From positions 1 to 34,485 of the forward strand of contig JAISGH010000075.1 of assembly GCA_031263185.1 (NCBI GenBank): DNA of 34,485 nt. Reading direction: 5' to 3'. Below are positions 1 to 34,485 of this stretch, in pieces; position 1 is the stretch's first letter, and the number at the start of each line of letters is the position of its first letter. The stretch is from Prevotellaceae bacterium. Its GTDB lineage: Bacteria > Bacteroidota > Bacteroidia > Bacteroidales > UBA932. The notes under the pieces are model-generated. The model worked only from the letters and a program-made list of their open reading frames with translations. It was not told the origin of the DNA and did no database searches. The translations under genes and the position numbers were made by a program.

Positions 1-40
1 TCCGGCGTTGGAAGCAGCAGGCGGTCGCCTTTTCACACAG

Positions 41-119
41 CCTCCTTTGGAGAGGGGCCGGGGGTGAGGTCTCTACGGGATGACATAACTGTTATATCTT
101 GTTTATTCGTCATCACTTA
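41..119 (-). repeat. Dispersed GC-rich palindromic repeat, copy 1
   Basis: The reverse complement of this stretch matches 17740-17820 over about 80 bases, including the core GACCTCACC..GGCCCCTCTCC and the AT-rich flank with GATATAAC. The core contains a self-complementary stretch (CCTCTCC/GGAGAGG). Similar GC-rich units are scattered through many Bacteroidota genomes (general knowledge, from memory). It lies just downstream of the fimbrillin gene, which ends at 132. Confidence 0.7.
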
Positions 120-131
120 ACTATTTCAGGT

Positions 132-1211
132 CTATGGCACATCTGTCGGAATTTCCGTGTTGGTCTCAGCACCCCAAGCAGAAACGGTGGTGTTTACGAA
201 GTCCACCGATTTAAGCGTTAATGCGAAAGTAAAAGTGTACGCATTGCCTGCCGTAAAGTTGACAGCAGGCAACTCTACTGTCAATCGATTGTCTACCGTG
301 AGCTCTGGCTGTACAGTTGTAACGCTATACTTCAGCTCCACATAGATGTCGCCCGCTGCACGGTTTTGCGGTACAAGCATCAGGTAGCTGTCGTCGCCGC
401 ACAAGTTGTAAGCAGTAGCATCAAGCACGTAGCCGGCGCTGTTGTCGAACAAATGGTCGCCGCTTTCTGCGGGCTTCTCGGAAAAACAGTCGCTGGCAGG
501 TATCCAGCCACCGGCAACACCCGAGCGACCGGGAAAAGTATAGGTACCTTTCCGGCTCACTTTGCCACTCTTATAGTAAACCTTCAGGGATTTTATCTTT
601 ACGGTTGCGTCGGCATAAGATTGCGCTAATTTAGCCGAAAATCCTATTTTGGAGAGGATATGGGCGAAGTTGAACTTCACCGCGCCGCCGGCGCCCGTTC
701 TGCTATACGCAGTATCGGCCACCAAGTCCACCTGACTTGCAGCGCTTTCTTGGGTAGTGAAAACTATTCCCGGGTTGCTGCCTCCTCCTGCTGTGTAAGT
801 AGCGGCAGCGCCCGTTACCTTAGAAAAGGCAAAGAAAGATACGTAACCCCAAGTGGACTCGCTTGGCCTTGGCCAGTACCTTGTAGGGGCGTACTCCCAC
901 TGATTGGTCTTCCATTCTACCAGCGTGTCGTTCATAAAAGTGGGAGCACCGGTCACGCTGCTGACAAGAGTAGTAGGAGCTGCAGAATTGTGGTAAGCAA
1001 ATACTTTGAAGCCGGTGTTTTTGAGGCTGTTAAGGTCTAAAACAGCCACCTTGGGCGCTGCTGCGCCGGAGCCTTGCGGTATTCTGGCCAAAAATGTTCC
1101 GAAGCCAATGGCGTTGGCTTCTTCCGGCACCGGCTGCAAATTGTCGTTGTTGGCGCACGACCACAACGCTAATGCAGCGACGGCTGTTGCTAAAAAATAA
1201 TGCTTTTTCAT
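132..1211 (-). CDS. Fimbrillin-family (FimA/Mfa-like) lipoprotein
   Basis: The 359-residue product begins with a lipoprotein signal peptide: MKKHYFLATAVAALALWSC, with Cys19 as the predicted lipidated residue, followed by Asn/Asp. The body reads like Bacteroidales fimbrillins: an early 'AIGFGTF' segment, a central 'FNFAHILSKIGFSAKL' segment, and a C-terminal 'NAYTFTFALTLKSVDF' strand followed by a short tail. Family members are exported as lipoproteins, processed, and polymerised into surface fimbriae or act as tip adhesins; whether this one is a shaft or accessory subunit cannot be said. No Mfa/Fim partner gene is adjacent. A promoter -7 box lies at 1382-1389, giving a leader of about 165 bases. 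It could also be a non-polymerising surface lipoprotein. Confidence 0.82.
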   Translation of the reverse strand: MKKHYFLATAVAALALWSCANNDNLQPVPEEANAIGFGTFLARIPQGSGAAAPKVAVLDLNSLKNTGFKVFAYHNSAAPTTLVSSVTGAPTFMNDTLVEWKTNQWEYAPTRYWPRPSESTWGYVSFFAFSKVTGAAATYTAGGGSNPGIVFTTQESAASQVDLVADTAYSRTGAGGAVKFNFAHILSKIGFSAKLAQSYADATVKIKSLKVYYKSGKVSRKGTYTFPGRSGVAGGWIPASDCFSEKPAESGDHLFDNSAGYVLDATAYNLCGDDSYLMLVPQNRAAGDIYVELKYSVTTVQPELTVDNRLTVELPAVNFTAGNAYTFTFALTLKSVDFVNTTVSAWGAETNTEIPTDVP

Positions 1212-1381
1212 AACTAAATTGAACTAAAAAATTATTGACCTGCTCTGCTGCACGTGGCATAGCTGTGTACATTCCGAATATGCGGAGCAAAGCGCGTAGC
1301 GCCTGTGGGCTGGCGCCGAAGCAGCAATAAATTACCCAGCATCTTTTTGAATGGGTTACCAAACACACAAGTGCTAAGCAG

Positions 1382-1389
1382 CAAAGGTA
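1382..1389 (-). promoter_or_regulatory. Bacteroidota -7 box of the fimbrillin gene
   Basis: The minus strand reads TACCTTTG, matching TAnnTTTG. No clear -33 TTTG is seen at the expected distance. The start codon is about 165 bases downstream, so the mRNA would have a long leader. Confidence 0.5.
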
Positions 1390-1447
1390 TGTATTTTTTT
1401 TCTAAGAAACTTTTGAAAAAAAGGAATGAAGAATTAAATTATCCAAA

Positions 1448-1659
1448 TCAACATAATAAAATTAATTTTCTACATAAAACATCGACACCACCTTTTTCTT
1501 CGAGCGTCATATTGGCGCTACTGTTTGGGTACAGGATTTCCGGGTCTGTGTCGATTTCGTTATCTCAGGCGACCGTATCAAGGTACACTCTTGCGGTTTT
1601 AAACTTGCCGGGTTGCTTCAGCGTTCGGAATATGCCATAATTCAGATAGAATGTGGGGC
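1448..1659 (-). pseudogene. DUF2442 gene remnant (5' truncated, in-frame TGA)
   Basis: The minus strand translates as FYLNYGIFRTLKQPGKF, then KTARVYLDTVA-stop-DNEID, then TDPEILYPNS. This matches from memory the core of DUF2442 proteins (PYL.GIF.EL.D...F..V.VSFDTVEW.NG.D.DPE.LY). A TGA stands exactly where the conserved Trp codon is expected, and the N-terminal third is absent: homology stops within about 10 bases of the hairpin element at 1669-1858. DUF2442 proteins are small and often sit beside toxin-like partners; none remains here. Inferred: the gene was cut by the element's arrival and then decayed. Confidence 0.55.
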
Positions 1660-1668
1660 AGCAAAAAA

Positions 1669-1858
1669 CCTTATTTTTACCTAATTTATCTTACAAAACA
1701 ACCTCAGTAGCATATAGTTACATAATATATCAAAACCTCATTACCTCATTTTTTTCGTACCCATTTCATCGTTTTAATGAGGTAATGGGGTTGTTGATAT
1801 GCGTATTAATTCATTGCTACTGAGGTTGTTTTGTAAGATAAATTAGGTAAAAATGAGG
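1669..1858. repeat. 190-base long-hairpin (MITE-like) element
   Basis: The ends 1669-1712 and 1815-1858 are 44-base inverted repeats with one mismatch (core ACCTAATTTATC...ACAACCTCAG). The inside is also largely self-complementary (CATTACCTCATT at about 1738-1750 against AATGAGGTAATG at about 1777-1789), leaving a small loop around 1763. The whole element can fold as one hairpin. There is no ORF. It resembles a miniature inverted-repeat element, but I see no clear target-site duplication. Confidence 0.7.
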
Positions 1859-1920
1859 TTTCAAACTTTCGCGGGAATGACGGTGGGAGAGAGGAGGGAA
1901 AAACTCAAAATGAAATTTTC

Positions 1921-1946
1921 ATAGCACCTCAAAAAAAGATTTAGCC
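1921..1946 (+). repeat. Solo copy of the 26-base repeat found at 18.2 and 18.5 kb
   Basis: This stretch contains CCTCAAAAAAAGATTTAGCC and differs by a single base from the inverted-repeat arms at 18188-18213 and 18456-18481. It lies between the hairpin element and the relA promoter. Confidence 0.7.
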
Positions 1947-1968
1947 TTTTGAAAACCATTTTTATGCG

Positions 1969-2003
1969 TTTGTGTGTAAAATGAGATTTTCATGCTATCT
2001 TTG
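1969..2003 (+). promoter_or_regulatory. relA promoter (decides the start codon)
   Basis: TATCTTTG at 1996-2003 is a full -7 match, and TTTG at 1969-1972 is a -33 candidate with a slightly long 23-base spacer. Transcription would start near 2010. The ATG at 1992 overlaps the -7 box, so it cannot be the start from this promoter; the next in-frame ATG is at 2031. Confidence 0.6.
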
Positions 2004-2030
2004 TTCGTTCAACACTTGGCATGTCAACCT

Positions 2031-4214
2031 ATGATTTGGAGCATAGAGCAAAAATATACTACCCTCTCAGCCCTTTTTTCGCCCCAAGAGCTCGAAAAAT
2101 CGAAGCTGCGCAGCGCCTTTGAGCAGGCTGCGCAGGCGCTCGACGGGCGGGTGCGCGAAAACGGCGACCCTTTTATCTTTCACGCGCTGGATGTGGCGCA
2201 AATTGCTGCCGCCGAGGTTGGGCTGGGCGCTCAGGCGGCGGCGGCCGTGCTGCTGCACGAGGCCGACTGCGTACACCCCATTGACGCTGCCAACCTGCAG
2301 GGCGCCTTTGGCCGGGAGCTGGCCTCAATGGTGGGCAGCTTGGGCAAGATTGCCCGCCTCAACCTCAAAACAACCGCCCTGCAAGCCGAAGCTTTCCGAA
2401 AGCTCATTGTAAGCTACTCAACCAACCCGCAGGTGATTGTCATCAAGCTGGCAGACCGGCTGGAGGTGATGCGCTCGCTCGCGTTCTTCCCCAAGTCAAA
2501 ACATGCCAAAAAATCGGCCGAAACGCTGCTGCTCTTTGCGCCGCTGGCGCACAAGCTGGGGCTGTACAAGCTCAAGTCGGAGCTCGAGGACTTGTCGCTG
2601 CGCTACACCGACCCCGCCATGTACCGGAGCATCAACACCAAGCTCAAGCTGGGCGAAAAGTCGCGCGGTATGCTGGTGGAAGATTTTATTGCCCCCCTGC
2701 GCAGCGAGCTGCAGGAAAAAAATTACCGGTTTGACCTGAAGTACCGCACCAAGTCCGCCTACTCCATTTGGAGCAAGATGCAAAAGCAGGGCGTACCGTT
2801 TGAGGGCGTGTACGATGTTTTTGCCATTCGCGTTATCCTCGACATGCCGTTTGAGAGCCGCGCAAACGAGGTGGCGGCCTGCTGGGATGTGTACTCCACC
2901 ATAACGTCGCGCTACGAGCCAGACCTCAAGCGGCTGCGCGACTGGATTACCACGCCAAGGGAAAGCGGCTACGAAAGCCTTCACGTCACCGTGAAGGTGG
3001 CCAACGGACAGAGCGTGGAGGTGCAAATCCGCACCCGCCGCATGGACGACAACGCAGAGCACGGCATGGCGGCGCACTGGCGCTACAAGGGCGTACAGCA
3101 GGACGCCGGCGGCGTGGAGAGCTGGCTTGCCCACATGCGAGCCTCGCTCGAAACGGCCGGCAGCGAGGCCGACTACGAGGCAACATTTACGCCGAGCGAA
3201 ATATTCGTTTTCACCCCAACGGGCGACCTGCGCCAGCTCAAAGTGGGCGCCACGGTGCTCGACTTTGCGTTTGACATCCACAGCAACTTAGGCTGCCGCT
3301 GCACGGGGGCTATCCGCAACGGAAAGCACGTGCCCATCCGCGAGGTGCTGCAAACCGGCGACGTTGTGGAAGTGCTGACCGCAAAAAACCAAACGCCTAC
3401 CCTCGACTGGCTGGAGTACGTAACCACCGCAAAGGCAAAGAACCGGATACGGCAAAAGCTGCACGAGGACGAGGCTAAGGTAGCCGCTACCGGACGGGAG
3501 GCGCTGGAGCGCAAGCTCAAAAGCTGGAAGCTGGGCGCGGCTGTTGGCGGCAGCGCGGGCGCGGAGGCGCTGCTCGTAAAGCACTTTAAGCTCAAATCGG
3601 CTACCGAGCTGTTCGTAAAGCTGGCGCTCGAGGAGCTGGACTTTGCGCTGGTGCACGACGCCCTCCAGCGGTACGCGGCGGAAGCGTCGCCGGCGGCAGA
3701 AAAGGAGCCGGCGGCAAAGCGGGCAGCGCAAAAGCCCTCCGCCAAGCCGAGCGCGTCGAGCGACTACATTACGGTAGACGAGCAGCTGGGCAGCGTGGAG
3801 TACAAGCTGGGCAAGTGCTGCAATCCCATATACGGCGACGATATTTTTGGGTTTGTAACCGTGGGAAGCGGCGTTACCATTCACCGCGCCAGCTGCCCCA
3901 ACGCCGAGCGCCTGCTCAACCTGTACGCCTACCGCGTTATCCCCGCAAGGTGGCGGCAGCAGGCTGACTCCGACTCGTTTCAGGCGGTGATAAAAATATC
4001 GGCGAACAACGAAATCGGCATGCAGCAAAAGCTGAGCGACGCGGTTGACTTCTGCGCGGCGGGGGCTATTCGCTCCCTGCAGCTCTCGCTCAACAGGGGA
4101 ATGTTCGAAGGGCAAATGCGCGTATTTGTAAAAAATGTAAAGCAGCTCGACGCGCTGCTCTACCACCTGCGCAGCACAAAAGGCGTACACAAGGCGGTGA
4201 GGGTAGGCTGCTGA
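2031..4214 (+). CDS. relA: RelA/SpoT-family (p)ppGpp synthetase with altered hydrolase site
   Basis: A long RSH enzyme of 727 residues that makes the alarmone (p)ppGpp from ATP and GDP/GTP. Domains in order: HD hydrolase (about 30-150), synthetase (about 230-350, with YRTKSAYSIWSKMQKQG from 238, RLRD at 301-304, YESLH, EVQIRT at 330-335), TGS (about 391-452), a Cys-containing region with KCCNPI and ASCPNAE (about 594-630), and a C-terminal ACT domain (about 648-727). In the HD domain His51, His76 and Asp142 are kept, but the HD doublet is His76-Glu77 and the usual downstream Glu-Asp pair is missing (it reads HEADCV). Hydrolysis is therefore probably weak or lost, as in RelA-type enzymes; a second, SpoT-type gene elsewhere would be expected. 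The ATG at 1992 adds 13 residues but overlaps the promoter. Confidence 0.9.
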   Translation: MIWSIEQKYTTLSALFSPQELEKSKLRSAFEQAAQALDGRVRENGDPFIFHALDVAQIAAAEVGLGAQAAAAVLLHEADCVHPIDAANLQGAFGRELASMVGSLGKIARLNLKTTALQAEAFRKLIVSYSTNPQVIVIKLADRLEVMRSLAFFPKSKHAKKSAETLLLFAPLAHKLGLYKLKSELEDLSLRYTDPAMYRSINTKLKLGEKSRGMLVEDFIAPLRSELQEKNYRFDLKYRTKSAYSIWSKMQKQGVPFEGVYDVFAIRVILDMPFESRANEVAACWDVYSTITSRYEPDLKRLRDWITTPRESGYESLHVTVKVANGQSVEVQIRTRRMDDNAEHGMAAHWRYKGVQQDAGGVESWLAHMRASLETAGSEADYEATFTPSEIFVFTPTGDLRQLKVGATVLDFAFDIHSNLGCRCTGAIRNGKHVPIREVLQTGDVVEVLTAKNQTPTLDWLEYVTTAKAKNRIRQKLHEDEAKVAATGREALERKLKSWKLGAAVGGSAGAEALLVKHFKLKSATELFVKLALEELDFALVHDALQRYAAEASPAAEKEPAAKRAAQKPSAKPSASSDYITVDEQLGSVEYKLGKCCNPIYGDDIFGFVTVGSGVTIHRASCPNAERLLNLYAYRVIPARWRQQADSDSFQAVIKISANNEIGMQQKLSDAVDFCAAGAIRSLQLSLNRGMFEGQMRVFVKNVKQLDALLYHLRSTKGVHKAVRVGC

Positions 4215-4250
4215 CTTGAGCTACACAACAACAACCAAAAAACAAATCTA

Positions 4251-5483
4251 ATGGCGCTGATAAATTCTCAATTCTTAAAAGTATCTCAGGATGCGGTGGA
4301 GCAGGAGATAGCGAAGCGAGTAAACGTTTTCTCCGTTCTCAACCCCAAGGTTGAGCTGATACGCCTCGATAGCGGCGACGTTACCCTTCCGCTCACGCCA
4401 AGCGCTATTGAGGCCATGCTGTCCAGCGTACACGAAATGGGGCGGGATACCACCTTCAGGGGGCGAGGCCCTGTGCGGGGCTACCCGTTCTTGATAGACG
4501 CCATCGTTAAGGGCGACTTTAGAAGTCGGGGCATAAAAATGCAGCCCGAAGAGGTGTTTGTGAGCGAGGGCACAAAGCAGGACGTGGCCAGCATAGGCGA
4601 TATTCTCTGCAAGGACAACCGCATCGGGGTGCTCGACCCGATATTCCAAACCTACATCGAATCGAACGTGGTGGGCTACAGGGCTGGGATTTTGGAGAAG
4701 GACAAGCACTGGAGCAACATTGTTTACCTCACCGCTACGCCCGACAAAGGCTTCACGCCGGATTTGCCCACCGAGCGCCCCGATGTTATTTTTTTGAGCT
4801 ACCCCAACGACCCTACAGGAGTAGCGCTGAGCAAGGCCGAGCTTACCCGCTGGGTGGAGTACGCCATCGAAAACAAGGTGCTGGTGCTGTTTGACGCTAC
4901 CTACGAGGCGTTCATCGCCGACCCCGACGTACCCCACAGCATTTACGAAATAAAAAATGCGCGAAAGGTGGCCATTGAGTTCCGAAGCTTCTCCAAGTCG
5001 GCAGGCTTTACCGGCCTGCACTGCGGCTACACCGTTATCCCCAGAGAGGTGAAAGGGTACTCCCTTTACAGCGGGAGGAGCATATTCCTCAACGACCTGT
5101 GGCAGCGGCGCCAGACGATAAAGAACAACGCGCCGTCGTACATCATACAGCGGGCGGCAGAAGCCCTCTACACGGAGCAGGGCAAAAAGGAGGTGCGGCA
5201 AAGCGTGGACTACTACATGACCAACGCCGCAATGCTAAGGTCTGCGCTGGACGCCGCCGAGCTAAAGTACTCCGGCGGGGTAAACGCCCCGTACATCTGG
5301 GTGCAGTCGCCGTGGGGGTCGTCGTGGGAGCTGTTTGAGCGCCTCTTTAGCCGCTGCCGGATACTCTCGTCGCCCGGCGAGCGCTTTGGGCCGAGCGGCG
5401 AAGGCTACGTGAGGCTGAGCGCGTTTGCCAACCAAAACCAGGTGATGCTGGCCTGCAGCAGGCTGGCGGATTTCAGGATGTAG
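4251..5483 (+). CDS. dapL: LL-diaminopimelate aminotransferase
   Basis: A 410-residue PLP enzyme (class I/II fold, normal length) converting tetrahydrodipicolinate plus glutamate directly to LL-diaminopimelate, in the cytoplasm. The N-terminus (NSQFLKVSQDAVEQEIAKRV), the 'IRLDSGDVTLPL' segment, the 'FRGRGPVRGYPFL' segment and the PLP-lysine motif SFSKSAGFTGLHCGYTVIP (Schiff-base Lys249) are typical of DapL. The gene starts 36 bases after relA. The next pathway enzyme, DapF, is encoded 1.36 kb downstream, separated only by the DUF1016 cassette. This suggests an original dapL-dapF pair that was split. Confidence 0.93.
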   Translation: MALINSQFLKVSQDAVEQEIAKRVNVFSVLNPKVELIRLDSGDVTLPLTPSAIEAMLSSVHEMGRDTTFRGRGPVRGYPFLIDAIVKGDFRSRGIKMQPEEVFVSEGTKQDVASIGDILCKDNRIGVLDPIFQTYIESNVVGYRAGILEKDKHWSNIVYLTATPDKGFTPDLPTERPDVIFLSYPNDPTGVALSKAELTRWVEYAIENKVLVLFDATYEAFIADPDVPHSIYEIKNARKVAIEFRSFSKSAGFTGLHCGYTVIPREVKGYSLYSGRSIFLNDLWQRRQTIKNNAPSYIIQRAAEALYTEQGKKEVRQSVDYYMTNAAMLRSALDAAELKYSGGVNAPYIWVQSPWGSSWELFERLFSRCRILSSPGERFGPSGEGYVRLSAFANQNQVMLACSRLADFRM

Positions 5484-5492
5484 CAGAGTTCA

Positions 5493-5518
5493 TTTGACTA
5501 CGTTGATTTTCAACTCAA
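5493..5518 (+). repeat. Left 26-base inverted repeat of the DUF1016 cassette
   Basis: It begins 10 bases after the dapL stop and reads TTTGACTACGTTGATTTTCA and onward. It is the inverted copy of 6770-6795 (24 of 26 identical). It overlaps the far 5' end of the open frame of the nuclease gene, which argues against the TTG at 5494 as a start. Confidence 0.75.
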
Positions 5519-5550
5519 AATTCTTGACATCGAAATTTAAAAACAATATT

Positions 5551-6693
5551 ATGGTTGAAGATATAATTATAGCAGAAGATATACTAAAAGATAATTTTCC
5601 GTTTGATTACAAGTATTTTTTGCAGAATATTCTGGCAAAAATTCAATCGGTAAGATACCAAATGCTGATGTCGGTGAGTAAACAAACATTGATGCTTTAT
5701 TGGGACATCGGCAGGGCTGTAAGCGAGAAAATGCAGTCGGCCGGTTGGGGTGCAAAAGTTGTGAAGCAACTTTCCAAAGATTTGCAAACCGAATTTCCGG
5801 GTATTCGTGGTTTTTCGGTGCGTAATCTTTGGAGAATGAAGATGCTTTACGAATTTTATGCGGAGTTTGGAATTTGTGCCACCGCGGTGGCACAAATTCC
5901 AAACTCGCAAGATTCTGCCACCGCGGTGGCAGAATTACAAAAAAATGGGTATGAGTTAATTACAAGTATTGGCTGGGTGCAGAACTGTGTTATTCTCGAA
6001 AAATGCAAGAGCAAGGAGCAAGTAATATTCTACCTGAAACAAGCCAAAGAAAAAGGCTGGTCTAAGCTGGATTTGCTCGAAAAAATAGAGCAAAATTATT
6101 TTGAAAATCATGCTTTGGCGCAGAATAACTTTGAGGCAACCGTACCCGAATTGCTCAAAGCGCAGGTAGCATGGGAATTTCTCGACGATTACAATATTGA
6201 ACTCATCAATCCCGACCAGCCCGTTTCGGAAAAAGCGCTTGAAAATGCCATTATCGAAAATCTGGTAAAATTTTTGCACGAAATGGGCGGGACTTTTGCT
6301 TTTGTGGGCAGGCAATTTCGCCTCACGTTAGACGAGAAAGAATATTTTGTCGATTTACTGTTTTTCAATCTTACGCTGAATCGCTACGTTGTGTTTGAGC
6401 TGAAAGCAAGAGAATTTTCGCCCAAAGATATTGGGCAAACGCAAATGTATATGCAGTTGATTAACAAGCAAGTAAAACAGCCGTTCCACAACAGCACCAT
6501 TGGCGTGATAGTCTGTAGAGCCAAAAATCGCTTGGAGGTGGAATATATGCTCGAACTGGCAAAAGACCCAATGGGTGTGGCTACCTACAACAATTACAGC
6601 AAGCTGCCGGAAGAATACGCCAAATATTTGCCTTCGGAGGAAGAATTGGAAAAACGGCTATCGTCTTTTATACAGCTAAAGAGTGAAAAGTAA
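5551..6693 (+). CDS. DUF1016/YhcG-family PD-(D/E)XK nuclease
   Basis: A 380-residue protein with the DUF1016 layout. An N-terminal helical/winged-helix part (about 15-110) contains 'LMLYWDIGRAVSEKMQ' and 'FSVRNLWRMKMLYEFY'. A C-terminal PD-(D/E)XK nuclease domain (about 225-350) shows Asp268 in 'YFVDLLFF' and Glu283-Leu-Lys285 in 'VFELKA', the expected catalytic D...ExK. Family members are predicted nucleases, often near restriction or other defence genes; no partner is adjacent here. The linker at about residues 104-129 holds two perfect DNA palindromes. The ATG at 5551 is chosen because the upstream TTG at 5494 lies in an inverted repeat. The AT-rich gene sits alone between dapL and dapF, so lateral acquisition is likely. 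Confidence 0.87.
   Translation: MVEDIIIAEDILKDNFPFDYKYFLQNILAKIQSVRYQMLMSVSKQTLMLYWDIGRAVSEKMQSAGWGAKVVKQLSKDLQTEFPGIRGFSVRNLWRMKMLYEFYAEFGICATAVAQIPNSQDSATAVAELQKNGYELITSIGWVQNCVILEKCKSKEQVIFYLKQAKEKGWSKLDLLEKIEQNYFENHALAQNNFEATVPELLKAQVAWEFLDDYNIELINPDQPVSEKALENAIIENLVKFLHEMGGTFAFVGRQFRLTLDEKEYFVDLLFFNLTLNRYVVFELKAREFSPKDIGQTQMYMQLINKQVKQPFHNSTIGVIVCRAKNRLEVEYMLELAKDPMGVATYNNYSKLPEEYAKYLPSEEELEKRLSSFIQLKSEK
5863..5906. repeat. 44-base perfect palindrome inside the DUF1016 gene
   Basis: A perfect two-fold palindrome centred between 5884 and 5885 with core GCCACCGCGGTGGC and arms starting GAGTTTGGAATTTGT. It stays in frame and encodes EFGICATAVAQIPNS. Confidence 0.9.
5912..5935. repeat. 24-base perfect palindrome sharing the same core
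   Basis: ATTCTGCCACCG followed by its exact reverse complement, centred between 5923 and 5924. It has the same 14-base core as the 5863-5906 palindrome, only 5 bases away, and encodes SATAVAEL. Confidence 0.9.
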
Positions 6694-6706
6694 CCGCAAT
6701 TATTCG

Positions 6707-6714
6707 TATCTTTG
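6707..6714 (+). promoter_or_regulatory. Probable dapF promoter -7 box
   Basis: TATCTTTG matches TAnnTTTG and lies 14 bases after the nuclease gene's stop codon. A -33 box is not clear. It would give a leader of about 120 bases for dapF and let dapF be transcribed without relying on read-through from dapL. Confidence 0.45.
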
Positions 6715-6769
6715 TGCCGTAACGTAATTCAGATTTTTAATCCCTAACAGGGTTATTTAAAGCAACAAA

Positions 6770-6795
6770 TTGAATTGAAAATCGACGTAGTCAAA
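6770..6795 (-). repeat. Right 26-base inverted repeat of the DUF1016 cassette
   Basis: Inverted copy of 5493-5518 with 24 of 26 bases matching (core GAAAATCGACGTAGTCAAA). It lies 48 bases before the dapF start. No direct repeat of the target is visible outside the two arms. Confidence 0.75.
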
Positions 6796-6843
6796 ATGCA
6801 CTCATGTAACAAATAACGAACTATTTTTCAAAAGAAAATTGAT

Positions 6844-7674
6844 ATGAAATTTACAAAAATGCACGGCGCAGGCAACGACTACGTATACGTTGACTGTACG
6901 CGGGGCGAGGTAGCAAACCCGCAAGAGCTGTCGAAAAAAATTAGCGACCGCCACTTTGGAGTAGGCTCCGACGGGCTGGTGCTCATCTGCAAGTCGGACG
7001 TTGCCGACTTCAGGATGAGGATGTTTAACGCCGACGGCTCTGAGGCGCAAATGTGCGGCAACGCCGCGCGCTGCATAGGAAAGTACGTGTACGATAAGGG
7101 GCTGACCGACAAAACCGACCTGACGCTCGAAACGCTTGCGGGGGTAAAGCGCCTTACGCTCTTTGCCGACGGCGCTAAGGTGCGCAGGGTAACGGTGGAC
7201 ATGGGACTCCCCGAGCTCACGCCTGCCAAAATACCGGTGGCTGCCGGCGGAGAGCGCGCCGTTGGCCTGCCCCTGGAGGTTGACGGAAAGGTATTTTCGG
7301 TAACCTGCGTTTCGATGGGAAACCCGCACGCCGTAATCTTTGTGAAGGACGTGAAGAGCTTCGACGTGCACCGCGTTGGGAAGCTGATAGAGCATCACGC
7401 GCTCTTTCCCGAAAAGGTAAACGTGGAGTTTGTAGAGCCGCTGTCGGCGGGCGAGCTGCGCATGAGGGTGTGGGAGCGCGGGTCGGGCGAAACGTGGGCC
7501 TGCGGCACGGGAGCCTGCGCTACGCTGGTGGCGGCAACGCTCAACAACCTCTCCGACGGAAAGGCTGTTGTCCACCTCCTTGGCGGAGACTTGGAGGTGG
7601 AGTGGGACAAAAATTCGGGGCGCGTTTACATGACAGGCGGGGCAGAAGCGGTGTTTGAAGGCGAGCTCTGCTAA
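6844..7674 (+). CDS. dapF: Diaminopimelate epimerase
   Basis: A 276-residue cofactor-independent racemase converting LL- to meso-diaminopimelate, the precursor of lysine and of the peptidoglycan cross-link. Family hallmarks are the N-terminal MKFTKMHGAGNDYVYVD, 'FGVGSDGL', and the two catalytic cysteines: Cys71 in 'QMCGNAARC' and Cys220 in 'TWACGTGACA'. 'MGNPHAVIF' is also typical. Length is normal. It acts directly after DapL, from which it is separated by the DUF1016 cassette. Its own upstream region carries a candidate promoter. Confidence 0.95.
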   Translation: MKFTKMHGAGNDYVYVDCTRGEVANPQELSKKISDRHFGVGSDGLVLICKSDVADFRMRMFNADGSEAQMCGNAARCIGKYVYDKGLTDKTDLTLETLAGVKRLTLFADGAKVRRVTVDMGLPELTPAKIPVAAGGERAVGLPLEVDGKVFSVTCVSMGNPHAVIFVKDVKSFDVHRVGKLIEHHALFPEKVNVEFVEPLSAGELRMRVWERGSGETWACGTGACATLVAATLNNLSDGKAVVHLLGGDLEVEWDKNSGRVYMTGGAEAVFEGELC

Positions 7675-7708
7675 ATTCAGATTTCAGATTGCAAAGCTCA
7701 AAATCCAG

Positions 7709-7730
7709 AATTCAAAATTCAAAATTCAAA
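7709..7730. repeat. Short ATTCAAAA tandem repeat
   Basis: About three copies of an 8-base unit (ATTCAAAA) sit directly before the start codon of the CNNM-family gene. A-rich leaders like this are common in Bacteroidota; slippage could change spacing to the start codon. Confidence 0.5.
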
Positions 7731-7731
7731 A

Positions 7732-8763
7732 ATGACGCTGCTGTTTATATACCTGTTCATAGCCCTGTTTACCTCATTTGTGTGCTCCATTATGGAGGCG
7801 GTGCTGCTATCGGTGCCGGCGCCCTACCTGAAGTCGCAGGCCGAGCAGGGCAGCAAGGGCGCAGAGGCCATGATACGGCTCAAGGAGAATGTGGACAAGC
7901 CTCTATCAGCCATACTGTCGCTCAATACGATGGCCCACACCGTTGGCGCCACAGGGATAGGGATGCAGGCAACGCTGGTGTTCGGCGAAGCTTACGTAGG
8001 CCTCGTTTCGGCAATCCTCACCATCCTGATACTTGTCTTAACCGAGATTATGCCCAAAACCATAGGGACGAGCTACTGCAAAGAGCTGGTTGGCGTATCT
8101 GCTCGGGTAACCAAGGTGATGATTTTCATCACCTACCCCTTTGTGTTGGTATCGGCGGCGCTGTCGGGGCTGCTATCGAAGGACAAGAAAGAGAACACCA
8201 CCAGCCGAGAGGAAATATCGGCGCTGGCAAGCATTGGGAGGCAGGAGGGGATTATTGCGGACAAGGAGAACAGCATCATCCAGAACCTGATTAGGCTCAA
8301 GAGCGTACGGATTGCCGAAGTAATGACGCCCCGCACGGTGGTGGTAGCTGCCGGCGAGAACATGACCCTGCAAGAATTTTTGAAGAATAAGGACTTTTTG
8401 AATTTTTCCCGTATCCCCATATACCGCGAAAACAGGGACGATGTAACGGGCTACGTGCTGAGGGATTTGGTTTTTGAGAAGCTGGCCGAAGACCGGTTTG
8501 ACCTGAAGCTCAAAGATATCAGGCGAGAAATTGTAACCTTTCCCGAAGCGGTTACCGTGTTCGACGCATGGGATAGAATGTTGGCAAAAAAGGAGCACAT
8601 TGCCTTAGTCGTTGACGAGTACGGGGGAATGGGCGGCGTAGTAACCGTCGAAGACATTGTTGAATCGCTGCTTGGCGTCGAAATTGTGGACGAAAAAGAC
8701 AAGGTGGAGGATATGCAGCAGTACGCACTGGAGCGCTGGAAAAGCCGGCAAAAAAAGCGGTAG
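7732..8763 (+). CDS. CNNM/CorC-type hemolysin-family membrane protein (DUF21 + CBS pair)
   Basis: A 343-residue inner-membrane protein. The N-terminal DUF21-like domain (about 1-150) starts with a membrane segment (LLFIYLFIALFTSFVCSIME) and has further segments around 88-110 (SAILTILILVLTEIMPKTIG) and 125-147. The MEA..S and LTEIMPKTIG motifs are typical. A CBS pair follows (about 185-310; 'VMTPRTVVVA', 'HIALVVDEYGGMGGVVTVED'). The C-terminal transporter-associated domain common in longer members is absent, so this is a short form. Family members are linked to Mg2+/divalent-cation export. It starts 57 bases after dapF and may be co-transcribed; no functional link is apparent. Confidence 0.88.
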   Translation: MTLLFIYLFIALFTSFVCSIMEAVLLSVPAPYLKSQAEQGSKGAEAMIRLKENVDKPLSAILSLNTMAHTVGATGIGMQATLVFGEAYVGLVSAILTILILVLTEIMPKTIGTSYCKELVGVSARVTKVMIFITYPFVLVSAALSGLLSKDKKENTTSREEISALASIGRQEGIIADKENSIIQNLIRLKSVRIAEVMTPRTVVVAAGENMTLQEFLKNKDFLNFSRIPIYRENRDDVTGYVLRDLVFEKLAEDRFDLKLKDIRREIVTFPEAVTVFDAWDRMLAKKEHIALVVDEYGGMGGVVTVEDIVESLLGVEIVDEKDKVEDMQQYALERWKSRQKKR

Positions 8764-9047
8764 CCCCCCGCAGGGGGGAGGAAAGATTAGGTTAGGCTTC
8801 TTCGTTTTTCATAAGTTAGGTTTTTTTGGCTTTTTCACAGGTTAAAGCTTTAGGTTAGATGCGTTTCATTAGGTTGAGCTTCTGCTCGCTGCCGTGATTT
8901 GGGCGCCGGCAACAAAAGTAGCTATAATCCGCGCAGGCTTATACCCGGCAGCTAAGCTGTATTTCAAAAAAAAATTGTGCTGGTATTAATTCGAAACAAA
9001 AAGGCATGATTTTGCTTTCAGCTCGTCATTTTATTGCGCTGTATAGC
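8764..9047. other. Gene-free stretch with TTAGGTT motifs
   Basis: There is a G/C hairpin right after the gene (CCCCCC-GCA-GGGGGG, 8764-8778) without a following T-run. Several copies of TTAGGTT follow, and a rough direct repeat (ATTAGGTTAGGCTTCTTCG at 8786-8804 against ATTAGGTTGAGCTTCTGCT at 8868-8886). I see no gene or RNA here. Confidence 0.5.
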
Positions 9048-9048
9048 T

Positions 9049-9077
9049 AAAAGCAGAAAGTCGACTTTCTGCAAAAT
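9049..9077 (-). terminator. Terminator-like palindromic hairpin
   Basis: GCAGAAAG-TCGA-CTTTCTGC at 9053-9072 is a perfect palindrome flanked by T-runs on either strand. On the minus strand it lies just after the stop of the degraded methylase/nuclease remnant. Confidence 0.55.
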
Positions 9078-9095
9078 TCAAAGCGCGGAATCAAG

Positions 9096-9255
9096 CTACT
9101 CCATTTGGCAGGCGATTTTTTTGCCGGCAAAGGCAACGGCAAGCAAGGTTACCCTATGCTTTCCGTCGGCGTAGCACTCGTGGTATTTTTTCTCTTTGAT
9201 TTGCCGGAATGCTTCGCCAATCAGCTTGTCGATAGTCACTTTTCTCTTTTCTCTC
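9096..9255 (-). pseudogene. C-terminal remnant of a DUF1703 (AAA-ATPase-like/PD-(D/E)XK) protein
   Basis: The minus frame reads KVTIDKLIGEAFRQIKEKKY, then HECYADGKHRVTLLAVAFAG, then KKIACQME and stop. From memory this matches the C-terminal end of the AAA-ATPase-like proteins with a DUF1703 nuclease domain (A..QI..K.Y...Y...G..V.L..VAF). The N-terminal ATPase and nuclease core are missing. The fragment begins where the methylase remnant ends, in a different frame. The boundary near 9255 is approximate. Confidence 0.45.
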
Positions 9256-9934
9256 AACGGTTTTACAGGCAACTCCATGCACTTTTGGCTTTTCCCATTT
9301 AGCCAAATTCTCAAGTAAATGGTAGGCATCGCAATTAGGCGTCAAAATGTCCAACTGTATTTGCGATTTTATCAATACCGTAAATAAGCGCTGTAAGCAA
9401 AATATTGTACTCTTTTTCGGTTAACTCGGGCTTCATATATTCAATATCTTGCCGAATATACCCAATGATTTTTGCCGTACTGTGCTCGTAGAATTTTCCG
9501 CCAAAATTTTCTGAAAAGTAGTTTTCTTCGAGATTGTCCGGATTTAATAAGTTGTAGCTTGCAATAATTTCGCTCAGCTTACTTTCATCCCACTTTCCTG
9601 CTCCAAAAAAACCTCTATAAATAATGCTGTTAGAATAAAGTATATCGTTTATAATTATACGATTATATTTTTGAATTGCTTGATTGGAAACCGAAGCGGT
9701 ACCCGCGAAAATATCAACAAAAGTGCTTACGTTTTCGGTTTCGCTGTCAATAAGAGTCATTATCCATTCGGTAAGCTTTGCTTTGCTTCCAATATAGCGG
9801 CGATTTTCCAGCGAGATGGGCTTGCGGAAAGCTGTATTTTGAAGCAAATCAATATCCACATATTGCGGAACCTCCTGCAATGGATGTCCGCTTTCCCACT
9901 TGGCTTCCTTTAAGATATGACCTGTTGCACACAT
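9250..9934 (-). pseudogene. DNA adenine methylase (D12 class) with internal deletion
   Basis: The first about 200 residues are intact and typical: 'RRYIGSKAKLTEWI', the SAM-binding motif 'FVDIFAGTASVSNQAI', and 'ALIYGIDKIANTVGHFDA'. A stop follows at once. In another frame the sequence resumes with CDAYHLLENLAKWEKPKVHG, which in intact enzymes lies just after the catalytic DPPY block. Roughly 80-90 residues, including DPPY, are therefore gone. The joint at about 9320-9340 lies between two near-identical GA(C/T)GCCTA octamers, so deletion by short-repeat recombination is likely. The -7 box TAACTTTG at 9963-9970 survives, so an N-terminal fragment may still be expressed, but it cannot be active. 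Confidence 0.75.
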
Positions 9935-9962
9935 TGTATTTTTGTATTTTGACCATAAAGCG

Positions 9963-9970
9963 CAAAGTTA
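9963..9970 (-). promoter_or_regulatory. -7 box of the methylase pseudogene
   Basis: The minus strand reads TAACTTTG, about 29 bases before the ATG at 9934. A -33 match is unclear. Its survival suggests recent decay. Confidence 0.45.
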
Positions 9971-10138
9971 CGGAAAATATTTCAAAGCGGCTACGGTTTC
10001 CAATACGAAGCGCCGCCATTTTCGCATACGTAAATGGAGGTTGCGGACGGTGTGCTTCGCACCCAGACCCTGCTTTTCTGCCATTTCAAAAATAATGCGT
10101 ACTTTCGTAGCAGTAATTTTTTTTGCAAGTAGTCAAAA

Positions 10139-10819
10139 ATGGCAGCAGATAGCGCAAAACTTTTTCTTGTTCCTACCCCCATAGGCAACCTTGAGGATAT
10201 CACCCTGCGGGCAGTCCGCGTGCTGCGCGAGGTTGACCTCGTGCTGGCCGAGGATACGCGCACAACAGGATTTTTGCTCAAGCACCTGAGCATAGCAACC
10301 AAGCTGCAATCGCACCACAAGTTCAACGAGCACCAAACGGTAGAGCGCATTGCCGCGCTCATTGCCGCGGGCAAAAGCGTGGCGCTGGCAAGCGATGCCG
10401 GCACCCCCGGCATATCCGACCCCGGCTTTTTGCTGGTGCGCACCTGCATAGAAAAAGGTGTTGCGGTGGAGTGCTTGCCCGGCGCAACGGCTTTTGTTCC
10501 GGCGCTAATCAACTCCGGCCTGCCCTGCGACAGGTTTTGCTTCGAGGGTTTTTTACCTCAAAAAAAAGGCCGGCAAAGCAAAATCGCGTCCCTGCAAGGC
10601 GAGGAGCGTACCATGATTTTTTACGAGTCGCCGTACCGCCTGCTCAAGCTGCTGGAGCAGCTCGCTGAGGCGCTTGGCGGCAGCCGCCGGGCTTCCGTTT
10701 CGCGCGAGCTGAGCAAGCTTCACGAGGAAACCGTGCGCGGAACGCTGGCGGAGCTGGCGCTACACTTTACCCAAAAGGAGCCTAAGGGCGAAGTGGTGGT
10801 GGTGGTAGCGGGACGCTAA
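10139..10819 (+). CDS. rsmI: 16S rRNA (cytidine-1402 2'-O)-methyltransferase
   Basis: A 226-residue SAM-dependent enzyme of the tetrapyrrole-methylase fold that 2'-O-methylates C1402 in the 16S rRNA decoding site. Family motifs: 'LFLVPTPIGNLEDITLRAVRVL' (opening), 'AEDTRTTGFLLKH', 'ALASDAGTPGISDPG' (SAM-binding loop), 'CLPGATAFVPALINSGLP', 'FEGFLPQKKGRQ' and 'YESPYRLLKLLE'. It is slightly shorter than typical RsmI because the C-terminal helical extension is absent; it ends with 'GEVVVVVAGR'. It is transcribed alone, facing the DUF721 gene. Confidence 0.93.
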   Translation: MAADSAKLFLVPTPIGNLEDITLRAVRVLREVDLVLAEDTRTTGFLLKHLSIATKLQSHHKFNEHQTVERIAALIAAGKSVALASDAGTPGISDPGFLLVRTCIEKGVAVECLPGATAFVPALINSGLPCDRFCFEGFLPQKKGRQSKIASLQGEERTMIFYESPYRLLKLLEQLAEALGGSRRASVSRELSKLHEETVRGTLAELALHFTQKEPKGEVVVVVAGR

Positions 10820-10842
10820 CCGCTGAGCGGCAGCGCAAGCGG

Positions 10843-11154
10843 CTACTTCAAAATCAGCTCGCAGACAAGCTGCGTCTGCGCCTGCTCGTTGATGCGCTTA
10901 ACAATTTCGTCGCGCTGCATGAACGCTTCGCTGCGCGCTGCCGACGAGCTGAACTCCACAAGCAGCTTCTTATCTTTCAAAAACAGCTGCTGCGTGCGGG
11001 CTGCTATGCTCTTGCCCGCTACATCCTCCCACAGCCCCAATATGTAGGCACGCCGCAGCATGGATGTTTCGCGCGTGCCGCTGCGCATTGACGCCAGCAC
11101 GATGTCGCCAAGGCGCATAGCCGATGCGTGGCGTAGTAGTGGTTGCTTTTTCAT
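10843..11154 (-). CDS. DUF721 / DciA-like protein
   Basis: A 103-residue single-domain protein. The pattern 'LRRAYILGLWEDVAGKSIAARTQQLFLKDKKLLVEFSS' (W..VAG..IA.HT......G.L.V.V.SS) and 'ELI' near the end are typical of DUF721. In other bacteria DciA of this family helps load the replicative helicase DnaB where DnaC/DnaI is lacking; that this short Bacteroidota form does the same is an inference. It is read divergently from the DUF3822 gene, with a -7 box TATTTTTG on the minus strand at 11187-11194. Confidence 0.8.
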   Translation of the reverse strand: MKKQPLLRHASAMRLGDIVLASMRSGTRETSMLRRAYILGLWEDVAGKSIAARTQQLFLKDKKLLVEFSSSAARSEAFMQRDEIVKRINEQAQTQLVCELILK

Positions 11155-11186
11155 ACGGTGGAAATGAGTGTACTGTTATACTGCGA

Positions 11187-11251
11187 CAAAAATACGGAAA
11201 ATTCCCGAATTTGCAGAAAGGCCGAAATACAAAAATTTTTCGCTAAATTTG
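11187..11251. promoter_or_regulatory. Divergent promoter region (DUF721 and DUF3822 genes)
   Basis: The minus-strand -7 box TATTTTTG (11187-11194) faces the DUF721 gene. The plus-strand -7 box TAAATTTG (11244-11251) lies 26 bases before the DUF3822 ATG. The -33 elements are not convincing for either. Confidence 0.4.
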
Positions 11252-11276
11252 TACGATTTAAACCGAAAAAATAAAC

Positions 11277-12134
11277 ATGCACCATACGCCATTTGCAGCC
11301 ATTGACAGCACGTTTGACGTGCACAGCAGCAGCGCCGCTTTGCACCTGTCCATCCAGAGCGATTTGGGCGGGCTTTGCTTTTGCGTGCTCGATTTGGACA
11401 AGCGCAGGTACGTTGCCTTCAAATCCATACCCTACGAGCAGCCCATAACCGACTACAACGACATGCAGCCAACGCTGAGCGCGCTGCTCGACAGCGACCC
11501 GCTGCTCAACGCCAGCTACCGCAGCGTATCGTACATATACACCTCGCGCCACGCAACGGCCATCCCCACGGCAATGTTTGACAGCAACCTGCTGAAGTCG
11601 TTTTTGGAAATTAACGATTTTATTAACGAGCTGGACGAGGTGCATAGCTGCCCCATCCCGCAGCTGGACGCCGTGGCAGCATTTGCCGTGCCAAGCCCAT
11701 TTGCTACCACGCTCCTGAAAAAGTACGGTGAGGTGAAATTTTACCACCAGTGCGTGCCCATGCTTACATTCCTGCAAGAGCACGCCGGAGAGCATAATCC
11801 GAAGAGCCTGCTCGCCATAAACATCAACCACGGCTTTGTTGATACTGCCCTGTACATTCGCGGCGCGCTCAAAATTTACAACACTTTTGCGCTGCAATCG
11901 CCCGAGGACTTGGCGTACTTCATGCTGGCCATTACCAGCCAGCATAAGGTGGAAACGAGGCAAACAAGCGTCCTCTTTTCGGGGAACGTTGAACCTTACG
12001 TCAAAGTCATTCCTCCCTTTTTTCAGGTGCTCATGCTGGACGAGCCCCACACGCAGATGAGCTTTGCGCGCGCGCTGAGCGATGTTGTCAACCACCGATT
12101 TTCCCACCTGTTTTCACTTTACGAATGCGCATAG
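11277..12134 (+). CDS. DUF3822 family protein
   Basis: A 285-residue cytoplasmic protein with no signal peptide or membrane segment. It matches the DUF3822 family, found in Bacteroidota, usually directly upstream of rsmD as here. Visible features: 'LHLSIQSDLGGLCFCVLD' near the start, a mid 'YIYTSRHATAIPTAMFD', and 'LLAININHGFVDTALYIRGALKIYNTF', which resembles the beta-strand pattern of actin/PilM-like folds (inference only). The function is unknown. The last 10 bases overlap the start of rsmD (12125), so the two are translationally coupled. Confidence 0.83.
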   Translation: MHHTPFAAIDSTFDVHSSSAALHLSIQSDLGGLCFCVLDLDKRRYVAFKSIPYEQPITDYNDMQPTLSALLDSDPLLNASYRSVSYIYTSRHATAIPTAMFDSNLLKSFLEINDFINELDEVHSCPIPQLDAVAAFAVPSPFATTLLKKYGEVKFYHQCVPMLTFLQEHAGEHNPKSLLAININHGFVDTALYIRGALKIYNTFALQSPEDLAYFMLAITSQHKVETRQTSVLFSGNVEPYVKVIPPFFQVLMLDEPHTQMSFARALSDVVNHRFSHLFSLYECA

Positions 12135-12664
12135 TAAGCGGACAATACCGGGGGCGCACCATTCTTCCGCCCAAAAACTTCAGCGCGCGTCCCACCACCG
12201 ATTTTGCCAAGGAGGCGCTTTTCAACATCATCGCAGTGAACTTTGACGTAGAGCAGCTGGCCGCGCTGGACTTGTTTTCGGGCGCCGGCAGCATCACCTA
12301 CGAGCTGGCCTCGCGCGGCTGCCGCAGCGTAGATAGCGTAGAAGCTGACTTTCGCCACTACAGCTTCATCAAAAAAACGGTGCAGGCGCTGAAATTCCCG
12401 CAGGTGCGCTGCTTCAAGGCCGATGCCTTTTCTTTTCTTGCCTCGTGCAGGGCTACCTACGATATTATTTTTGCCGACCCTCCCTACGATATGGAGGGCA
12501 CTGAGCGGATTCACGGGCTAATTTTCGAGCGGCGGCTGCTCGCCCCCGACGGATGGTTTATTTTGGAGCACTCCAGAGGTAAAAATTTTTCCGAAGCGGC
12601 CCACTTCAAAGAGCATCGTAGCTACGGCAGCGTAAACTTCAGCATCTTCCGGCAAGCGCCGTAA
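12125..12664 (+). CDS. rsmD: 16S rRNA (guanine-966 N2)-methyltransferase
   Basis: A 179-residue Rossmann-fold methyltransferase. It opens with MRIVSGQYRGRTILPP, typical of RsmD, followed by 'RPTTDFAKEALFNII' (usually RPTTDRVREALFN), the SAM motif 'ALDLFSGAGSITYELASRG', 'VEADF', and the catalytic 'IIFADPPYD' motif at about 118-126. It modifies G966 of 16S rRNA during 30S assembly. It overlaps the DUF3822 gene by 10 bases. tRNA-Asp follows with its own promoter. Confidence 0.93.
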   Translation: MRIVSGQYRGRTILPPKNFSARPTTDFAKEALFNIIAVNFDVEQLAALDLFSGAGSITYELASRGCRSVDSVEADFRHYSFIKKTVQALKFPQVRCFKADAFSFLASCRATYDIIFADPPYDMEGTERIHGLIFERRLLAPDGWFILEHSRGKNFSEAAHFKEHRSYGSVNFSIFRQAP

Positions 12665-12681
12665 AAAAAATGACCCGAAAA

Positions 12682-12712
12682 TTTGTAAATACGAAAAAAA
12701 GTGCTACCTTTG
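12682..12712 (+). promoter_or_regulatory. tRNA-Asp promoter
   Basis: TTTG (12682-12685), a 19-base spacer, then TACCTTTG (12705-12712): a perfect match to the Bacteroidota housekeeping promoter. Start expected near 12719, a few bases before the tRNA. Confidence 0.85.
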
Positions 12713-12725
12713 TAGCCTCAAAATT

Positions 12726-12799
12726 GGTGTGGTAGTTCAGTTGGTTAGAATACGTGCCTGTCACGCACGGGGTCGCGAGTTCGAGTCTCGTCCGCACCG
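12726..12799 (+). tRNA. tRNA-Asp (anticodon GTC)
   Basis: Acceptor arms GGTGTGG/CCGCACC pair (one G-T). The anticodon arm is CGTGC-CTGTCAC-GCACG with anticodon GTC at 12760-12762. The T loop reads TTCGAGT. The discriminator base is G. CCA is not encoded. It has its own promoter and a strong terminator. Confidence 0.97.
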
Positions 12800-12807
12800 C
12801 AAAGAGA

Positions 12808-12848
12808 GAAAGAGGGTAGCAACTGTTTTGTTGCTACCCTCTTTTCTT
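12808..12848 (+). terminator. Terminator after tRNA-Asp (bidirectional)
   Basis: A 13-14 bp perfect stem (AGAGGGTAGCAAC / GTTGCTACCCTCT) with the loop TGTTTT and a following CTTTTCTT. The other strand is also followed by a pyrimidine run, so it could end DUF3825 transcripts too. Confidence 0.9.
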
Positions 12849-12912
12849 ACGCCCTTCCTAACGTGCAAGTTCATTTTGAACGCTTTGTGACCTTGATACT
12901 TGGCAGCTAAAT

Positions 12913-13707
12913 TTACGGTTTCAGCCAATCGCTTTGCAGCTTAACTATCAATCGAGCATTGTTGTACGCCATTTTTAAGGTCAAACAGGTTCTTGCGGTG
13001 TAGGTTGCATCATTTAATTTATGCACAACCAAAGCCAAATCGGGATTGGACGAGCCGGATGTCAGGCACAGCGGCAAAAGCAGCTGAATCTTACTGTCGT
13101 AATACTGCGGGATGGCAATTTTATAGTTTGAGCGCACTTTTTTCCGCGCCTCGTCGATAGCACCGACCAGCTGGCGGCGGAGCTCGGCATCGTCTGCGCT
13201 CTGAAGATGTGTTGGAAAGCGCGACAGATTATCGCCTATGATATGGTCTAAATCGGGTATTAAATCACATTTTGGATTAAAAATCAACAATTCGGGCTTG
13301 TCAAAAAAATTAGCAATGTCGGGAATAGAATGGGAGAAATGCCTCAGCAAAATGTTGTCGCTTTTTTTGACAAATCCTCTGAAGCAGAAAGAAGTAGTAA
13401 AGCCTTGCTTGGGACTTTTGTACTCTTCAAAAAATGCAAAAATATCTTCCAAATTTTCGGTTACAAGACCTGTATTGAAGCAGGCAAATTTATTGTCAGC
13501 TGTAAAAATAACCTTTTTTTCCTGCTGCAATTTCCGAAATGTAAATTCTATATAGTTCTTCAGAATACTGTTCGTTTTCGTAACTTTATCCGAAAAATCC
13601 CAATCTTCTTTTGCCGCTAAATTATCAGCCAACTCAGCGATGGATGCCTCATATCGCGGGAAAAAGGCAAAACTAAAAAGCTCCGAATGAAAGTTTTTCT
13701 TGACCAT
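12913..13707 (-). CDS. DUF3825 domain protein
   Basis: From the ATG at 13707 the product has 264 residues; an ATG at 13785 would add 26 poorly conserved-looking residues. The family pattern is clear: 'LADNLAAKEDWDFSD', 'ILKNYIEFTFRKLQQE', 'ACFNTGLVTENLEDIFAFFE', 'LRRQLVGAIDEARKKVRSNY', 'KIAIPQYYDSKIQLLLPLCL', 'LALVVHKLNDATYTARTCLT', 'KMAYNNARLIVKLQSDWLKP'. DUF3825 domains, predicted OB-fold-like, are common in bacterial accessory regions and of unknown role. AT-richer than neighbours. Single gene between the tRNA-Asp terminator and rnhB, with its own promoter (13834-13864). Confidence 0.8.
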   Translation of the reverse strand: MVKKNFHSELFSFAFFPRYEASIAELADNLAAKEDWDFSDKVTKTNSILKNYIEFTFRKLQQEKKVIFTADNKFACFNTGLVTENLEDIFAFFEEYKSPKQGFTTSFCFRGFVKKSDNILLRHFSHSIPDIANFFDKPELLIFNPKCDLIPDLDHIIGDNLSRFPTHLQSADDAELRRQLVGAIDEARKKVRSNYKIAIPQYYDSKIQLLLPLCLTSGSSNPDLALVVHKLNDATYTARTCLTLKMAYNNARLIVKLQSDWLKP

Positions 13708-13730
13708 AATTGTTAAGCTAGTAAAAAGAT

Positions 13731-13765
13731 GAAAGCCATCAAAAATCAGATGGCCTTCTTTTATA
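13731..13765. promoter_or_regulatory. Leader hairpin of the DUF3825 gene
   Basis: GCCATC-AAAAATCA-GATGGC forms a short stem with T-rich flanks on both strands. On the minus strand it lies between the promoter and the preferred ATG at 13707, and inside the reading frame if the ATG at 13785 is used. It could be an old terminator or an attenuator. Confidence 0.35.
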
Positions 13766-13833
13766 TTTATGTTTGTATTTATCAAATCATGCAGATGGAC
13801 CTGCAGCTATCTTTATGCAATGTGGGTTTGCCG

Positions 13834-13864
13834 CAAAAGTACAAACAAATTTTCAATCTACAAG
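13834..13864 (-). promoter_or_regulatory. DUF3825 gene promoter
   Basis: The minus strand reads CTTG, a 19-base spacer, then TACTTTTG (one mismatch in the -33 box). Start near 13827, 42 bases before the upstream ATG (13785) and 120 before the preferred one (13707). Confidence 0.65.
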
Positions 13865-13925
13865 AGGATTTTGAAAAAAAAATCGAAGTTACACCGTCGT
13901 CCCGGTTGTCCAGGTCTTCTCGACA

Positions 13926-14531
13926 TCAGAACAGGCTCATTTGTCCGGCCTCACCGTCCAGCAGGCTGAAGCTTTTGCGGTGAAAAGGCGTGCTGCCGTG
14001 CAGGGCAATGGCGGCGCGGTGCTTTGGCGTAGGGTAGCCCTTGTTTTCGCGCCATGCGTACTGCGGAAATTCTTTATCCAGCTCATCCATGAAAGCGTCG
14101 CGGTAGGTTTTGGCGAGGATGGAGGCCGCGGCAATGCTGGCGTACGTGGCATCGCCTTGCACAATGCAGCGGTGTGGAATGTTGGGATAGGGTGCAAAGC
14201 GGTTGCCGTCAATCAGCAGCAGCTCCGGCGGATTTTTCAGCTGCGCAATAGCCCTGTGCATGGCCAAAAATGAGGCTTTGAGAATGTTGCCCTCGTCAAT
14301 TTCGCTGCTGCTTACCTGCGCCACAGCCCACGCCGTGGCGCGCTGCTCGATGTACCCTCGAAGCTCCTCCCTGTCCTTCGGCTTTACCTGCTTGGAGTCG
14401 TTGAGCAGCGGATGAAAAAAATCGTGCGGCAGCACCACTGCTGCCGCAAACACAGGCCCTGCCAGGCATCCTCGCCCCGCCTCGTCGCAGCCGGCCTCAA
14501 CGTTACCCGACGAAAAAAACGATTTAAGCAT
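13926..14531 (-). CDS. rnhB: Ribonuclease HII
   Basis: A 201-residue enzyme that cuts RNA in RNA/DNA hybrids and removes misincorporated ribonucleotides. The active-site carboxylates are all present: Asp16 and Glu17 in '[14 protein letters not shown]', Asp108 in 'LLLIDGNRF' and Asp127 in '[22 protein letters not shown]'. '[14 protein letters not shown]' and '[14 protein letters not shown]' are also typical. Length is normal. It begins 7 bases after the pyrH stop codon, so pyrH and rnhB form an operon. Confidence 0.95.
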
Positions 14532-14538
14532 GGAACAG

Positions 14539-15249
14539 CTAACGGTGTATCAGCGTACCGACGTTTTCGCCCAGCACAATTTTTTTCAGGTTACCCACCC
14601 TGTTCATGTCAAAAACCATGACGGGCATAGCGTTATCCTTGCACAGGGCAAATGCTGCCAAATCCATAATTTTCAATCCTTTGGAGTAAGCCTCGTCGTA
14701 GGTTATGCGGTCAAACTTGGTGGCTGCTTTATCCTTTTCGGGGTCGGCGGTGTACACCCCGTCCACGCGGGTGCCCTTGAGCAGCAGGTCGGCCTCGAGC
14801 TCAATGGCGCGTAGCGCCGATGCGCTGTCGGTGGTGAAGAAGGGGTTTCCCGTGCCGCCGCCAATAATGGCCACGTAGCCGTGCTCCATGCAGCTCAGCG
14901 CCTTGCTTTTTGAGAAGCTTTCGCCTACAGGCTCCATGAAGACGGAGGTAAACGTCCGCGCCTTGCCGCCTTTCCCCTCGATAGCGCACTGCAAGCCGAT
15001 GCTGTTGATGACGGTTGCCAGCATACCCATTTGGTCGCCCTTTACGCGGTCAAAACCTTTATTTACGCCGCTTAGCCCGCGAAAAATGTTGCCGCCGCCA
15101 ATAACCACGCCCATCTGTACGCCCATATCTACCACTTCCTTTATTTGCTCGGCGTACGCGTTGAGTACATCGGGGCTAATGCCGTAGGCGGCGCTGCCCA
15201 TCAGGGCTTCGCCGCTCAGCTTCAGGAGGATTCGCTTATACTTAGCCAT
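14539..15249 (-). CDS. pyrH: UMP kinase
   Basis: A 236-residue amino-acid-kinase-fold enzyme phosphorylating UMP to UDP; family members are hexamers regulated by GTP and UTP. Motifs: '[15 protein letters not shown]' at the N-terminus, '[16 protein letters not shown]', '[16 protein letters not shown]', '[28 protein letters not shown]', and '[16 protein letters not shown]'. Essential for pyrimidine nucleotide and cell-wall UDP-sugar supply. Next to rnhB (7-base gap) and 42 bases downstream of the GH125 gene; no separate promoter was convincing. Confidence 0.95.
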
Positions 15250-15291
15250 AATTTTTACAGGTATTTTTCACTTCTTGAATTTGCCGGCGCG

Positions 15292-16737
15292 TTAGGGGAG
15301 CAGGTCTGCTTTTCCCTCGTTCACCAGCTTGGCTATCAGCTCGCCAAACAGCGTGTTGGCCCACGCAAACCATTTTCGGGTAAACTTGTCGGCGTTGTCC
15401 TTGTGGAAAGATTCGTGCATAAAGCCCGTTCCGCCGTCGGTATCGCGCAGGGTTTTGACGCAGCGGCGTATTTCGTCGTCGTTGGTGCTGGTCAGGGCGC
15501 GCATGGTGATGCTCATAGGCCAAATGTAGTCGTAGCCGATGTGCGGGCCGCCGATGCCTTCGCCCGCGGCGCCTGCAAAAAAGTAGGGGTTGTCCTTGCT
15601 CCATATCAGGCGGCGGGTATTCTGGTACACGGGGTCGGTTGGCGAGCAGTAGCCTAAGTAGGGCAGCGATAGCAGGCTGGGGATGTTGGCGTCGTCCATG
15701 CAGAGGTAGTTGCCAAAGCCGTCCACCTCGTAGGCGTAAACTTTTCCGTATCCGGCGCGCTCCACAATGGCGTACTTCCTGATGGCCATCTCCACCTCGC
15801 CGGCCAGCGCTTCGCACTTTGCGGCAAAATCCTTGTCGCCCACCACTGCGCTGTAAATCTCGGAGAGCTGGCGCAGCGACAGGATGGCAAATAGGTTGGA
15901 GGGAATAAGAAATCCAAGGGTAGTGGCGTCGTCGGAGGGGCGGAACGAGGAAACGATTAGCCCCACAGGGTTGACGGGGTTTCCCCACCCGTCGTTGGAC
16001 AGCGTATCGAGCTGCCGCGCGGTAACGCGCTGAAAGTTGTACGGGCCTTTATCTTTTTTGCGCTGCTGCTCCACAAACGTTTGGTAGATGAGGTGCGTTG
16101 CTTTTTGCCACTGCCCGTCAAACGCCGACGTGTCGCCGGTAGCTTTCCAGTAGCCGTAGGCAAGGCGGACGGTGTAGCACAGCGAATCTATTTCCCACTT
16201 TCGCTCGTGCAGCTCGGGCTTCATGTCGGTCAAATCCTTTTGCCACTCGCCGCCGGTGGGTCCGTCGTTGAATGCGTTGGCATACGGGTCGATGCACACA
16301 CATGCGGCCTGCCGGCGAATTAGGCCGTTGACCATAGCCTTGAGGTCATCGTCCCGATTGACCAGCGGCAGGTAAGGCCACACCTGCGCCGAGGAGTCGC
16401 GTAGCCACAGGGCGTGTATGTCGCCGGTAATAACAAAAGTGTCGGGCTTACCGTTAATCACCCTGTAGGTTACGGTGGTGTCGAGCGTATTGGGAAAGCA
16501 TTTCTCGAACATCTTCGCCAGCTTCGGGTCTTTGATTTTTGCTTTTACCTCGGCAATGGCAGCGTCCACCGCCTTGGATTTAAAGCCTTTTTGCGCACCG
16601 GCGGCAGGCGCGGCAGCGCTGCTCGCTTTGGAGGTTTGTTTGCCCTCTGCGCCTTGGGCAAACAAGCTGCTGCTTGCTGCCAGCCCTGCCAGGGTAGCAG
16701 CACCTGTTTTGATAAAGTTGCGTCGTGATATTTCCAT
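15292..16737 (-). CDS. Glycoside hydrolase family 125 exo-alpha-1,6-mannosidase, Tat-exported
   Basis: A 481-residue protein starting with a twin-arginine signal (SRRNFIKTGAATLAGLAASS, cleavage probably after LFAQ), so it is likely exported folded. The mature part is GH125 (formerly DUF1237): 'FPNTLDTTVTY', 'DTFVITGDIHALWLRDSSAQ', 'VWPYLPLV', 'DPYANAFNDGPTG', 'HERKWEIDSLCYTVRLAYGY', 'SSFRPSDDATTLGFLIPSN', 'DDANIPSLLSLPYLGY', 'IGYDYIWPMSIT'. GH125 enzymes are inverting exo-mannosidases removing terminal alpha-1,6-mannose, for example from N-glycans. No other glycan-degradation genes (SusC/D) are adjacent. Its own promoter lies at 16792-16823; an Ala/Lys-rich linker (about 35-50) follows the signal. 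Confidence 0.9.
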   Translation of the reverse strand: MEISRRNFIKTGAATLAGLAASSSLFAQGAEGKQTSKASSAAAPAAGAQKGFKSKAVDAAIAEVKAKIKDPKLAKMFEKCFPNTLDTTVTYRVINGKPDTFVITGDIHALWLRDSSAQVWPYLPLVNRDDDLKAMVNGLIRRQAACVCIDPYANAFNDGPTGGEWQKDLTDMKPELHERKWEIDSLCYTVRLAYGYWKATGDTSAFDGQWQKATHLIYQTFVEQQRKKDKGPYNFQRVTARQLDTLSNDGWGNPVNPVGLIVSSFRPSDDATTLGFLIPSNLFAILSLRQLSEIYSAVVGDKDFAAKCEALAGEVEMAIRKYAIVERAGYGKVYAYEVDGFGNYLCMDDANIPSLLSLPYLGYCSPTDPVYQNTRRLIWSKDNPYFFAGAAGEGIGGPHIGYDYIWPMSITMRALTSTNDDEIRRCVKTLRDTDGGTGFMHESFHKDNADKFTRKWFAWANTLFGELIAKLVNEGKADLLP

Positions 16738-16791
16738 TTTTTAACTTTTGGGGGATTTAAAATTTGATTTTTAGTCGGCATAAACAAGGCA

Positions 16792-16823
16792 CAAACTTAC
16801 GTGAAATTTTTTGTATTTACAAG
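16792..16823 (-). promoter_or_regulatory. GH125 gene promoter
   Basis: The minus strand reads CTTG, a 20-base spacer, then TAAGTTTG. The start is about 48 bases before the ATG at 16737, so GH125 is transcribed separately from the upstream SDR gene. Confidence 0.65.
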
Positions 16824-16919
16824 CGTACGCAGCGAAAAGGGTGCATTTCAAATTGTCGCACCACTAGGGGGTCATCAAATAAATTAGGGTCTGCTGAAAA
16901 GCTCAGCACGTTCCATTTT

Positions 16920-17705
16920 TTAGGGTTGCTTGCCGATGTAGGCAAGTATGCCGCCGTCAACGTAGAGAACGTGCCCGTTGACAAAGCTGGAGGCTTCGGA
17001 GGCAAGGAAGACAGCCGGGCCTTGCAGGTCGTCGGTTGTTCCCCAGCGCGCGGCCGGCGTGCGGCCAATGATAAACGTGTTGAACGGGTGCCCGGGTTCG
17101 CGCAGCGGCGCGGTTTGCGGCGTTTCGATGTAGCCCGGCCCAATGCCGTTGACCTGAATGTTGAATTCTGCCCACTCGCAGGCAAGGTTGCGGGTTAACA
17201 TCTTCAGCCCGCCCTTTGCCGAGGCGTAGGCCGACACCGTTTCGCGCCCCAGCTCGCTCATCATGGAGCAGATGTTGATGATTTTTCCGCCGCCTTTCTT
17301 TATCATGTGCGGAGCAACGGCCTTGGACATGATGAACGGCCCGTTGAGGTCTATGTCTATCACCTGCCGAAAATCCTTGGCCGTCATTTCTACGGCGGGT
17401 ATGCGCTTAATAATGCCGGCGTTGTTTACCAGAATATCTATCACCCCTACCTCTTTGGTGATTTGCGCAATGCTGCTGTTCACCTTGTCTTCGTCGGTTA
17501 CGTCAAACACGTAGCCCTTGGCGTCAATGCCGGCGGCCTTGTACTCGGCTTCGGCGGCGGTAACCTTTTCGGGTAGCAGGTCGTTGAACACAATTTTTGC
17601 GCCGGCGGCGGATAGCGCCTTGGCAATAGCCATGCCAATGCCGTACGTGGCACCGGTTACCAGGGCAATTTTGCCCGTAAGCGAGAATTTGTCTGTAAAA
17701 TTCAT
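16920..17705 (-). CDS. SDR oxidoreductase, gluconate 5-dehydrogenase-like
   Basis: A 261-residue classical short-chain dehydrogenase. It has the cofactor motif TGATYGIG (17-24), 'NNAG' (94-97), and the catalytic Ser147, Tyr160 and Lys164 ('NICSMMSELGRETVSAYASAKGG'). The 'CSMMSELGRETVSAYASAKGG' and 'GPGYIETPQTAPLRE' stretches and the 'VLYVDGGILAYIGKQP' C-terminus resemble gluconate 5-dehydrogenase / KduD-type enzymes, which interconvert keto-sugar acids such as 5-ketogluconate. Exact substrate is not determined. A dispersed repeat pair begins 35 bases upstream, in the promoter area. Confidence 0.85.
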   Translation of the reverse strand: MNFTDKFSLTGKIALVTGATYGIGMAIAKALSAAGAKIVFNDLLPEKVTAAEAEYKAAGIDAKGYVFDVTDEDKVNSSIAQITKEVGVIDILVNNAGIIKRIPAVEMTAKDFRQVIDIDLNGPFIMSKAVAPHMIKKGGGKIINICSMMSELGRETVSAYASAKGGLKMLTRNLACEWAEFNIQVNGIGPGYIETPQTAPLREPGHPFNTFIIGRTPAARWGTTDDLQGPAVFLASEASSFVNGHVLYVDGGILAYIGKQP

Positions 17706-17739
17706 AATCGTAGCGTTTAAAAATTAAAAATTAGGAAAT

Positions 17740-17826
17740 AAGTAATGACGAATAAGTGAGATATAACTGTTAAAAATGTCATTCCATAGAGACCTCACCC
17801 CGGCCCCTCTCCAAAGGAGAGGGGAG
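17740..17826 (+). repeat. Dispersed GC-rich repeat, copy 2
   Basis: Same orientation as the reverse complement of 41-119. The GC-rich core at 17787-17826 pairs with 17851-17891 as an inverted repeat with one indel in about 40 bases, separated by 24 bases. Confidence 0.8.
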
Positions 17827-17850
17827 AGGGACACGATATTCGGCATCAGC

Positions 17851-17935
17851 CTCCCCTCTCCTTTGGAGAGGGGCCGGGGGTGAGGTCTCTACAACTTTTA
17901 TATCCGTTATATGTTATTTATTTCTCATCCCTAAA
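17851..17935 (-). repeat. Dispersed GC-rich repeat, copy 3 (inverted relative to copy 2)
   Basis: The core CTCCCCTCTCCTTTGGAGAG followed by GGGCCGGGGGTGAGGTC is the mirror of copy 2. The AT-rich flank (TATATCCGTTATATG) also resembles the flanks of copies 1 and 2. Together copies 2 and 3 could form a large hairpin between the SDR gene and tRNA-Glu. Confidence 0.75.
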
Positions 17936-18005
17936 GAGAGTATTTGTGCTGAAAATAAGCTGTTGGCGCGGGCAAAACTCCAGCGTTTTGCCCGTAAGTA
18001 AACAT

Positions 18006-18035
18006 AAAAAAAGGCTGTTCGTGCAGCCTTCTTTT
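18006..18035 (-). terminator. Terminator of tRNA-Glu
   Basis: The minus strand reads AAGGCTG-CACGAA-CAGCCTT followed by a T-run, directly after the tRNA. It also has a T-run on the plus side (CTTTTTTT). Confidence 0.85.
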
Positions 18036-18037
18036 TT

Positions 18038-18112
18038 TGGTAGCCCATAGGAGAATCGAACTCCTCTTTCAAGAATGAGAATCTTGCGTCCTAACCGATA
18101 GACGAATAGGCC
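18038..18112 (-). tRNA. tRNA-Glu (anticodon CTC), CCA encoded
   Basis: The minus strand gives acceptor arms GGCCTAT/ATGGGCT with two G-T pairs, an anticodon arm CAAGA-TTCTCAT-TCTTG with anticodon CTC, a T arm AGGAG-TTCGATT-CTCCT, discriminator A and an encoded CCA (unlike tRNA-Asp in this window). A perfect promoter precedes it. The CTC isoacceptor reads GAG. Confidence 0.95.
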
Positions 18113-18151
18113 ATTACATTTGGTTGGGCACAAACAGCCGAATAATGGGTG

Positions 18152-18183
18152 CAAAAGTAGCAAGTATTTTTAAATCTACCAAA
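18152..18183 (-). promoter_or_regulatory. tRNA-Glu promoter
   Basis: On the minus strand TTTG (18183-18180), a 20-base spacer, then TACTTTTG (18159-18152). The inverted-repeat element at 18188-18481 ends only 4 bases upstream of the -33 box. Confidence 0.8.
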
Positions 18184-18187
18184 TTTG

Positions 18188-18481
18188 GCTAAATCTTTTT
18201 TTGAGGCGCTATTGATTTTTGAAAGCAAAAAGTTCGCAGAACCTCCTGTGAATACCCTCCGTACCTTAAAAACCTTATTTTTGTAACCATAAACCTTCCT
18301 GTAAATAAGGTTGAATGTATGTGTGCTACCATGTTTTTCTACTTTAAGGTTGCTGTTAAATATCAATAAGGTTTTTACTTATGCCGCTCATAACCGCTAT
18401 TGACGGAATGTTGCTCACCGACAGGGTATTTCCTCTCGCTCATCTTTTGCTCATAAATAGCGCCTCAAAAAAAGATTTAGC
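18188..18481. repeat. 294-base element bounded by perfect 26-base inverted repeats
   Basis: The arms 18188-18213 and 18456-18481 are exact inverse copies (core GCGCCTCAAAAAAAGATTTA). Inside is a second inverted pair, AAAAACCTTATT (18268-18279) and AATAAGGTTTTT (18365-18376). There is no supported ORF. A solo arm lies at 1921-1946. It could be a non-autonomous mobile element; no target duplication is seen. It fills the gap between the tRNA-Glu promoter and the rfbC stop. Confidence 0.65.
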
Positions 18482-18491
18482 TTTCATTTAC

Positions 18492-19040
18492 CTAAAAAAG
18501 TTCGGCCTCGCTGAGCAGCGTTGCGCTGCTTTTGTCCTTTTCTGAAAGCAGCAGCAAGCCGGTGTCCATTCCCCAGCTTATGCCGATTGCCGAATCGTCA
18601 AAGCGAATGCTGCGCTCGTGCCGGGGGGAGTAGGCATTATCAACCTTGTAGGTAAAAACGGCCTCGCTGCTGAGCACCAAAAAGCCGTGCGCAAAACCTC
18701 TCGGGATGAACAGCTGCCGCCTGTTGTCGGACGTTAGCGTTACCGCAACGTGCTGCCCAAAGGTGGGAGAGGCGGCGCGAATGTCAACCGCCACATCGAG
18801 CACGGCGCCGCTGATTACGCGCACCAGCTTGCTCTGCGCAAACGGCGGTAGCTGGTAGTGCAGCCCGCGCAGCACGCCCCGCGTGGACTTGGACTCGTTG
18901 TCCTGCACAAAGTCGATTTTACCCACGTGCTGCTCAAGCAGGTCTTGCCGGTAGGTTTCCATGAAGTATCCGCGGGCGTCGGAAAATACTTTTGGCTCAA
19001 TAACCCATAAGCCTTGCAGGGGTGAGGCGATAAAGTTCAT
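18492..19040 (-). CDS. rfbC: dTDP-4-dehydrorhamnose 3,5-epimerase
   Basis: A 182-residue cupin-fold enzyme, third step of dTDP-L-rhamnose synthesis for surface polysaccharides. Family motifs: 'GLWVIEPKVFSDARGYFMETY', 'FVQDNESKSTRGVLRGLHYQ' with the catalytic His region, 'KLVRVISGAVLDVAVDIR', 'SPTFGQHVAVTL', 'FIPRGFAHGFLVLS' and 'FTYKVDNAYSPRHERSIRFDD'. Normal length. It starts 7 bases after the aminotransferase stop codon, so both genes are one operon. The other rfb genes are absent nearby, although a related nucleotidyltransferase lies at 25.4 kb. Confidence 0.94.
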   Translation of the reverse strand: MNFIASPLQGLWVIEPKVFSDARGYFMETYRQDLLEQHVGKIDFVQDNESKSTRGVLRGLHYQLPPFAQSKLVRVISGAVLDVAVDIRAASPTFGQHVAVTLTSDNRRQLFIPRGFAHGFLVLSSEAVFTYKVDNAYSPRHERSIRFDDSAIGISWGMDTGLLLLSEKDKSSATLLSEAELF

Positions 19041-19047
19041 ATTCCGT

Positions 19048-20244
19048 TCATATTCTGTTGGGGTAAATTTTTAGAGCTTCCTTCAAACATTCTACTGCGC
19101 TTCGCAAATCATCAATGTTGAGCACGTACGCCAGCCTGACCTCGCTCAACCCCAAGCCAAGCGTAAAGTAAAATCCGGTGGCGGGCGCTACCATCACGGT
19201 TTGGTTCTTGTAGCTAAACTCTTCGAGCAGCCACTGCGCAAGCTTATCCGAGTTGTCAATGGGCAGGCGCGCCATAGCGTAGAACGCGCCTTTGGGCCTG
19301 GGGCAGTAAACGCCCTCTATTCGGTTGAGCTCGTCAACCATAAAGTTCCGCCGGCTGACGTACTCGCGGTGTACCTCCTCGAAGTACGCGGCCGGCGTGG
19401 CCAGCGCGGCCAGCGCGGCAATCTGCCCGTAGAACGGAGGGCACAGGCGCGCCTGCCCAAACTTTAGCGAAGCCGCAAGCACATCCCTGTTTTTGCTGAT
19501 GATTGCGCCCACGCGCGCTCCGCACATGCTGTAGCGCTTCGATACGGAGTCTATCAGCACAATGTGGTCTTCCAGCCCTTGCAGCTGCATGGCAGAGTAG
19601 CTTTGCTCGCCGTCGTAGCAAAATTCGCGGTAGGCCTCGTCGCAAAAGAGGTACAAATCGTACTTTTTTATGACTACCGCCAGCCGCTCCAAATCGGCCT
19701 TGGAGTACAGGCATCCTGTGGGGTTGTTGGGGTTGCTTATGAATACTCCCTTTGTTTTTGGCGTTATCAGCCGCTCGAAGGCTTCAACGGGCGGCAGCGC
19801 AAAGTCGCTGTCAATGCTCGACGTTATGGGCTTTACGTTCACGCCGGCTTCGATTGCGTAAGCCCAGTAGTTGGCGTAAAAAGGTTCCGGAATGATTACC
19901 TCGTCGCCGGGGTTGAAGCAGGCCATAAACGAAAACAGAATTGCCTCCGACCCGCCGCCGGTGATGAGTATATCCTCGCAGCTTATGCTAATGCCCAAAT
20001 TTTGGTAGTACTGCGCCAGCCCCCGGCGGTAGGATTCGTTTCCTGCCGAGTGGCCGTATTCGACAATATTAGCTTTGCAATTTTTAATGGCGTCCAGCGC
20101 TACCTGCGGCGTAGGAATATCCGGCTGCCCAATGTTGAGGTGATATACTTTTCGTCCCTTACGCTTTGCCGCTTCGGCATACGGCGCAAGCTTGCGTATG
20201 GGCGACGAGGGCATGTACAGGCCTTTTTCCGAAATTCGTGGCAT
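19048..20244 (-). CDS. PLP-dependent aminotransferase (AspC-like, class I/II)
   Basis: A 398-residue fold-type I aminotransferase. Motifs: 'VYHLNIGQPDIPTPQVALDAI', 'YGHSAGNESYRRGLAQYY', 'ITGGGSEAILFSFMACFNPGDEVIIPEPFYANY', 'VFISNPNNPTGCLYSKADLE', 'YLFCDEAYREFCYDG', and the PLP-lysine region 'LIDSVSKRYSMCGARVGAII' with Lys in SVSKRYS. 'EVRLAYVLN' binds the substrate carboxylate. Substrate is likely aspartate or a related amino acid, but specificity cannot be read from sequence. First gene of an operon with rfbC, behind a near-perfect promoter. Confidence 0.88.
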   Translation of the reverse strand: MPRISEKGLYMPSSPIRKLAPYAEAAKRKGRKVYHLNIGQPDIPTPQVALDAIKNCKANIVEYGHSAGNESYRRGLAQYYQNLGISISCEDILITGGGSEAILFSFMACFNPGDEVIIPEPFYANYWAYAIEAGVNVKPITSSIDSDFALPPVEAFERLITPKTKGVFISNPNNPTGCLYSKADLERLAVVIKKYDLYLFCDEAYREFCYDGEQSYSAMQLQGLEDHIVLIDSVSKRYSMCGARVGAIISKNRDVLAASLKFGQARLCPPFYGQIAALAALATPAAYFEEVHREYVSRRNFMVDELNRIEGVYCPRPKGAFYAMARLPIDNSDKLAQWLLEEFSYKNQTVMVAPATGFYFTLGLGLSEVRLAYVLNIDDLRSAVECLKEALKIYPNRI

Positions 20245-20273
20245 ATTTTCTTTTATCTACTTTTAAGTTGCCG

Positions 20274-20305
20274 CAAAATTACATGAAAAAGACCGGCTTT
20301 CCAAA
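20274..20305 (-). promoter_or_regulatory. Promoter of the aminotransferase-rfbC operon
   Basis: The minus strand reads TTTG (20305-20302), a 20-base spacer, then TAATTTTG (20281-20274). The start is about 24 bases before the ATG. Confidence 0.8.
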
Positions 20306-20352
20306 CGCACGGAGATAAAAATCAAGATGTCCCTGTCACGCTCGCTTCCGTA

Positions 20353-20422
20353 GTGGTCTTGTCCTGTCACAGGTTGACGCTAAAAAAGTGGTCTTGTCTT
20401 GTCACAGGTTGACGCTAAAAAA
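20353..20422 (+). repeat. 35-base tandem repeat, two units
   Basis: Units 20353-20387 and 20388-20422 differ at one base (GTGGTCTTGTC, then CTGTCACAGG or TTGTCACAGG, then TTGACGCTAAAAAA). A partial third start (GTG) and a related CCCTGTCACG at about 20330 flank them. This looks like the end region of an insertion sequence, but no transposase is present. Confidence 0.7.
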
Positions 20423-20439
20423 GTGAAAGGACATGACAA

Positions 20440-20604
20440 ATGGAGACAAAACAAGATGTACCAGAGACGGATGCAATAGCCAAGATATATGGGCAGATAT
20501 ACTGTAAAAGCTTCGCAAAATGCCAGAAACATCTTCAGGAAATTCACAAATCCGGCAATCTATTTAGCGTCATAGCGGAAAGCATACGGTGCAAAGGTCA
20601 TTAG
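20440..20604 (+). CDS. Unrecognised 54-residue mini-ORF after the tandem repeat
   Basis: Translation starts METKQDVPETDAIAKIYGQI and ends in SIRCKGH. It begins 17 bases after the tandem repeat and overlaps the last 4 bases of the convergent gene at 20601. Three Cys and many Lys/His are present. It could be the N-terminal scrap of a transposase or an intact small gene; I do not recognise it. Confidence 0.3.
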   Translation: METKQDVPETDAIAKIYGQIYCKSFAKCQKHLQEIHKSGNLFSVIAESIRCKGH

Positions 20605-21083
20605 AAATTCAAGCTTATCCCCAATCCCGAAAAGCTGTGGTCTACTGTTAGAGAAGCATTTTTATCTACATTCTTGTATAAAGTTAGCGTTTTTTTCATT
20701 TTTCCTTCTCCTACGTAATACAAGATTAAGCCTACGCCCATAACCGTGCCGCCCCCGGCCAGCAACGCAACATTCCCTTTTCCTCCAGCAAGGCGAGTAC
20801 CAATATCGTATCCTAAGCAAAAACTTCCGATGCCCCCTATTATTGCACCGGTAATACTCATATTTTTACCAACGTTGAACATGTTTGCCAACCCTTCGTT
20901 TCGATTGTTCAACTTTTCCCTGAAAACTGAATAGGAAACCTGTTGATCTCCTACAAAATAGTTGTAAGTCCAAGTTCCGCTTTTAAAACTCAAATCTTCC
21001 AATTGCTCTTGAGCGGTAACAGGAAACGGTGCAACCAAAAATACGGCTATTATAAAAACAGCCTGTTTAAAAAGTGTTTGCAT
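20601..21083 (-). CDS. Exported hypothetical protein with two glycine-rich hydrophobic segments
   Basis: A 160-residue protein of a type seen in Bacteroidota but of unknown function. The signal peptide is MQTLFKQAVFIIAVFLVAPF with probable cleavage after 'VTA'. After a polar stretch (about 27-70) come two Gly-rich hydrophobic segments, 'ITGAIIGGIGSFCLGYDIGT' (about 77-96) and 'LLAGGGTVMGVGLILYYVGE' (about 106-125), like paired helices packing through glycines. The C-terminus ends '...SGLGISLNF', with a terminal Phe as often seen in outer-membrane strands. A -7 box TATTTTTG lies at 21140-21147 on the minus strand. It sits alone next to repeat debris. Confidence 0.6.
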   Translation of the reverse strand: MQTLFKQAVFIIAVFLVAPFPVTAQEQLEDLSFKSGTWTYNYFVGDQQVSYSVFREKLNNRNEGLANMFNVGKNMSITGAIIGGIGSFCLGYDIGTRLAGGKGNVALLAGGGTVMGVGLILYYVGEGKMKKTLTLYKNVDKNASLTVDHSFSGLGISLNF

Positions 21084-21218
21084 AAATAATATTTGTTTAA
21101 TTGTTTGATTAATATATAGCCTATATTACTTCCAAAATACAAAAATAACCGTTTACATTGGTGAACTCCTCTTTCCTGTCAACTATATCAGGGCAAGACA
21201 TTTTGAGATTAAAAATAG

Positions 21219-21434
21219 TTTAGATTCCTTGATATGCTTTCTTGGTGGGAATCAACTGTCACTCCCCATGTTTCAACTTCTGGTAAATTTTTAAACCTGA
21301 CATTTGTTAGCATAGCCACCTTTGACCAGCTGCGGCCGGTGTACGTCGAGTACTTCGGGGCGCACTTCTTTGTGAATAAGATTAGCAATTGGATAGCCGG
21401 CAGGCCGTGCAAGGTAGAGCTGGTTAAGATATAG
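21219..21434 (+). pseudogene. C-terminal remnant, possibly of a phage or mobile-element protein
   Basis: The plus frame is open from 21219 and ends 'FDQLRPVYVEYFGAHFFVNK', 'ISNWIAGRPCKVELVKI'. This ending resembles, from memory, the C-termini of large Bacteroidales phage or mobile-element proteins (RPVYV...YF.VNKI.N...G..CKVEL). The upstream body is missing: a stop lies just before 21219. The identification is tentative. Confidence 0.3.
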
Positions 21435-21606
21435 CGGGGGAGGGATTTCCTTTGGCTCTCATTTCCCTTAGCAGCTCGGGGATGTCAATTTTTTCGGCTT
21501 TCGTTTCCCTGTCAGCATCGTAAATGGCTTTTGCCATTCCTACAACCGCCGTAACAACGGCAAGAAAAGCCGCAATCCATATTGTGTACCAAATAATCAT
21601 ATCCAT
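21424..21606 (-). CDS. Small single-span membrane protein
   Basis: From the ATG at 21606 the product has 60 residues. There is one hydrophobic segment, 'MIIWYTIWIAAFLAVVTAVV', followed by a charged tail 'DADRETKAEKIDIPELLREM'. No family recognised. It overlaps the end of the opposite-strand remnant by 11 bases. It sits in a debris-rich stretch, so it could be a small real gene or leftover. Confidence 0.35.
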   Translation of the reverse strand: MDMIIWYTIWIAAFLAVVTAVVGMAKAIYDADRETKAEKIDIPELLREMRAKGNPSPAIS

Positions 21607-21672
21607 AAAATTTAAAGGGTTAGTACTTGTTTTTTTCTCTGTGTGTAAATATAGCAAAAATAGTCCATAAAA

Positions 21673-22069
21673 TCAAAATAAAATAAAAATGGCAGAAAAT
21701 AAGGAGGAGAAGAAAGAGGTGCCTGCCAGCGCAGGCGCCGCCGCAGAAAACGCCCAGCCGCCAAAGGCTTCTACAACACCGCCAATGCCCATCCCTACCC
21801 ACGTGTCCTTGCTGTCCCAATTCCATTCAGTTGGATCCAAGGTGTTGTTGGCGGCGCTGCCGCCTATGTTAGGTGCCAACAATAACTCCTACAATAATGG
21901 TGACGGCTATAATAAATTCTCCATCGGGATCCGTATACGCCAGCGGATTATTCCTTGCGTAGCTGTACCTGTTGAAATCCTGCGAAAACCCAGCATCAAC
22001 TACATACGGGTCGGGGCTGAGCATACGCCCTAAGATGGGGTCGTACATGCGCCCATTCATGTTTACCAA
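21673..22069 (-). pseudogene. Rhs-repeat core tip, 5' truncated and frameshifted
   Basis: The first part reads [20 protein letters not shown], then [20 protein letters not shown] and [12 protein letters not shown]. This is the conserved end of the Rhs core, after which the variable toxin tip normally follows. About 18 residues later the frame hits a stop (21869). Shifting frame continues with '[20 protein letters not shown]', 'WDSKDTWVGMGIGGVVEAFG', the usual start of a tip domain, ending at 21673. One lost or gained base near 21865 explains it. The rest of the Rhs barrel is absent; this is an orphan tip. Confidence 0.75.
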
Positions 22070-22168
22070 GGTTTTTTAACGTCAAAAATTATTATAACGC
22101 ATTAATAATACGTTTATTATAAAATAAAAGTTGTTTTTTGCCCTTCAAGCCGCTCTGTCGGGGGATTT

Positions 22169-22822
22169 TTACTGCACTATTTTTCCGTCGCTCATGATAA
22201 TTTTGCGGTCGCACATGCCGGCAAGCTCCTCGTCGTGCGTAACGATGAGGATGGTTTGCCCCAACTCCTCCCGCAGCTTGAAGAGCATTGCGTGCAGCTC
22301 CTGCTTGTTGCGCGAATCGAGGTTACCCGAAGGCTCGTCGGCCAAAATAACCGAAGGGCTGTTGACCATGGCGCGGGCAATGGCCACGCGCTGCTGCTCT
22401 CCGCCCGACATCTCCGCCGGCTTGTGCAGCATACGGTGGGCAAGCCCAAGGTAGCCGAGCAGCTCTTTGCCGCGCAGCTCGGCCTTCTGCCTGTCAACTC
22501 CGGCGATGAACGCGGGGATGCAAACGTTCTCCAGCGCCGTAAATTCGGGCAGCAGCTGGTGGAACTGAAAAACAAATCCCAGCTTCCGGTTGCGCAGGCG
22601 CGCCAGCTCGCGCCTGCCGAGCGCGAATACGTCAACGCCGTTCAGGTGCACCGCGCCGCTGTCGGGGCGGCTTAGCGTACCCAAAATTTCGAGCAGCGTG
22701 GTCTTGCCGGCGCCGCTGGCGCCCACTATGGCCACCACCTCGCCGCTCGCCACGCTAAGGCTAATGCCCTTGAGCACCTGTAGCGCGCCAAAGGACTTGG
22801 TTATGTTTTCTGACTTAATCAC
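22169..22822 (-). CDS. LolD/MacB-type ABC transporter ATP-binding protein
   Basis: From the GTG at 22822 the product is 217 residues, the usual LolD size. Walker A is GASGAGKT (34-41), the signature is '[15 protein letters not shown]', Walker B is '[13 protein letters not shown]', and the switch His is in '[11 protein letters not shown]'. '[18 protein letters not shown]' is typical of the LolD/MacB/FtsE group. An ATG at 22903 would add 27 atypical residues and lies upstream of the promoter box at 22847-22854, so the GTG start is preferred. No permease gene is adjacent; in Bacteroidota such orphan ATPases are thought to serve lipoprotein release (inference). Confidence 0.88.
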
Positions 22823-22846
22823 GCAGAGCAATTTTTTAGTAGGCGA

Positions 22847-22854
22847 CAAAGATA
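22847..22854 (-). promoter_or_regulatory. -7 box of the LolD-type gene (decides the start)
   Basis: The minus strand reads TATCTTTG; an imperfect -33 ATTG lies 21 bases upstream. It falls between the ATG at 22903 and the GTG at 22822, which supports the GTG. Confidence 0.6.
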
Positions 22855-23002
22855 GCCATAATTGGCTTACAATCCCAATAAATTCTGTAAGACTTTGCTG
22901 CAACGCCGGGTGCGCGCTTTAGGAGTTTCCTGAAAGCTATTCGTCAGCCGCTTGTGATGATTAGCGGCGGCGGCAACAAGCAGCAATCCGCATACTCCAG
23001 CA

Positions 23003-23032
23003 TTTGCAGCCGGTAAAAAATAGCTATATTTG
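23003..23032 (+). promoter_or_regulatory. Promoter of the cupin gene (decides the start)
   Basis: TTTG (23003-23006), an 18-base spacer, then TATATTTG (23025-23032). An in-frame start codon at 23030 is inside the -7 box, so translation must begin at the ATG at 23060. Confidence 0.75.
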
Positions 23033-23059
23033 CCGAACAAATTTTTAGCTGATAGGATT

Positions 23060-23395
23060 ATGGAAAATTTCATTCCGGATAGACAAAATGGCTGGACGCA
23101 GACAGGCACAAATATGTGGCGTCAGGTGACGGGCTACAACGACCGGCTGATGATGGTAAAGGTAAAGTTTTTGCAGGGCGGCGTGGGCGCGGTGCACGAG
23201 CACCCTCACTCGCAGGCCAGCTACGTGGCAAGCGGCAGGTTCGAGGTGCAAATCAACGACGAAAAAAAGGTATTGGAGGCCGGCGACTGCTTTTTTGCCG
23301 CCCCCAACGTTCCGCACGGCGTGGTGTGCCTTGAGGATGGCGTGGTAGTCGACGTTTTTAGCCCCATGCGTCAGGACTTTGTTGCAAAAGCGTAA
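23060..23395 (+). CDS. Cupin-domain protein
   Basis: A 111-residue single cupin barrel. The metal-binding motifs are visible: 'GGVGAVHEHPHSQASYVASG' (G...HxHxx..Y...G with His residues and Gln in place of the usual Glu) and 'AGDCFFAAPNVPHGVVCLED' (G....P.N.PH). Such small cupins bind a metal and act as sensors, isomerases or sugar-binding proteins; substrate is unknown. Pectin-degradation-type cupins (KdgF-like) are of similar length. It is transcribed alone, convergent with the decarboxylase gene. Confidence 0.83.
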   Translation: MENFIPDRQNGWTQTGTNMWRQVTGYNDRLMMVKVKFLQGGVGAVHEHPHSQASYVASGRFEVQINDEKKVLEAGDCFFAAPNVPHGVVCLEDGVVVDVFSPMRQDFVAKA

Positions 23396-23406
23396 CGGCG
23401 GCAGCG

Positions 23407-25362
23407 CTACTTTGCTACGAAAACCATCCCGTTGTCGCAGCCGTGAATGGTGCGGCTGTCCTTCATTTGCTGCTCAATGTAGTTAATGTGCTCCTGCGTA
23501 ATGGTTTGCCCGGGCATGAGCACCGGTATTCCCGGCGGGTAGGGCGTTACAAAAAACGACGAAATTCGTCCGCAGGCCTCCTCTATTTTGATTTGCTCGC
23601 GCGGCTCAAAAAAGTAGGATAATCCTGCCGTTTGTACGCTGGGAATTTTTATGCTGCCAACGCTACGCCTGATTCTTTTGTCAAAGCGCTTGGACTCCCG
23701 CTCGAGCTCGCTCAGCGCAAAAAACAGCTCCCCCTCCTTGGCCGTTGAGGTGCCAATGGTGAACAAAAAAAGAATGGTGCCCTCCGGCGTTGTTTTTTCC
23801 ACCTCAAAACCCTTTTCCTGAAGGTATGCCTGTATTTCTTTCATCTCGCAGTCCAGCGCCGATACGTCGAGCAGCACCTTGAGCGGGTCGTTGCCGTAGG
23901 TGTAAGTTTTGAGATGCTTAAACTCCTTTTGAAAATCGCTAAACTCAATTACCTTTATTTTGGCGAGGCGCCTGCGCACGGCGTCGCGAAAGCGTTGCGC
24001 CTGCTCCAGCGCTTTGCCCAGCAGCTTAAAGCCTTCAATCTCCATCTGCATGGAGCATACGCCAAGCGAAGCAATAATTTGGTACTGGGGCGATGTGGAG
24101 GTGTAGAGGTGAAATATTTCGCGAAAGTAGTCCTCGTCAAAGTCGGGGTCGTTCACGTGAATGTACGAGCTCTGGCTAAACGCCGACAGCACCTTGTGGG
24201 CGCTGTGCGTTACGTAGTCGGCGCCCGAGCGAATGGCCGAGTACTCTCTGAAATACGGATGAAACGATGCATACCCAAACCACGCCTCATCGATGAACAC
24301 CTTGATGTGCGTACCCCGCAAGCGGTTGATGTTTTTCACCAGCTCCACCACGCGGCGAATCGGAATCAGGATACCGTCGTAAGTGCAGCCGGTGAGCACC
24401 ACCAGCTTCACGTCGGGATTTTTCTTTATGGCTTCCTCAATGTCCTTGATGGACGGAGGCGCAAAAATGCCGTATCTGGTCGAGTACTGGCTGTTGACGT
24501 AAATGGGTATAGCCTGCGACTGAATAAAGCCGTAATGCACCGATTTGTGGCAGTTACGGTCAACAATGGCCTTGTCGCCCGAGCGCAGCAGGGTTTGCAG
24601 GATAATTTTGTTGGAGTTGGACGAGCCGTTGGTTACAAAAAACGTTTTGCGCACGTTGAAGATACGCGCTGCCTTTGCCTCAGCCTGCCCCACGTAGCCG
24701 GTGGAGTCGAGCAGCGACCCCAGGTGCTCGACCGATGCCGAGAGGTCGCCCAAAAAGACGTTATCGCCAAAAAATTCGTAAAACGCATAGAGGTAGGGCG
24801 AATTTTTGAAGCTTCGCCCGCCGGCGTGTCCGGGCGTATGCCACGTGTAGTTTGCCTCCTCCACGTACTCTTTGTAGGCCGTCCAAAACGGGGTGCGGCG
24901 GCGCTCGTTGAACGTGTTGAGGATACGCTGAAGCTCGAGCTGGTGGTTGTTTACCAGCTCCTTTTTTTGGATAAAGTGAACATTCCCCAGGTTGGGGTTG
25001 TACAAGTCGTAGGTGTTTTGCTCCGATGTAATTATAAAAATGTGGATGTTGGAGCGGAGGGCAACAATTTTTTCCACAAAGTCCATAGAGCAGCACACTT
25101 CCCAGTTGATAACTACCGCCTGCACGTCGCCGTATTCGGCCTTGAGCTGCTTGCTGTTGCCGGGGGGCATGGCGCCACACTCAATGTACGCCAGCGCAGA
25201 TTCCTGCGAGATTGCTTTTACAAACTCAATGCACAGCGAGTTGCTTTTCTCAAGCGGGGTCTTCACCTTGTTGAAGTTTTCGTAAAGTATCTCCCCTGCG
25301 CTCTTGCTGCTTTCTACCAGCAAAATCTGGATGCGGCAGGTCGGATTGGTTTGCTTCGCCAT
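23407..25362 (-). CDS. Orn/Lys/Arg decarboxylase (PLP fold-type I)
   Basis: A 651-residue decarboxylase related to the inducible arginine/lysine/ornithine decarboxylases. Layout: N-terminal wing domain (about 10-155, response-regulator-like), PLP domain (about 165-490) with 'YTWHTPGHAGGRSFKNSP', 'FFVTNGSSNSNKIILQTLL', 'VDRNCHKSVHYG', 'VFIDEAWFGYASFHP' (Asp binding the PLP nitrogen), and the PLP-lysine motif 'THSAHKVLSAFSQ' with Lys390; C-terminal domain with 'FFVTPYPPGIPVLMPGQTIT'. Shorter than the about 710-755 residues of E. coli enzymes. Which amino acid is used cannot be decided from sequence; likely product is cadaverine, agmatine or putrescine. The nucleotidyltransferase gene lies 77 bases upstream; the two may be co-transcribed. 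Confidence 0.9.
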   Translation of the reverse strand: MAKQTNPTCRIQILLVESSKSAGEILYENFNKVKTPLEKSNSLCIEFVKAISQESALAYIECGAMPPGNSKQLKAEYGDVQAVVINWEVCCSMDFVEKIVALRSNIHIFIITSEQNTYDLYNPNLGNVHFIQKKELVNNHQLELQRILNTFNERRRTPFWTAYKEYVEEANYTWHTPGHAGGRSFKNSPYLYAFYEFFGDNVFLGDLSASVEHLGSLLDSTGYVGQAEAKAARIFNVRKTFFVTNGSSNSNKIILQTLLRSGDKAIVDRNCHKSVHYGFIQSQAIPIYVNSQYSTRYGIFAPPSIKDIEEAIKKNPDVKLVVLTGCTYDGILIPIRRVVELVKNINRLRGTHIKVFIDEAWFGYASFHPYFREYSAIRSGADYVTHSAHKVLSAFSQSSYIHVNDPDFDEDYFREIFHLYTSTSPQYQIIASLGVCSMQMEIEGFKLLGKALEQAQRFRDAVRRRLAKIKVIEFSDFQKEFKHLKTYTYGNDPLKVLLDVSALDCEMKEIQAYLQEKGFEVEKTTPEGTILFLFTIGTSTAKEGELFFALSELERESKRFDKRIRRSVGSIKIPSVQTAGLSYFFEPREQIKIEEACGRISSFFVTPYPPGIPVLMPGQTITQEHINYIEQQMKDSRTIHGCDNGMVFVAK

Positions 25363-25439
25363 ACTCTGTTCGTCAAAAATGCTTTATCAGACAATAAAAA
25401 ACTTGCGCCGAGCCGCTCCGTCAGCGCTCCCGCTGCCGG

Positions 25440-26345
25440 CTACTTCCACAACTTTTCGGGGTAAACTCCTTTGTGCACTAATTCGTTGAGCTTCATGATG
25501 ACGGTAGGCTTATCTTCGGCGTAGGTAACGCCAAACCATTTGGCCGGCGTATCCAGCACCTTCACCTTTGCCTTGCCGCTCTGTATGAGCTTGTCGATAA
25601 TGTAGGGAATGAAGTACTCGGACTTGAGGTTTTGTCCGCTTTGCTGCAAAAATTCTTTAAAGTAGCACTCCGAATATTCGAAATACTCCGGCGTAAAGCC
25701 CCACATATTCATGGATACCGGCGAATTGTTGCTCAGCTTTTTGAGAATACCGTTTTCGTCCTTGTAGGCTGGCTTTCCGCCTACGCACTCAATATGTGTA
25801 CGCTCTACCACCGACACCAAAAATCCGTTGCCGTCCTTTTCGCAAATGCCGCGCGATACAGCCCCCGATTCGGACAGCGTATTGCTCAAGCGGTACCCCA
25901 CCATGGCGTAAAGATTTTTTTCGCTGGCCACCTCGCCTAAGAAGCGGGCTATAATCTCGAACGACTCTTTGCCGTAAAAATCATCGGCGTTGATGACGGC
26001 AAAAGGCTCGCGAACAGCGTCAGCGCCCATCATCACAGCGTGGTTGGTGCCCCACGGCTTGGTGCGCTCAGGGTTGTAAACGCTTCCCTGCGGCACCTTG
26101 TCTATAGATTGGAACACGAATTCGACATCAATTGCATCGCCAAACCGAGTTGAGAAAACATCACGAAATGCCTGCTCAAAATCTTTGCGGATGACAAAGA
26201 CTACCTTCCCAAATCCGGCGCGTACGGCGTCAAAAATGGAGTAATCCATAATGGTTTCACCACTGGGGCCAACAGTATCCATCTGTTTGAGGCCACCGTA
26301 GCGGCTGCCCATGCCAGCAGCAAGTACAAGAAGCGTTGGTTTCAT
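25440..26345 (-). CDS. Sugar-phosphate nucleotidyltransferase
   Basis: A 301-residue GT-A-like nucleotidyltransferase. The N-terminal 'LLVLAAGMGSRYGGLKQMD' is the nucleotide-binding signature; 'KPWGTNHAVMMGAD' and 'FAVINADDFYGKESFE' hold the metal-binding Asp pair; 'VVERTHIEC' and 'SMNMWGFTPEYFEY' are typical of a Bacteroidota group annotated as nucleotidyltransferases. The C-terminus has 'VKVLDTPAKWFGVTYAEDKP', where some relatives bind choline or sugar phosphates. It activates a sugar 1-phosphate (or similar) for glycan assembly; exact substrate unknown. Promoter at 26483-26513 with a leader of about 130 bases. Confidence 0.85.
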   Translation of the reverse strand: MKPTLLVLAAGMGSRYGGLKQMDTVGPSGETIMDYSIFDAVRAGFGKVVFVIRKDFEQAFRDVFSTRFGDAIDVEFVFQSIDKVPQGSVYNPERTKPWGTNHAVMMGADAVREPFAVINADDFYGKESFEIIARFLGEVASEKNLYAMVGYRLSNTLSESGAVSRGICEKDGNGFLVSVVERTHIECVGGKPAYKDENGILKKLSNNSPVSMNMWGFTPEYFEYSECYFKEFLQQSGQNLKSEYFIPYIIDKLIQSGKAKVKVLDTPAKWFGVTYAEDKPTVIMKLNELVHKGVYPEKLWK

Positions 26346-26482
26346 ATAATTATTTAAGGTTAAACGTTCTACTTACCCATTAAGAAGCAACTGTGCTTAT
26401 CTCTCTCGCGCGCTAAAGCAGGTGCGCACCCGCACAAGTGAATTACTAGAAAAAAACTTTACGTAAGCCATAAAGCAAGCAA

Positions 26483-26513
26483 CAAAGGTAGCAAAAAATT
26501 ACAGAATCGCAAG
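26483..26513 (-). promoter_or_regulatory. Nucleotidyltransferase gene promoter
   Basis: The minus strand reads CTTG (26513-26510), a 19-base spacer, then TACCTTTG (26490-26483). The long leader (26346-26476) shows no recognisable riboswitch. Confidence 0.7.
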
Positions 26514-26530
26514 AGGTACCCTCAATGCCT

Positions 26531-26590
26531 TTATGCACCTGTTTTCGGCTTACTTACCGGCTGCGCCGAAAGCTTAACGGGGTTAAGCGG
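26531..26590 (-). pseudogene. 3' remnant of a third DUF5723 gene
   Basis: The minus frame reads PLNPVKLSAQPVSKPKTGA and stop. It matches the tail of the intact DUF5723 gene B (PLNALTPSSAQPVSKQPLNP), including a 21-base identical DNA stretch (26549-26569 = 27875-27895). A stop lies just upstream in frame, so only about 20 codons remain. Suggests a further copy of the lipoprotein/DUF5723 module once stood here. Confidence 0.6.
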
Positions 26591-26670
26591 TGCCTCAAAA
26601 ATTCATTATTTTCCCTCCAGCGTTATATCGCGTTTGGAGAGACGCTACATGCACGATATAATTTTGCTTT

Positions 26671-27753
26671 TCAATACCTTGCCTGAGTAGTATCAACATC
26701 CTGCGGCTTTATTGTGAGTTCGACCCCTAACACTCCGCCTTTTTTCTCACATAAATAGTTTTGTTTTACTATTTTACTATAAATATACTTTGCAAAGGGT
26801 AGCTTTGTTATAAGGTAGCGTAGCTTTCGAGATAATTTTTTTGCCCTGTTTTGTGCCGTTTCTCTTATTGTTTCTCTTGTTATTTCTCCATTTTTGTCAA
26901 AAATATGGTTTACTGCTTGGCTACTTCTTGGCGTTTTTACATTTTTAACAAATTTGGGCTTTCTCTTGTAATAATTGCTAAAATCAACAAATCGAATATC
27001 CGCGTTTAAGCTACCTGCTATGTACTTCATTGATGCTTCGCTAAACCACCAAAGATGTACAGGCGGCGAGGCGGTTGCCCAAACAATGCTTTTGTCATAA
27101 ATCGTTTTATTGGGAGCCGTTAAGAGGATTTTACCCCCCCCCATTATTTTATTGCTAATCAATAACATAGCACATTTTAGGAATTTTATAGGATTTTCAA
27201 TATGCTCAATCACCTCTGTAAGAATAACTACATCATACGCTCCCTGATGCTGCACAGCATATTCCATAATATCAGCGCAAATGTAGTGGTGGCCAAAATT
27301 TTTGGTCGCTTCATCAATGGCATTTTGCGAAATGTCTAACCCTACTGCGCAGTAACCATCCTGCACCAGTGAATAAGTCAAATAGCCCAACCCACACCCA
27401 ATTTCAATAATTTTCAATGTTTTTTTGGGACTTGGGATTTGCTCAAGAGTCTGCTTTACTCCCCAATACATTTCTTCACTTTCCGAAAGGTACTGTAATG
27501 GATTTTTATGGGCTTTAACAACGTTTGCATATTTTACATAGCGATTATATCCGGGTAACTTGTCGGCATGTTTATAAATGAGCTCATAAACATGCTGCGT
27601 ATCGACGACTCTTGGGTAAGAAAATGAAGTATCACAGGAAGCGCAGTAGTATATGCCAAAATGTTCCGGTTCTTGATATCCGGGGAAGCTTGCTTCGCGC
27701 AGCGCTGCATTCTTGCCGCATAGTAAACAATCCATATTCTTGTCAATTTTCAT
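26671..27753 (-). CDS. Class I SAM-dependent methyltransferase with N-terminal zinc ribbon
   Basis: A 360-residue protein. The N-terminus has two Cys pairs (C9-x2-C12, C37-x2-C40) forming a likely zinc ribbon. A Rossmann methyltransferase domain follows (about 100-245): 'LKIIEIGCGLGYLTYSLVQD' (motif I), 'AVGLDISQNAIDEA', 'YDVVILTEVIEHIENPIKFL', 'GKILLTAPN'. The C-terminal about 110 residues are basic and end with 'GGVLGVELTIKPQD'. Zinc-ribbon methyltransferases of this layout usually act on sugars or polyketide-like substrates in surface-glycan clusters; the true substrate is unknown. AT-rich compared with the flanking genes. It interrupts the run between the DUF5723 modules and the third-copy remnant. 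Confidence 0.83.
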   Translation of the reverse strand: MKIDKNMDCLLCGKNAALREASFPGYQEPEHFGIYYCASCDTSFSYPRVVDTQHVYELIYKHADKLPGYNRYVKYANVVKAHKNPLQYLSESEEMYWGVKQTLEQIPSPKKTLKIIEIGCGLGYLTYSLVQDGYCAVGLDISQNAIDEATKNFGHHYICADIMEYAVQHQGAYDVVILTEVIEHIENPIKFLKCAMLLISNKIMGGGKILLTAPNKTIYDKSIVWATASPPVHLWWFSEASMKYIAGSLNADIRFVDFSNYYKRKPKFVKNVKTPRSSQAVNHIFDKNGEITRETIRETAQNRAKKLSRKLRYLITKLPFAKYIYSKIVKQNYLCEKKGGVLGVELTIKPQDVDTTQARY

Positions 27754-27808
27754 AAATTATTTCTTTTTTTTAATTTTCGCATAAATAGAATACAACTATT
27801 TTTTTCAA

Positions 27809-29350
27809 TCACTTCTGCTTTCTCTCCGCCGGTTGGGCGCTTCCGCCGTTATTCTTGACGGGGTTGAGCGGCTGCTTACTTACCGGCTGCGCCGACGATG
27901 GCGTTAGCGCGTTAAGCGGAAGCTTTGAGCCTGTTGTTTTGTATGTATTGAACAGCGGGTTTATGATGTTGAGCAGCGACCATGTTTTCTTTTTATCGCC
28001 GGTTGGCTTTGGGCCTCCCACCAGCAAGTTCACCCCAGCCCGGAGGTTAAACTTTTGCGCTGTTTGGTAGTTGGCGGCAAGTATATTATCGCAAATGATG
28101 TGCAGCTGCATGTCGCGCCGCCCAAAGAGTAGCCCCAGCCCGAGGTTGTGGCTGTGGCCGTAGCTGTACGAAAGGCTTCCGTTAATGGGGTATTTTCTGG
28201 TATTTAGCGACAGCGCAAGCAGGGGGTAGGTGTTGTAGCGGCCAACGGTAATGGCAGCCAGCGCGCCGGCAACGATGTGCTCGTTCAGCGAGTATGAAAC
28301 GCCGATGGACATGGTGGGCGACGTCCACTGCAAAGCCTTCCTGCTGCTGCCGGTAAACAGCTCCGACTTTAGCGAGTCCACAATGCCGATTAAGTTGTGC
28401 GTATCGCCGGTACTCTGCACGCCGCTAAAAGTCTGAACAAAGTTGCCTCTTTGCAGCGCCACGTGCTTGCTGTCCCACGTGATACCTCCAAAGTTGACAA
28501 TGCTTCCGGACACGGTGAATTGTTCGAACTTGATGTCAAAACCCGCGTCAATTCCCCACCCTTTGCCCGAAAAACCATCGTACTTGTAGGAGCCTGCGTT
28601 AATGGTGTCGTAAGAAAATACTCCTTCGGAGGGTATATTGGACGGGATGCCGGCAATGTTTGCTTCGGGGGTTAGCCCCACGGTTGAGGTCCAGCTGTAG
28701 GGGTCGGTGTACATAAAGGCGGCATTTCCAAAATTCATATCAACAGACGCTACTCCCATCAGCCGCTTTACTTTGCCGCCAACGGTAACTTTATCGCGCA
28801 CCACTTCTTTGGAAACGCCGAGCGCAATCTCTGCGTAGGATGCCAGGTACGCTCCCAAGCCGCCCAGGGACATTGCTTGCCCCATGTAGGGAGCGTTTCC
28901 GCGCCATGCCAGCTTGACAAGGTCTCCGGGAACGCCCGCCTCAAATCGCGTTTTTTCGGCAATATCAAGCGTAAAGTACATGCCGCCTATAAACGCGCCT
29001 ACGTTAAGCACGTTAACGTCTAAGTTGGCGTACCCGCTCTCCCGAAAGGAGGCGTTTTCTGCCGTTCGGGTCAACCGCGGGGAGTTGCTTAAAAGGTTGC
29101 CGACGTTCATGCCGCCGAGCGTTATACCTCCGTCAACGTATATGGAGGATAGCATGGGGAACCCGACGTAAACGCTCCCTGCTTCGGGCTGAAAAGCGGG
29201 GTTGAGCATATTCACCGCCGGCAGGTCGCGCATGAAGTACATCGTCGCGTTGTGCTGCGCCTGCGCTCTGCTGCGAGGCAACAGAGCGGCTGCAAGCGTT
29301 AACCCTGCAAAAACAGCATTTTTTACTATTTGACGATATTCAACGTTCAA
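27809..29350 (-). CDS. DUF5723-family outer-membrane protein B
   Basis: A 513-residue exported protein, probably an outer-membrane beta-barrel. Signal peptide ends near 'RSRAQAQ'. Then 'TMYFMRDLPAVNMLNPAFQP', 'GSVYVGFPMLSSIYVDGGIT' and repeated alternating strands ('LSYSYGHSHNLGLGLLFGRR', 'AQKFNLRAGVNLLVGG'). It ends in a Ser/Pro/Lys-rich tail. Paralog of the protein at 30506-32251. No ATG is in frame before residue 37; the start appears to be the TTG at 29350, after a run of nine A's, so a slippage-prone leader or alternative start is possible. Second member of pair B (lipoprotein at 29556). Function unknown. Confidence 0.8.
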   Translation of the reverse strand: MNVEYRQIVKNAVFAGLTLAAALLPRSRAQAQHNATMYFMRDLPAVNMLNPAFQPEAGSVYVGFPMLSSIYVDGGITLGGMNVGNLLSNSPRLTRTAENASFRESGYANLDVNVLNVGAFIGGMYFTLDIAEKTRFEAGVPGDLVKLAWRGNAPYMGQAMSLGGLGAYLASYAEIALGVSKEVVRDKVTVGGKVKRLMGVASVDMNFGNAAFMYTDPYSWTSTVGLTPEANIAGIPSNIPSEGVFSYDTINAGSYKYDGFSGKGWGIDAGFDIKFEQFTVSGSIVNFGGITWDSKHVALQRGNFVQTFSGVQSTGDTHNLIGIVDSLKSELFTGSSRKALQWTSPTMSIGVSYSLNEHIVAGALAAITVGRYNTYPLLALSLNTRKYPINGSLSYSYGHSHNLGLGLLFGRRDMQLHIICDNILAANYQTAQKFNLRAGVNLLVGGPKPTGDKKKTWSLLNIINPLFNTYKTTGSKLPLNALTPSSAQPVSKQPLNPVKNNGGSAQPAERKQK

Positions 29351-29408
29351 GATTATTTTTCTTTTTTTTTGTGTATAACTTCCAAAGTCAAAAATTACAC
29401 AGCAATAA

Positions 29409-29525
29409 TCAATGTTTTAAATTATGTGATATTTTAGGTACATCTAAATTGTAAATATTATAAGCGAATGGCCCATACTGCTCGTCTATAAAGGTATCAA
29501 GCGTTGTTACGTTTTTTTTGTTCAT
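29409..29525 (-). pseudogene. N-terminal remnant of a HigA-like XRE antitoxin
   Basis: The minus strand has MNKKNVTTLDTFIDEQYG then 20 unrelated residues and a stop. From memory this opening matches HigA-type antitoxins (TLD.FID..YG..GT..R..FE.G). The helix-turn-helix part and the toxin gene are absent. It sits in the gap between lipoprotein B and DUF5723 protein B. Confidence 0.45.
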
Positions 29526-29555
29526 ATTCGTTCTTTATTTTAAGTGCTTTTGCTA

Positions 29556-30467
29556 TCACTCCACGGCGTCGCCAAAAGTTGCTTTCAGCATAAGGCCTAT
29601 GGATACGTTTACCTTCAGGTTGTGCAAGTCCTTCACCTGATTGAGCGTTAGCCCCAACGCAGGGGAAAAAATGCGGGTGGTAAAGCCGCCTATTGATGAG
29701 ATGAGCAGCTTCGCTTCCTGCCCGCCGTAGTCATGAACGATGCGTACTTTATTCTCTGCTTTTTGGGGAAAGGGCATTTCGATGCCATTTTTACCATCTG
29801 CATACAGCATGCTGTCAATAACAGCGCTGTCAACATTGTACATATCTGCTTGTAGCTTTGCGTTTACCTGCAGCTTGCTACTCGCAAGTACTTGTATTTT
29901 TATCCACTGTATTTGATTAATCTCGTCAAAATTGGCTGCTTGCTTTATATCTATGCTCATTGAACCTTTGAAGTCGATGTACCGGCCGGCAAGCAGGGAG
30001 TCGATTTCTGCCCTGAAAGAGGTATCCCGCCCCTTTACTTCGTCCATAATTTCGTAGGCAAAGCGATTAATAGCAAAAAACTGTCCGTTGCTACGAAAGC
30101 TATCCATCAGCGCATTCAGCAAGCTCAACGGGTCTGTGTGTCCGCTATCCCATCTATCAATAAGAATCATAAAGTTACCTATTTGGCTACGGATTTCCGC
30201 CGACAAGCTCTCTTCTACCGAGCGATCCATCGAATCCTGCAGCACGATAATGGCTCTGGCCAGCGAGTTTTTTTGCAGAGCAGACGGTATCCGCTCAAAG
30301 AGATTCTTTGTAAGAGTATCTATTCCCAAATATTGAGAAATATCCACATCAAACAAAGCCAACGATAGCGCCATCTCCGGCTCCCACTTCTTCTCGTCGT
30401 TGTTGGAGCAGGCAGCAAATATGCAGCATAAAAGAGCTGCGCAAACATTCAGCCTGATAAAGTACAT
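29556..30467 (-). CDS. Lipoprotein B, partner of DUF5723 protein B
   Basis: A 303-residue lipoprotein: signal 'ALLCCIFAAC' with lipidated Cys20, followed by 'SNNDEKKWEPEMALSLALFD'. This opening matches that of lipoprotein A at 32281-33366 ('CQNDDNWKPTWALPLV'), so the two are paralogs. The middle (about 60-150) is helical and charged; the C-terminal half is predicted beta-rich ('SMSIDIKQAANFDEINQIQW', 'GGQEAKLLISSIGGFTTRIF'). Function unknown. Inferred to be periplasmic/outer-membrane-anchored and to work with the DUF5723 barrel encoded next, as in pair A. Confidence 0.7.
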   Translation of the reverse strand: MYFIRLNVCAALLCCIFAACSNNDEKKWEPEMALSLALFDVDISQYLGIDTLTKNLFERIPSALQKNSLARAIIVLQDSMDRSVEESLSAEIRSQIGNFMILIDRWDSGHTDPLSLLNALMDSFRSNGQFFAINRFAYEIMDEVKGRDTSFRAEIDSLLAGRYIDFKGSMSIDIKQAANFDEINQIQWIKIQVLASSKLQVNAKLQADMYNVDSAVIDSMLYADGKNGIEMPFPQKAENKVRIVHDYGGQEAKLLISSIGGFTTRIFSPALGLTLNQVKDLHNLKVNVSIGLMLKATFGDAVE

Positions 30468-30477
30468 AATTATTAAA

Positions 30478-30497
30478 TTTTACACCTTACACCTTAC
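30478..30497. repeat. Short tandem repeat ACACCTTAC
   Basis: Two to three copies of ACACCTT between lipoprotein gene B and DUF5723 gene A. Minor simple repeat. Confidence 0.4.
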
Positions 30498-30505
30498 AAA
30501 AGCAG

Positions 30506-32251
30506 CTATTTATTTTTTTTCCTGGCTTTAGCCTCATCTTCGGCTTCCTCTCGCATTGCCTTTTGCAGCAGCGTTTCCTTTGGTTGGCTTTGGTTTCCGG
30601 ACGGCTTTACGCTTTTTTGTGGTTTTTTTTTAACTTTTACGTCAACGCCATCCTCATTTTCTTCCTGCAATGCCTGCCTCAGCAGCTCCTCCCTGCTCTG
30701 CTTTCGCTTCGTCGTTTTTTTTACGCTCTTCACCGTATCCTGAATTGCTGCTGCCGAATCTTGCCGGTGTGCAAAGTCGTGAATGGCAGCGATTGTATCC
30801 CGCTGCGTTTCCTCGTAAAGAATTTGCCTCGATGCTGCTGCGGTATCAACAAATCCGTTGTCCGGCGCAAGAGCGTCGCTGCCGCCGCCACCGCCGCCTA
30901 CAGGCCTGCGCGCCGTCCTGCCTTTGCCGAACAAAAAGTTAAGCCCCACGCGGAGGTTGGCGTTTTGCGCCGTCTTGTAGCTTACAACGGACAAAAGGTT
31001 GTCGGTAACGATGTGCCACTGCACTGCCTTGCGGCCAAGAAGCAGGCCTACGCCTACGTTGCTGTGGCGGTTGTAGTAGCTGTAGGCCGCGCTGAGGTTC
31101 ACCATAAAGCCCTGCGTGTTGGCCGACAGCCCCACCAGCGGCGAACTCTCATCCTGAGAAAATCGGTAGCCAACCAGCGCTCCAACGTTGAAATACTTGT
31201 GCAGCTCGTACGTAGCGCCGGCGTATATGGTTGGCGACAGCCACTTGCGCTCGCTGCCGGCGGTTGACGTTACGCGGGTTTTTTGCTTCACGGAGTCAAG
31301 CAAGCCCGAAACAAAATCGCTGCCGCCACTCAGGGAAATTCCGTCAAACGAAATTTCGCCGTTCGGGGTTTCCTGCCCCATTTTGTAGCCGCTCCAATTG
31401 ATAAACCCGAGGTCGAGCGCGCTTGCCGACACGTTCAGCCCTTTGACCCAAGGCAAATCCCAGCTGCCGCCAAGGTCAAAAGCCACCCCCTGGTTGCCTG
31501 TGTTAAACTTGTAGGTACCCAAACCCGCTTCGGTCAGCTTGTCTATCGTAAAAGTTCCCTGAGGCACTGTAACAGGTAGGCCGGAGAGGTAAATATCGGG
31601 GTTAAGAACTACGGTAATGTCGTAGGAATCTTTTTCCGTCCTGAAAGAAGACCCGTCGCCCAATTCGACGTTCATGTAGCCAACCCCCTGCAGGTATTTT
31701 GCTTTTACCCCCAGAAAAGCATTTTTTGCCACCTCCACAGATACCCCCAGCGCAATTTCTCCGTAGCCCAGCGCCGATACGCTCAAGCCTCCCAAGTCGA
31801 GGTTTTCTCCGAGAATTTCGTCGTGGCCGTTGCCGTACCATACCAACCGCTTCAAATCTTTCGGTATGCGCCCTTCTACGTTGAGCTTGAACTTGCTGTC
31901 GAAGGTAAAGTATATATTCTTTACCATGAAGCCCAAGTTGATGAAGTTGTGCTCGTAGTCAAGAGCAGCCTTGTTGAAGTCGCCTGCGCCATTCACAATA
32001 GCCCCGTAGTTGGCGTTAAGGTAGGCGTTGCCGAGCGTTAAACCCTCACCCGACAGCGTCAGGTTGGGCGAAAACGACGTTAACCCCGGAAACCCGACGT
32101 ACAGGCTCCCGTTGCGGGGCTGGAATGCGGGGTTGAGCTGGTTGTTCAGCGGCAAGTCTTTCATGTGGTACAGGGTAGAGTTAAGCTGAGCGTAAACTTT
32201 TACCGACATTGCCGCCAGCAGGCAGGCTATAAGCAGAACGAAATGTTTCAT
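30506..32251 (-). CDS. DUF5723-family outer-membrane protein A with charged C-terminal tail
   Basis: A 581-residue exported protein: signal MKHFVLLIACLLAAMSVKVY, cleavage likely after 'AQ'. Then 'TLYHMKDLPLNNQLNPAFQP', 'GSLYVGFPGLTSF' and a beta-rich barrel region to about 455 ('AAYSYYNRHSNVGVGLLLGR', 'YKTAQNANLRVGLNFLFG'). A Gly linker follows, then a 125-residue Lys/Glu-rich tail with an internal repeat: 'REELLRQALQEENED' (about 515-530) and 'KETLLQKAMREEAED' (about 557-571). Protein B lacks this repeated tail. If the barrel ends are as drawn, the tail would be periplasmic and could bind peptidoglycan or a partner. Starts 29 bases after lipoprotein A; same operon. Confidence 0.82.
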   Translation of the reverse strand: MKHFVLLIACLLAAMSVKVYAQLNSTLYHMKDLPLNNQLNPAFQPRNGSLYVGFPGLTSFSPNLTLSGEGLTLGNAYLNANYGAIVNGAGDFNKAALDYEHNFINLGFMVKNIYFTFDSKFKLNVEGRIPKDLKRLVWYGNGHDEILGENLDLGGLSVSALGYGEIALGVSVEVAKNAFLGVKAKYLQGVGYMNVELGDGSSFRTEKDSYDITVVLNPDIYLSGLPVTVPQGTFTIDKLTEAGLGTYKFNTGNQGVAFDLGGSWDLPWVKGLNVSASALDLGFINWSGYKMGQETPNGEISFDGISLSGGSDFVSGLLDSVKQKTRVTSTAGSERKWLSPTIYAGATYELHKYFNVGALVGYRFSQDESSPLVGLSANTQGFMVNLSAAYSYYNRHSNVGVGLLLGRKAVQWHIVTDNLLSVVSYKTAQNANLRVGLNFLFGKGRTARRPVGGGGGGSDALAPDNGFVDTAAASRQILYEETQRDTIAAIHDFAHRQDSAAAIQDTVKSVKKTTKRKQSREELLRQALQEENEDGVDVKVKKKPQKSVKPSGNQSQPKETLLQKAMREEAEDEAKARKKNK

Positions 32252-32280
32252 AGCAGCATTGTATCAAATATTTTTAAGGG

Positions 32281-33366
32281 CTAAAAGGTAAGCTTGCTCA
32301 TGGCTGCCTGCACTCTTACGCGCACGCGGAAAGAGATACCTTGCGCCGATAGCGTTCGAAGGATTTCTTTACCAATTGTTCCACTTCTCTCACATTTTAC
32401 GCTAAACTTTACATATTGAGTCTGTTCAACTATTTTATCTAATTCCTTCTCTCCTTTATTAAAATTAAGGGGCGGAGGAGGATTGTTCAAATCAACGTTG
32501 ATTTCTTTAAATATATCATTCACATTAATACCTTGGGCATCAACAAAATTAGCGCTGAAGTTGAATTTAAAAGGCAGGTCATCATCTTTACTCTTTGCAA
32601 TATCTATGTAAAGCTCAATGGAGGATATTGCCCCTCCTTTGGCGTAATCTGCAAAATTAATGGGTATAGAGTCGGTCATTTGCGCTTCCAGCAGAACACT
32701 ATCTATTTGGCTGTTTATAGAGTCAATGTAGTTATTACCATCGCTACCCATAGCCGAAAGCACATTGGCTGCCGTAATAAATATATCGGTAGGATGTATC
32801 ATAGCGTCCAGCAAGTTGTTAATGGCCGAATCTCCTCCGTGGTTGCCGCCGCTGCTCGAGCTTTTGGGAGTTGCTTTGCTTTTTGCCATTGGGTTTGGCG
32901 GGTTGTTGCCATTTTGCAACAGCTCCGGATGGGCTGTATAGTAAGCTGTCAGAAATTGGTTGATTTGGTCTATCTTAGCCTCCACATCAGGGCTATCACC
33001 AAGATTTTCTTTAATCAGGTTTTTGGTGGAGTCATTCAATACGGGAGCGCTGTTGTCGGGGAATGTTACGTAGGTATCGCCATTATTCACAAGTACAATG
33101 TAGGCTATTGAGTCAACATTGACGCTATCGCTATAGGTATTCAAACCAAAATGTTCTTCTACGTAGCTGTTCCACTGCTGCCTTACTTGCTTGTTAACTT
33201 CTTCTACGTCGCCATCCGCTATAAAATCTCCAATGCGGATAGTCTGCTCCTTTACCAGCGGTAAAGCCCATGTGGGCTTCCAATTGTCATCATTCTGACA
33301 CGAAACAGCAGCGGCTGCTATAACCGGCAGCAGCGCAATCAAAAAATATCTAAGTTTTAACTTCAT
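32281..33366 (-). CDS. Lipoprotein A, partner of DUF5723 protein A
   Basis: A 361-residue lipoprotein: signal 'LPVIAAAAVSC' with lipidated Cys23, followed by 'QNDDNWKPTWALPLVKEQTI'. Middle region (about 60-200) with a Ser/Gly/Asn-rich linker ('KSKATPKSSSSGGNHGG'), then 'ISSIELYIDIAKSKDDDLPF' and a beta-rich C-terminus ending 'VRVRVQAAMSKLTF'. Paralog of lipoprotein B by its N-terminus and layout. It directly precedes DUF5723 gene A. Function not known; I infer an outer-membrane lipoprotein subunit of a two-part complex. It starts 59 bases after gmhA with no clear promoter, so read-through is possible. Confidence 0.7.
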   Translation of the reverse strand: MKLKLRYFLIALLPVIAAAAVSCQNDDNWKPTWALPLVKEQTIRIGDFIADGDVEEVNKQVRQQWNSYVEEHFGLNTYSDSVNVDSIAYIVLVNNGDTYVTFPDNSAPVLNDSTKNLIKENLGDSPDVEAKIDQINQFLTAYYTAHPELLQNGNNPPNPMAKSKATPKSSSSGGNHGGDSAINNLLDAMIHPTDIFITAANVLSAMGSDGNNYIDSINSQIDSVLLEAQMTDSIPINFADYAKGGAISSIELYIDIAKSKDDDLPFKFNFSANFVDAQGINVNDIFKEINVDLNNPPPPLNFNKGEKELDKIVEQTQYVKFSVKCERSGTIGKEILRTLSAQGISFRVRVRVQAAMSKLTF

Positions 33367-33425
33367 GGTATCATTAATTTTGCTAAATAATCAACGTTTA
33401 TAAATCTCCTCTCTCTTTTTGTGCC

Positions 33426-34019
33426 TTACCCTTCTTGTGGGCACAATTTTTGCTCAATAAGCTGGATAAGCGTATGGATAACCTTAATGTGCACCTCCTG
33501 TATCCGGTCGGCGTATCCGCTGTGGGGTACGCAAATGTTCACGTCGCAAATGCCGGACATCAGGCCGCCGTTTTTGCCGGTCAGCCCCACCACGCGCATA
33601 CCTTGCAGCTTGGCTATCTCCACCGCCTTCACCACGTTGGCGGAGTTGCCGCTGGTGCTTATTGCCAGCAGCACATCGCCCTTGCACCCCAGCGCCTCAA
33701 CAAAGCGCGAGAAAACGCTCTCGAAGCCGTAGTCGTTAGCGGTGCAGGTAAGGTGCGAGGGGTCGCTTGCGGCAATGGCAGGCAGCGCACGCCTGTCGCT
33801 GCGAAAGCGCCCCGAGAGCTCCTCGGCAAAGTGCATGGCATCGCACATGGAGCCGCCATTGCCGCACGAAATTATTTTTCCGCCGCCGGCAATAGCCTCC
33901 GCCATGAGCGCCGCCGCGCGGTCAATGCACTCAACGTTTTGGCTGCTGCCGATAAAGCGGGATGCCACCTGCGCCGCTTCGGCAAAGTTGGCTAATATTT
34001 GAGAAATGCTGCTATCCAT
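33426..34019 (-). CDS. gmhA: Phosphoheptose isomerase (sedoheptulose 7-phosphate isomerase)
   Basis: A 197-residue SIS-domain enzyme making D-glycero-D-manno-heptose 7-phosphate, the first step to ADP/GDP-heptose for LPS or other surface glycans. Motifs: '[20 protein letters not shown]' with '[19 protein letters not shown]', '[20 protein letters not shown]', '[20 protein letters not shown]', '[10 protein letters not shown]', and the C-terminal His-containing '[18 protein letters not shown]'. Normal length. It lies 22 bases after the Rpn-family gene. No gmhB/hldE gene is in view. Confidence 0.92.
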
Positions 34020-34041
34020 TGAATTTTTTGAATTTTTGAAA

Positions 34042-34485
34042 TCAACTTTTACTTCTTAGAGCAGCCAACTCGGCAGCCATAGCTTCCATTCTGGCCAAGG
34101 CTTGCTCTTTTTCGGTGCGCTCGCGCTCTTTCTCGGCAAGGGCGCGCTCTTTTTCGGCAAGGGCACGCTCTTTTTCGGTGCGCTCGCGCTCTTTCTCAGC
34201 ACGCTCATGAGCCAGGGCTTGCTCTTTCTCGGCAATTATTGGCAGGAGTTCATTGCGGGCTTCCAGCTTGCCCACGTCTATCGCAGAGGCCACTGCGCTC
34301 CGGTTTTCACTCCGGATCCGCTGCAGGTAGTCGTACTCGCGACGCTCCGACTCCGTCAGGTTCTCCCGCTGCAGCGCGTCGCGCGCCTTCATTAAACCTT
34401 TCGCCCTAAACTCGTCCTTAATCGCGTTGTGCTTCAAAAAGTAAATCCACTCGTCTAACGTATCCTTGGCAACACCGTTAAAAGT
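34042..34485 (-). CDS. Rpn-family recombination-promoting nuclease/transposase, C-terminal part (runs off window)
   Basis: Only the last about 147 residues are in the window; the frame continues past 34485. '[20 protein letters not shown]', '[20 protein letters not shown]', 'EYDYLQRIR' are typical of the end of the Rpn/PD-(D/E)XK-transposase family, whose catalytic domain would lie upstream. The tail (about the last 65 residues) is a Glu/Lys/Arg coiled coil made of 7-residue repeats ([14 protein letters not shown]). Such proteins are predicted DNA nucleases promoting RecA-independent recombination. Precedes gmhA by 22 bases. Confidence 0.7.
34097..34238. repeat. 21-base tandem repeat coding a coiled coil
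   Basis: Five to six units of 21 bases (such as GCGCTCTTTCTCGGCAAGG plus 2) in the tail of the Rpn-family gene, each coding one heptad of E, K, R and A. Copy number is likely to vary between strains. Confidence 0.75.

Follow-up and report, generated by a model that had tools for sequence, protein, structure and literature searches.

The pairing of a lipoprotein gene with a gene for a barrel protein of the DUF5723 family is phylum-wide in Bacteroidota and is not special to the locus described here, a 34,485-nucleotide stretch of DNA from a Prevotellaceae bacterium (the window) in which the pair occurs twice in a row. The two proteins likely form an apparently uncharacterised cell-surface complex, and this complex is probably a dedicated anchor pair of the BamG–BamH kind that displays a variable ectodomain. 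The gene order, the paralogy of the genes, their co-occurrence, the shared lipoprotein domain, the predicted barrel fold and the NPA motif have all been computed.

The window is contig C148, from a genome that is 86.6% complete. The order lipoprotein A, DUF5723 A, lipoprotein B, DUF5723 B on one strand, as read in the initial annotation, is confirmed by the open reading frames, all of which are on the minus strand. Lipoprotein A (lipA, 32281-33366, 361 aa) carries a signal peptide and a lipidated Cys23, and is composed of an acidic opening (CQNDDNW), a tether motif (W.PTWALPL), a predicted helical middle and a predicted C-terminal beta-sandwich. It is followed by barrel A (barA, 30506-32251, 581 aa), a DUF5723 protein with a predicted FadL-like barrel at residues ~22-445 and a charged, probably periplasmic tail of ~136 residues. 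Lipoprotein B (lipB, 29556-30467, 303 aa) also has a signal peptide, with a lipidated Cys20 and the opening CSNNDEKKWEPEMAL, and by profile its C-terminal domain is the same as that of lipA. Barrel B (barB, 27809-29350, 513 aa, TTG start) is the DUF5723 paralogue. A long charged tail had been ascribed to A and denied to B; this is correct for barA, but barB is also tailed, though its tail is shorter. The operon structure is based on gene spacing because promoter and terminator scans gave hits at chance level only.

The lipB-barB spacer (29351-29555, minus strand, 205 bases) is the remnant of a toxin-antitoxin gene pair. In the nearest relative (L063:5465-5945), genes for a Gp49-like toxin and an HTH antitoxin lie as a pair between lipB and barB. 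The window retains only the toxin end and the antitoxin start, a decayed insertion in an otherwise tight pair. A repeat-containing protein is encoded at the window end (34042-34437), and a related protein is found at the same place in the nearest relative.

An order-level survey of 61 related genomes detected DUF5723 in 40 genomes, including 28 of the 41 of high quality, and none in the remaining 21. After 8 barrels at contig edges were excluded from the 64 found around DUF5723 matches, 56 were testable. An upstream, same-strand lipoprotein of the superfamily accompanies 52 of these 56 barrels and directly adjoins 50 of them, with a gap that is mostly within ~60 bases and often an overlap. The other two paired barrels have a small insertion in between (L063, and L102, where the match is weak). 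The four barrels without a lipoprotein (L109-L112) form one separate divergent clade. At least two members of this clade carry an OmpA domain. The number of partners can vary, as at L079:642-4108, where a single DUF5723 barrel is preceded by two tandem partner lipoproteins.

The iterated lipoprotein profiles used in this survey drew on loci surrounding DUF5723, and profile drift was checked by a genome-wide search and by controls with unrelated (barrel) profiles. Genome-wide, the lipoprotein profile matches 34 of the 40 DUF5723 genomes and none of the 21 genomes without DUF5723 (Fisher p 2.4e-11, with the kinship of the genomes ignored). The matches adjoin DUF5723 or a contig end, with a sole true orphan (G023:C70). 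The claim that each lipoprotein is the dedicated partner of its barrel is thus supported by the adjacency, by this genome-wide tie and by the cognate pairing of A with A and B with B described below.

In a sample of the phylum, 32 of 53 barrels have an adjoining upstream lipoprotein (counted by hand), across other classes, and most of these partners match the order-level profiles, with E-values down to 1e-36 in other classes. The other 21 barrels have no partner; they follow other genes and resemble separate lineages of paralogues. A second DUF5723 lineage lies directly behind a UvrD/PcrA-like helicase gene at four loci of other classes (L159, L160, L162, L165), and at four further loci DUF5723 follows an oxidoreductase-like gene (L161, L170, L172, L173). 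Since some lineages are partnerless, both here and in the L109-L112 clade, a DUF5723 barrel can presumably work without a partner.

The two lipoproteins had been described as sharing a C-x-N-D..W.P..AL opening. After the lipidated Cys they read CQNDDNWKPTWALPL and CSNNDEKKWEPEMALSL, in which W.P..AL is common to both, while C-x-N-D is only approximate because the spacing from Cys to motif differs by two residues between lipA and lipB. No similarity emerged when lipA and lipB were compared directly by BLASTP, and the two were therefore compared by profiles. With orthologues added, the family profiles align over the C-terminal ~140 residues (96.5% probability, E 1e-9), so that the similarity extends well beyond the first 30 residues; control comparisons of the lipoproteins against barrel alignments gave E-values of 0.47 and 0.08. 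The same C-terminal regions also align, at E 1.9e-9 and 1.1e-7, with lipoproteins that precede DUF5723 in families elsewhere in the order. Short partners (frames of 203-248 aa, for example L093, L094 and L101) match the end of the long profile only, at positions ~395-546, which suggests that a minimal partner consists of the lipid anchor, the tether motif and the C-terminal domain. The middle of the partner lipoproteins is variable, with total lengths from 195 to 1279 aa, and the partners of the phylum sample again show the tether (W or F, P, then P[LIV]).

No Pfam or NCBIfam family scored in lipA or lipB. DUF4621 (PF15414) gave no profile match to either protein, and the link to this family runs via the shared C-terminal domain of their homologues. 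In related partner lipoproteins, the C-terminal part overlaps with DUF4621, and all seven matches of this family among the 61 genomes are DUF5723 partner lipoproteins. The lipoprotein family profile also matches PDB entry 4h3w by sequence (2.3e-17), which is the DUF4621 protein BDI_1231 of Parabacteroides distasonis; a PDB sequence search with the lipA profile returned nothing. DUF4621 belongs to the partner lipoprotein superfamily. The structure model of the lipoprotein (66.4) is weak and has a helical middle and a C-terminal beta-sandwich. It has no match in the PDB under E 0.001, and among its weak matches are a chondroitin-sulfate-binding module, whose fold type is also given for a portion of BamH (PMC12611786), and 4h3w (probability 1.00, E 0.019).

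Both barrels are assigned to Pfam DUF5723 (PF18990; 7.7e-59 and 2.5e-53), with full-length profile scores of 182.6 and 200.7 bits against a curated cut-off of 26.8. They are 35% identical over 443 aa, and the common motifs listed in the initial annotation (TLYHMKDLP/TMYFMRDLP, NPAFQP, VGFP and AQ..NLR.G.N) all fall within this alignment. The identity between A- and B-lipoproteins is ~12-17%, and by this comparison the lipoproteins have diverged faster than the barrels. In a quick tree of 22 rows, the A-barrels and B-barrels are sister clades (support 100), each of which holds the genus and G034, a genome of another genus in the same family. On this tree, the barrel duplication is older than the split of the two sister genera. 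At the loci of congeners, the neighbours of A-barrels match the A profile best and those of B-barrels the B profile, with no swap. The kept cognate pairing, together with sister barrel clades that predate the genus split, indicates that the whole module was duplicated and then diverged, as had been proposed.

The barrel was modelled with AF2 from 21 related sequences at moderate confidence (mean pLDDT 65.5, core mostly 70-90), and the model shows ~14 long strands, with the tail starting at residue 446. A Foldseek search of the PDB with this model matched BamG chains of the F. johnsoniae, B. thetaiotaomicron and P. gingivalis BAM complexes near the top (9n2d_B, 1.8e-6; 9hiv_F, 1.4e-5; 9hjm_F, 2.6e-5), together with TodX (1.3e-5), FadL (2.3e-5), TbuX and CymD, at TM-scores of 0.3-0.5. 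TonB-type and porin barrels are also in the list, and a TonB-dependent receptor comes first on E-value with a poor TM-score. As a result, the FadL assignment is taken from the cluster of BamG, TodX and FadL matches in combination with a motif. Among 20 order-wide barrels, N40 and P41 are invariant and A42 is nearly so, and these residues match the NPA motif that PDB entry 2r4o names for FadL. DUF5723 is thus predicted to have a FadL-type fold that is structurally near BamG. This prediction and the NPA motif are new here, as are the acidic residues of the partners and the OmpA domains described below. By sequence, neither barrel matches the FadL family (PF03349), and a search of the PDB with the DUF5723 profile, at E up to 10, returned no chain. 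At L057:1363-4191 (G002), an A-type DUF5723 protein of 942 aa is fused to a second predicted barrel domain (OMP_b-brl) that scores just under the Pfam cut-off, possibly a double barrel.

The fold matches to TodX, TbuX, CymD and FadL, and the conserved NPA hatch motif, also bring a FadL-like transporter of hydrophobic molecules into consideration. The 14-strand barrel would then be the channel and the lipoprotein a surface receptor that captures the substrate, in a division of labour similar to that of SusCD, and the variable ectodomain (195 to 1279 aa) would fit the choice of substrate. On the other hand, neither in the window nor at the genus loci do catabolic genes adjoin the module, and the structural matches that rank beside TodX include BamG, a FadL relative that acts as a scaffold. 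We consider transport unlikely, although it fares best among the alternatives to an anchor pair. The likeness to the FadL/TodX family lies in the predicted fold and in the position of the NPA motif near the N-terminus; unlike in that family, PF03349 is matched in the relatives by genes other than these, and at the threshold used it has no match in the window's genome. Similarly, as in SusCD, a barrel and a lipoprotein (here inferred to be at the surface) are encoded side by side. SusC is a 22-strand TonB-dependent barrel with a plug, and its gene is the first in the operon. By comparison, the DUF5723 barrel is smaller and the lipoprotein gene comes first. Pfam assigns the barrels to DUF5723 only, and the lipoproteins have no SusD match.

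The closest parallel is with the BAM complex of the same phylum, in which BamG holds the N-terminal tail of the surface lipoprotein BamH, and with the paired genes of the BamG2-BamH2 operon (PMC12611786, PMC12578637). As with BamG-BamH, the module described here would combine a predicted FadL-type barrel with a putative surface lipoprotein that has acidic residues after the Cys, and, as with BamG2-BamH2, the two genes are paired. In contrast to BamG, DUF5723 is not universal in Bacteroidota (40 of the 61 relatives). The DUF5723 profile has no sequence match to the BamG chains in the PDB, nor do the lipoprotein profiles match the BamH chains. Identity with BamG was rejected since a third of the genomes lack DUF5723 and the sequence profile shows no relation between the two.

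The same comparison raises an accessory role in outer-membrane assembly, in which the pair, in the manner of BamGH, would join BamA to handle certain substrates. The closest structures to the barrel model include BamG, and BamG2-BamH2 pairs without a known role exist in the phylum (PMC12578637, PMC12611786). However, neither of the two BAM papers names a DUF family among the subunits (PMC12611786, PMC12578637), DUF5723 is absent from 21 of the 61 genomes, and its sequence profile finds no BamG chain. We regard this role as improbable, clearly more so than transport. A part in type 9 secretion, with the barrel as a PorV/PorP-like shuttle or anchor and the lipoprotein as secreted passenger, is far less probable still. 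A translocon barrel chain (6h3i_F) occurs lower among the fold matches, and the marker SprA is present in most relatives. But the distribution of DUF5723 does not follow SprA, and membership was rejected: many genomes have SprA without DUF5723, and seven have DUF5723 without SprA (G016, G019, G021, G025, G026, G028, G032), six of them at least 95% complete, which argues that the pair is not dependent on this system. It is equally hard to credit that the two genes are unrelated envelope neighbours brought together by general clustering or by a drifted profile, for although the profiles were iterated from DUF5723-flanking loci and some barrels are partnerless, genome-wide matches lie almost only beside DUF5723, the profile-profile controls are clean and near-zero-gap adjacency persists across classes.

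The anchor pair is the reading that we prefer. Acidic residues directly after the Cys are a feature of surface export in BamH-K (PMC12578637). Such residues are present in lipA (CQNDDNW) and lipB (CSNNDEK). When the Cys was located with a rough caller, 50 of 75 partners had them, compared with 29 of 213 other ORFs of the same loci; this control is rough because many of the 213 ORFs are not lipoproteins. The partner lipoprotein is therefore probably surface-facing. The window's own genome encodes a third DUF5723 paralogue on contig C58 (L070:2722-4932), with a partner lipoprotein upstream. In this paralogue and its relatives (L074, L075), the barrel is followed by TSP_3 repeats and an OmpA peptidoglycan-binding domain, which places the C-terminus of the barrel in the periplasm.

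On this basis, each unit would be a dedicated outer-membrane complex built on a FadL-type DUF5723 barrel, with the conserved N-terminal tail of the barrel (TLY.M.DLP..N.LNPAFQP, which holds the NPA motif) lying in or at the barrel. The lipoprotein would be exported to the cell surface, held in physical contact with the barrel by the conserved tether that closely follows the lipidated Cys, and would show its C-terminal beta-sandwich and variable middle outside the cell. The C-terminus of the barrel would face the periplasm, where some members would add the OmpA peptidoglycan-binding domain. We infer that the barrel serves as dedicated anchor and scaffold, in the way that BamG serves BamH, for a surface lipoprotein that evolves fast, and that in the window's lineage the whole pair was tandem-duplicated and then diverged. 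More tentatively, at a little short of even chances in our estimation, the pair may represent an undescribed complex of the whole phylum in which a FadL-like barrel anchor joins a surface lipoprotein to, in some members, the peptidoglycan, with BamG-BamH as a specialised relative or a parallel.

Complexes of a barrel and a surface lipoprotein are a known type in Bacteroidota, and the DUF5723-lipoprotein pair appears undescribed in the literature searched. No mention of DUF5723 was found in that literature, which left subscription journals largely outside, and the sole mention of DUF4621 was in an unrelated plant study. The conservation of the pair from Bacteroidales to other classes gives two uncharacterised families a defined partner. 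The pair would also add a likely case to the FadL-type barrels that are linked with surface lipoproteins, and it lends itself to simple tests in laboratory strains of Bacteroides or Flavobacterium.
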